NCBI GenBank assembly: GCA_947258515.1
Contig: CAMYIO010000003.1
Coordinates: forward strand, 1-44,396
Source of the DNA: an uncultured Ectothiorhodospiraceae bacterium
Lineage (GTDB): Bacteria; Pseudomonadota; Gammaproteobacteria; UBA9214
Reading direction: 5' to 3'
DNA length: 44,396 nucleotides
How positions within the stretch are numbered: position 1 is the stretch's first letter; each line of letters starts with the position of its first letter. Positions 1 to 44,396 of this stretch are shown here, piece by piece. Both the position numbers and the translations under genes were made by a program. Under the pieces are notes generated by a model. The model searched no databases. It was not told the DNA's origin and saw only the letters and a list, made by a program, of their open reading frames with translations.

Positions 1-1
1 A

Positions 2-712
2 GGCGCGACGACCACGACGGCTGCCCCAACAACCACCACGACACTGGGTGGTGGCGGCACAACGACAACGGCCGCGGCCACTACAACAACGGCCGTATCG
101 ACTACGACTACAACAGCAGCATCAACCACGACGACCACGCTGCCTCCGCAGGGTGAGGAAACTGTTCCGGATGTCCCGCTGGACGACGGTGGCACGGTAA
201 CGATCTCTACGGAGCCTGGCCAAGTCATTACCGATGGTAGTGTCAGCACGGGTGATGCCACTCCACCCAGCGGTTTTGTCTTTCCCTTCGGAGCGATCAG
301 CTACACGACCACCTCCCCTCTCGGCGGTACCGTGACCATGACGTTCGAATTTTCTGCCGACCTGCCGGATCCTCTCACTATCTTCAAGGTGGATAACAAT
401 GGGAATACTCCATTGCCGACAAATCTCTGGAGGAAGATTAATTCACGCACCGTGGAAGTTGACGTCACTGACGGCGACCCACTGACAGACCAGGATGGTG
501 TAAATGGTTCCATAGTGGATCCGATCGCCGTCGCCGGCCAGCAAGCTAGTGGTGGCGATGTGTTCGACTTCGGCGGGAACGGTTGCAGCATCAGCAACAC
601 GCGATCAACCGGCATGGACCCGATCTGGCTGTTCCTGCTGCTTGCACCCGGTCTCGGCATTCTGCGCCGGCGCATTGCAACAACCGGCATCGCCAGAACG
701 AAAGACAGTTAA
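2..712 (+). CDS. Thr-rich surface protein with choice-of-anchor U-like domain and C-terminal sorting signal (3' part)
   Basis: The reading frame is open from the left edge, so the N-terminus and most of the protein lie outside the window. The visible part starts with a low-complexity linker of Thr runs broken by Ala and Gly (about residues 1-50), typical of an extended extracellular stalk. A beta-rich domain follows, with SPLGGTVTMTF and DQDGVNGSIVDP motifs that resemble the choice-of-anchor U family. The C-terminus has a Gly/Cys stretch (GGNGCSIS), a hydrophobic helix (WLFLLLAPGLGIL) and an Arg cluster (RRR). This three-part signal resembles the GlyGly-CTERM/JDVT-CTERM group, which is processed by intramembrane proteases and anchors proteins at the surface; which class applies is uncertain. 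Function beyond a secreted, anchored protein cannot be told. A clear terminator follows. Confidence 0.75.
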   Translation, partial: GATTTTAAPTTTTTLGGGGTTTTAAATTTTAVSTTTTTAASTTTTTLPPQGEETVPDVPLDDGGTVTISTEPGQVITDGSVSTGDATPPSGFVFPFGAISYTTTSPLGGTVTMTFEFSADLPDPLTIFKVDNNGNTPLPTNLWRKINSRTVEVDVTDGDPLTDQDGVNGSIVDPIAVAGQQASGGDVFDFGGNGCSISNTRSTGMDPIWLFLLLAPGLGILRRRIATTGIARTKDS

Positions 713-741
713 ACAAACCTGACGGGTTGCATTATTTACTC

Positions 742-769
742 AAGCCGGGCATCCAGCCCGGCTTTTTTT
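742..769 (+). terminator. Rho-independent terminator
   Basis: A perfect 9 bp stem (AAGCCGGGC at 742-750 pairing with GCCCGGCTT at 756-764) closes a 5 nt loop and runs into a T tract. It lies 30 bp after the stop codon of the surface-protein gene and ends that transcript. Confidence 0.9.
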
Positions 770-868
770 ATGCTTTTGGCCGGCATATTTGTGTAACAAC
801 AGGGTTTTTCCTAAGATATCAGCGACACACTGGATGCCGATATATCCGTTTTCACGAGGTGCAACGCC

Positions 869-1132
869 ATGAAGAAACTCAAAAACGAGGCACAGTTGCT
901 CAAGGAAGCCATCCGGGCCGGCGTCGAATACGGGGAGCAGTGCGGCGTGGTGGAATTCGAGGCCACCGATACGCAGAACGAAAAGGTCGAGTACATCTAT
1001 AAACTGCTGGTCCACAACAAGGTAATCCAGCCGCTGGCCCGCGGTCAGCAGAGCCTGCCGAATATGCGGCACAAGCTGGCACTGTGGATTTCACGCCAGT
1101 TGCCCGCCGATCATCCCTTGCTGAAAGGATAA
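869..1132 (+). CDS. DUF5062 family protein
   Basis: This small soluble 87-residue protein matches my recollection of the DUF5062 family, found in gammaproteobacteria. The visible hallmarks are the N-terminal KLKNEAQLLKEA helix, the QNEKVEYIYKLLVHNKVIQPL core and the C-terminal LPADHPLLK ending. Its length is normal for the family. The ATG at 869 follows GAGGTG about 7 nt upstream, a good ribosome binding site. No signal peptide or membrane segment is present. The function of the family is unknown. It stands alone, with a terminator on its left and a terminator-like repeat on its right. Confidence 0.85.
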   Translation: MKKLKNEAQLLKEAIRAGVEYGEQCGVVEFEATDTQNEKVEYIYKLLVHNKVIQPLARGQQSLPNMRHKLALWISRQLPADHPLLKG

Positions 1133-1196
1133 TGAATCAGGACTCAGGCCCGACGACTGCTTACCAAAGCACCATCCTCAAAAATACATACCATTG

Positions 1197-1289
1197 GCCA
1201 CGGAAGTACACGGAAAAACATCGTAAAATCAATTGCCCTGGCGGATGCAGTTCCGTGTTTTTCCGTGTGTTTCCGTGGCAGGTTTTTTT
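1197..1289 (+). repeat. Long inverted repeat with T tract (terminator-like palindromic repeat)
   Basis: The arms 1197-1220 and 1256-1279 match at 22 of 24 positions around a 35 nt loop. Each arm repeats the CACGGAA word twice, and a run of seven T follows at 1283-1289. It could end the DUF5062 transcript. The internal CACGGAA repetition also looks like a dispersed palindromic element. No second copy is present in this window. Confidence 0.7.
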
Positions 1290-1346
1290 ATTGTAAGCGC
1301 CCTTCGCGCCTGCCCCGATCAAACAGACCCGGGCCGGGCTGTAATC

Positions 1347-1631
1347 TCAGGCAATCCTGATGCGCACCACATGCATGACTTCAAACGCCATACCGCCCAC
1401 GGTTTCACTGCCCGAATAATAGGTCAGGTTAACGCGTTGACCCTTGATATTCCTGTAGGGCTGCTTGCGCCTGAACCTGAAAGGCGCGCTGCAACCCTCA
1501 ACCATGAGCGTATTGATAATCCAGTCACCCTCGGTCCTTTGCACATGTGATGTCACCTTGAGCACGTCAGAGTGGACAAGCTGCCGGTGTCTTTGCAGTA
1601 ATTTTTCAGGCTCTGTTTGCATTGTCTTCAA
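1347..1631 (-). CDS. Conserved hypothetical protein
   Basis: I do not recognise a named family. The protein (94 residues from TTG at 1631, or 91 from ATG at 1622) is soluble and basic. Its C-terminal half reads like a compact beta domain: GDWIINTLMVEGC, APFRFRRKQPYRN, GQRVNLTYYSG and FEVMHVVRIRIA. It has no signal peptide or membrane segment. The regular polar/hydrophobic alternation and GC-rich codon use support a real gene. The start is uncertain. It lies alone between the repeat at 1197-1289 and ppdK, on the opposite strand to both neighbours. Confidence 0.6.
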   Translation of the reverse strand: MKTMQTEPEKLLQRHRQLVHSDVLKVTSHVQRTEGDWIINTLMVEGCSAPFRFRRKQPYRNIKGQRVNLTYYSGSETVGGMAFEVMHVVRIRIA

Positions 1632-1933
1632 TGTTCATGCAGTCTGCGCAGCATAATTGCGGGCATCCAGCCCTGTGTTGCAGCCAGCGTTCAACGCGAG
1701 ATCAGGAATTATCATACAGAATCGGTAAATGGAATACGGGTACAGATCAGAATTAACCCGATCATTCCAATAGAAATTATGCCAGTGCATGTTCACACCT
1801 CGTATCACATCGAAATGCGCCCTGACGCCCTGTTTCTTCGGGCACTGGCCGAACTGTACAATGCTGCTATTTACGAAATTTTAAATCTGATCCGGGTTTA
1901 TGGCCCGAATTCTTTTGTTATGGGAGAAACTTT
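1632..1933. other. Intergenic region without a recognisable gene
   Basis: This stretch separates two divergent genes, so it should hold promoters for both. It is richer in A/T than its surroundings, especially at 1860-1890. I found no convincing -35/-10 pair, riboswitch or RNA. A short + strand reading frame crosses it but has no family resemblance and overlaps the ppdK start. Confidence 0.4.
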
Positions 1934-4690
1934 ATGAGCAGTCAGGAGAAGTACGTCTTTTCATTCGAAGAGGGCGATGGCCACAACAAGATGTTACTGG
2001 GCGGCAAGGGTGCCAACCTGTGCGAAATGACCCAGATCGGGCTCAATGTACCACCCGGCTTCGTTATCTCAACGGCGGCCTGCCTGTATTACCTGGATAA
2101 TGCCGAACACGAACTGCCCACCGGCGTCATGGATGAGGTCCGCACACAGATGCAGGCACTCGAGGAAAAAACCGGCAAGACCTTCGGATCCAGTGTGGAC
2201 CCCCTGCTGGTTTCGGTACGCTCCGGTTCGGCCATGTCCATGCCGGGCATGATGGATACCATTCTCAATCTCGGACTGAACATCGAAACCCTGAAGGCCT
2301 TGATTGCGCAGACCGGCAATGAACGTTTCGGCTGGGATGCCTACCGCCGTTTCATACAGCTGTTCGGCAAGGTTGCACTGGGGGTCCCGGACGAGGCCTT
2401 TGATGAAGAATTCGAGGCGGTCAAGGAAAAGGCGGGGGCCAACCAGGATATTGCACTCTCGGCGCGTGATCTGCATGAAATTTCCGACCGTTTCCTGGAC
2501 GTGGTCGAGCGCGAAACCGGCAACCCCTTCCCCGACGATCCAATGGAACAGCTGGAGATCGCCGTCAAGGCGGTATTCAACTCCTGGAGCGGCAAGCGCG
2601 CGGTGGACTACCGGCGCGAGTTCAACATCACGCCGGAGATGGCCAACGGCACCGCCGTCAACGTGTGCACCATGGTGTTCGGTAACCTCGGCGATGATTG
2701 CGCCACCGGTGTGGGCTTTACCCGTTACCCGGATACCGGTGAAAACAGGCTGTTTGGCGAGTACCTGGTGAATGCACAGGGCGAGGACGTGGTCGCCGGC
2801 ATCCGCACGCCGAAAACAATCGATATGATGCAGGAAGAAATGCCGGACATGTACAAGGAACTGCATGTCTTGCGTGAACGGCTTGAGACCCACTACAAGG
2901 AGGTGCAGGACTTCGAGTTTACCATCGAGAAGGGACGTTTCTACTGCCTGCAGACTCGCAATGGCAAGATGAATACCACAGCGCTGGTACGCACCTCGGT
3001 GGAGATGATGCGCGATGGCCTGATCGACAAGCGACAGGCCCTGTTACGCATCCAGCCCGAAATGCTGGAGCAACTGCTGTTTCCACGTCTGGATCCCTCC
3101 GCACGCAATGCACCGGTGGCGCGCGGCCTGTCCGCATCACCTGGTGCGGCAGTGGGACACGCCGTGTTCGATGCCGATCGTGCCGAACAGCAGGGACGGG
3201 GCGGGCAACGCATCATCCTGATTCGCGAGGAGACCAAGCCGGAGGACATTCATGGCTTCTTTGCCTCGCAGGGTATCCTCACGGCGCGCGGCGGCAAGAC
3301 CTCGCACGCGGCGGTAGTGGCACGTGGCATGGGCAAGCCCTGTGTCGCGGGCGCCGAGGGTATCACGGTCGATGTGCAGATGCGCAAGGCCTTCGTGGGA
3401 GAGCACACCATTAGCGAGGGTGACCTGATCACCATTGATGGAACCACCGGCGACGTCTACCTGGGCGAAGTACCGATGATCGAGGCCAACTTCTCATCCG
3501 AGCTGGAAACCTTGCTTGGGTATGCCGACGAGACCGCCCGCCTCAAAATCATGGCCAATGCCGATACGCCACACGATGCCGAACGCGCACTCAAGTACGG
3601 TGCCATGGGTATCGGTCTGTGCCGTACGGAACGTATGTTCAACGACCAGGAAAGACTGCCTGTCGTAATTGAAATGATCGTTGCGGAAACCACCGAAGAC
3701 CGTGAGACGGCACTGGAAAAGTTGCTGCCGATACAGCGCGAGGACTTCAAGGGTATATTCAAGGCCATGGCGCCGCGGCCGGTGACCATCCGCCTGCTGG
3801 ATCCGCCCATCCACGAGTTCCTGCCGTCTGAAAATCAGCTGGTGGATGAACTGGATCAACTGCGCCATCTCAAGGATACCGTGACGGGCATGATTATCCT
3901 CTCCGATGCCGTGCAGTTCATGTACAGCGGCCCGGATCGACCCAGCGTCGCGTGCCTGACCGATCCGCGCCTGGTCGAGGAGGCGATAGAGAAAAAAGAG
4001 GCCATGCTGAAGAAGGTGCGTGCCCTGTATGAAGTGAACCCGATGCTGGGCCACCGCGGCGTGCGCCTGGGATTGTCGTTTCCGGAAATCTATTCCATGC
4101 AGATCACCGCGATACTGGAAGCCGCGGCCGAGTGTGGCCAGGAAGGCTTCGACGTGCATCCCGAAGTCATGGTGCCGCAGGTGTGTACCTCGCAGGAGCT
4201 GAAACGGGTGAAGAGTTATGTCGATGCCGTACGCACAGTGGTCGAGGACAAGTACGGCGTCAAGGTTGACTTCAAGTTCGGCTCCATGATGGAGGTGGTG
4301 CGTTCCTGCATGCGCGCCGGCAGTCTCGCCGAGGAAGCCGAGTTCTTCTCTTTCGGCACCAATGACCTGACCCAGGCAACCTTCTCGTTCTCACGCGAGG
4401 ATGCAGAGAACAAGTTCCTGCCGATGTATAACGAACTCGGCATACTGCAGGACAATCCGTTCGAGGTACTGGACATCAAGGGTGTCGGTCAGCTGATGAA
4501 ACTGGCTGTCGAGTGGGGTCGCGAGACACGTCCGGGCATGAAGGTAGGCATCTGTGGCGAACACGGTGGACATCCCGATTCTATCCGCTTCTGCCACAGC
4601 ATTGACCTGAGTTATGTGTCCTGCTCAGGCCCGCGTGTGCCGATTGCACGCCTTGCCGCCGCCCATGCGGCCCTGGCGGATGAGGCATGA
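1934..4690 (+). CDS. ppdK: Pyruvate, phosphate dikinase
   Basis: This cytoplasmic enzyme interconverts pyruvate, ATP and phosphate with phosphoenolpyruvate, AMP and pyrophosphate. The 918-residue length is slightly above the roughly 875 of classical bacterial PPDK. The N-terminal ATP-grasp region carries GGKGANLCEM (about residues 18-27) and SVRSGSAMSMPGMMDT. The swivelling phosphohistidine domain has GGKTSHAAVVARGMGKPC, with the carrier histidine at about 458. The C-terminal PEP/pyruvate TIM barrel has GTNDLTQ and the catalytic cysteine in GICGEHGG at about 874. All key residues are present. GGAG at 1923-1926 precedes the ATG by 7 nt. It stands alone and would serve gluconeogenesis or reversible PPi-dependent glycolysis. 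PEP synthase is excluded by the PPDK-type N-terminus and the GICGEHGG motif. Confidence 0.97.
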   Translation: MSSQEKYVFSFEEGDGHNKMLLGGKGANLCEMTQIGLNVPPGFVISTAACLYYLDNAEHELPTGVMDEVRTQMQALEEKTGKTFGSSVDPLLVSVRSGSAMSMPGMMDTILNLGLNIETLKALIAQTGNERFGWDAYRRFIQLFGKVALGVPDEAFDEEFEAVKEKAGANQDIALSARDLHEISDRFLDVVERETGNPFPDDPMEQLEIAVKAVFNSWSGKRAVDYRREFNITPEMANGTAVNVCTMVFGNLGDDCATGVGFTRYPDTGENRLFGEYLVNAQGEDVVAGIRTPKTIDMMQEEMPDMYKELHVLRERLETHYKEVQDFEFTIEKGRFYCLQTRNGKMNTTALVRTSVEMMRDGLIDKRQALLRIQPEMLEQLLFPRLDPSARNAPVARGLSASPGAAVGHAVFDADRAEQQGRGGQRIILIREETKPEDIHGFFASQGILTARGGKTSHAAVVARGMGKPCVAGAEGITVDVQMRKAFVGEHTISEGDLITIDGTTGDVYLGEVPMIEANFSSELETLLGYADETARLKIMANADTPHDAERALKYGAMGIGLCRTERMFNDQERLPVVIEMIVAETTEDRETALEKLLPIQREDFKGIFKAMAPRPVTIRLLDPPIHEFLPSENQLVDELDQLRHLKDTVTGMIILSDAVQFMYSGPDRPSVACLTDPRLVEEAIEKKEAMLKKVRALYEVNPMLGHRGVRLGLSFPEIYSMQITAILEAAAECGQEGFDVHPEVMVPQVCTSQELKRVKSYVDAVRTVVEDKYGVKVDFKFGSMMEVVRSCMRAGSLAEEAEFFSFGTNDLTQATFSFSREDAENKFLPMYNELGILQDNPFEVLDIKGVGQLMKLAVEWGRETRPGMKVGICGEHGGHPDSIRFCHSIDLSYVSCSGPRVPIARLAAAHAALADEA

Positions 4691-4729
4691 GCCACCGGAA
4701 TCGCCGTTAAGCTTACCGGGCAACCTCCT

Positions 4730-4805
4730 CCTGCAGGAGCGCCGTCCCCGGCGCGATGGTTTTCTATTAAACCCCTGATCGCGCCGGGGACGACGCTCCT
4801 ACAGG
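4730..4805. repeat. 28 bp-arm palindromic element
   Basis: The arms 4730-4757 and 4778-4805 match at 26 of 28 positions around a 20 nt loop. The core word is GGAGCG-CGTCCCCGGCGCGAT. The two differences would be G-U pairs in a - strand transcript. Elements of the TAGGAGCG...CGCGA type are common dispersed repeats between gammaproteobacterial genes. It lies between ppdK and the Mrp-like operon and may act as a terminator or mRNA-stabilising hairpin. It comes within 50 bp of the first operon gene. Confidence 0.8.
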
Positions 4806-4854
4806 GACATACCCACCGTCAATAAACCTGCCGCTGCAATTCCTCAACCTGTGG

Positions 4855-5319
4855 TTGACGCTGCTGTTGATCTGGCTGATCGCCAACGGCACACTGGCCA
4901 CCGACACCGTGCTCACCGGCGTGGTGATCACTGCGGCCATCGCGTTCGCCTTCGCCGCCTATTCGCGCGTCTACAGTGTCATCCGCTGGTCACCGCGGGT
5001 GATCTACACCTACCTGCTCTACCTGGGCGTGTTCCTCTACGAACTGGTAAAGGCCAACCTCAACGTGATGCGTTATGTGTACAGTCCGCACATCGATATC
5101 CATCCCGGCATCGTCGAGATCAAGACCAGCCTGCAATCGCCCATTGGCCGCCTGGCACTGGCGAATTCCATCACGCTGACCCCGGGTACCCTGGTGGTGG
5201 ACATGCGCGGGGACTCGCTGTTCATCCACTGGATCAACGTCAGCGTGACGGACCCGGTCGCGGCCACAGAGGAAATCGCCGGGCGTTTCGAGAGATACCT
5301 GAAGGTGATTTATGGTTGA
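4855..5319 (+). CDS. mrpE: MrpE/MnhE-like subunit
   Basis: This small inner-membrane protein opens the Mrp/complex-I-like operon. MrpE is a non-catalytic part of multi-subunit cation/proton antiporters, and MbxA/MbhA is the equivalent in archaeal energy-converting complexes. It has hydrophobic helices near the N-terminus and the conserved middle YLLYLGVFLYELVKANLNVM, followed by the cytoplasmic domain with LANSITLTPGTLVVD and IHWINV. The start is unclear. The frame is open upstream to 4771 with no ATG or GTG, and a plausible N-terminal extension (NLPLQFLNLW) precedes the TTG used here. No Shine-Dalgarno sits before the TTG. It overlaps mrpF by 8 bp. Confidence 0.88.
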   Translation: MTLLLIWLIANGTLATDTVLTGVVITAAIAFAFAAYSRVYSVIRWSPRVIYTYLLYLGVFLYELVKANLNVMRYVYSPHIDIHPGIVEIKTSLQSPIGRLALANSITLTPGTLVVDMRGDSLFIHWINVSVTDPVAATEEIAGRFERYLKVIYG

Positions 5320-5572
5320 TATCGCCCTCAACATCGCCTTTGTGCTGATCTTCTTCAGCATCGTGTTCGGCATTATTCGTCTTGTCATCGGGCCCGATAC
5401 GGTCGACCGGGTGGTCGCCATGGACCTGCTGACCATCATCGCCATTGCAGTGATCGGTCTGCTGGCGCATGTCGCCAACCGCTATATCTACCTCGATGTG
5501 GCCCTGGTCTACGGCCTGCTGAGCTTCCTTGGCGTGCTCGCCGTTGCCCGTTTTCTCGAGAAAGGCATCTAG
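5312..5572 (+). CDS. mrpF: MrpF/MnhF-like subunit
   Basis: This 86-residue protein has three membrane helices and matches MrpF (MbxB/MbhB in archaeal complexes). The signature is IRLVIGPDTVDRVVAMDLL between helices 1 and 2, followed by AVIGLLAHV and YLDVALVYGLLSFLGVLAVARFL. MrpF is needed for assembly and ion movement in Mrp antiporters. The length is typical. Its ATG lies inside the end of mrpE, so translation is probably coupled, and the next gene begins 18 bp downstream. Confidence 0.93.
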   Translation: MVDIALNIAFVLIFFSIVFGIIRLVIGPDTVDRVVAMDLLTIIAIAVIGLLAHVANRYIYLDVALVYGLLSFLGVLAVARFLEKGI

Positions 5573-5590
5573 TCCGCAGGAAATCACATC

Positions 5591-5833
5591 ATGATGATCA
5601 CCTTACTCACCCTGCTGCTCTGCGGCGGAATCCTCATCAGCGGCCTGCTCGCCGTGCAGCTCGACAGCATGGTCAGTGCCGTGATCAGCGCCGGCCTCGC
5701 CAGCCTGTTCGCCGCCGTGGTCTACGTAGTGCTGGCGGCACCCGACGTTGCCATGACCGAGGCCTCGATCGGCTCGGGCCTGTCGACCATGATTTTCCTC
5801 TATGCCATTCGCAAGACACGGGACGAGGACTGA
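5591..5833 (+). CDS. MbhD-like (DUF4040) membrane subunit
   Basis: This 80-residue membrane protein has three helices and the AAPDVAMTEASIGSG motif. That motif marks the MbhD/DUF4040 domain, which in classical Mrp antiporters is fused into the C-terminal part of MrpA. Here it is a free-standing subunit, as in the archaeal Mbh and Mbx complexes. This is one reason to group the operon with energy-converting oxidoreductases rather than a plain Na+/H+ antiporter. A CAGGA sequence about 10 nt upstream supports the ATG at 5591; the second ATG at 5594 is an alternative. It lies 3 bp before mrpG. Confidence 0.9.
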   Translation: MMITLLTLLLCGGILISGLLAVQLDSMVSAVISAGLASLFAAVVYVVLAAPDVAMTEASIGSGLSTMIFLYAIRKTRDED

Positions 5834-5836
5834 CCC

Positions 5837-6202
5837 ATGAGCGAGGTGATCGGCAGCCTGTTTCTGCTCGGTGGCGCGGTATTCCTGTTCTCCGCGGGCC
5901 TCGGTGTACTGCGCATGCCGGACACCTACAACCGTATCCAGACCGGCACCAAGGCCACCACCCTGGGCACCATCCTGATCCTGGTCGGGCTCGCCTTCCT
6001 GCACCCGGCATGGACCTTTAAACTGATTATCCTGATCTTCTTCGTGATGCTCACCAACCCGGTGTCCTCGCATGCCCTGGCGCGCGCCGCGCATGCCATC
6101 GGCACCGCGGAGACCGAGTCCACCGTGATCGACCAGCTGGATGCCACTGCCAACGACGCTACCCGGGAGCATGCGGCCCTGCCAGAGGACCCGCATCCAT
6201 GA
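5837..6202 (+). CDS. mrpG: MrpG/MnhG-like subunit
   Basis: This 121-residue membrane protein has three helices. The MrpG signature LGVLRMPDTYNRIQTGTKATTLGT lies between helices 1 and 2, with the LTNPVSSHALARAAH motif at the end of the third helix. MrpG (MbxC/MbhC in archaeal complexes) helps anchor the cation-translocating part. The C-terminal 30 residues form a polar tail beyond the usual core. The gene overlaps the next start by 4 bp (ATGA), which indicates tight coupling. Confidence 0.93.
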   Translation: MSEVIGSLFLLGGAVFLFSAGLGVLRMPDTYNRIQTGTKATTLGTILILVGLAFLHPAWTFKLIILIFFVMLTNPVSSHALARAAHAIGTAETESTVIDQLDATANDATREHAALPEDPHP

Positions 6203-6939
6203 TCAAGCGCATTGTCATCTTCCTGGTGCTGGTCATGCTGGCGGCTATCTTTCTCAATCTCGCGGCTAACTACAGTGAGAAAACGTCACTGTCGCCACTC
6301 GCTCACTACTATGCCGAGCAGGGGCCGGCAGAGCTCGGTGCCGCCAACCTGGTGACCGCCGTGGTGGTCACCTACCGCGGCCTTGATACCCTCGGCGAGG
6401 TCACCGTGCTGTTCATCTCCGCTGCCGGCGTCGGCCTGCTGTTGCGCCGCACGCGACGCAAGGCAGACGACGAAGACCTGGAAAAAGGCGACCGTGCCGA
6501 GGAAACCGCGGGCGTGCACAAGCCCGCCAGTGAAATCGTCGAGACCGCCACCCAACTGCTGCTGCCGATGGTCATCCTGTTCGGCATCTATGTCTTTCTG
6601 AACGGTCACCTGTCCCCCGGCGGCGGCTTCCAGGGCGGTGCGATTATCGCGTCCGGCACCATGTTCCTGCTGCTGGCGCTGCCTGAATCGCATATCAGCC
6701 GCCTGATGGTCGCCATGACCGAATCGCTCTCCGGTTTCAGTTACGTGGTAATCGGCGTGCTTGGCGTGATCCTGGCAGGCGGCTTCCTCGACAACCGCAT
6801 CATGGGCCTCGGTACCTATGGCAGCCTCTTCAGTGCCGGCGCCATACCGCTGATTTATGTCTTCGTCGGTCTCAAGGTCGGCTTCGAACTCAGTGCGGTT
6901 CTCGACCGCTTCCGCAAGGAGGACACCGGTCCGTTATGA
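6199..6939 (+). CDS. mrpB: MbhE-MrpB fusion subunit
   Basis: The protein joins two parts. Residues 1-90 match the MbhE domain: an N-terminal helix, AANLVTAVVVTYRGLDTLGE and then VLFISAAGVGLLLRR. A charged linker rich in Asp, Glu and Lys follows (about 85-115). Residues 115-246 match MnhB/MrpB, with GHLSPGGGFQGGAIIASG and GLKVGFELSAVLDRF. In Bacillus MrpA the MbhE part is the MrpA C-terminus; archaeal Mbh/Mbx keeps it as a separate gene. Here it is attached to MrpB. The protein is in the inner membrane. It overlaps genes on both sides by 4 bp. Confidence 0.92.
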   Translation: MIKRIVIFLVLVMLAAIFLNLAANYSEKTSLSPLAHYYAEQGPAELGAANLVTAVVVTYRGLDTLGEVTVLFISAAGVGLLLRRTRRKADDEDLEKGDRAEETAGVHKPASEIVETATQLLLPMVILFGIYVFLNGHLSPGGGFQGGAIIASGTMFLLLALPESHISRLMVAMTESLSGFSYVVIGVLGVILAGGFLDNRIMGLGTYGSLFSAGAIPLIYVFVGLKVGFELSAVLDRFRKEDTGPL

Positions 6940-7316
6940 GTTTCCTCGCCGACATGCAGATTTCGCTGATCGTGCTCTGTAGCGGCCTCGGACTGATCCT
7001 TATCGGGCTGTGGGGCATCCTGACGCAACGCAATATCATTCGCATGATCGTCGGTTTCTCGCTGCTCGATACCGGTATTCACATGGTCATGGTGTCCATC
7101 GGTTACGTCACCGGCGGCACCGCACCGATCATCAACGATGCCGTGCCCATGGCCGAGGCCACCAGCCGCATCGTCGACCCGGTACCGTCCGCACTGGTGC
7201 TGACCGCCATCGTCATCGGCCTGGGCGTTACCGCGGTAATGCTGTCCTACGCGGTACGCATTTACAGGGCACGCAAGACGCTGATGATCGACGAGTGCAC
7301 GGAGTCGAAATGGTAG
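6936..7316 (+). CDS. mrpC: MrpC/NuoK-like subunit
   Basis: This 126-residue protein has three membrane helices and is homologous to MrpC/MnhC and NuoK (MbxG in archaeal complexes). Visible motifs are GLILIGLWGILTQRNIIRMIVGFSLLD and the conserved loop DPVPSALVLTAIVIGLGVTAVMLSYAVRIYR, which is diagnostic of MrpC. NuoK-like subunits link the antiporter modules to the rest of the complex and carry part of the ion path. The ATG overlaps the mrpB stop by 4 bp, and the gene ends in the start region of the fused antiporter gene. Confidence 0.94.
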   Translation: MSFLADMQISLIVLCSGLGLILIGLWGILTQRNIIRMIVGFSLLDTGIHMVMVSIGYVTGGTAPIINDAVPMAEATSRIVDPVPSALVLTAIVIGLGVTAVMLSYAVRIYRARKTLMIDECTESKW

Positions 7317-10300
7317 ACAAGCTGGTCACAGAGGTATTGTTGCATCCGCTTGGTATCTATGTGCTGGCGCTCGCTGCCGGCTTCCTGGTGCCGCTGTTTG
7401 ACCGTGCACACCGTGGCTCCGCCATACTGGTGTTCCTCGCGGCCCTCGCCGGCATGGTCGCGATCGCCGCCATCAACCTGCTGGCGATCCTGAACGGCGC
7501 AGCCCCCATCGAGATCGAAACCGCGGGCATTGCGCCACCGTTTTCCATCAATCTGCGCTTCGGCCTGTATGAAGGCGGCTTTGTGCTTGCGGTCAACGGC
7601 ATCGCGCTGCTCGGTGCACTGCACTGGCTGCCGTCGCTGCGGCAACATGCCTCCGCGCTGCTGCTCTACCTGATCATGGTGATGGGCATCAACGGCATGG
7701 TGATGACCCGCGACCTGTTCAACCTGTTCATCTTCATCGAGATCACTTCGATCGCTACCTACGCCCTGATCGGCATGGAGCGCACCGGTTCGGTGCTCGC
7801 CGCCGGTTTCAAGTACATCGTCGCGACCTCGGTGGCTTCGGCCTTCTTCCTGCTGGGCACGATCTTCCTCTATTACCTGACCGGTACGCTGAACATTGAC
7901 GGCATGGTGGCGCAGCGCGAACTGATCAGCGGCCCTGTCGGCTTCATCGCGACCCTGTTTATCCTCACCAGCCTGCTGATCGAGCTGAAGCCTTACCCCG
8001 CCAATGGCTGGGGACTGGACGTCTACGAGACCGCGCCCGGCGGCATCGCCGCACTGATCTCCGTCGGAGTTTCCGCCGGCGTGTTCTTCGCGCTGTTCAA
8101 GACACTGCCGCTGCTGGATGACTACCTGTTGAGCATCGCCGTGGTCGGCGGTGCCACCTTCCTGGTCTCCAACCTCATCGGCCTGAAGCAGGACAACGCC
8201 AAACGCCTGCTTGGTTATTCCTCCATCGGCCAGATGGGCCTGCTGACGCTGGCGCTGGCCGCGACGGCACAGCTGGACGTCGAGGCACAGTTGCCGCTGA
8301 TTGTTGGCGGGCTGTTCATCAACCACCTGCTGGCCAAGGCCGGCCTGTTCTGGCTGGCGGACCTGGTCAACCGCAAGTCAATCGGTGACTGGTCAGTGCT
8401 CGCCGGGCGGCCGCTGCTGTTACTGGTGTTCGGCATCCTGCTGGCCGCGCTGGTCGGCCTGCCGCCGTTCCCCGGTTTCTGGGCCAAGTGGCTACTGGTG
8501 ATGGAAATGGCCAGCGGCGGCCTGTACGGCTGGATTGCCGTAATCCTGCTGGGCTCGCTGCTGGAAGCCGCCTACCTGTTCCGCTGGTTTACGCAAGCCC
8601 TGCAGGCCCGCAAAACCGATGCGCCGGACAGCATCAGCCCCGGAAAACTTGCCCCTGTCGCGCTGACCACCCTGTTGCTGTTTGCTGCCGGCTACGGCAT
8701 GGCCGTGCAACTCGAGACAGACACCCTGGCCATGTTTCTGCCGTTGTTTGCCGGCGCCGCGTTGTGGCTGCTGGACAGCCTGCCGGGCCGCCTGAAGAGC
8801 CTGCTGATGCTGGTAATGGTGGCTGCGGGTGGTGCCTGGCTGACGCTGGACCTGGAAGGCCTGAACCGTATTTTCGGCTACATCCTGGTCGGTGGCGGTG
8901 TACTGGTCAGCCTCGCCACCCAGTACCGGGGCGATGCCCGGAAAGGCTTCTACCCACTGCTCGCGATCCTGCTGCTGTCGCTGGCGACACTGCTGCGCGC
9001 GCACACCAGCCTGGCCTTCTTCTTCAGCTGGGAACTGATGACACTGAGTTCCTATTTGCTGATCACCCTCGGTCGCAACGGCGTCAAGCCGTCACTGACC
9101 TACCTGCTGTTCTCGCTCGCCGCGGCCTACTGCATCCTTGCCGGCTTCGCGCTCGCCTATGCCGCGACCGGCAGTATTGAACTGGCCGCGCTCGGGGGAG
9201 CCGGTGACACCACGGGTCTGGTGTTCAGTCTGCTGGCGGCCGGCTTCGTCATCAAGACCGGTGCGCTTGGCATGCATATCTGGGTGCCGGGCGCCTACGG
9301 GGAAGCGGACGATGACTTCAGCGCCCTGCTCTCCGCCGTGGTCAGCAAGGCCGCCATCTTCGGCCTGCTGCTGGTCGCCGCGCAGCTCGGCGTGCGCTCC
9401 GACATCGGCCTCGACCCGGCCTATGTGCTCGGCTGGATCGGCATGCTCACCGCGACCTTCGGCGCGCTGATGGCCGTATTCCAGGAAGACGTCAAGCGAC
9501 TGCTGGCCTACTCCAGCATGGGGCAGCTCGGCTACATCGTCACCGGCATCGCACTCATGAGCCACCTCGGCTGGGTGGCCGCGCTGTACATGACGGTGAA
9601 CCACTTCCTCTTCAAGGGCATCCTGTTTCTCGCCATCGCCGGGGTCATAGTGCGCACCAACGAGCGCCTCATGTACAAGATGGGCGGACTGATCAAGAAC
9701 ATGCCGTTCACCTTCGTCGCCACCATGATCGCCATCATCGCCATGTCGGGCGTACCGCCACTGACCGGTTTCGGCGGCAAGTGGCTGCTGTTCAACGCCA
9801 TCATGGAAAAGGGCTGGTACTGGCTGGCCGCACTGGCGTTCTTCTCCAGCGCCGTGGCCTTCCTCTACATGTTCCGGCTGCTGCAGACCGTGTTCCTCGG
9901 CCAGCGCAAGCTGGAGCATGCGCAACTGCGCGAGGCACCGGTGATCCTGCTGGTTCCGCAGTTCGTGCTGATCGGCATCATTATGGTGTTTTCCGCCTAC
10001 CCGAAACTGCTGCTCGACCCGCTATCAACAGCCATCAGCCCGTGGCTGGGCGGCAACCTGGTATGGGACGGCCTTGCACTGCAGACCCATCTCGGCTACT
10101 GGAACGCGCCCATGATCATGGGTGTGGTCGCCGGTGTGTGGATGGTGCCGCTGATATTCCTGCTGCTGATGACGCTGACCCTGAAGATCCAGAAGGTCGA
10201 GCAGTTCAACATCGTGTTTGCCGCGGAGCGCCCGCACCGCCCGGAAGAAACGCATTTTGCCTACAACTTTTTCGCGCACTACGACCGCGCCCTCGGCTTC

Positions 10301-10468
10301 CTGGTGAAACCACGGGCGACGGCCTTCTGGAACTCCACCGTCGAGTGGAGCCACTCCCTGGCCGCGTCATTGCGGATTTTCTATAACGGCAACGGCCAGA
10401 CCTATGCACTGCACATCGTGATCTATCTCGTGGCGCTGTACGTGGTGAATGGAGGGCTGCAGCTGTGA
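7310..10468 (+). CDS. Fused double antiporter subunit (two NuoL/MrpD-type modules in one polypeptide)
   Basis: This 1052-residue protein carries two complete proton-antiporter-M modules in tandem. Module 1 (about residues 1-510) has the helix-5 glutamate in FIFIEITSIATY (E144), the helix-7 lysine in LIELKPYP (K227) and QDNAKRLLGYSSIGQMG. Module 2 (about 540-1000) has FFFSWELMTLSSY (E575), VIKTGALGMHIWVPGAY (K649) and QEDVKRLLAYSSMGQLG. The C-terminal tail ends with extra helices. Archaeal Mbx/Mbs has two separate antiporter subunits, MbxH and MbxH', and here they appear covalently joined. I chose the ATG at 7310 because GGAG lies 5 nt upstream and it overlaps the mrpC stop; the frame is open further upstream but only inside mrpC. 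The protein should translocate H+ or Na+. Confidence 0.93.
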   Translation: MVDKLVTEVLLHPLGIYVLALAAGFLVPLFDRAHRGSAILVFLAALAGMVAIAAINLLAILNGAAPIEIETAGIAPPFSINLRFGLYEGGFVLAVNGIALLGALHWLPSLRQHASALLLYLIMVMGINGMVMTRDLFNLFIFIEITSIATYALIGMERTGSVLAAGFKYIVATSVASAFFLLGTIFLYYLTGTLNIDGMVAQRELISGPVGFIATLFILTSLLIELKPYPANGWGLDVYETAPGGIAALISVGVSAGVFFALFKTLPLLDDYLLSIAVVGGATFLVSNLIGLKQDNAKRLLGYSSIGQMGLLTLALAATAQLDVEAQLPLIVGGLFINHLLAKAGLFWLADLVNRKSIGDWSVLAGRPLLLLVFGILLAALVGLPPFPGFWAKWLLVMEMASGGLYGWIAVILLGSLLEAAYLFRWFTQALQARKTDAPDSISPGKLAPVALTTLLLFAAGYGMAVQLETDTLAMFLPLFAGAALWLLDSLPGRLKSLLMLVMVAAGGAWLTLDLEGLNRIFGYILVGGGVLVSLATQYRGDARKGFYPLLAILLLSLATLLRAHTSLAFFFSWELMTLSSYLLITLGRNGVKPSLTYLLFSLAAAYCILAGFALAYAATGSIELAALGGAGDTTGLVFSLLAAGFVIKTGALGMHIWVPGAYGEADDDFSALLSAVVSKAAIFGLLLVAAQLGVRSDIGLDPAYVLGWIGMLTATFGALMAVFQEDVKRLLAYSSMGQLGYIVTGIALMSHLGWVAALYMTVNHFLFKGILFLAIAGVIVRTNERLMYKMGGLIKNMPFTFVATMIAIIAMSGVPPLTGFGGKWLLFNAIMEKGWYWLAALAFFSSAVAFLYMFRLLQTVFLGQRKLEHAQLREAPVILLVPQFVLIGIIMVFSAYPKLLLDPLSTAISPWLGGNLVWDGLALQTHLGYWNAPMIMGVVAGVWMVPLIFLLLMTLTLKIQKVEQFNIVFAAERPHRPEETHFAYNFFAHYDRALGFLVKPRATAFWNSTVEWSHSLAASLRIFYNGNGQTYALHIVIYLVALYVVNGGLQL

Positions 10469-11311
10469 TTGCGGAATGGCTTGGCAGGATCGGTAATTTC
10501 GGCCTGACGCTGCTGATCGTAACCGTCTACGGTCTGCTCGTGGGTGCCTTCATCGAACGCACCATTGCCAAGGTACAGGGCCGTATCGGCATTCCCTACC
10601 GGCAGCCGTTTATCAATATCCTGAAGACGCTGGTGAAGCGCACCGCCGTCAGTCACGGCATCATGTTCTATCTCGGGCCGGTGTTCCGTATACCTGTTCC
10701 TGGTGATCTACTTCATGTTCTTCGGCCAGCTCGGCATGGCGCTGGGCGCCGGCGAAAGCGGCCATCCCTACAGTGCCATCGGCATCGCCCGCGGCCTGTC
10801 GCAAATGACCGCCTACGAGGTGCCATTCGCGCTGGCGGTGATTTCCATCGTTATCCAGTACGACACCCTGTCGCTCACCGAGATCGTGGCCGCGCAGCAG
10901 GGCGGCTGGCAGAACTGGACGCTGTTCACCAACTGGGTGGCAACGCTGGCGGCCATGCTGGCCTTCCTTGGCATGACGGGCTATTCACCCTTTGACATCT
11001 TCCTGGCGCCGCAGGAGATTCCGATTGGCCCGCCGACCGAGTTCCACAGCAGCTTCCTGTCATTGCTGCAGACCAACCGTGCCTTGTTCGGTGCCACCAA
11101 GCTGATCCTGTTCATGAACCTGTTTTTTGGCGGCGCCACCGGCTGGATCGAATTAATGATCAAAACCCTGGCAATCTATATGATTGCGGTGATCGTCGGT
11201 GTGGCGTTTCCGCGTTTCCGTGTCGACCAGTCGATCCGCTTCTTCTTCAAGTACCCGACACTAATCGGCATCGCGTCTATAGTGTATGTACAGATGGTAA
11301 TCGCACCCTGA
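10465..11311 (+). pseudogene. NuoH/MbxM-like membrane subunit, frameshifted and apparently shortened
   Basis: The gene starts at GTG 10465 with GGAGGG 8 nt upstream, overlapping the previous stop. The first frame gives IERTIAKVQGRIGIPYRQPF and runs to FYLGPVFRI near 10690, then becomes nonsense. The +1 frame continues as VYLFLVIYFMFFGQLGMALG to 11311, with SPFDIFLAPQEIPIGPPTEF and a final membrane helix. NuoH/EchB-type proteins normally have about 25 more residues between the LGP motif and the next helix. The lesion therefore looks like a deletion of a non-multiple of 3, not a single-base slip. Total coding capacity is about 282 codons against 310-330 for the family. This subunit bridges the hydrogenase-like arm to the antiporters, so the damage would disable the complex unless it is an assembly error. 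Confidence 0.85.
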
Positions 11312-11346
11312 ACGCACCGACTTATTCCGAGCGGGAGGACCTGACC

Positions 11347-11979
11347 ATGACAAAAGACCTGAGCACTGAAGCAACCCTGGAAAATGCCGGGTTATCCGTC
11401 GAGGATCAGCAACTGTTCTCCAATGCGCGGCCGCGCGCCTATGAACCCTACCCGATCAAGGCGGTGGAGGATTTCGCCAACTGGGCGCGGGCAAACTCAC
11501 TGTGGATCCTGGCCTTTGGCACCGGCTGCTGCTCGATCGAGCTGCGCCCGCTGATGACTGCGCGCTTCGACGCCAGCCGCTTCGGCGTTGCCGGCAGGCC
11601 GACGCCGCGGCAGTCGTCGGTCTTCATCATCGGCGGTTACGTCTCGGTAAAAACGCTGAAGCGCATCGTGCGCAGCTACGAGCAGATGCAGGGGCCGAAA
11701 TTCATCATTGCCCTCGGCAGCTGTCCGGCCAACGGCGGCATGTACTTCGACAGCTACAACACCATCAACCAGTTCGACCTGTACCTGCCTGTGGACCTGT
11801 ATGTCACCGGCTGCATGCCGCGGCCGGAAGCGCTGCTCGGCGCCATCCTCGAACTGCAGGATGACATCAAGGCGGGTAACTGCGACGGCGCCAACCGTTA
11901 TATCGAACACTTCGACGAATACAAGGCCAACCAGAAGAAGGTCATCAAGAACTGGAACATGCCGGATTACAACTGGTAA
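11347..11979 (+). CDS. NuoB/MbxJ-like small subunit carrying the proximal [4Fe-4S] cluster
   Basis: This 210-residue soluble peripheral subunit is homologous to NuoB, HycG and MbxJ. Four cluster ligands are in place: the Cys pair in FGTGCCSIEL (C61, C62), GSCPANGG (C126) and TGCMPRPEA (C156). The RFDASRFG and RPTPRQS segments contact the large subunit in the family. It passes electrons between the ferredoxin-type subunit and the NuoD-like active-site subunit. GGGAGG at 11333-11338 sits 8 nt before the ATG. The N-terminal 45 residues and C-terminal tail are polar extensions. It is followed by the NuoC- and NuoD-like genes. Confidence 0.94.
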   Translation: MTKDLSTEATLENAGLSVEDQQLFSNARPRAYEPYPIKAVEDFANWARANSLWILAFGTGCCSIELRPLMTARFDASRFGVAGRPTPRQSSVFIIGGYVSVKTLKRIVRSYEQMQGPKFIIALGSCPANGGMYFDSYNTINQFDLYLPVDLYVTGCMPRPEALLGAILELQDDIKAGNCDGANRYIEHFDEYKANQKKVIKNWNMPDYNW

Positions 11980-12012
11980 ACCCATGACAGACTATCGAAC
12001 CACGGGAAATCA

Positions 12013-12555
12013 ATGATGAGTGAACTGCTGGACAGACTGGTGCGTGATTTCGCTGTCACTGATATTACCGAGCGCCCTCCGGCAATCACCACGCTGAAGG
12101 TGAGCAAGGAAAACGGCGAACGGCTGATCCGCGAACTGCGCGACCGCGAAGGTTTCACCCACCTGGCTTTCGTCGCCTGCACCGACTGGATCGAGGACGG
12201 ACTTTTCAGATTGATCTACATGCTGCACAACTATGACAGCAAACAGAACCTCGGCGTGCACATCGACATCGACCGCGACAACGCCGAGATGACCTCCATC
12301 CATACGCTGTGGGCACAGGCCTGGACCTACCAGCGCGAACTGCGCGAGATGTACGGCATCAACTTTCCCGGCAGCCCGCGACTCGAGGAGGATTTCTGCC
12401 TCGAGGGCTGGGATGACATGCCGCCGATGCGGCGTGATTTCGATACCGTGAAATACAGTACGGAACGCTTCGGTCACCGCGAGGGCCGGGTCAGCCTGGA
12501 GCCGCGCGACCACATGCAGGTGCAGCTCTACCCGACTCGCGGAGGGGACAAATAA
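12013..12555 (+). CDS. NuoC/MbxK-like subunit
   Basis: This 180-residue protein matches the NuoC/30 kDa and HycE-N/MbxK family. The hallmark is the segment IHTLWAQAWTYQRELREMYGINFPGSPR (about 97-124), equivalent to the WxEREVxDMFGIxFxGHP signature. The preceding part has the family's alpha/beta fold with FTHLAFVACTDW. It holds the small and large catalytic-arm subunits together and has no cofactor. Two ATGs occur at 12013 and 12016. Its stop overlaps the ATG of the NuoD-like gene by one base. Confidence 0.92.
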   Translation: MMSELLDRLVRDFAVTDITERPPAITTLKVSKENGERLIRELRDREGFTHLAFVACTDWIEDGLFRLIYMLHNYDSKQNLGVHIDIDRDNAEMTSIHTLWAQAWTYQRELREMYGINFPGSPRLEEDFCLEGWDDMPPMRRDFDTVKYSTERFGHREGRVSLEPRDHMQVQLYPTRGGDK

Positions 12556-13724
12556 TGGCGCCAACAACCGGCCATTCCGCCGCGCTGGACTTTGCCCAGC
12601 CCGAACCGGTCGACCTGTCGTCGGGCAAATACGTCAAGCTGTGGCAGGGTCCGCAGCACCCCGGCATCACCGGCAACATGTCGCTGGAGCTGACACTGGA
12701 TGGCGACACCATTATCGAGTGCAAGACCCACGTCGGTTACCTGCACCGCGGCTTCGAGAAACTGATGGAACAGCGCAGCTTCATCCAGAACTTCACCGTG
12801 GTATGCCGCATCGCGGTGCCCGAGCCGGCCTTCAACGAATACCTGTACGCGGCCGCGCTCGAGGCGATCAGCGGCGTCGAGTCGCCCGTGCGTGCACAGT
12901 GGCTGCGTACGCTGAACCTGGAAATGATGCGCCTTGCCAGCTTCCTGATGTGGATCGGCGGCCAGGGCGGCGCGTTCGGCCAGTATACCGTGGCCAACTG
13001 GACGCTCACCTACCGTGACTACGTGCTCGACCTGTTCGAGGAAATGACGGGGGCGCGCATCTATCACATGTACATGGTGCCCGGTGGCGTACGCGCCGGA
13101 CTGCCGGCCGGATTCGAGCAACGCATTCTCGAACTGATGGACAATACCGACAAGCTGCTCGACCAGATCGAACGCGTGATGTACAACAACGTGGTGTTCA
13201 AGGCACGTGCGAAGGGTCTCGGCATTATACCCCCCGAGATGGTCGACCCCTACGGCGTGGTCGGCCCGAACGCACGTGGCAGCGGTTTCACGCGTGACCT
13301 GCGCAAGGACGAACCCTACCTGGTATACGACCAGCTCGACTTCGATGTCATCAGTGGCAGCGCCGGCGATGCCTACGAACGCGCGTACCTGCGCTTGCAG
13401 GAAACACGCCAGAGCGTCAACCTGATTCGCCAGTGCATCGCCGGTGCGCCCGCGGACGGCCCGTTCCAGGCGGACATGCCGAACATGCTGCACTGGAAGG
13501 TGCCGGCTGGCGAGACTTACGTCAAGGCCGAGTGCACCCGCGGCGAATACGGCTATTACATGGTGACCGACGGTACCGAGATCGTGCGCCGCGTACACGT
13601 GCGCGGTCCGAGCTACACCCATGCCATTGCCGTGATGGAGCGCATCGCGGTCGGCACCAACATCGCCGACATCGCCGGCCTGATGGTATCGCTGCACACC
13701 TATCCGCCCGAGATCGAGAGGTAA
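12555..13724 (+). CDS. NuoD/MbxL-like large subunit without NiFe ligands or quinone-site residues
   Basis: This 389-residue protein is homologous to NuoD and to the large subunit of group 4 NiFe hydrogenases. Family landmarks are GPQHP (32-36), HVGYLHRGFEKLME (59-72), FLMWIGGQGG and the ARGSGFTRDLR segment. The hydrogenase ligand motifs are absent: the N-terminal CGxC position reads FTVVCRIAV (only C84), and the C-terminal DPCxxC position reads SLHTYPPEIER. The complex I quinone residues also differ. By motif alignment, the His of PxxHG is Thr39 and the Tyr is Val82. So it is neither a hydrogenase nor a standard quinone reductase subunit and fits the Ehr/Mbx group. The true electron acceptor is unknown. 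It follows the NuoC-like gene directly. Confidence 0.92.
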   Translation: MAPTTGHSAALDFAQPEPVDLSSGKYVKLWQGPQHPGITGNMSLELTLDGDTIIECKTHVGYLHRGFEKLMEQRSFIQNFTVVCRIAVPEPAFNEYLYAAALEAISGVESPVRAQWLRTLNLEMMRLASFLMWIGGQGGAFGQYTVANWTLTYRDYVLDLFEEMTGARIYHMYMVPGGVRAGLPAGFEQRILELMDNTDKLLDQIERVMYNNVVFKARAKGLGIIPPEMVDPYGVVGPNARGSGFTRDLRKDEPYLVYDQLDFDVISGSAGDAYERAYLRLQETRQSVNLIRQCIAGAPADGPFQADMPNMLHWKVPAGETYVKAECTRGEYGYYMVTDGTEIVRRVHVRGPSYTHAIAVMERIAVGTNIADIAGLMVSLHTYPPEIER

Positions 13725-13737
13725 GCGAAGTAAACTC

Positions 13738-15546
13738 ATGAGCCTGAAAGACCTGCTATCACCGTTCTACGTCTGGCAACGCGCCTTCGAGAAACCCTAC
13801 ACCAGCATCCGTCCGATACAGGAGCGTCCCGGTGCGGCCGCCTATCGCGGCTTTCATATCAATATCAGCGAGCAATGTATCGGTTGTGGCACCTGCCACG
13901 CGATCTGCCAGAACGATGCCATCGACATGGTCAGGGTCGAGACATTCGAGGGCCGCAACGGCGACAGCGGGCTGCGTCCGCGGTTCGACTACGGCCGCTG
14001 CTGCTGGTGCGCCCTGTGCGTGGATATGTGCCCCGCCGGTTCGCTGCGCATGAGCAACGAGTACACCTGGATTACCAGCGACCCGACCGAGTATCACTTC
14101 ACTGCCGGTGTTGAACACACCACCTGGCAGGAGAATCCGCTGGGTTACCGCCGCGCGGAAGGTTACCACCTGTACCCGCCGAAGCGCATCGAGATGGACA
14201 TGCTGGCAGCGGACAAGAGCGTGCAGTCGTTTGATGAAGTGGTCACGGGCTACAGCGAGGAACAGGCGAGGCTGGAAGCCGATCGCTGCATCGAGTGCGG
14301 CATCTGCGTCGCCACCTGCCCGGCGCACATGGACGTGCCGGATTACATTCGCAGCATACGCGACGGCGACTACGAGCAGGGACTGCAACTGATGTACCGT
14401 ACCAACCCCTTCCCCGCCACCTGCGGACGCATCTGCACGCGCCGCTGCGAGTCGGTGTGCCCGGTCGGTATCCAGGGAGAACCGATCGCCATCCGCTGGC
14501 TGAAACGTTTCATCGTCGACCAGGTCGCGCCGCAGGACTACGCGCGCATTCTCGCCGACCAGACCGGCGACAGCGGCCGCCGCATCGCCGTCATCGGCGC
14601 CGGTCCGGGCGGCCTGAGCGCGGCCTATTATCTGCGCAAGCAGGGCCACGCGGTGACCGTGTTCGAGGCGCAGGAAACGGCTGGCGGCATGCTGCGCTAT
14701 GGTGTACCCAGCTACCGCCTGCCGGACGCGGACCTCGACAAGGATATCAATTACATCGTTTCACTTGGTGTCGACATCCGCTACAACACCCGCATCGGCA
14801 AGGACATCGGCTTCGATACACTGCTGCAGGACTTCGATGCGGTATTCCTGTCCACCGGCCTGTCGGTACCCTCCAGCATGCGCATCCACGGCGAAGATCA
14901 CCCGCGCGTGCTCTCCGGGCTGCAGGTGCTCGCCGATGTCGCCAGCGGCCGCGACCCGGGCGTCGGCCGCAAGGTCGCGGTCATCGGCGGCGGCAACGTC
15001 GCCATGGATGCGTCGCGGGTATCACGCCGGTTCGGCGCCGATGTCACCATCCTCTACCGCCGCCGCATCGCCGATATGCCGGCGGACGATGAAGAAATAC
15101 ACGAATCCCAGGAAGAAGGCTGCCGCATCGTCACCCAGGCGATTCCGGTTGAAATCATCGCAGCAGACAACCCGCAACAAGTATCAATCAAATGGGGCGA
15201 GGCCGAAATGGTGCAGGATCCGAAAGGCGGCCGGCCACGCCCGGTACTGCAGGAAGACAGGATGCATGTCGAGACCTACGACTGCATCATCTCCGCCATC
15301 GGCCAGGGTAGTGACCTCGACTTCCTGACAAAAGAGGTACAGAACCAGCTGGCCATCGAGTGGGGGAAATTCACGCCGGGTGAATACCAGCACACACTAC
15401 TGGAAAAGATTTTCGTCGGCGGTGATGTCGCCAACCGCGTCGCCGATGCCATCAGTGCCATCGAGGACGGCCATCATGCCGCGCGCGGCATCGACCGTTT
15501 CCTGAACCCGGATGCCTATTCACAGAACGATCAGAAGGTGAACTGA
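13738..15546 (+). CDS. Ferredoxin-GltD-like FAD/NAD(P) oxidoreductase fusion
   Basis: This 602-residue soluble protein has two halves. Residues 1-150 are a NuoI/MbxN-like module that begins SLKDLLSPFYVWQRAFEKP. It has two [4Fe-4S] motifs, with Cys at 47, 50, 53 and 57 and at 88, 91, 94 and 98. Residues 165-600 are a GltD-type domain with CIECGICVATC (184-194), CGRICTRRCESVC (229-241) and an FAD site IGAGPGG (about 286-292). Its pyridine-nucleotide site is VIGGGNVAMDASR (about 417-429), followed by YRRRIADMPADDEE. The Arg-rich loop after the second Rossmann fold is typical of NADP(H)-binding GltD relatives, but specificity is inference. It replaces NuoEFG as the likely electron entry or exit. 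The gene ends 1 bp before the rubrerythrin-like gene. Confidence 0.92.
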   Translation: MSLKDLLSPFYVWQRAFEKPYTSIRPIQERPGAAAYRGFHINISEQCIGCGTCHAICQNDAIDMVRVETFEGRNGDSGLRPRFDYGRCCWCALCVDMCPAGSLRMSNEYTWITSDPTEYHFTAGVEHTTWQENPLGYRRAEGYHLYPPKRIEMDMLAADKSVQSFDEVVTGYSEEQARLEADRCIECGICVATCPAHMDVPDYIRSIRDGDYEQGLQLMYRTNPFPATCGRICTRRCESVCPVGIQGEPIAIRWLKRFIVDQVAPQDYARILADQTGDSGRRIAVIGAGPGGLSAAYYLRKQGHAVTVFEAQETAGGMLRYGVPSYRLPDADLDKDINYIVSLGVDIRYNTRIGKDIGFDTLLQDFDAVFLSTGLSVPSSMRIHGEDHPRVLSGLQVLADVASGRDPGVGRKVAVIGGGNVAMDASRVSRRFGADVTILYRRRIADMPADDEEIHESQEEGCRIVTQAIPVEIIAADNPQQVSIKWGEAEMVQDPKGGRPRPVLQEDRMHVETYDCIISAIGQGSDLDFLTKEVQNQLAIEWGKFTPGEYQHTLLEKIFVGGDVANRVADAISAIEDGHHAARGIDRFLNPDAYSQNDQKVN

Positions 15547-15547
15547 T

Positions 15548-15994
15548 ATGAATACCGTTGATGAAATTCTGGATTATGCCATTGACCAGGAACAGCAGGC
15601 CGCCGACTTCTACGCGGACCTTGCCGGCCGCGCCGAAAAGGCCGGCATGAAGGACATCCTGCTGGACTTTGCCGCAGAGGAACAGGGTCACAAGCAACGG
15701 CTGCTGGCCGTAAAGGCCGGTGACCACGAACTCACGCCGGAACAGGAAATACTGGACCTGAAGCTATCCGACTACCTCGTCGAGATCGAGGCAAAAGAGA
15801 ATATTTCCTACCAGGATGCATTGATCGTCGCCATGAAACGCGAGCGCGCCGCCTTTCAACTGTATACCGACATGGCGGCGAAGGTTCCCGAGAGTCACCT
15901 GAAGGAAGTCCTCGAAGGGCTTGCCAGGGAAGAAGCCAGGCACAAGCTGTTTTTTGAATCCGAATACGACGAACGCGTACTGCAGGACAACTAG
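15548..15994 (+). CDS. Rubrerythrin-like ferritin-superfamily diiron protein
   Basis: This 148-residue protein is a four-helix ferritin-like domain. Diiron ligands can be placed at E15 (DQEQQAADFY), E45 and H48 (EEQGHK), E99 (KRERAAFQLY), and E129 and H132 (EEARHK). The rubredoxin domain of classical rubrerythrin is missing. Such proteins act as peroxidases or in iron handling. It begins 1 bp after the oxidoreductase stop and ends the operon, which suggests it receives electrons from that enzyme or protects the Fe-S complex from peroxide; this is inference. Its ATG at 15548 follows AAGGTG about 7 nt upstream. Confidence 0.88.
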   Translation: MNTVDEILDYAIDQEQQAADFYADLAGRAEKAGMKDILLDFAAEEQGHKQRLLAVKAGDHELTPEQEILDLKLSDYLVEIEAKENISYQDALIVAMKRERAAFQLYTDMAAKVPESHLKEVLEGLAREEARHKLFFESEYDERVLQDN

Positions 15995-16270
15995 TCTACC
16001 TGTCATATCCGTCATTTGTTTTCCGGCAATGCGCTCTGCACGGCTTGCCGTACTGCCGTGTACTCAGGCGACAGCCATCCCCGCCCCACGGCTGTTTGCA
16101 TTGTGCTGCGGCTATCAACAGCACTGTCAGCAAAACCCGGCGGCTGATGCGCTACAATGCCGGTCTGGCTCGTCGGGCACGAATCGGCGGCATCGTGGTC
16201 TGATCCCGTCTGGTGCCCTGTAACTCGCGTGTGCGGCGGGCCTTTGTCTAAATAACTGAAGGATGTCGTG

Positions 16271-17368
16271 ATGACTAAACGTATGGTGCTTGTCCTGCTG
16301 GCGCTGGGTCTGGTGCTTGGTGCCATGTTCGGCTGGAAATACTACCAGTCGCAGAAAATGGCCGCGCTGGCGAGCATGCCACCGCCGCCCGCCACGGTGT
16401 CCGCGACCGAGGTGCAGGCGGAGAGCTGGCAGCCCTACCTGGCGGCCGTGGGTTCGCTGGTGGCGATCCAGGGGATTCTGGTGACCACCGAGGTCGCGGG
16501 AAAGGTCAGCGCGATCCGCTTCGATTCCGGCCAGCAGGTAGAGGCCGGTACCCTGCTGCTGGAGATTGATGACAGCGTCGAACAGGCCGAACTCGAGGGC
16601 ATTGTCGCTGAACGGCGCCTGGCAGAACTGCAGTCGAAACGGCGCGAGGGCCTGCTGGAATCCAAGACCATTTCACGCTCCGATGTCGACGAGGCGCGGC
16701 AGCGGCTGGCAAATGCCACGGCACAACTGGCGGCGAAGCGGGCCGTGATCGCGAAAAAGCGCATTACCGCACCGTTCAGCGGCTGGCTGGGTATCCGCCA
16801 GGTGGACCTTGGCGAATACGTCCAGCCGGGCACCACCATCGTGCCGCTGGAGGCACTGGTGCCGATCTACGTCGACTATGCCCTGCCCGAACGGCACCTC
16901 GATCAAATCTCGGTGGGCCAGGCAGTGGAAATCGAGGTACAGGCCTTTCCGGAGGAGCTCTTCAAGGGCCATATCGCGGCCTTGAACCCCGGTATCGACC
17001 CGGGTACCCGCAGCCTGCAGGTACGCGCCACGCTGGAAAATCCGCGGGCACGACTGCGCCCTGGCATGTTCGCCGAGGTGCGCACGGTACTGCCGGAACG
17101 GCCGGCGGTACTGACCCTGCCGCAGACGGCCATTACCTATAATCCGTATGGTGATTCGGTATTCGTGATCCTCGAGGGCGAATCCGGATCGCGCGTGCAG
17201 CGCCGCCAGGTCGAAACCGGCGGTGTGCGCAATGGCCGCGTCGAGATCGTGCACGGACTGCAGACCGGGGAACGCGTCGTGGCCGCAGGGCAGGTGAAGC
17301 TGCGCAATGACCAGGCTGTGGTCATCGACAACAGTATCATCCTGGAACCGCACATCACGCGGCCATGA
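16271..17368 (+). CDS. RND efflux periplasmic adaptor (membrane fusion protein)
   Basis: This protein is anchored by an N-terminal membrane helix (VLVLLALGLVLGAMFG). The domain order is typical: lipoyl half (GKVSAIRFDSGQQVEAGTLL), alpha-helical hairpin (about residues 95-150), the second lipoyl half (ITAPFSGWLGIRQVDLGEYV), then the beta-barrel (ALNPGIDPGTRSLQVRATL) and the membrane-proximal domain. It links the inner-membrane RND pump to an outer-membrane channel. No TolC-like gene is nearby, so it probably borrows one. I chose the ATG at 16271 because AAGGA lies 7 nt upstream; an in-frame GTG at 16268 is too close. It overlaps the pump gene by 4 bp. Confidence 0.95.
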   Translation: MTKRMVLVLLALGLVLGAMFGWKYYQSQKMAALASMPPPPATVSATEVQAESWQPYLAAVGSLVAIQGILVTTEVAGKVSAIRFDSGQQVEAGTLLLEIDDSVEQAELEGIVAERRLAELQSKRREGLLESKTISRSDVDEARQRLANATAQLAAKRAVIAKKRITAPFSGWLGIRQVDLGEYVQPGTTIVPLEALVPIYVDYALPERHLDQISVGQAVEIEVQAFPEELFKGHIAALNPGIDPGTRSLQVRATLENPRARLRPGMFAEVRTVLPERPAVLTLPQTAITYNPYGDSVFVILEGESGSRVQRRQVETGGVRNGRVEIVHGLQTGERVVAAGQVKLRNDQAVVIDNSIILEPHITRP

Positions 17369-20300
17369 AATTCACCGACCTGTTCATACACCGGCCGGTA
17401 CTGGCCAGCGTCATCAGCCTGCTGATCCTGCTGGTGGGCATACGTTCCATCGGCATACTGGAGGTACGCCAGTACCCGGAAACACAGGATACGGTCGTTA
17501 CCGTAACCACCTTCTACCCCGGCGCCAGCAGCGAACTGGTGAAAGGCTTCATCACCACGCCATTGCAACAGGCCATCGCGGAAGCTGACGGTATCGATTT
17601 CCTGTCCGCGACCAGCAGCCAGGGCCGCTCGGTTATCGAGGCCCGCATGGTGCTTGACTACGATCCCAAGGCGGCCGTTTCCGAAATCCAGGCAAAGGTT
17701 GCAAGCCAGCGTAACGTGCTCCCCGACGAGGCGGATGATCCGGTTATCGATTCAACCACCGGCGAACGAATCGCATTGATGTACATGGCGTTCTACAGCG
17801 ACACCATGTCACCCCCGCAGATCACTGACTACCTGCTGCGGGTGGTGCAACCAAAACTGCAGGCCGTACCCGGCGTGGCCAAGGCTGAAATGATCGGCAA
17901 CAAGACCTACGCCATGCGCATCTGGCTGGACCCCCTGCGCATGGCGGCATTCGGAATCACGGCCGACGAGGTACGCCAGGTATTGCGGGCCAACAATTAC
18001 CTGGCCGGCATCGGCCAGACCAAGGGTGCGCATGTCGCCATTGACCTCAGCACCACCACCGACATCAGCCGGCAGCAGGACTTCCAGGAGCTGGTATTGC
18101 GCAATACCGGCGATACACTCATCCGCTTGCGCGATGTCGCCACCGCGGAGATGGGTGCCGCGGACTACAACACCAGCACCTGGTTCAATGGCAAGACGGC
18201 CATCTTCATCGGCATCAGGCAGGCACCCGGTGCCAATCCCCTCACCGTCGCCGGACGCGTGCACGCACTGCTGCCGGAACTGCGGGCACAGCTCCCGTCA
18301 GGACTTGAGGCCGGCATCCCCTACGATGCCAGCGTCTTCATCGAGGACTCCATTCGTGAAGTGTTCAGCACCCTGATCGAGGCGGTGCTGATCGTGTTGC
18401 TGGTGGTCTACCTGTCGCTGGGCTCGATGCGTGCCGCGCTAATACCCGCGGTGGCTGTGCCGCTGTCGCTGGTCGGCGGCATCTTCCTGATGTTGCTGAT
18501 GGGTTTCTCGATCAACCTGCTCACCCTGCTGGCCCTGGTACTGGCCATCGGACTGGTGGTCGATGACGCCATTATTGTCGTCGAGAACGTACACCGCCAC
18601 ATCGAACAGGGTAAAACACCACTTGATGCAGCATTAATCGGTGCGCGCGAGCTGGCCATGCCGATCATCGCCATGACCACTACACTGGTCGCGGTGTATG
18701 CCCCGATCGGTTTCATGGGCGGACTGGTCGGCACCCTGTTTACCGAGTTCGCCTTCGCACTGGCCGGTGCGGTGCTGATCTCGGGCGTGGTCGCGCTGAC
18801 GCTGTCACCGATGCTGTCCTCGCGGGTTCTCAAGCCGTCCAGCGGAGAGGGACGCTTCGAACAGGCCGTCGAACATTTCTTCAACGCCCTGGCGGAGCGT
18901 TACTCCCGGGCGCTGCGCAGTTCACTGGATACCCTGCCGGTGACAATCGTATTCGCGCTAGTGGTGCTGACAAGTATCTATTTCATGTTCGTCACCTCGC
19001 AAAATGAACTGGCGCCGGACGAAGACCAGAGCATCCTGTTTTTCCAGGCAACGGCGCCGCAAACAGCGACCATCGATTACAACGAGCCCTATATCCGGCA
19101 GATCGTATCGACGTTCGAGAATGTTCCTGAATACGACAAGAGTTTCATTCTGGCGGGCTTCGGCGGTGACGTGAGCACCACCTTTGGCGGCTTCAAGATG
19201 CCGCAACCCTCGGAACGCCCGCGCAGCCAGATGCAGATCCTGCCCGAGGTGCAGCAGGGTCTCGCCCGGGTCGCCGGACTGCAGATCGCGGCCTTCCCGC
19301 GGCCCAGTCTGCCCGGTTCAGGCGGTGGTCTCCCGGTACAGTTTGTCATCACCAGTGACGCCGGTTATCAGCGCCTCGACGAGGTTGCCGGGCAGCTGAT
19401 CGGAACGGCCATGGCCAGCGGCAAGTTTGCCTTTCTGCAAAAGTCGGTCGAGTTCACACGTCCCAAGACCACCGTACTCATCGACCGCGATCGCGCCGGC
19501 GACCTGGGTATCAGCATGGACGATATCGGCCGCAACCTGGCAACGCTGCTGGGTGACAATGATGTCAACCGTTTCAGCCTCGAGGGACGCAGCTACAAGG
19601 TCATTCCGCAGGTGGCACGGCAGTTCCGGCTCGACCAGGCGATGCTCGACAACTACTACCTGCACAGTGATTCCGGCGAACTGGTGCCACTATCCAGTAT
19701 CGTCAGTTTCGAATCCTCGGTCGAGCCGAGCAAGCGCACCCAGTTCCAGCAGCTTAATGCGGTCACCGTTGAGGGTGTCATGGCGAACGGTGTAACACTG
19801 GGCGAAGCGGTAAACACCCTCGAGGAACAGGCACGGCAACAGTTCCCGCGCGGCTTTACCTGGGACTACATTGGCCAGTCCCGCCAGTACGCCCAGCAGG
19901 GCAGCAGCCTGATCGTGACCTTCTTCATGTCGCTGCTGGTCATCTACCTGGTACTGGCGGCGCAGTTCGAGAGCTGGCGCGACCCGATCATCATCCTGGT
20001 GTCGGTGCCGATGTCGATTGCCGGTGCACTGGCCTTCCTGACCCTCGGTGTCGCCACGGTGAATATCTATACCCAGGTCGGTCTGATTACACTCATCGGG
20101 CTGATTGCCAAAAACGGCATCCTCATTGTCGAGTTCGCCAACCAGCTGCAGCTCGGCGAAGGTCTTTCGAAACGCGAGGCGGTCATCAAGGCGGGGGCCA
20201 TCCGGCTGCGACCGATCCTCATGACCACGGTTTCGATGATCATGGCCATGGTACCACTGCTGATCGCCACCGGACCGGGTGCCGTGAGTCGCTTTCACAT

Positions 20301-20421
20301 CGGCCTGGTGGTCGCCAGCGGGCTCGGTATCGGTACCGTGTTCACGCTGTTCGTGGTACCGGCCGTCTACCTGCTGCTTGCCCGCGATCATAGCGGCACG
20401 CACGGCACGGAGCAGGCTTGA
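17365..20421 (+). CDS. RND multidrug efflux pump permease (HAE1 family)
   Basis: This 1018-residue inner-membrane transporter exports hydrophobic compounds using the proton gradient. It has twelve predicted helices with two large periplasmic loops after helices 1 and 7. The proton-relay residues are present: the helix-4 aspartate pair in GLVVDDAIIVVENVHRH (D400, D401) and the helix-10 lysine in IGLIAKNGILIVEFANQ (K916). The N-terminal FIHRPVLASVISLLILLVG and the C-terminal VSRFHIGLVVASGLGIGT also match. It is translationally coupled to the adaptor. The substrate cannot be told from sequence. Confidence 0.96.
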   Translation: MKFTDLFIHRPVLASVISLLILLVGIRSIGILEVRQYPETQDTVVTVTTFYPGASSELVKGFITTPLQQAIAEADGIDFLSATSSQGRSVIEARMVLDYDPKAAVSEIQAKVASQRNVLPDEADDPVIDSTTGERIALMYMAFYSDTMSPPQITDYLLRVVQPKLQAVPGVAKAEMIGNKTYAMRIWLDPLRMAAFGITADEVRQVLRANNYLAGIGQTKGAHVAIDLSTTTDISRQQDFQELVLRNTGDTLIRLRDVATAEMGAADYNTSTWFNGKTAIFIGIRQAPGANPLTVAGRVHALLPELRAQLPSGLEAGIPYDASVFIEDSIREVFSTLIEAVLIVLLVVYLSLGSMRAALIPAVAVPLSLVGGIFLMLLMGFSINLLTLLALVLAIGLVVDDAIIVVENVHRHIEQGKTPLDAALIGARELAMPIIAMTTTLVAVYAPIGFMGGLVGTLFTEFAFALAGAVLISGVVALTLSPMLSSRVLKPSSGEGRFEQAVEHFFNALAERYSRALRSSLDTLPVTIVFALVVLTSIYFMFVTSQNELAPDEDQSILFFQATAPQTATIDYNEPYIRQIVSTFENVPEYDKSFILAGFGGDVSTTFGGFKMPQPSERPRSQMQILPEVQQGLARVAGLQIAAFPRPSLPGSGGGLPVQFVITSDAGYQRLDEVAGQLIGTAMASGKFAFLQKSVEFTRPKTTVLIDRDRAGDLGISMDDIGRNLATLLGDNDVNRFSLEGRSYKVIPQVARQFRLDQAMLDNYYLHSDSGELVPLSSIVSFESSVEPSKRTQFQQLNAVTVEGVMANGVTLGEAVNTLEEQARQQFPRGFTWDYIGQSRQYAQQGSSLIVTFFMSLLVIYLVLAAQFESWRDPIIILVSVPMSIAGALAFLTLGVATVNIYTQVGLITLIGLIAKNGILIVEFANQLQLGEGLSKREAVIKAGAIRLRPILMTTVSMIMAMVPLLIATGPGAVSRFHIGLVVASGLGIGTVFTLFVVPAVYLLLARDHSGTHGTEQA

Positions 20422-20627
20422 TACCTGCCACTCCGGCAATCACCGCCACACCCTGCTGCTGCATTGCAAGCACGCGTTTGCATGCAGCTGCCTGGCACGC
20501 TTTGCTGTTCCCTGCCCTTTCCTTTATCAAGGCACGGCGTGATAATCACCTGTACTGATACTACACGGGACTATTTGCCATTCGCCGCCGCATCGCTTCG
20601 AAACTGTCTACGGCACTCGTCATCATC

Positions 20628-22160
20628 ATGGTCACGAGCAGCATCCTCATGGGCATCGTCATCACCCAGTCGGGCACCAGCCTGCTCATGGAAGCTTCCA
20701 CCGACCGGCTGAGCCAGGAAAGCAAGGTTGTTGCGACCCGCCTGCAGGATATTTTCGATTCCGTCCAGCGTGACCTCGAATTCCTGGCGCGCAGTCCCTC
20801 GCTACAGCGGCTGATCAACGCACTGCAAACCACTGCCGGCGATCCCGCCGATGACACCGTCCGTAACCAGACGAAACGTCAGCTGCAGGAGGTCTTCGCC
20901 GCCTTACTGGTGAACCACCCCTGGTATATCCAGGTGCGCCTTATCGGCGCCGCTGACGAGGGCATGGAAGTGGTGCGCGTGGACCAGGTCGACAACCGCA
21001 TCAGGCGTGTGCCAAAACGCGAACTGCAACGCAAGGGACAGCGGGCATACTTCAGGGAAACCATCGACAAGGCACCCGGCGAGTTCTACTGGTCAGCGAT
21101 CAACCTGAACCGCGAGCACGGACAGATCGAGGAACCGCATCAACCGGTGTTTCGTGTGGCACTGCCGATCGCACACACGGACGACACGCCGTTTGGCATC
21201 GTGATCATCAACCTGGATGCACGGCACGTGTTCGATGCAACCAGGGAGGTGGTCAGCCCCGGCCTGACGTTTTATATTGCAAACCGGCAGGGCGACTATC
21301 TCTACCACCCGGACCCGGGCAAGACCTTTGGCTTCGAGCTGGGTCAGCGTTACCGCATACAGGATGACTTTCCGGAGGTCACCCGGATGCTTGATAGCGG
21401 TCGTAACGAAGCCATCATGAATGAAGTGGAGCTGCCGCCAGGTTCGGAGCCTGTCGTGGCCCACCTGCGCCTGCTACCTGCCCCGCAGGGTGCCAGCGAG
21501 GACTTGCTACTGGGCCTGACCATGCCACGCGCGGTGATCGTCAACGAAGTCAACGCGGCACGACGCGAGAGCGCGGTACTGATCCTGCCGTTTTTACTGG
21601 TAGGCACCATCGTGGTGATCTGGCTGGTGCGGCTTTTCATTGCGCCCCTGGAACGGGTCACCCGCGAGGTCAGCCGTTTCGCACCGGGCACACGACGCCC
21701 GCATCTGCCCGAGGAGAACCGCCACGACGAGGTGGGCCAGCTGGCACAGGCGTTCTCACTCATGGCCGAGCGCATCGAGCGCCAGGTAGGCCAGCTCAAG
21801 GAGCAGCGCAAACGTTTCCAGAGCCTGTTCGAGACTGCACCGGATGCCATCATCATCATCGATGAGGACGGAACCGTGGAGTTTATCAATGGTGCTGCGG
21901 AACGCCTGTTTGGCTACGACGCCAGCGAGATCATCGGGCACGACATCAAGATGCTTATGCCGGAACCGGACCGCAAGCATCACACCGAGTACATGAACCG
22001 CTATCTTGAGGGTGGCAAGCCCCACATCATCGGCATCGGGCGCGAAGTGACGGGCAAGTGCAAGGACGGCCGCACAATCGCGCTTTACCTGTCCATCGGT
22101 GAGTTCACCCTCGACGGGCGCCGCAAGTTCACCGGCATACTCCACGATATTTCAGTCTAG
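20628..22160 (+). CDS. Membrane receptor with extracytoplasmic sensor, HAMP and FixL-like PAS domain, no output domain
   Basis: The protein has an N-terminal helix, a periplasmic region of about 280 residues that resembles dCache sensors (FRVALPIAHTDDTPFGIVIINLD, ANRQGDYLYHPDPGKTFGFE), a second helix (ILPFLLVGTIVVIWLVRLFI) and a HAMP segment ending in a coiled coil. A PAS domain follows (about 400-508). It closely follows FixL: the haem-ligand His position is H452 in RKHHTEYMNRY, with PHIIGIGREVTGK and LSIGEF. The reading frame stops right after PAS with no kinase, GGDEF or methyl-accepting domain. The start is uncertain. The first helix extends upstream of ATG 20628 (in-frame AIRRRIASKLSTALVII), but no ATG, GTG or TTG exists there back to the stop at 20556; ATT 20580 has GGGA upstream. 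Confidence 0.8.
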   Translation: MVTSSILMGIVITQSGTSLLMEASTDRLSQESKVVATRLQDIFDSVQRDLEFLARSPSLQRLINALQTTAGDPADDTVRNQTKRQLQEVFAALLVNHPWYIQVRLIGAADEGMEVVRVDQVDNRIRRVPKRELQRKGQRAYFRETIDKAPGEFYWSAINLNREHGQIEEPHQPVFRVALPIAHTDDTPFGIVIINLDARHVFDATREVVSPGLTFYIANRQGDYLYHPDPGKTFGFELGQRYRIQDDFPEVTRMLDSGRNEAIMNEVELPPGSEPVVAHLRLLPAPQGASEDLLLGLTMPRAVIVNEVNAARRESAVLILPFLLVGTIVVIWLVRLFIAPLERVTREVSRFAPGTRRPHLPEENRHDEVGQLAQAFSLMAERIERQVGQLKEQRKRFQSLFETAPDAIIIIDEDGTVEFINGAAERLFGYDASEIIGHDIKMLMPEPDRKHHTEYMNRYLEGGKPHIIGIGREVTGKCKDGRTIALYLSIGEFTLDGRRKFTGILHDISV

Positions 22161-22201
22161 CCCGCAGACTCTGTCAAGAGTTCCACGGACAGCCGCGGGC
22201 T
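22159..22201. terminator. Possible bidirectional hairpin between convergent genes
   Basis: AGCCCGC (22159-22165) can pair with GCGGGCT (22195-22201), enclosing a smaller ACTCT/AGAGT hairpin. It fills the short gap between the receptor gene and the convergent ABC permease gene. No T run follows, so a terminator role is only suggested by position. Confidence 0.3.
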
Positions 22202-22203
22202 GG

Positions 22204-22965
22204 CTACTGCCTCAGGCGATAGCCGGTCCTGAACATCCACCACACGACCAGCAGGCAGGCGGCCAGGAACACCAGCACCATCAACAGGCTCAGGCCAACG
22301 CTGACATCGGAGACCTCGAAGAAGCTCCAGCGAAAGCCGCTGATCAGGTAAACCACCGGGTTGAACAGCGTCACGGTCTGCCAGGCAGGCGGCAGCATGC
22401 TGACCGAGTAAAAGCTGCCACCGAGAAACACCAGCGGCGTGATGACCAGCAGCGGGATCAGTTGCAGTTTCTCGAAATTGTCCGCCCACAGCCCGATAAT
22501 GAAGCCGAACAGGCTGAAAGAGATGCAGGTCAGCACCAGGAACGCCATCATCCACAGTGGATGGGCGATCTGCAGCGGCACAAAGAACCCGGCGGTCGCG
22601 AGAATGATCAGGCCGATGATCAGCGACTTGGTCGCCGCCGCCCCCACGTAGCCGAGCAGGATCTCCAGGAAGGAGACCGGCGCGGACATAACCTCGTAGA
22701 TGGTGCCGGTAAACTTGGGAAAGTAAATACCGAAGGAGGCGTTGGATATGCTCTGCGTCAGCAGCGCCAGCATCATCAGCCCGGGTACGATGAATAACCC
22801 GTAGGGCACACCCTCGACCTGTTCGATGCGTGAGCCGATTGCCGAGCCGAACACCACGAAGTACAGCGAGGTGGACAGTACCGGCGAGGCGAAGCTCTGC
22901 AGCAGGGTATCCCAGGCGCGCAGCATTTCGTACTTGTAGATCACCTTGACGGCAGAGGTATTCAT
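22204..22965 (-). CDS. ABC-2 type transporter permease
   Basis: This 253-residue inner-membrane protein has six predicted helices and the ABC-2 fold. Motifs include an N-terminal cytoplasmic stretch, [23 protein letters not shown], the [15 protein letters not shown] segment, and [34 protein letters not shown] near the C-terminus. This ending is characteristic of YadH-like exporters. With the upstream ATPase it forms an exporter for an unknown, perhaps lipid or polysaccharide-related, substrate. The start overlaps the ATPase stop by 4 bp on the same strand. Confidence 0.93.
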
Positions 22966-23888
22966 TGCTTCGTATTTACCAGGTTAACGAATATGTCTTC
23001 CAGTGAACTTTGCGTTGTTTTCAGATCTTTCAGCAGCAGGCCCGCCTCCCGGATCGCCTGCAGCAAGCCGCTGATGCCGGTGTGTGTATTGCGTGGATCG
23101 TAGGTATAGGTGAGCCGGCTGCCATCGGCCGACAGATCCAGCGCCCAGGGGCCCAGCGCATCGGGCACCACGCCCACGGCCTCCTCCAGCTCGACGATCA
23201 GTTGCCGTTTGCCCAGCTTGTGCATTAATGCCAGCTTGTCATCGACCAGCAACAGTTCACCGTCATTGATGACGCCGACACGGTCGGCGATGGCCTCGGC
23301 CTCCTCGATATAATGGGTGGTGAGAATGATGGTGACACCGGACTCGCGCAGGCGCCGTACCAGTGCCCACATGTCCTTGCGTAACTCCACGTCCACGCCG
23401 GCCGTGGGCTCGTCCAGGAACAGCACCGAGGGCTGGTGCGACAGGGCCTTGCCGATCAGCACCCGTCGTTTCATACCGCCCGACAGTGTCATCAACTCGC
23501 TGTCTTTCTTCTCCCACAGCGACAGGTCCCTGAGCAGCTGTTCGAGGTAGGCCGGGTCGGGCTTGTGGCCAAACAGGCCGCGGCTGAAACACAAGGTGTT
23601 CCACACCGTATCGAAGGCGCCGAGCGTGAGTTCCTGCGGTACCAGGCCGATCATGCTGCGCGTGGCGCGATAGTCCGCAACGATATCGTGTCCTGCCACC
23701 GTCACCGAGCCCGAACTTGCATTGACGATGCCGCAGATAATCGAGATCAGCGTGGTCTTGCCGGCACCGTTGGGACCCAGCAGTGCCAGGATTTCACCGG
23801 CTGCGATATCCAGCGTCACATCCTTCAGCGCACGGTGGCCACCGGCGTAGGTCTTGGACAGGTTTGATACAGAGACGATGGACGGCAT
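22962..23888 (-). CDS. ABC transporter ATP-binding protein
   Basis: This 308-residue cytoplasmic ATPase energises the downstream ABC-2 permease. It carries Walker A GPNGAGKT (38-45), the signature LSGGMKRR, Walker [13 protein letters not shown] and the H-loop [16 protein letters not shown]-terminal domain of about 80 residues follows, as in YadG/CcmA-type ATPases. I chose the ATG at 23888 because a GGGGGA motif lies 7 nt upstream and the protein then begins with the usual [11 protein letters not shown]; an ATG at 23921 would overlap the DUF503 gene. The ATPase and permease are co-transcribed. Confidence 0.95.
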
Positions 23889-23911
23889 TTTGATTTCCCC
23901 CGCGGGTTGTA

Positions 23912-24208
23912 TCACAACCATTGCTGATGCATATCAGCGACCTGCACGTTCTGGGCCTCTTCACACAGTTGCCGGACCCTGGCCATGTCAGATTCAAGCT
24001 GTCGCCGGTCACTACCGAGGATGCAGACCGCGATGACCGCCCGTTGCCATTTGTCCTGGTAGCCGACCTCGGCAACCGAGGCATTGAAACGGGAACGCAG
24101 TCGATCCTTCAGGCCACGCACGGCACTGCGCTTGTCCTTCAGGGACCTGGCCCATGGAATCATCAGTTCGATGGTGAGCAGGGAGATAAATAAATCTGTG
24201 TCAGGCAC
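23912..24208 (-). CDS. DUF503 (YlxP-like) family protein
   Basis: This 98-residue soluble protein matches DUF503. The hallmark is [39 protein letters not shown] in the first two thirds, with a ferredoxin-like alpha/beta pattern. Bacillus YlxP of this family sits in the rbfA/infB operon and has been linked to translation, but its biochemical role is not settled. Here the gene lies 23 bp upstream of the ABC exporter genes on the same strand, so co-transcription is likely without an obvious functional tie. It starts at GTG 24208. Confidence 0.88.
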
Positions 24209-24344
24209 GGCATCCAGCGGCTGAATTCAGCGGCATAGTATACCTGATTTAAGCCACCAGACCCGGTTAAGCGCCTGCCCTTTTCGGCCCGGCGGCAAGC
24301 ACATAGCTGCTGCGCAGACATGATCGTTCGATTAAACTAGCCGC

Positions 24345-26306
24345 ATGCAGCAAAACATTGATAACACCGCCTGGCTCGACCGGCACACCAAGGCCTCGCT
24401 GGCGCGGCTGCTGCCGCGGCTGGAAGCGCGCTTTGCCGCCAGGGTAGATGCAGACCAGTGGCAAGGTTACCTGCAACGGGTGTACGCACATTTCCCGCGC
24501 CTGTTCGGTCTGTTGTACAGGCTCTACGGACACCACTACGACTTCTTCTACCACCTGGATAACATCCTTGGTACCGCCACTAGAATGTGGATAGAACGCT
24601 CCGATGAACTGAAGGCGCTGGATGCCTCCAGAGAAGCGGATCCGCACTGGTTTCAGTCAAACCGCATGGTGGGTGCCATGTGCTACGTTGACCTGTTCTC
24701 CGATGACCTCGCCGGGCTGCGCGCGCGTGTGCCCTACTTCACCGAGCTCGGCATCACCTACCTGCACCTGATGCCCCTGTTCAAGACGCCGCAGGGCGAC
24801 AACGATGGCGGCTACGCCGTCTCCAGCTACCGCGAGATCAACCCTGAGCTGGGTACCATGGAGGAACTGGCGGAACTGGCCACCGAATTGCGGCATCACG
24901 GCATCAGCCTGGTGGTGGACTTCGTGTTCAATCACACCTCCGATGAGCACGAGTGGGCAAAACGGGCACTTGCCGGTGATACCGACTGCCAGGAGTACTA
25001 CCGGATGTACCCGGACCGCCAGGAGCCGGATGCCTTCGAGCAAACGGTCAAGTCCGTGTTCCCCGACGAGCACCCCGGTTGTTTTACCTATCGAAGCCGG
25101 ATTCGCAAATGGGTGTGGACGACATTCCATAACTACCAGTGGGACCTGAACTATGAGAATCCGATCGTCTTCAATCACATGGCTGAAGAAATGCTATTCC
25201 TTGCAAACCAGGGTATCGAGGTCCTGCGGCTCGATGCGGTGGCCTTCATCTGGAAGCGCCTGGGAACGAACTGCGAGAACCTGCCGGAGGCACATCAGCT
25301 GATTCAGGCATTCAATGCCGTGGTGCGCATCGCAGCGCCTGCCATGGTGTTCAAGTCCGAGGCGATTGTGCACCCCGATGAAGTCGCCAGATATATCGGT
25401 GAGGGAGAATGCCAGCTCTCGTATAACCCGCAAATGATGGCACTGTTGTGGGACAGTCTCGCTGCCAGGGAAACGCGCCTGCTGCGCCATGCCATGCAGA
25501 AGCGCTTCGCGGTACCATCCGGATGCAGCTGGGTGAATTACGTTCGCTGCCACGATGATATCGGCTGGGCGTTCTCTGACGACGATGCCCGTGAACTCAA
25601 CATCAATCCCGGTGATCATCGCCGCTTTCTCAGCGATTTCTATATCGGGCGCTTCCCCGGCAGTTTTGCGCGCGGCCTGCCGTTCCAGGAGAATCCTGTA
25701 ACAGGCGATGCGCGTGTCTCCGGCACGGCTGCCTCACTCACAGGTCTGGAGAAGGCCCTTGATGAAAATGACCCCCGGGAACGGGAGCTGGCGATACGCC
25801 GGCTTATCCTGTTGCACGGCATCATCTTCACGATCGGGGGCATCCCGCTGATCTACCTCGGCGACGAACTGGGCCTGCTGAACGATCACAGTTACAGCGA
25901 CTCGCCTGAAAAGGTCGGTGACACACGCTGGATTCATCGTCCCGCATTCGATTGGGAAATCGCGGCACAGCGTGACGATACCGATTCGGTTGTCGGGCGC
26001 CTGTTCCACGGACTGCTCAAGCTGGTACAGCTTCGTCAGCAAAATCTCGCTTTTACCCGCGCCGAGACAGAGATCGCGGATCTCGGCAATGACCACGTGT
26101 TCGGCTATTTCCGGCATCACAGCGAACAGAGCGTGCTCGTGCTGGGCAACTTTTCAGATGCGGACCAGACAATATCCGGAACGCGTTTGCGGCAACTGGG
26201 CATGCGCAAGACATTCACCGATATCATTGCAGGCAAGACCATTACCGCAACGCATCAGCTGGTGCTCGAACCCTACCAGTTCTCGGTCCTTGTCGGGGTT
26301 CGCTAA
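24345..26306 (+). CDS. ams: Amylosucrase (GH13 subfamily 4)
   Basis: This 653-residue enzyme transfers glucose from sucrose to an alpha-1,4-glucan and releases fructose. It matches Neisseria amylosucrase from end to end: an N-terminal helical domain (about 1-95), then YVDLFSDDLAGL and TYLHLMPLFKTP. The catalytic residues sit at the nucleophile D297 (LRLDAVAFIWK), the acid/base E339 (FKSEAIVHP) and the transition-state stabiliser D404 (RCHDDIGW). The amylosucrase-specific SFARGLPFQENPVTGDARVSGTAASLTGL loop is present. There is no signal peptide, so it acts in the cytoplasm on sucrose that may be made as an osmolyte. No strong Shine-Dalgarno precedes the ATG. No sucrose phosphate synthase or fructokinase lies nearby. 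Confidence 0.95.
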   Translation: MQQNIDNTAWLDRHTKASLARLLPRLEARFAARVDADQWQGYLQRVYAHFPRLFGLLYRLYGHHYDFFYHLDNILGTATRMWIERSDELKALDASREADPHWFQSNRMVGAMCYVDLFSDDLAGLRARVPYFTELGITYLHLMPLFKTPQGDNDGGYAVSSYREINPELGTMEELAELATELRHHGISLVVDFVFNHTSDEHEWAKRALAGDTDCQEYYRMYPDRQEPDAFEQTVKSVFPDEHPGCFTYRSRIRKWVWTTFHNYQWDLNYENPIVFNHMAEEMLFLANQGIEVLRLDAVAFIWKRLGTNCENLPEAHQLIQAFNAVVRIAAPAMVFKSEAIVHPDEVARYIGEGECQLSYNPQMMALLWDSLAARETRLLRHAMQKRFAVPSGCSWVNYVRCHDDIGWAFSDDDARELNINPGDHRRFLSDFYIGRFPGSFARGLPFQENPVTGDARVSGTAASLTGLEKALDENDPRERELAIRRLILLHGIIFTIGGIPLIYLGDELGLLNDHSYSDSPEKVGDTRWIHRPAFDWEIAAQRDDTDSVVGRLFHGLLKLVQLRQQNLAFTRAETEIADLGNDHVFGYFRHHSEQSVLVLGNFSDADQTISGTRLRQLGMRKTFTDIIAGKTITATHQLVLEPYQFSVLVGVR

Positions 26307-26349
26307 CCCTGATGCAAACCCGCTGCTGATGACTATTCGGATTTAACAC

Positions 26350-28119
26350 ATGGTTTGGGAAGCCTGGCTGACGTTGTCTGTAGTGGCAGGGTGTTTTGCC
26401 ATGATGGCATTTACCTGGATCTCGCCTGACATCATCATGTCGGCCGGACTCACCGTGCTGCTGGTATCCGGGGTGCTGTTACCCGAGGAGGCGCTGGCCG
26501 GCTTTGCCAACCAGGGCATGCTGACAGTGGCCGTGCTCTATATCGTGGTCAGCGGCCTGACGGAAACCGGTGCCGTGGGATGGATTGTGCAGAACATCCT
26601 GGGGCAGCCACGCACTACTCGCCATGCACAGGCCCGGTTGATGGCGCCAGCCGCCGTGCTGAGTGCCTTTCTCAACAACACGCCGGTGGTGGCCGTGTTC
26701 GTTCCGGCAGTCAAGGAGTGGGCGCGGCGCAATAACCTGAACCTGTCGAAGCTGCTGATTCCGCTGAGTTACGCCAGTATTGCCGGCGGTACCTGCACCC
26801 TCATCGGCACCAGTACCAACCTGGTCGTCAACGGCTTGCTGGTTGACGAGGTCGGCCTGCCTGGTCTGGGTATGTTCGACCTTGCCTGGATCGGTCTGCC
26901 CATCACCGTGAGCGTGTTGCTGTTCGTGCTGCTGTTCAGCGGGCGACTGCTGCCCGACCGCCAGGAGCCGCTGGTGCACAGCGACGGCATGCGCGAATAC
27001 ATGGCGGAAATGATGGTGGCAGAAGGCAGCCCGCTGGAAGGCTGCACCATCGAAAAAGCGGGGCTGCGTTCCCTGCCTGGCCTGTTCCTTGCCGAAATCG
27101 AACGTGACGGCGCCATCCTGCCGGCCGTGGCGCCGCGTGAACGCCTCGAGGCCAACGACCGGCTCATTTTCGTTGGTGCCGTCGAATCGGTTGTCGATCT
27201 GCATCGCATCCGCGGCCTGCTGCCTGCGACAGACCAGGTACTGAAACTGGAAGGGGCTCGCAAGGACCGCAGCTTTTTCGAGGCGGTGTTGTCGGACACC
27301 TGCCCGCTGGTGGGCAAGAGTGTGCGCGATGGCCGCTTCCGCACCCGTTATCACGCCGTCATCATTGCCCTCGCCCGCAACGGTGAACGCCTGCAGGGCA
27401 AGATTGGTGACATGGTGCTGCGGGCGGGCGATACCCTGCTGCTGGAGGCACGGCCCGATTTCATCGATCAGCAAGGCAGGTCACGGGACTTTTTACTGGT
27501 CAGCGAGGTCGGTGGGTTTCATCCGCCCAACCACAAGGGCGCACCGCGGGCGCTGGCCGTCATCGTCGGCATGGTGGGACTGGCGGCGAGTGGATTGTTG
27601 AGCATGCTGGAAGCGGCCCTGGTAGCCGCCGGCCTGATGATCGTGCTGGGTTGTACCAGCGGACGGGTGGCACGGCAGGCACCGGACTGGCAGGTACTCG
27701 TGGTCATCGCCACCTCGTTCGGTGTCGGCGCGGCATTGCAAAAGAGTGGCGCCGCCGGGGTACTGGCGGACGGCATTATCGGCCTGGCGGGAGGCAATCC
27801 CTGGGCCACACTGGTGCTGGTATTCACCGCCACCGCGCTGCTGACCGCCATCGCCACCAACAATGTGGCGGCGGTGCTGGCTTTCCCCATTGCCCTGTCG
27901 GCGGCCCGGCACATGAACGTCGACGTCATGCCGTTCGCCATCACTATCATGGTGGCAGCATCCGCCAGTTTCGCCACACCCATCGGCTACCAGACCAACC
28001 TGATGGTGTATAACGCAGGGGGTTACCGGTTCGCGGATTTCGTGCGTATCGGCATGCCACTGACGCTGCTGGTGGGCCTGGTGACCGTCGGCCTGGTACC
28101 GTTGATATGGGAATTTTGA
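26350..28119 (+). CDS. SLC13/DASS family permease with two TrkA_C domains
   Basis: This 589-residue inner-membrane transporter has the SLC13 layout: about five helices, two cytoplasmic RCK_C/TrkA_C domains (about 210-290 and 300-385), then the remaining helices. The paired substrate/Na+ motifs are SAFLNNTPVVAVFVPAV, GTSTNLVVNG, IATNNVAAVLAFPIAL and PIGYQTNLMVY. Members with central TrkA_C domains are often sulfate or other anion transporters such as SLT1, but the substrate here is not known. It begins 43 bp after the amylosucrase stop, so co-transcription is possible. Confidence 0.9.
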   Translation: MVWEAWLTLSVVAGCFAMMAFTWISPDIIMSAGLTVLLVSGVLLPEEALAGFANQGMLTVAVLYIVVSGLTETGAVGWIVQNILGQPRTTRHAQARLMAPAAVLSAFLNNTPVVAVFVPAVKEWARRNNLNLSKLLIPLSYASIAGGTCTLIGTSTNLVVNGLLVDEVGLPGLGMFDLAWIGLPITVSVLLFVLLFSGRLLPDRQEPLVHSDGMREYMAEMMVAEGSPLEGCTIEKAGLRSLPGLFLAEIERDGAILPAVAPRERLEANDRLIFVGAVESVVDLHRIRGLLPATDQVLKLEGARKDRSFFEAVLSDTCPLVGKSVRDGRFRTRYHAVIIALARNGERLQGKIGDMVLRAGDTLLLEARPDFIDQQGRSRDFLLVSEVGGFHPPNHKGAPRALAVIVGMVGLAASGLLSMLEAALVAAGLMIVLGCTSGRVARQAPDWQVLVVIATSFGVGAALQKSGAAGVLADGIIGLAGGNPWATLVLVFTATALLTAIATNNVAAVLAFPIALSAARHMNVDVMPFAITIMVAASASFATPIGYQTNLMVYNAGGYRFADFVRIGMPLTLLVGLVTVGLVPLIWEF

Positions 28120-28327
28120 CAGTTCGTTTGACCGCAAACAGTAGCCGCTCATTACAAGTAAGTGGTTTTATTTATCTGGATCATGCGAGCACTTCCAGAA
28201 AATGGTTAAGGTTTAGCCGAAAACGGGGTTGCATCTCTCACAAACAGCTCCATTTTCAGTGTGAGAACCCCTGGCACTCCGTCCTGACAGAGCGCCCCAA
28301 CCTCCCCTGCTGGCGGCCGTGCAGCTC

Positions 28328-30466
28328 TTAGCTTGCCTTCATATTCAACTGGAACTCCGCTCCGGGTTCGCGGTTAACAACATCCACCTGCCCCCCCATG
28401 GCACGGGCAAGCTGATGCACCAGTGCCAGGCCGATACCGGTGCCGACGGTCTCGCGCGTGAGTTCGTTTTCCGAGCGGTAAAATAACCTGAAGATCTTTT
28501 TCATCTGGTCGGCGGGTACGCCGGGGCCGTAATCGCGCACGCTGAACTGCACACTGCCGTCACGCAGGCGTTGACAGCCGATATCGATAACTTTCCGTTC
28601 CGCACTCGCGGAGAACTTGATGGCGTTATCCACCAGGTTGATGAAGATCTGGGCAAAGCCGTCCGGGTCGACCTGGATGATGGCCTGCCCTGCTTCAGGT
28701 TCGCAAGCCATGTTCAGCGTGAATCCCGTACGTTCAATCTGTGAGGAAATTCTCGAGCGGATACCATCCATCAGCACCGCCACGGTCAGGGGTTTTGTAT
28801 CGACTTGCAGGTGATTGCGGGTCATGCGTGCCAGTTGCAGCACGTTGGTAATCAGGCGTGACAGGCGCTCGCTTTCATCAAAAATGTAATCGTAGTAGGC
28901 TTTTTTCTTTTCCTCGGAGGCCCAGCCCTCGCGCAGCATCTCGCCGTACATGCGGATGGAGGTGAGCGGGGTCTTCAGTTCGTGACTGACGGCAGAAACG
29001 AAATCCTGCTGCTGCCGTGTCAGGTCGATTTGCCCCGCTCCCAGCCGGTACATCAGGTAAAAACCGCCACACAAGACCAGCAGGATAATCACCGCAAGCC
29101 AGGTGGTTAACCGGCTAGCGGCGCCCGCAGGCAGGCGGTTAACGCTCAGGATCAGTTCCAGATCACCCAGCGGGGCTGACAGCCGGGACTGGTAAAGCAA
29201 GGTACCGCGCAATGCCTCGGCGCTGGACAGGTATTCGCGCGCCACCCGTCCGCTGAAGGCCGAGAACACATCACCCCGCCAGGCCACCAGCAGGTCGCTC
29301 ATGGTTGACAGTGCGGTCTCGAGGAACATCGTCTCGATCACCCCCTCGACAAACGGCTGCTGTTCGATCAAGGCCCCCTGTATGTAACGCTGTCCGTCAC
29401 GCCAGACCTTGCGGAACAGCACAAAATGGCCACTGTCGAGCAGGCTGAATTCAAAAGGATCGATCTCGCTTTCGAAGATCCTGATGCGCAGTTCGTTTTG
29501 CATGCGTGACGTGTCCGCTGCCGGCGCATCGGCCTCGCGACCGCCCTCGAAGAATGCGATGCCTGATTCATCCGCCGGTTCAGGCAAGGCACTGCGCTCC
29601 TTGCGCATGCGCTTGGCGGCGACGGATGTCCCGGCAGTCGTGACCTGGCGCTGCACTTCTTCAACCGATTCGGACTGATAGCGATCATCCAGTTTCAGGT
29701 CCTCGACCCTGCCGAGGGTGCTGGCGGCCTGCTGTTTCTGCTCCTGCTCCCGGGGCATGGCTGCCGTGTTCAGCCGGTCGAAGGCGGCCTGCCCCGGTAC
29801 CTGTTCCTGCAATATTTCCGCGCTCGCCGCGACGGCGGCATCATCCAGGGAGCCCAGCTGAATGGCATCCTTGTCCCCGGAAACAACAGGGGCAGCCACA
29901 CCCTTCTGTTTGTCCCGGCGTGCCTCACTGGCATGCGGAATATCCGTCACTCCAGCCCTGCCAGTCACGCGCTCCTGCACCAGGCGGTTGTCGCTGAGTA
30001 TCTGCTCGATACGCTGCTGCAGGGCAAGACGCTGATCCAGTTCCGGCGCAGAAAGTCCATAGCTCGATGCCGCCGTCCCGGCCGGCGGCACCAGCGGCGT
30101 GCTGAATTCACCATCGGTATCGACCTGGAAGTAACCGACCAGACCGGGAATGGGCGACGCTGGCGGATAGGCCGACAACGGCGAACGCTGCAGGAAGTTG
30201 GCTGCCGGATCACCCGCGACATTCAGGAAGGTGTAATCTGCAAACGAGCGTGCTTCTTCAGCGTCGATCATCTGAATGATACGGCTGTCAATACGCTCCG
30301 CCAGTTCCCCGGCCAGCACCCGGTAGCGGTGAAACGCCTCCCACTTCAACTGGCTGTAAGCCTGGTAGACGAGGATCCCGGTCGGTATCGCCAGGGCAAG
30401 AAAAAACATCCCCAGCCACAGCCGCAGTCTTTTCCGGTCAAGCCCTGTCAGTGAGTTGCGAAACAT
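28328..30466 (-). CDS. Membrane sensor histidine kinase with large periplasmic domain
   Basis: This 712-residue kinase has helix 1 (about residues 17-36), an unusually long extracytoplasmic region of about 420 residues, and helix 2 (TTWLAVIILLVLCGGFYLMY). HisKA then carries the phosphoacceptor in VSAVSHELKTPLTS (H495), followed by HATPase_c with the N-box INLVDNAIKF and the G-boxes DYGPGVP and GTGIGLAL. HAMP and PAS domains are absent. The sensor region has a Gln/Ala-rich charged middle (about 190-300), probably disordered. It lies 24 bp downstream of the response regulator, its likely partner. The pair diverges from the PspA-like operon, which suggests an envelope-stress signal. Confidence 0.92.
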   Translation of the reverse strand: MFRNSLTGLDRKRLRLWLGMFFLALAIPTGILVYQAYSQLKWEAFHRYRVLAGELAERIDSRIIQMIDAEEARSFADYTFLNVAGDPAANFLQRSPLSAYPPASPIPGLVGYFQVDTDGEFSTPLVPPAGTAASSYGLSAPELDQRLALQQRIEQILSDNRLVQERVTGRAGVTDIPHASEARRDKQKGVAAPVVSGDKDAIQLGSLDDAAVAASAEILQEQVPGQAAFDRLNTAAMPREQEQKQQAASTLGRVEDLKLDDRYQSESVEEVQRQVTTAGTSVAAKRMRKERSALPEPADESGIAFFEGGREADAPAADTSRMQNELRIRIFESEIDPFEFSLLDSGHFVLFRKVWRDGQRYIQGALIEQQPFVEGVIETMFLETALSTMSDLLVAWRGDVFSAFSGRVAREYLSSAEALRGTLLYQSRLSAPLGDLELILSVNRLPAGAASRLTTWLAVIILLVLCGGFYLMYRLGAGQIDLTRQQQDFVSAVSHELKTPLTSIRMYGEMLREGWASEEKKKAYYDYIFDESERLSRLITNVLQLARMTRNHLQVDTKPLTVAVLMDGIRSRISSQIERTGFTLNMACEPEAGQAIIQVDPDGFAQIFINLVDNAIKFSASAERKVIDIGCQRLRDGSVQFSVRDYGPGVPADQMKKIFRLFYRSENELTRETVGTGIGLALVHQLARAMGGQVDVVNREPGAEFQLNMKAS

Positions 30467-30490
30467 GGCCGCTCTATTGCCTGACCGGGG

Positions 30491-31192
30491 TCATTCCGCC
30501 AGCAGGCGATAACCCGCGCCGCGCACCGTGACCAGGTAACGTGGTTGCGCCGGATCCGGTTCAATCTTGCGCCGCAGCTTCGCGATGTGGATATCGACGG
30601 TGCGGGTTTCAATATCGAGATTCCTGGCATAGCCCCAGACCTTCGCCAGCAACTCGTCACGGGGAACCGGGCGCTGCGAATTCATCTGCAGGTACTGCAG
30701 CAACTCCACCTCGCGGCGTGTAAATGACAGCGCCTCGTTATTGCGTTGTCCAACGAGATTGCGGCAATCGATCTCGACATCTTGACCCAGCCTGAGCGTG
30801 GCCTCCAGTTCGGCACCGATGCCTGAACGGCGCAGTACGGCCTGCACCCGCAGCACCAGTTGTGCAACCGAAAACGGCTTGGCGACGTAATCGTCTGCAC
30901 CCAGCGACAGGCCCTGGATGATGTCCTCGTCCGTGCCCTTGGCCGTCAGCATGATGACCGGCTGATCGCGATCCTGCGCACGGATGCGGTTGCAGATTTC
31001 GAAACCATCCATGCCCGGCAACATGACGTCCAGCAGCACCAGGTCGAAGCGACCGCTGAGCGCCTTGTCCAGACCAACCGGTCCATCGGCCGCGCAGTCC
31101 ACGTCGTAACCGTGGTAAACGAAGACATCCATCAGCCCGGTACGGATGGCCTCTTCGTCTTCAACAATCAGCAGTCGGATCTTGCGTTGCAT
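30491..31192 (-). CDS. OmpR/PhoB-family response regulator
   Basis: This 233-residue regulator has a receiver domain with the acidic pair E11/D12, the phosphoacceptor D55 (LVLLDVMLPGMDGFE), the switch Thr in MLTAKG and Lys in AKPFSV. A winged-helix DNA-binding domain follows, with SFTRREVELLQYLQMN and the C-terminal hairpin DPAQPRYLVTVRGAGYRL. It is co-transcribed with the histidine kinase. It probably controls the divergent PspA-like operon: a TGTAAAT direct repeat with 11 bp spacing, typical of OmpR-family sites, lies upstream of that operon. Confidence 0.95.
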   Translation of the reverse strand: MQRKIRLLIVEDEEAIRTGLMDVFVYHGYDVDCAADGPVGLDKALSGRFDLVLLDVMLPGMDGFEICNRIRAQDRDQPVIMLTAKGTDEDIIQGLSLGADDYVAKPFSVAQLVLRVQAVLRRSGIGAELEATLRLGQDVEIDCRNLVGQRNNEALSFTRREVELLQYLQMNSQRPVPRDELLAKVWGYARNLDIETRTVDIHIAKLRRKIEPDPAQPRYLVTVRGAGYRLLAE

Positions 31193-31592
31193 GCCTTGTT
31201 TGTCCCGGCCAGCCCTGGTCTGGCAACTAATGAATAAGTATCTCTTGCCACAGTTGTTCCATAAACGATCACCGAGTTGTCTGTCGCATCATGAATAAAA
31301 AAGCTGGCCCGGCTGTCATCACACACTGTACATGAATGCCTGTCACCACAAAGCAAACAGAGCATCCACTCCCCCGGAGGGGGAGGGAGTTTTTGAACAG
31401 CAATGACATCGCACACTGTTTACCGGTTCGGGCATTCCTGATTGAAAGCCTACCAGTTCATTGCTTCCCCGGCATGTAAATCTTTTGTAAATCCGCCGCC
31501 ACCGGTTTTACCAAAGCCTGTCTACACGCACCGCGCCCTTCTGCCTAGACTGAACTCACCATCCAAAAATCAATCCACAGGAGGTAACAACC
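31193..31592. promoter_or_regulatory. Divergent control region between the two-component genes and the PspA-like operon
   Basis: The 400 bp hold no gene. They include a GC hairpin (CTCCCCC-GGA-GGGGGAG, 31369-31385) followed by TTTTT, which may separate the two promoters, and the direct repeat at 31475-31492. A possible -10 (TAGACT, near 31546) lies before the PspA-like gene. I see no sigma-54 -24/-12 element, although sigma-54 controls psp in Escherichia coli. Confidence 0.5.
31475..31492 (+). promoter_or_regulatory. Candidate response-regulator binding site (11 bp direct repeat)
   Basis: TGTAAAT occurs at 31475-31481 and again at 31486-31492, a spacing of 11 bp. OmpR/PhoB-type regulators bind as head-to-tail dimers to half-sites spaced this way. 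The site lies about 100 bp before the PspA-like start codon, opposite a gene for such a regulator. It is a prediction from spacing and position only. Confidence 0.45.
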
Positions 31593-32129
31593 ATGGCACT
31601 TATCACACGCGTCTCGCGGCTGTTCCAGGCCGATTTCCACGCCGTACTCGACCGCATCGAGGAGCCCGGCATGCTGCTGCGCCAGGCGGTGCGCGAGATG
31701 GAAGAGGAACTCGCCCGCGACGAGCAGCGCAGCAAAATCATGAATCATGAACAGGGACAGCTGACTGCGCGGGAAAACGATCTCGAACAGTCGCTGCATG
31801 AAATCGAGGAGCAGCTCGACGTCTGTTTTGACACCGGGAATGACGACCTGGCCCGCGCCTGTGTCAAGCGCAAGCTGGAGGTGCAACGCTGTTGCAAAAG
31901 CCTGTCCCGCAAACGCCAGGCGTTACAGAAAACGCTCGATGATATCGACACACGACTGAGGGAAAACCGGGCGCGCCTGGAAAGCATGCGGCAGAAGGCC
32001 GAACTGCTGGCCGAGGAAAGCGCCCGCGAGCGGCCTGTTGACAACTGGACATTCCCGGACATCAGGGTACGCGATGAGGACGTGGAAGTGGCCTTTCTGC
32101 GCGAAAAACAGCACAGGAGGCGGCCATGA
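31593..32129 (+). CDS. PspA/IM30-like protein
   Basis: This 178-residue protein is almost entirely helical and coiled coil. Its N-terminus (ALITRVSRLFQADFHAVLDRIEEPGMLLRQAVREMEEEL) follows the PspA/IM30 pattern of an amphipathic membrane-binding helix then an EDP-like turn. It is shorter than the usual 220 residues. PspA proteins are ESCRT-III-like and coat damaged inner membrane. AGGAGGT ends 6 nt before the ATG, a very strong ribosome binding site. It opens a three-gene operon, overlapping the next gene by 4 bp. Two neighbouring cysteines (RCCKSL) are unusual for the family. Confidence 0.85.
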   Translation: MALITRVSRLFQADFHAVLDRIEEPGMLLRQAVREMEEELARDEQRSKIMNHEQGQLTARENDLEQSLHEIEEQLDVCFDTGNDDLARACVKRKLEVQRCCKSLSRKRQALQKTLDDIDTRLRENRARLESMRQKAELLAEESARERPVDNWTFPDIRVRDEDVEVAFLREKQHRRRP

Positions 32130-32695
32130 ATCAGCCCACCTTTCTTGAAGGCGTCAGCGTCGCGCTTGCGGCCAGTCTTGTCGGCAGTCTGTTCTATACC
32201 GCCATGGACGTGGTGTTTCCGGGCATCCCGGTGCTGCGCCTGCTGATCGCCGCTATCGGCCTCGCCTACGTTGTCTATCTGCTCAGCCGCAGCCCCGAGC
32301 GTGTTGGCCGCATCACGGCAGCCGCCGCCTGGCTGCTGGTCGCGGGTGTGCTCTGGTTTACGCACCCGCCCCTGCTGCTGTACGTGCTGGTGCATCTGGG
32401 CACCCTCTGGCTGATCCGCTCGCTGTACTTCTATTCCAGCGTGCTGTCTGCATTTGCCGACCTGGGACTGAACGGCCTGGCCCTGGCTGCCGCCATCTGG
32501 GCGGTGACGCGCACAGGCAGCGTGTTTCTCGGCATCTGGTGCTTCTTCCTTGTCGAGGCGCTGTTTGTCCTCATCCCGAAAAACGTCAAGCGCATGCCCG
32601 GCACGGGCCCGGCGGGTCACGAGTACGAAGACCGCTTTCAACACGCCTACCGCATCGCGGAAGGCGCGGTACGCAAACTTTCATCCAATCATTGA
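32126..32695 (+). CDS. Hypothetical multi-helix membrane protein
   Basis: I do not recognise a named family. The 189-residue protein has about six hydrophobic helices (for example VSVALAASLVGSLFYTAMDVVF, LLIAAIGLAYVVYLL, ITAAAAWLLVAGVLWF and LGIWCFFLVEALFVLI) and a polar C-terminal tail of about 35 residues. It lies between the PspA-like and VWA genes, overlapping the first by 4 bp and 21 bp before the second. The arrangement suggests a membrane partner of PspA in place of PspB/PspC; this is inference. Confidence 0.8.
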   Translation: MNQPTFLEGVSVALAASLVGSLFYTAMDVVFPGIPVLRLLIAAIGLAYVVYLLSRSPERVGRITAAAAWLLVAGVLWFTHPPLLLYVLVHLGTLWLIRSLYFYSSVLSAFADLGLNGLALAAAIWAVTRTGSVFLGIWCFFLVEALFVLIPKNVKRMPGTGPAGHEYEDRFQHAYRIAEGAVRKLSSNH

Positions 32696-32716
32696 ACCTT
32701 CAAAGGAGCGACTCAA

Positions 32717-33931
32717 ATGAAATCAAAACTCATAGCACTGGCATTGTTTGCCTTTACCGCAACCACGGTTGCATTTTTCCCTGCTTACCAGAGCGTGGGG
32801 GGTATTACCCCTGTCAGCCCGCCACCCGACGATCCGCCTTTAATCAGTCCCGTGGCCAACGACCGATCACGCATTGACGTGGTATTCGTTCTGGATACCA
32901 CGGGCAGTATGGGCGGTCTGATAAAGGCCGCCAAGGAAAAGATCTGGTCCATCGCCACCACCATGGCCTCGTCGCAATCCGCACCCGAGATCAGGATGGG
33001 GCTGGTCGCCTACCGCGACCGGGGTGATGCCTATGTCACCCGCGTGGTGGATCTGTCCAGTGATCTCGATTCCATGTATGCCACCCTGATGGATTTCCAG
33101 GCCGATGGCGGTGGTGATGGACCTGAAAGCGTCAACCAGGCCCTGCATGACGCCGTGCACAAGCTGTCCTGGAGTCAGGATAGCGGCACCTACAAGGCCG
33201 TGTTCCTGGTCGGTGACGCCCCGCCGCACATGGATTACCAGGACGATGTCAAATACCCGGTAACGCTAAGTGCCGCAAAGGAGAAAGGCATCGTGATCAA
33301 TACCATCCAGTGTGGCCAAACGGGCACCACCACCCCTGCCTGGCAACAGATCGCCCGACTCGGTGAGGGTCACTACTTCCAGGTGGAACAGGCCGGTAAT
33401 GCCGTGGCGATCGCCACACCCTTTGACGAGAAAATCGCCAGCTTGTCTGAAAAACTGGATGATACCCGCCTGTACTACGGCACCAGGGAAGACAAGGAAA
33501 AACAACGCCGCAAGATGAAGGCAGCCGACAAGTTGCATGCGGCCTCATCGGTCGAATCCCGGGCACGACGGGCGGCATTCAATGCCTCGAAGAGCGGCGC
33601 CGCCAACTTCCTCGGTGAGGGGGAACTGGTCGATGAAGTGAGCAGCGGCCGCATCGACCTTTCCAGTATCGACAAGGACCAGTTGCCGGAACCCCTGCAG
33701 GCCATGGCGCCGGAAGAACAGGCGGCCATCATCAGCGAGACAGCCGAACGCCGTGACGAACTCCAGCGCCAGATCAATGAACTGACAGAGGACCGCTCGG
33801 CCTACCTGGAGAAGAAGGTAGAAGAAGCCGGTGGCGCCAGGGATTCCCTGGATGACAAGATCTACCGTGCCGTGCGCGAGCAGGCAGGCAGACTGGGCAT
33901 GAGCTACGAAGCCGACACACCGGCTTACTAA
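32717..33931 (+). CDS. Secreted von Willebrand factor A domain protein
   Basis: This 404-residue protein has an N-terminal signal-like hydrophobic segment (LIALALFAFTATTVAFF). A VWA domain (about 52-235) follows, with a MIDAS motif in VFVLDTTGSMGG, the Thr/Asp partner region around FQADGGGDGPESV and LVGDAPPHMDY. The C-terminal 170 residues are charged and helical, with a coiled-coil stretch near ERRDELQRQINELTEDRSAYLEKK. It should act at the periplasmic side of the membrane as a metal-dependent binding protein. It is the third gene of the PspA-like operon and has a good AAGGAG site before its ATG. Confidence 0.9.
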   Translation: MKSKLIALALFAFTATTVAFFPAYQSVGGITPVSPPPDDPPLISPVANDRSRIDVVFVLDTTGSMGGLIKAAKEKIWSIATTMASSQSAPEIRMGLVAYRDRGDAYVTRVVDLSSDLDSMYATLMDFQADGGGDGPESVNQALHDAVHKLSWSQDSGTYKAVFLVGDAPPHMDYQDDVKYPVTLSAAKEKGIVINTIQCGQTGTTTPAWQQIARLGEGHYFQVEQAGNAVAIATPFDEKIASLSEKLDDTRLYYGTREDKEKQRRKMKAADKLHAASSVESRARRAAFNASKSGAANFLGEGELVDEVSSGRIDLSSIDKDQLPEPLQAMAPEEQAAIISETAERRDELQRQINELTEDRSAYLEKKVEEAGGARDSLDDKIYRAVREQAGRLGMSYEADTPAY

Positions 33932-33942
33932 GCCATGGCAAA

Positions 33943-33970
33943 CACGGCCCGGTAGTCCTGCCGGGCCGTG
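33943..33970 (+). terminator. Strong GC hairpin after the VWA gene
   Basis: CACGGCCCGG (33943-33952) and CCGGGCCGTG (33961-33970) form a perfect 10 bp stem with an 8 nt loop, 12 bp after the stop codon. No T run follows, so it may protect the mRNA end or act together with the hairpin near 34045. Confidence 0.55.
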
Positions 33971-34044
33971 AATTCAGGGCACAGTCCGGCGACTTCAAGC
34001 CACGGAACCTGCCGACATTTGTTTACATCCGGCCTGATTGACCG

Positions 34045-34077
34045 CGGCTCCTGCACCCGGGAGCCGTTCTTTTGTTT
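34045..34077 (+). terminator. Rho-independent terminator
   Basis: CGGCTCC (34045-34051) pairs with GGAGCCG (34060-34066), followed by TTCTTTTGTTT. It lies downstream of the VWA gene and insulates it from the hip operators. Confidence 0.75.
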
Positions 34078-34132
34078 CCTGCTATGAGTGACGTGCAGCG
34101 TGCGCAAGGACGATAAAGGAGTGAATAGCCCG

Positions 34133-34265
34133 ATATTGCGCTACAACGCAATATTTATAGTTATTTAGGACTATATTGCGAATAAACGCAAACATTAGAC
34201 GTAAAATACTTGCGCTATATCGCAAATTAGACATATATTACATCCATTATTTGCATTGAGCGCAA
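34133..34265. promoter_or_regulatory. Cluster of four inverted-repeat operators upstream of hipBA
   Basis: TTGCG-N6-CGCAA occurs at 34136-34151, 34176-34191 and 34210-34225. A weaker TTGCA-N5-CGCAA is at 34251-34265. The first copy extends to perfect 8 bp arms (ATATTGCG...CGCAATAT, 34133-34154). The start-to-start spacings are 40, 34 and 41 bp. This is the layout of an autoregulated HipB-type operator array; E. coli HipB also binds four operators, but with a different sequence. The local DNA is AT-rich compared with its surroundings. Confidence 0.85.
34210..34239 (+). promoter_or_regulatory. Predicted hipBA promoter
   Basis: A -35-like TTGCGC (34210-34215) and a -10-like TATATT (34234-34239) are 18 bp apart and 36 bp before the hipB ATG. 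The third operator covers the -35 element, so bound HipB would block RNA polymerase. Confidence 0.5.
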
Positions 34266-34274
34266 CTGCCAGCC

Positions 34275-34520
34275 ATGCCACAACCCACTGTACACGAGCT
34301 TATTCAGCAAATCCTTGACGCTGCCAGGGAACAGGGCATGGATCAGCAGCAGTTGGCGGAACTTGCCGGGCTGTCGACAGGCACCGTCTCGCGTATCAAG
34401 CAGCAAACGGACGCTTCCTACTCATCACTGAGCAAATTGGCCGCAGCTGTCGGCCTGCGATTCACCCTGACCGCCGATAACGACTTCGTCGCCGATGTCG
34501 AACTCGGCAGGTTATTCTGA
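34275..34520 (+). CDS. hipB: HipB-like antitoxin, XRE-family DNA-binding protein
   Basis: This 81-residue protein is a helix-turn-helix domain (about 8-65) with QQLAELAGLSTGTVSRIKQ as the recognition part. A short beta-strand tail (GLRFTLTADNDFVADVELGRLF) could pair in a dimer as in HipB. It should bind the TTGCG-N6-CGCAA sites just upstream, repress the operon and neutralise HipA. It ends on the same base where hipA begins, so the two are translationally coupled. The fourth operator lies 9 bp before the ATG, and no strong Shine-Dalgarno is visible. Confidence 0.88.
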   Translation: MPQPTVHELIQQILDAAREQGMDQQQLAELAGLSTGTVSRIKQQTDASYSSLSKLAAAVGLRFTLTADNDFVADVELGRLF

Positions 34521-35890
34521 TGCCCGACCGCCAGTCGGTCATGTGGAGCCGGATTACCGGTGAGCCGGTCAAGATGGGCAGCCTGTATGTTACCGAGCGC
34601 AACGCACGGTTCCAGTACACACCCGATTTTGTTGCCTCGGGTTTACCCGGATTTAGCCTGGTGTATCCACCTCGAATATATGCCGAGCGCCCGGTGGTAT
34701 ACCGTCAGCCGGGCATGCTGCATCCACGCATCCAGGCACTGATACCACCGGCAGGTGCACAGAACTTTCAGCGCAAGATGCTACTGGGTATCCTGCGCGC
34801 ACGCGGTCAAACACCGGCACCGGGAATTGATGAAGACTGGGCGCTGTTGATGCTGGCCGGTCATGGCGGCATCGGTCACATCGACGTGTTTGCCGATGAC
34901 GATGAAGCACGCAGCTGGTATGCAGACATGCAACCCGCACCGCTCATGCCGGTTAGTGATTCACTGGGCAGCACCTTGCGAGACCTGATGACGTGGCTGG
35001 ATGTTGATACGGCGAACCTGCTGCGCACGCTGGGCCCGACACCGACTGTCGGCGGCGCTATCCCGAAAATGTTGTTATCAATTCCGGCTACGGGCTGGAA
35101 TGGCGAGATCTCTACACCACGTAAAGGCAATGACCCCGGGCGCATCGATATCGTACTCAAGTTCGAGCCTTCCCATGCGTATCCGGGTATGACCGAGATC
35201 GAATCACTGGCGTACACGATGCATGCCGAGGCGGGATTCGACGTGCCGCGTCACTGGCGCTGCCGGATCGGAGGAATGCCGGCAATCGCAATCGAGCGCT
35301 TCGATCGCGATGCAAACGGCCTGCCGCTGCCACTGGAAAGCTGCTTTGCCGTCCTGGCCGCCGGTGCAGCGGACATCAATACGCACATCGATGGCTCCTA
35401 TGAACGAATCGCCAGGGCTATTGACACGCCCTCGCTGCAACTGGTCGGCAACCGGCGTGAGGCCAAACAGCACCTCTTCAGGCGTGTCGTCATGGCACTG
35501 CTCACGGGTAACGGTGACCTGCACCTGGGAAATCTATCGATACGCGGATGGGGCGAAGGGGCGCACTTCTCGCCGGTCTATGACCCCACCCCCATGCGCG
35601 CATACAGCCGGCACAACATGCTATGCCCGATACCTTTCGGTGATTATGGCGACTATCACAGGGGCGGTCGTCACATCACCGGACTCGGCGAGGCGTTGAT
35701 AAATTTCGCACATAACCTCGGCCTGCAGCAGCAAAAGGCCTGGCAATATGTATCCGGATTGTTGCAGCTAACGGCGGATTATCCCGAGCGAATCGATGCG
35801 CTCGAAACGCTGCCTGGCGAGCACAAGGAAAGACTGAAGGCCATAGCCCGGAAAATGCATACCGCACTCAGTAGCTTCGTTGCTAGCTGA
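34520..35890 (+). CDS. hipA: HipA-like serine/threonine kinase toxin
   Basis: This 456-residue cytoplasmic kinase has the HipA layout: an N-terminal couple_hipA-like domain (GEPVKMGSLYVTERNARFQYTPDFVA) and a C-terminal kinase fold. The catalytic motif reads GNGDLHLGN, with D333 and N338 in the positions of the HipA catalytic Asp and metal-binding Asn, and the second Asp in YDPTPM (D355). The usual Lys of HLKN is missing (HLGN). The phosphate-loop region has TVGGAIPKMLLSI, where HipA has a Gly-rich GAQPK-like loop. HipA of E. coli phosphorylates glutamyl-tRNA synthetase; the target here is unknown. Toxicity cannot be judged from sequence. Confidence 0.9.
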   Translation: MPDRQSVMWSRITGEPVKMGSLYVTERNARFQYTPDFVASGLPGFSLVYPPRIYAERPVVYRQPGMLHPRIQALIPPAGAQNFQRKMLLGILRARGQTPAPGIDEDWALLMLAGHGGIGHIDVFADDDEARSWYADMQPAPLMPVSDSLGSTLRDLMTWLDVDTANLLRTLGPTPTVGGAIPKMLLSIPATGWNGEISTPRKGNDPGRIDIVLKFEPSHAYPGMTEIESLAYTMHAEAGFDVPRHWRCRIGGMPAIAIERFDRDANGLPLPLESCFAVLAAGAADINTHIDGSYERIARAIDTPSLQLVGNRREAKQHLFRRVVMALLTGNGDLHLGNLSIRGWGEGAHFSPVYDPTPMRAYSRHNMLCPIPFGDYGDYHRGGRHITGLGEALINFAHNLGLQQQKAWQYVSGLLQLTADYPERIDALETLPGEHKERLKAIARKMHTALSSFVAS

Positions 35891-36139
35891 ACTCAACGCA
35901 CCGGCAAGCGCGTAGCAACTGCTTCAGCGTGTCTTGATGAGTCAGACCTGGCATGACGCCCGATGCAGCGGCATGCGGAGCCGTTGCAAACGCGGCCCGT
36001 CCGCCATACCCGACCCTATCAGTGCCTGAAAAGAGTATCGGCCAGCCAGCCGACTATTCAGCTTTGGTTCATCTACCCGGCCCTATGATACAGCCATCGG
36101 GATAACCCCGATTGCAGATAACCAGACGGAGAATGAATC

Positions 36140-36526
36140 ATGAAACTCAATACGACACTTAACAAGCTGTCCCTGATCGCGCTGCTGTCCGTGGGGCTCG
36201 CGTGTGCGCCCCTGGCCGTAAACGCTGATGACGGTCACCGTGGCAGGCATGGCCATCAGCAGCAGGATCGTGGCAAGTCCCATCACAAGGTTGATTACCG
36301 CAGCGACTTCCGGGGTTTCGGTCATCGCAATAATCATCGCCCCCTGAACAGCTGCCGCATGGACCACAAGCACGGCTACAAAAAAGGCCACCACAAGGGC
36401 AGGTCACATGGATATGACAAACACCAGACCGATATCCAGCGTCACCACCGGGTCGGACAACATGAGCGCTACCGCTTGTTTCCCGGCTCTTACCTCGGTA
36501 GCCTGGCGGTGCTTTTTTACGACTAG
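36140..36526 (+). CDS. Small secreted His-rich protein
   Basis: I do not recognise a family. The 128-residue protein begins with a clear signal peptide (LSLIALLSVGLACAPLAVNA, cleavage likely after NADD or VNA). The mature part is very rich in His, Arg, Lys and Gly (HRGRHGHQQQ, GKSHHK, HKHGYKKGHHKGRSHGYDK), then ends with RYRLFPGSYLGSLAVLFYD. The composition suggests metal binding in the periplasm, but no defined site can be named. GGAG lies about 10 nt before the ATG. A candidate hairpin lies 17 bp past its stop. Confidence 0.7.
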   Translation: MKLNTTLNKLSLIALLSVGLACAPLAVNADDGHRGRHGHQQQDRGKSHHKVDYRSDFRGFGHRNNHRPLNSCRMDHKHGYKKGHHKGRSHGYDKHQTDIQRHHRVGQHERYRLFPGSYLGSLAVLFYD

Positions 36527-36543
36527 CCTGATCTGCACTGGCG

Positions 36544-36580
36544 GCCACAAGTTACAATGCAAAGCGGCGTAACTTGTGGC
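36544..36580. repeat. Perfect 12 bp inverted repeat between convergent genes
   Basis: GCCACAAGTTAC (36544-36555) and GTAACTTGTGGC (36569-36580) are exact complements around 13 nt. The element sits between the His-rich gene and the convergent small secreted gene. No T run follows. It may be a bidirectional terminator or a protein site. Confidence 0.6.
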
Positions 36581-36631
36581 TGGGTAGTGGCCGCGCCTTG
36601 CCAGGCATGCATCCCGTAACCACTGTGCGGC

Positions 36632-36982
36632 TTACCTGATCCACGATTGATCCGCGACCCGCTGCTGGCTGAATGGCTTGCCACCGGCGCAGTAAATCGG
36701 ACTTACATCCCCACGTTGCCAGCGGCTTCTTACCGGACGCGGACTGATACGATCCGGACCACGCCGTGCAACACCACCGGACCAGACAACCCTGCTTCGA
36801 CGGCAATCCGAATGAATGGCTTGCTCATTGTCATGCACTGTACTTTTATCGAATACGATCATTGCCACATCGAATCGTGCCCTGTCGGGGCGCTCGCCTG
36901 CTGCTGCGGCAAATGAGACAAAACCGGAATGCGCCATCAACAACAAGGCAGCCAGACAGATACAGTTGTTTTTCTTGTTCAT
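36632..36982 (-). CDS. Small putative secreted protein, possibly degraded
   Basis: The 116-residue reading frame starts with a plausible signal peptide (NCICLAALLLMAHSGFVSFAAAAG) and has an excellent ribosome binding site: GAGGAGGT ends 4 nt before the ATG. After residue 45 the sequence is Arg- and Ser-rich without recognisable structure, and the other frame of the same strand is also open for a long stretch. The 3' part may therefore be frameshifted or decayed. I do not recognise a family. Expression seems likely from the start signals; the extent of the product is uncertain. Confidence 0.45.
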   Translation of the reverse strand: MNKKNNCICLAALLLMAHSGFVSFAAAAGERPDRARFDVAMIVFDKSTVHDNEQAIHSDCRRSRVVWSGGVARRGPDRISPRPVRSRWQRGDVSPIYCAGGKPFSQQRVADQSWIR

Positions 36983-37086
36983 CGTAACCTCCTCAACAGA
37001 TATTATTATTAAGACTCTTTAAAAAAGGGTTACTGGTACCTCTTGTAAAATCATACACCCCCTGCCTGCCCGTTTTACCCTTCAAA

Positions 37087-37842
37087 TCAGAAGCGTATTT
37101 CCTTCATCAGGATTTGCGTCCGGCTGCTCTCCGGAAAGCGGCTTTCGATGAAGACGTCACTCCATTTTCCGTTGAATGAGCCGGTGCCAACGCTGTAGAC
37201 CAGCGTTGCACGCACCTGCCAGGACGTATTCAGGGCAAATCCCGGAAAACGTTTACGGATGTCCTGTTGTGGTACATAGACACGGATGTTGCTGGCGCCC
37301 CCTTGCAGGTAGAATCCGGAAGCGTCGAGCAGTACGGGTGATAAGCCGGGGCCATCCGGAATGATTTCAAATACCAGCTTGTAGCCGTGTGCGCCCGTGC
37401 CTGAAAAGGCAGGGATAATATCAAAATCGCGACCGTTACCATTGCGTTCGACGCGGAAATCGGACAAGCGAACATGACCCTGCTGATAATCGCTTTTCAT
37501 CCGGTCAATGGCACCGCGATCTTTGTTGATCGCCTTCTCGAGCAGTTTTTTGCAGTTCGATTTCGAATAACCCCAGCTGGACGAAAACAAGGAACGACGT
37601 TGCCTGACCCTGGTACACAGCTTGCTATCGCGAAACCTTATGGCAGCCTTCTGGTAACATTGCGAGCGCACGTAATAGGAGCGATAGCCATCCGGATTCA
37701 GTGCCAGACCGGACTGATAGTCGCTCGCGTCGACCGCCTCACAGGCGCTGACCGCCATCGCGTGCTGCTGCTCATAATCATTGTTTGTTGTTGCGATCCC
37801 CGGGAGCAACAAAAGCACAAGGGCAATACACCGCGCAATCAT
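37087..37842 (-). CDS. Hypothetical secreted protein
   Basis: I do not recognise a family. The 251-residue protein has an N-terminal signal segment (ARCIALVLLLLPGIATT). A Cys-containing helical part follows (about 30-115, with Cys in SACEAV, SQCYQK, KLCTR and SNCKK, suggesting two disulfides). The C-terminal half is a beta-rich domain with YKLVFEIIPDGPGLS and TSWQVRATLVYSVGTGSFNGKWSDV. It should be periplasmic. Its ATG overlaps the stop of the GpsA-like gene by 4 bp, so the two are co-translated, an unexpected partnership for a dehydrogenase. Confidence 0.75.
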   Translation of the reverse strand: MIARCIALVLLLLPGIATTNNDYEQQHAMAVSACEAVDASDYQSGLALNPDGYRSYYVRSQCYQKAAIRFRDSKLCTRVRQRRSLFSSSWGYSKSNCKKLLEKAINKDRGAIDRMKSDYQQGHVRLSDFRVERNGNGRDFDIIPAFSGTGAHGYKLVFEIIPDGPGLSPVLLDASGFYLQGGASNIRVYVPQQDIRKRFPGFALNTSWQVRATLVYSVGTGSFNGKWSDVFIESRFPESSRTQILMKEIRF

Positions 37843-38744
37843 CTGGAAAAAACCTGCTGTAAATATTCGTCAATCCTGTTACGTACACCCCGGGGAGACC
37901 TGACAAGTTCGTGTATCAGTTGAAAGAGTGGATAGTCTGCGGTGTTGAACAGGCGGTGCCGGCTCACCATCTCGAGTGTATGGATACCCTCCCCTTCAAT
38001 ACCATCGGACTCTTCTCTCGCCAGCATGCGTCCCAGTTCATGGTGATGCGAATCCTCACTGGTGGCAGTCGTGATCAGATCTCCAAGACCCGCGAGGTGG
38101 TAGGGGCTGCCCGCCTGCCCGCCCATTGCGAGCACAATCCGGTCCAGTTCCCGCAAGGCAGCAACCGAAAGATAACCGCGCATGTTATCGCCAAGCTGCA
38201 ACTCGTCCGCCATGCCAAACACCAGGGCATAGACATTTTTCAGGACCACCGACCAGCTGATCCCGGCGATATCAGAAGTCTGCTCGATATAGAGACGCGT
38301 ACCCCGATATAATGTGCATATCTTTTTATATGACGCCATGTCCGCACAACCAAGCTGGGCGAAGGCGTAGCGGCCGGCACGGATCTCCTCGGAGATCATC
38401 GGGCCATACAACAGGCAATACGCCTGCCGCGATGCAAATTCCCCGGCAAGGATTTGCGCAGCGGTTTGGCCGGCTTCGTCCAGTCCCTTGGCAATACTCA
38501 GACACAGACAGGTTTTCCTGAGTAGCGGTGCAATCTGTTTGGCAACCTCCCGGTGCGGATTGACCGGCAGGCAAAACAACACGATATCCGCCCGGAGTGC
38601 GGCCTCCTCAAGCACCACTGAGCGGAAATTGTCGCGGGGATATTTCTCCCAGATATCGAGTTGCTGCCGTTCCCCGAGCAGGTATTCCATGGCATGGCCC
38701 ATCTCGCCATACCCCAGGATTAACACCCTGAAGCGTTCAGTCAT
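37839..38744 (-). CDS. GpsA-like NAD(P)-dependent glycerol-3-phosphate dehydrogenase family protein
   Basis: This 301-residue cytoplasmic protein has the GpsA layout. The N-terminal Rossmann fold has VLILGYGEMGHAME (GxGxxG), followed by IVLFCLPVNPHREV and LSIAKGLDEAG. The C-terminal helical domain has the catalytic Lys in SWSVVLKNVYALVFGMADEL and the substrate motif GLGDLITTATSEDSHHHELGR. Canonical GpsA has GLGDLxLTxTxxxSRNRxxG, so the SRN residues are replaced by SHH. It is also shorter than the usual 330 residues. It is probably a divergent paralogue with a changed substrate. It is followed, with overlap, by a secreted-protein gene. Confidence 0.8.
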   Translation of the reverse strand: MTERFRVLILGYGEMGHAMEYLLGERQQLDIWEKYPRDNFRSVVLEEAALRADIVLFCLPVNPHREVAKQIAPLLRKTCLCLSIAKGLDEAGQTAAQILAGEFASRQAYCLLYGPMISEEIRAGRYAFAQLGCADMASYKKICTLYRGTRLYIEQTSDIAGISWSVVLKNVYALVFGMADELQLGDNMRGYLSVAALRELDRIVLAMGGQAGSPYHLAGLGDLITTATSEDSHHHELGRMLAREESDGIEGEGIHTLEMVSRHRLFNTADYPLFQLIHELVRSPRGVRNRIDEYLQQVFSR

Positions 38745-39112
38745 TTCGCTGCTCTCTGCGATACCGGTGTTTCTGTCAGCTGACCGGGATTCAGAAGATT
38801 TTCGCGCTGTTTGTCAACAGCCGGGGCTGTAATGACTGCTGCAAAGCAGGCGCCCGGGTTCGACGTCACTCCATGGTGTTGTTCACGGATCTTTCTGAAG
38901 AACACTGCAGCCATACCATCATACTAGCATGCTGCAATTCTATATCCGCAATCCGCTGGTACAGAGTGAAACAATACTGTGATGCAGGACGAGTTACAGT
39001 GTATATCCGTTAACCGGATATAAATCCATAATTTCAAATCGCTATATCGATCATCAGCTGCTCACCCGCAGAACGCCTGGCAAGCCAGCACCAGTCTGCC
39101 TTATTATGTTCA
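38745..39112. other. Intergenic region with a palindrome, no gene recognised
   Basis: This 368 bp stretch lies downstream of rimK and upstream of the GpsA-like gene, both on the - strand. It contains the palindrome at 39002-39022 and a related half-site word TATATCCG at 38941-38948. I saw no reading frame with family resemblance and no RNA gene. It should hold the promoter of the GpsA-like operon. Confidence 0.45.
39002..39022. promoter_or_regulatory. 21 bp palindrome, possible operator
   Basis: TATATCCG (39002-39009) and CGGATATA (39015-39022) are exact 8 bp complements around TTAAC. The half-site TATATCCG recurs at 38941-38948. The position would suit a regulator of the GpsA-like operon or the 3' end of rimK. 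No regulator can be assigned. Confidence 0.4.
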
Positions 39113-40033
39113 TCAGCCTTTTCCGCGGGTACGTGTTCCGCTTGATTTTCCCGCGAGCTCGCTTTGACGTTTCTCGAGAAATTGTATGATAGTGTCGGCA
39201 ATATCCTTTCCTGTTGCCGTCTCGATTCCTTCCAGGCCTGGTGATGAGTTAACTTCCATAACCACAGGCCCGTGATTTGAACGCAGCAGATCAACACCTG
39301 CGACATTGAGGCCCATCGTTTGTGCGGCCCTTACGGCAGTGGACCGTTCTTCCGGTGTAATCTTGATCAGGCTCGCCGATCCACCCCGGTGCAGATTCGA
39401 GCGGAACTCCCCCTCTTTTCCCTGGCGTTTCATCGCGGCAATGACTTTGTCACCAATCACCAAACAGCGCAGATCGGCACCGCCCGCCTCGGCGATAAAT
39501 TCCTGAACCAGAATGTTGACACGCAATCCCATAAAGGCCTCGATCACGCTTTCCGCGGCCTGGTGGGTCTCGGCAAGTACCACGCCGATTCCCTGCGTGC
39601 CTTCCAGCAGCTTGATGACCAGTGGTGCACCGCCAACCATCCTGATGAGGTCCTTGATGTCATCAGGTTTGTGGGCAAAGCCTGTCAGTGGCAAACCGAT
39701 ACCTTTCCGCGATAAAAGTTGCAGCGACCGCAGCTTGTCACGGGAGCGCGTGATGGCGACCGATTCGTTCAGTGGCAGCACGCCCATCATCTCAAACTGG
39801 CGCAGTACAGCGGCACCATAGAATGTGACCGAAGCACCTATACGCGGTATGACGGCGTCAAAATCCTCGAGTGCCACGCCTTTATAGTGCAGTTGTGGCT
39901 TGTGAGTTGCGATGTTCATGTAGCAACGCAGCACGTCCAGCACACGAACCTCGTGACCTCGTTGCTGCGCCGCTACAACCAATCGTTGCGTTGAATACAA
40001 CTTTGGATTTCGGGATAAGATGGCAATTTTCAT
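39113..40033 (-). CDS. rimK: RimK family alpha-L-glutamate ligase
   Basis: This 306-residue ATP-grasp enzyme matches RimK, which adds glutamates to the C-terminus of ribosomal protein S6. Motifs are [21 protein letters not shown] at the N-terminus, [23 protein letters not shown], the ATP-grasp glycine region [34 protein letters not shown] and the metal-binding [15 protein letters not shown]. The length is typical. In many proteobacteria rimK follows an ATP-dependent zinc protease gene (rimB); none is found here, and the nearest gene upstream is a sigma factor 207 bp away. The C-terminal RTRGKG tail is basic. Confidence 0.95.
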
Positions 40034-40240
40034 ATCAGGACTCCTGTCTCTGCCAGACCGTGTCTATCTGCAACTTGCAGGTCGGGTAACTGGCTACTAT
40101 TGAGGTTTTTCTGTAGTCGGGATAATCAGACCTGCGATGCCGCAGGAAAGTCACACAACACTGTCTGTAAAGAAGTGTTCGATGCCTTGCAGCGCCGGGC
40201 GGATTCGATGGAGTAAAGCCGACTGGACGCCTGCCCTGAA

Positions 40241-40861
40241 TCAGGTGACGTGTGGCACCCCTGCCAGCTCAAGATAGCGCGCCCTGAACTGGTCCAGTGC
40301 ACGGTAGAGTCGCATCTTCGCCGCACTCAGGCTGATATCCAGCGCGCCGGCCATTTCGTCCAGAGACCGATCCTCGAAGAACCGCAGTAGCAGGACTTCG
40401 CGTGCCTGCGGAGAAACACTGTCCAGAATCACGGCCACTGTCTGTTCGTCAGAAATGGCATCAGACTGCGGTATGGCAAGGTCATCACGCCCGAGGTCGA
40501 TCAGCGCTTCGATGTGCTCCACCTGAACATAGCGTGCCCGCCTGACGGCAAAGGTCCGGCACTGATTTTCGCAGATTCTGTACAGCCAGGTCTTGAAGGC
40601 AGAGCGTCCTTCAAAACGGACCATCGCATTGCATACGCGGATCACTACTTCCTGCGCCGCATCCTGCGCATCGTGGTGATTACCCAGACGCAGCAGGCAG
40701 AAATTGAAAATCCACGTGCGGTAACGGTCCAGCAGTGCATCGAGGGCGACTTTCCAGCCCAACCCGCGCTTGCGCACCAGCGCTACCAGCTCCGCATCGT
40801 CACACAACGCGTGGTGGGCAGGACTCGCATGCAGTGCAGAATTGCCTTTCGATTTATCCAT
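40241..40861 (-). CDS. ECF-like sigma-70 family RNA polymerase sigma factor
   Basis: This 206-residue protein has sigma region 2 (LLDRYRTWIFNFCLLRLGNHHDAQDAAQEVVIRVCNAMVRFEGRSAFKTWLYRICENQC) and region 4 (SVSPQAREVLLLRFFEDRSLDEMAGALDISLSAAKMRLYRALDQF), joined by a short linker, as in ECF sigma factors. Regions 1.1 and 3 are absent. I chose the ATG at 40861 because AGGAGG lies 7 nt upstream; an upstream ATG at 40936 gives an unlikely basic extension. No anti-sigma gene adjoins it. A 231 bp copy of its region 2 part occurs at 43925-44155. Confidence 0.9.
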   Translation of the reverse strand: MDKSKGNSALHASPAHHALCDDAELVALVRKRGLGWKVALDALLDRYRTWIFNFCLLRLGNHHDAQDAAQEVVIRVCNAMVRFEGRSAFKTWLYRICENQCRTFAVRRARYVQVEHIEALIDLGRDDLAIPQSDAISDEQTVAVILDSVSPQAREVLLLRFFEDRSLDEMAGALDISLSAAKMRLYRALDQFRARYLELAGVPHVT

Positions 40862-40990
40862 CTTTCGCCTCCTACTTCGGGCCAAACAGCGGGCCAGGTA
40901 ATCAGAAGGCGCACTATAGGAGCGGCTAAATGACAAATATAACTATATATTTTTGTAGAATATTAAAATTATTTTTATCATACTCGCCGC
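40862..40990. promoter_or_regulatory. AT-rich divergent promoter region
   Basis: The 129 bp between the sigma-factor gene and the divergent LysR gene contain a marked A/T stretch (40932-40981, including TATATATTTTTGTAGAATATTAAAATTATTTTTATCAT-like composition in pieces). It should hold both promoters and a LysR binding site, but I cannot place boxes with confidence. Confidence 0.45.
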
Positions 40991-41866
40991 ATGGATCTGG
41001 AACTGTTACGTACCTTTCTTGAAGTCAACCGCACCCGGCACTTTGGCAATGCGGCGGAGGCACTGCACCTCACCCAGGCAGCAGTCAGCGCCCGCATCAA
41101 ACAGCTCGAGAGCATCCTCGGGGTGCGCCTGTTCGACCGTCTGCGCCGCGATATCCGCCTTACTCCCGAGGGAAACCGGCTGCTAAACCACGCGGACCTG
41201 CTCATTGCCGAGTGGCGCAAAGCGCGCCAGGAAGTGGCGCTTGGCGGCGCGCGCCAGCAGCTCAGTGCAGGTGGCACCCTGCGACTGTGGGACGTCATAC
41301 TACAGGACTGGTTTCACCGACTGCGCCGGCAGCAGCCGCAGCTCGCGATCATCGCCGAGTCGCTGCCTGCCGAGCAGCTGACGCGACGCCTGCTCGACGG
41401 GGTACTCGATCTGGCGTTCATGGTCGAGCCGCCCAATCTGGAAGTCCTGCAGATCTCTCCGGTCGGCGTAATCGAACTGCTGCTGGTGGGCAGCCGCCCG
41501 ATCGCCAGTGCAGAGGCAGCACTGACCGACGAGTACCTGATGGTGGATTGGGGTGTTGCCCATGCGCTGGAGCACCGGCGACTGTTTCCCGATGCGCCGG
41601 AACCCCGGGTCAGGGTCTCGCAGTCGACAATGGCGCTCGCGCACCTGCTCGAACTGGGGGGGTTCGCCTATCTGCCGGTTCCTCTGGTCGCCGGGTACCT
41701 GCGCAGCGGCCGGCTGCAGCGGGTGCCTGACGCCCCCGCAATCGCACGACCGGTCTCTGCCATCTATCCGTTGCGCGGTGCGAAAACCGGGTTGATCAAC
41801 AAATGTCTGGAGCTCTTCAAACAAAACGGGGTTTTCACTCTGGCCGGGACGGGTAACACAAGCTAA
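40991..41866 (+). CDS. LysR-family regulator, HdfR-like
   Basis: This 291-residue regulator starts with MDLELLRTFLEVNRTRHFGNAA and the helix-turn-helix AAEALHLTQAAVSARIKQLE (about 21-40), a near match to HdfR. The C-terminal LysR substrate domain has GVLDLAFMVEPP and a typical two-lobe pattern. E. coli HdfR represses flhDC and acts in other pathways; the target here is not known. It is divergent from the sigma-factor gene, and LysR proteins usually act on divergent neighbours, so that gene is a candidate target. No strong Shine-Dalgarno is visible before the ATG. Confidence 0.93.
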   Translation: MDLELLRTFLEVNRTRHFGNAAEALHLTQAAVSARIKQLESILGVRLFDRLRRDIRLTPEGNRLLNHADLLIAEWRKARQEVALGGARQQLSAGGTLRLWDVILQDWFHRLRRQQPQLAIIAESLPAEQLTRRLLDGVLDLAFMVEPPNLEVLQISPVGVIELLLVGSRPIASAEAALTDEYLMVDWGVAHALEHRRLFPDAPEPRVRVSQSTMALAHLLELGGFAYLPVPLVAGYLRSGRLQRVPDAPAIARPVSAIYPLRGAKTGLINKCLELFKQNGVFTLAGTGNTS

Positions 41867-41922
41867 GTGACCAGCCAGTCGTTTCATCGCAACAAGCTGC
41901 GCAGGCACATAATAACCAGCAG

Positions 41923-43260
41923 TTAGCCGCTCGACTCCGGCGTATCGACATCCGTCAGCTTCGCGATTGTAATCTCGCCGACATGGCGATCGTCGAACGA
42001 CTGCACCACAAGTCGGAATCCGGCTTCATCAATTGCATCGCCCACCTTCGGCATGTGCGCCAGTCGCAGCATAAACAACCCTGAAAGGGTGTTGGCATCC
42101 AGCTCGGGCGGGACCTTGAGGCCTATGGCACGCTCCACATCGGTCAATGTGGTCATACCATCCGCCAGCCACTGTCCCTCGGCAACGCCGATGATGGGTG
42201 ATGCCGCTTCTTCCGGATCGGTTTCATCCTGGATCTCGCCGACAATCTCCTCAAGCAGATCTTCCAGGGTTATGATTCCCGCGAGTTCACCATACTCATC
42301 GACGACAAAGGTCATGTGCGCGCGGTTGCTACGCATGCTCTCGAACAAGCGTGCAATCTTCTGACTTTCCGGCACCAGCAGCGGCTCACGGCAAAACGGC
42401 TTCAGGTCACGCCAGGGCTCCGGATTACCTGAAAGCATCGCGGTATGGAGATCCTTGGCCAGCACGATTCCTGCAATCTTGTCAGCAGCGGCGGAATCGA
42501 TGACAGGAAACCGCGAGTGGCCACTGTCGCGTATTGTTTCGAGATTGCGATCCGCATCGCCACTCAAGTCCAGCATCTTTATCGATCCCTGAGGGATCAT
42601 CACGCGACCCACTTGCCGTTGATCGAACTCGAAGAGATTGTGCAGCATATCCGCCTTGTTCTGCTCAATCTCGCCATGCTCGCGGGAGGAGGCCACCAGT
42701 CCCTTCAGTTCCTCCCCACTCAGCACATCGGCGTGGGATACCTCCTCAACATTGAACATCGACAGGACTGACCGTGATGCACGATTCAGCAACCAGTTGA
42801 GGGGATACACCATCAGGTAGGCTATATGCAGTGGATATGCCACCCAGACCGACACGAGCTCTGCCCGGCGTATGGCGTAGGTCTTGGGGACCTGCTCGCC
42901 GACAACAATATGCAGTGATGAGAAAATCAGAAATCCGGCCAGAAATGCTGCCGTGTGCAGAATCGTTTCCGGAACGCCGAGGCTGTCAAATAACGGTTCC
43001 AGAATGGCAGCAACAGCGGGTTCACCGACCCAACCCAGTCCCAGTGATGCCATGGTAATGCCCAGCTGGCAGGCAGCCAGGTAGGCCTCGAGATTCTGCT
43101 GGATTCGCAATGAGAGCTTGGCAGCAGAACTGCCCTCGAGCGCGTACGTTTCCAGACGGAAACCGCGCGCCTTCACCAGCGCAAACTCCGCGGCGACGAA
43201 GAACGCGTTTGCGACAAGCAACAATATTACGGCGATGAGACTGAGCGTGAGTGTATGCAT
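41923..43260 (-). CDS. CNNM/CorC-type membrane protein (DUF21, CBS pair, CorC_HlyC)
   Basis: This 445-residue inner-membrane protein has the hemolysin-like CorC family layout. A DUF21 transmembrane domain (about 1-190) has NAFFVAAEFALVKAR and LGLGWVGEPAVA. Two CBS domains follow (about 205-335), with RVMIPQGSI, FPVIDSAAADKIAGIVLAKDL and MTFVVDEYGELAGIITLEDLLEEIVGEI. The CorC_HlyC domain is at the C-terminus (about 350-440). Members handle Mg2+ or other cations; older hemolysin names are misleading. It is monocistronic on the - strand, convergent with the LysR gene. Confidence 0.93.
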   Translation of the reverse strand: MHTLTLSLIAVILLLVANAFFVAAEFALVKARGFRLETYALEGSSAAKLSLRIQQNLEAYLAACQLGITMASLGLGWVGEPAVAAILEPLFDSLGVPETILHTAAFLAGFLIFSSLHIVVGEQVPKTYAIRRAELVSVWVAYPLHIAYLMVYPLNWLLNRASRSVLSMFNVEEVSHADVLSGEELKGLVASSREHGEIEQNKADMLHNLFEFDQRQVGRVMIPQGSIKMLDLSGDADRNLETIRDSGHSRFPVIDSAAADKIAGIVLAKDLHTAMLSGNPEPWRDLKPFCREPLLVPESQKIARLFESMRSNRAHMTFVVDEYGELAGIITLEDLLEEIVGEIQDETDPEEAASPIIGVAEGQWLADGMTTLTDVERAIGLKVPPELDANTLSGLFMLRLAHMPKVGDAIDEAGFRLVVQSFDDRHVGEITIAKLTDVDTPESSG

Positions 43261-43503
43261 TAAAACCGTTCATTCCTGATAGAGGTTAAGGGTTGGACGC
43301 CGCATGACGGGGGAAAGTCACAGCTGATGTCAGTTCCCCTCGCTTTTCACCCGGGGTACTGCGGCGCGACACTGTGACTTTTCCGGTACCGCTCCGGTCT
43401 GGATTTACAGTTGCAGCGGTGATTGCAGCCCGGCCCGGTCCGTGGCTGCCCGGTGCGTTCAACATTTACCAGACATTTGGCCCCGGGGGCCGGGAGATTT
43501 TTC

Positions 43504-43869
43504 ATGATCAAGTGCACAAAAAATAGCCGCTTATGTTCCATAGTCCTGAGCATCAGCCTGGCATCCACCGTGTCGGGCGGTTGCACGAGCACCCCTTCCA
43601 TGGGCGAACGCATGATGGCATCTTCCAGAGAATCGGGCGAATTTGCCACGCACTGGATCGAAGGCGAGTCCTTATACAAGGAAGGCAAGAAGCTGGTCTC
43701 GGACGGTAAGAAACAGATCAAGGACGGTGAAAAACTGATCGACGAAGGACAGGACAAGATAAGCGACGGCGAAAGCAGTGTTGAACGCGGCAACCGGCTG
43801 ATCAAGCGGGGCCAGGATCAGATGACCCGGGCAGAGCAGGCGTTCGCGAAAAAACATCCAGAGCGCTAA
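43504..43869 (+). CDS. Small putative lipoprotein with heptad (7-residue) repeats
   Basis: This 121-residue protein starts at ATG 43504, preceded by GGGAG 7 nt upstream; a longer frame starting at 43423 lacks such a site. The N-terminus is a signal with a weak lipobox (SLASTVSGGC), so it is probably a lipoprotein. From about residue 50 it is made of seven-residue units of the form K-x-(L/I)-x-(D/E)-G-(K/E/Q), for example KLVSDGK, KQIKDGE, KLIDEGQ and DKISDGE. This should give a long helix with a Gly every seventh position. I do not recognise a family. It would sit in the outer or inner membrane, facing the periplasm. Confidence 0.75.
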   Translation: MIKCTKNSRLCSIVLSISLASTVSGGCTSTPSMGERMMASSRESGEFATHWIEGESLYKEGKKLVSDGKKQIKDGEKLIDEGQDKISDGESSVERGNRLIKRGQDQMTRAEQAFAKKHPER

Positions 43870-43924
43870 CGTGACATGCAGGGCAAGCGCTGACGGCGAG
43901 CGTCTCACCGGGATCATGGAGTCA

Positions 43925-44155
43925 ATCAGCGCTTCGATGTGCTCCACCTGAACATAGCGTGCCCGCCTGACGGCAAAGGTCCGGCACTGGTTTTCGCAGG
44001 TCCTGTACAGCCAGGTCTCGAAGGCAGAGCGCCCTTCAAAACGGACAATCGCATTGCATACGCGGATCTCTACTTCCTGCGTCGCATCCTGCGCATCGTG
44101 GTGATTACCCAGGCGCAGCAGGCAGAAATTGAAAATCCAGGTACGGTAACGGTCC
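43925..44155 (-). pseudogene. Duplicated fragment of the sigma-factor gene
   Basis: This 231 bp segment aligns without gaps to 40500-40730 in the same orientation, with 11 differences (about 95% identity). It covers the region 2 coding part, from DRYRTWIFNF to VQVEHIEALID. There is no start codon: the codon just before the first shared codon is a TAG stop, and the sequence leaves homology at 43925. It cannot encode a sigma factor. The frame itself has no internal stop, which suggests a recent copy. Together with the intact gene it forms direct repeats that bracket the LysR, CNNM and lipoprotein genes. Confidence 0.9.
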
Positions 44156-44396
44156 TATAATCCGCACGAATAGAGCCACGTTGTACGGGCAGGAATATCG
44201 CGTGATTTCGGTAAACGACATGAGTGATTGCGCAATGCACCTGCCCTGCTTCGCCGGCTGCCTGCTGTTGCCAGGGCATACCGCGGCGCCTGTAAACCCC
44301 TTTTAACTCAAGACCTTCATGTAACAAGTCGCTAAATAACCATGCCGGATTCAAAAACCTGCAGGCAGGTGCGAATGGCATCCGGCGCACATTCAG
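44156..44396. other. Right edge without a recognisable gene
   Basis: No supported gene lies in these 241 bp. A - strand reading frame crosses it into the duplicated sigma fragment, but in a different frame, and it has no family resemblance. Confidence 0.35.

Follow-up and report, generated by a model that had tools for sequence, protein, structure and literature searches.

Which reaction is carried out by a NuoD-like subunit that has the active-site residues of neither a [NiFe] hydrogenase nor complex I? The question arises from an open reading frame at 12555-13724 (+), encoding a product of 389 amino acids, in a 44,396-nucleotide stretch of DNA (the window) from an uncultured Ectothiorhodospiraceae bacterium. 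A sequence-only reading of this DNA had proposed that the protein has lost both NiFe ligand pairs as well as the quinone-site His and Tyr, that the NuoB cluster next to it is intact, and that a different substrate is likely.

Complexes of this general kind – with Mrp antiporter subunits joined to a hydrogenase- or complex I-like module – have been described before. MBS of Pyrococcus furiosus (formerly Mbx) lacks His38, Tyr87 and E21, its residues C85 and C385 are dispensable, and its proximal cluster, with only three Cys ligands, itself reduces polysulfide (Yu et al. 2020, PMC7684303); two of the four NiFe cysteines are already lost (PMC7684303). MBS serves as an intermediate in models of stepwise complex I evolution, in which NiFe cysteines were lost and a quinone was then gained. 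Ehr complexes are by definition without NiFe ligands (PMC6349859), so the window complex fits Ehr in the wide sense. Bacterial Mrp-Mbx complexes have been reported from Thermotoga maritima, where mbxA is up 4.4-fold with S0 (PMC9431562), and from the Riftia symbiont, a sulfur-oxidizing gammaproteobacterium in which Mrp-Mbx and the sulfur globule genes both share co-expression neighbors with the rTCA cycle (PMC11636981).

Here, we examine the window operon together with its relatives in public genomes. On balance we favor the view that the gene encodes the MbsL/MbxL subunit of a bacterial Mrp-Mbx complex that translocates ions, reduces sulfane sulfur via the NuoB proximal cluster, and is fed by NAD(P)H and/or ferredoxin. 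By sequence comparison, the core subunits tested are closest to those of Pyrococcus MBS, and the pocket has neither the NiFe residues nor those of the complex I quinone site, nor E21 of MBH. The complex probably works on sulfur compounds rather than on quinones or hydrogen.

Gene content of the operon

The operon extends from an MrpE-like gene (from 4855) to a NuoI-GltD fusion (ending at 15546), and is followed by a rubrerythrin-like gene. Its genes and the codons discussed below are as follows.

4855..5319 (+): MrpE-like antiporter subunit (Pfam MNHE PF01899, E 1.9e-37), kept in the operons of relatives
5312..5572 (+): MrpF-like subunit (Pfam MrpF_PhaF, E 2e-17)
5591..5833 (+): small membrane protein, MbhD/MrpA-C-like; position kept in relatives, family by inspection only
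5837..6202 (+): MrpG-like subunit, kept in relatives; named by inspection
6199..6939 (+): MbhE/MnhB-like subunit (Pfam MnhB and MbhE)
6936..7316 (+): MrpC-like subunit, kept in relatives; named by inspection
7313..10468 (+): fused double antiporter MrpD-MrpD, equivalent to MbsH plus MbsH', 1051 amino acids, GTG start (alignments to 6u8y_H and 6u8y_X)
10465..11311 (+): NuoH/MbsM-like membrane anchor, interrupted (blastn against the L015 nuoH)
11347..11979 (+): NuoB/MbsJ-like subunit, proximal [4Fe-4S] cluster (best PDB match 6u8y_J, E 2.1e-58)
11527..11532 (+): tandem Cys61-Cys62 codons (TGC TGC); Cys62 is Gly in nearly all relatives
12013..12555 (+): NuoC/MbsK-like subunit (Pfam Complex1_30kDa, E 3.4e-24)
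12555..13724 (+): NuoD/MbsL-like large subunit (best PDB match 6u8y_L, E 1.9e-91)
12669..12671 (+): Thr39 codon, at the Nqo4 His38 position
12798..12806 (+): Val82-Val83-Cys84 codons, with Val82 at the Nqo4 Tyr87 position
13695..13703 (+): His381-Thr382-Tyr383 codons, at the hydrogenase DPCxxC and MbsL DNC385 positions
13738..15546 (+): NuoI-GltD (NfnL-like) fusion (6u8y_N for the NuoI part, 5jca_L for the GltD part; conservation)
15548..15994 (+): rubrerythrin/ferritin-like protein (Pfam Rubrerythrin, E 1.2e-12)

P. furiosus MBS (6U8Y) is the best solved relative of NuoD, NuoB and the double antiporter, and also of NuoH as encoded by the related locus L015, where the gene is intact and its product matches 6u8y_M (E 2e-41). 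The two systems share an Mrp module and two MrpD-like pumps in one operon, but the window complex is bacterial, its MrpD pumps are fused, and MbsN is replaced by the NuoI-GltD fusion. The N-terminal half of MrpD-MrpD matches 6u8y_H and the C-terminal half 6u8y_X (MbsH', E 1.5e-65); the latter retains the pump residues Glu (in FSWE) and Lys (in VIKTG, VSKAA and GGKW), which belong to the proton path in complex I and Mrp. Complex I (NuoD/NuoB, or Nqo4/Nqo6) has the same fold, but differs from the window complex in its quinone His and Tyr, its NuoEFG module, its tree position and the absence of an Mrp module. The NuoEFG NADH module is not in the window operon, which has the NuoI-GltD fusion instead.

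The NuoI part of the fusion matches 6u8y_N, and its C-terminal 440 residues match NfnL (5jca_L, E 2e-77) and also resemble the NfnL-like parts of formate dehydrogenases; NF010590 covers the fusion at full length, with a score below its cut-off. Seventeen Cys are invariant in 79/79 sequences (one site being X in one row), enough for four [4Fe-4S] clusters, and the GltD part has two cluster motifs. FAD and NAD(P) motifs are present, the FAD motif being intact. Likeness to NfnL/GltD flavoproteins lies in the C-terminal 440 residues, whereas here GltD is fused to NuoI as part of a membrane complex; bifurcation is putative.

The motif YRRR...MPAD, typical of NADPH-binding GltD proteins, is present in the fusion of the window lineage, and is replaced in alphaproteobacteria, Bacteroidota and a second Mbx type (described below). 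The replaced YRRR lies near residue 436-450 in L065, L068, L074, L078, L093 and L006-L014. Nucleotide preference may therefore differ, and the replacement suggests, at the level of sequence, that some members of the family use another nucleotide or no longer bind NAD(P).

The large-subunit pocket

The MbsL chain 6u8y_L outranks complex I as the solved relative of window NuoD. Thermus Nqo4 (2fug_4) is also readily aligned with HMMER (E 1.8e-66), gap-free through both quinone positions: GPQHPSTHG of Nqo4 pairs with GPQHPGITG, placing Thr39 at His38, and NITYTPR pairs with NFTVVCR, placing Val82 at Tyr87. No other His or Tyr is moved into the quinone site by an insertion in this alignment, and displacement of the ligands by an insertion around either site is ruled out. 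The assignment of these quinone-site replacements in the sequence-only reading is thus borne out, as is the loss of both NiFe ligand pairs: the hydrogenase ligand regions are NFTVVCRIAV (FTVVCRIAV in that reading) and SLHTYPPEIER, with no CxxC pairs for NiFe.

The two NiFe positions that MbsL keeps, C85 and C385, are Ala87 and Tyr383 in window NuoD. Cys84 occupies a Leu position of MbsL and is not a former NiFe ligand. An equivalent of MbhL Glu21 is absent, as judged from the His38 region, which is without Glu; the protein thus differs from the group 4 [NiFe] hydrogenases (MBH), to whose superfamily it and the Ehr complexes belong, in both the CxxC pairs and E21. The AlphaFold2 model has the 49-kDa/NuoD fold (mean pLDDT 85), and 6u8y_L is top by target TM-score (0.91) among the matches listed; pocket residues 35-39 are below pLDDT 50.

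Scanning public genomes gave 216 relatives, and we fetched and compared the 80 best. They span Gamma- and Alphaproteobacteria, Magnetococcales, Spirochaetota, Bacteroidota, Calditrichota, Caldisericota, Delongbacteria and others, and the gene order – Mrp module, fused MrpD-MrpD, NuoH-B-C-D, NuoI-GltD – recurs wherever a contig extends far enough to show it. Among these 80, T39 and C84 do not vary, and the pocket is nearly fixed (GPxHPG[IV]TGN, VCR, PPE[IV]ER), with residues 381-389 near-invariant across phyla. At position 383 (that of MbsL C385), five deep-branching loci have Cys and all others Tyr. Given this conservation, the pocket is not a chance product. Position 87, that of MbsL C85, is Ala or Cys and has changed at least four times on the tree; together with the Cys kept at 383 in the deep loci, this points to a stepwise loss of the last NiFe cysteines.

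In the NuoD tree, the window family and MbsL are set apart from complex I with support 100/100, MbsL having a long branch. Since MBS is already without the quinone-site His and Tyr and two NiFe Cys, the loss in the window is the known MBS condition carried further: the bacterial family has gone further along the same path, to the loss of the last two NiFe cysteines, and has no quinone site. A second, more distant gammaproteobacterial Mbx type (L006-L014) has Glu at position 39, SLDACPPEVDR, and YCTGCGAIE in NuoB; both remaining cysteines are thus kept, as is a Glu close to that of MBH.

The tandem cysteine of NuoB

In nearly all relatives the NuoB motif is GTGCG, the three-Cys proximal pattern of MBS, and these relatives are also without an equivalent of MbsJ C25 (Gly58 in the window). 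Window NuoB has four cysteines – C61, C62, C126 and C156 – and so differs from MBS in the extra Cys62; the complex is therefore best described as a derived variant of the MBS type. The statement in the sequence-only reading that the NuoB cluster is intact holds for the four Cys of the window, which is however the exception, nearly all relatives having three. Within the family it is this tandem Cys, rather than NuoD, that is the odd feature, and it had been missed.

The tandem motif GTGCC, in the same columns as that of complex I, occurs in the window and four relatives (L015, L022, L023 and L024). In a tree built without the motif columns, the five NuoB sequences group together (support 96) within the GTGCG relatives, and a single change accounts for the distribution of GTGCC; genomes of the window genus include both motifs. 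S63 and A128 accompany G62C, position 128 being Ala only in this clade. From the tree, the complex I-like pair is interpreted as a single nested regain, and not as inherited. A sequencing error is ruled out by differing synonymous codons in the four other loci, among which L022 and L024 are near-identical (a further locus, L102, has the same sequence as L015). L022 and L023 are two Mbx operons in one MAG (MAG_Ve_Sed_41), both with a tandem-Cys NuoB, reflecting either duplication or a binning mix.

This natural regain offers a direct test of the idea that a three-Cys cluster makes MBS a sulfane-sulfur reductase. We raise as a tentative proposal, rather less probable than not, that an MBS-type complex re-evolved the complex I tandem Cys through G62C and thereby closed the catalytic iron site, so that it either carries out another reaction or only transfers electrons; such ligation would then have arisen twice.

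A probable role in sulfur metabolism, and competing functions

In the mechanism that we favor, electrons from NAD(P)H and/or ferredoxin would enter at the NuoI-GltD fusion and reach the proximal cluster of NuoB, a [4Fe-4S] center. In the chamber that lies between this subunit, NuoD and NuoH, they would then split the S-S bond of a substrate with sulfane sulfur (polysulfide or persulfide). This reaction would drive proton or sodium movement via the double antiporter and Mrp module; in sulfur oxidizers the reaction may reverse, with NADPH formation driven by the proton motive force. Several points count against it, among them the interrupted nuoH of this assembly. The tandem Cys of the window clade might fill the iron position at which catalysis is proposed to occur, which makes the MBS mechanism less certain for that clade; the same chemistry could persist only if the potential fourth ligand is labile, a property proposed for N2 of complex I. 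Also, with NAD(P)H as donor and polysulfide as acceptor, little energy is available to drive a machine with two pumps, unless ferredoxin is a further donor.

The link to sulfur comes from genome content and from the published work on relatives, such as the response of T. maritima mbxA to S0 and the co-expression neighbors of the Riftia complex. In a 274-genome sample of the class, dsrA is present in 12/12 Mbx carriers of either type and in 80/262 other genomes (12 families; Fisher p 1.2e-6, a value that ignores kinship). It is also found in 16/17 proteobacterial carriers examined. These 16 include four carriers of alphaproteobacterial or Magnetococcales lineages and the window's own genome, where dsrA is partial and at a contig end; the organism is probably a sulfur oxidizer. 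That contig (G000 contig 136, 2-7045) carries a dsrAB fragment followed by a 672-aa GltD-like ORF resembling DsrL. Among non-proteobacterial carriers examined dsrA is present in 0/12, so the sulfur link there is by analogy. Nitrogen fixation, with the complex supplying electrons for nitrogenase, was considered as a common physiology and rejected, nifH being above cut-off in only 6/29 carriers. These findings suggest an overlooked ion-pumping sulfur enzyme in many sulfur-oxidizing bacteria.

The main rival is an Rnf-like, ion-motive ferredoxin:NADP+ oxidoreductase, in which both partners would react on NuoI-GltD and NuoB/NuoD would only couple, around an empty cavity. It draws on the GltD half, which is NfnL-like, has an intact FAD motif and carries the NADPH-type motif in the window lineage, and on the tandem Cys, which could render the cluster of the window clade purely electron-transferring. 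P. furiosus Mbx was itself once considered a ferredoxin:NADP+ oxidoreductase (PMC6349859), but sulfane sulfur reduction by the same complex was shown later (PMC7684303). The invariance of T39 and C84, and the near-invariance of 381-389 across phyla, would be unexpected in an empty site, and the three-Cys proximal cluster of the GTGCG majority and the strong dsrA association also speak against this rival, which we therefore consider unlikely.

A quinone reductase using other head-group residues – in effect another form of complex I, with NAD(P)H as electron donor – is improbable. The tandem Cys of window NuoB is complex I-like, and the NCBIfam model NF004739, 'NADH-quinone oxidoreductase subunit D', scores window NuoD above its cut-off, so the Mbx subunit is likely annotated under that name in public genomes. 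However, equivalents of His38 and Tyr87 are missing family-wide, the NuoD tree sets the family apart from complex I, and the window's own genome already encodes a complex I-type nuoD. A UbiA-family prenyltransferase (PF01040) is absent from five spirochaete MAGs with the same pocket, subject to MAG incompleteness; as this family was positive in all 14 controls including Thermotoga, only its absence is informative. The proposal of a different substrate is thus well supported, by the MBS-closest homologues, the conserved pocket, the carriers without UbiA and the proteobacterial carriers with dsrA; the cavity, neither hydrogenase nor quinone in type, is not a new one, having been described for MBS (Yu et al. 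2020, PMC7684303).

A decaying complex, with an active site on its way to being lost from the large subunit and an operon that is a pseudogene cluster in the window, is very improbable. In its favor, only 5/13 genomes of the genus have the gene (several of these MAGs being incomplete), and when window nuoH is compared with its 90%-identical L015 counterpart (blastn), 80 bp are missing, out of frame, at about 10691/10692. Against it, the measured operon genes are under purifying selection (omega 0.06-0.13 against L015), nuoH is intact in L015, and the pocket is conserved family-wide. The deletion is probably an assembly fault, since the same assembly has an unrelated stretch inside a conserved gene. 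On contig 175 (L003) of this MAG, the foreign stretch replaces the quinone-site region of complex I nuoD.

Two neighboring genes recur beside the operon. A rubrerythrin/ferritin-like gene lies immediately 3' of it in about 26 loci from several phyla, the only recurrent neighbor common to several phyla, and possibly serves in peroxide protection or as a flavoprotein partner. An ArsR-family regulator with two invariant Cys is directly downstream in seven spirochaetes (L043, L044, L049, L051, L053, L055 and L061), to which this neighbor is confined. SurR, the sulfur-responsive regulator of the Mbx/MBS complex in Thermococcales, is of the ArsR family, and the spirochaete gene is a candidate sulfur-responsive regulator.
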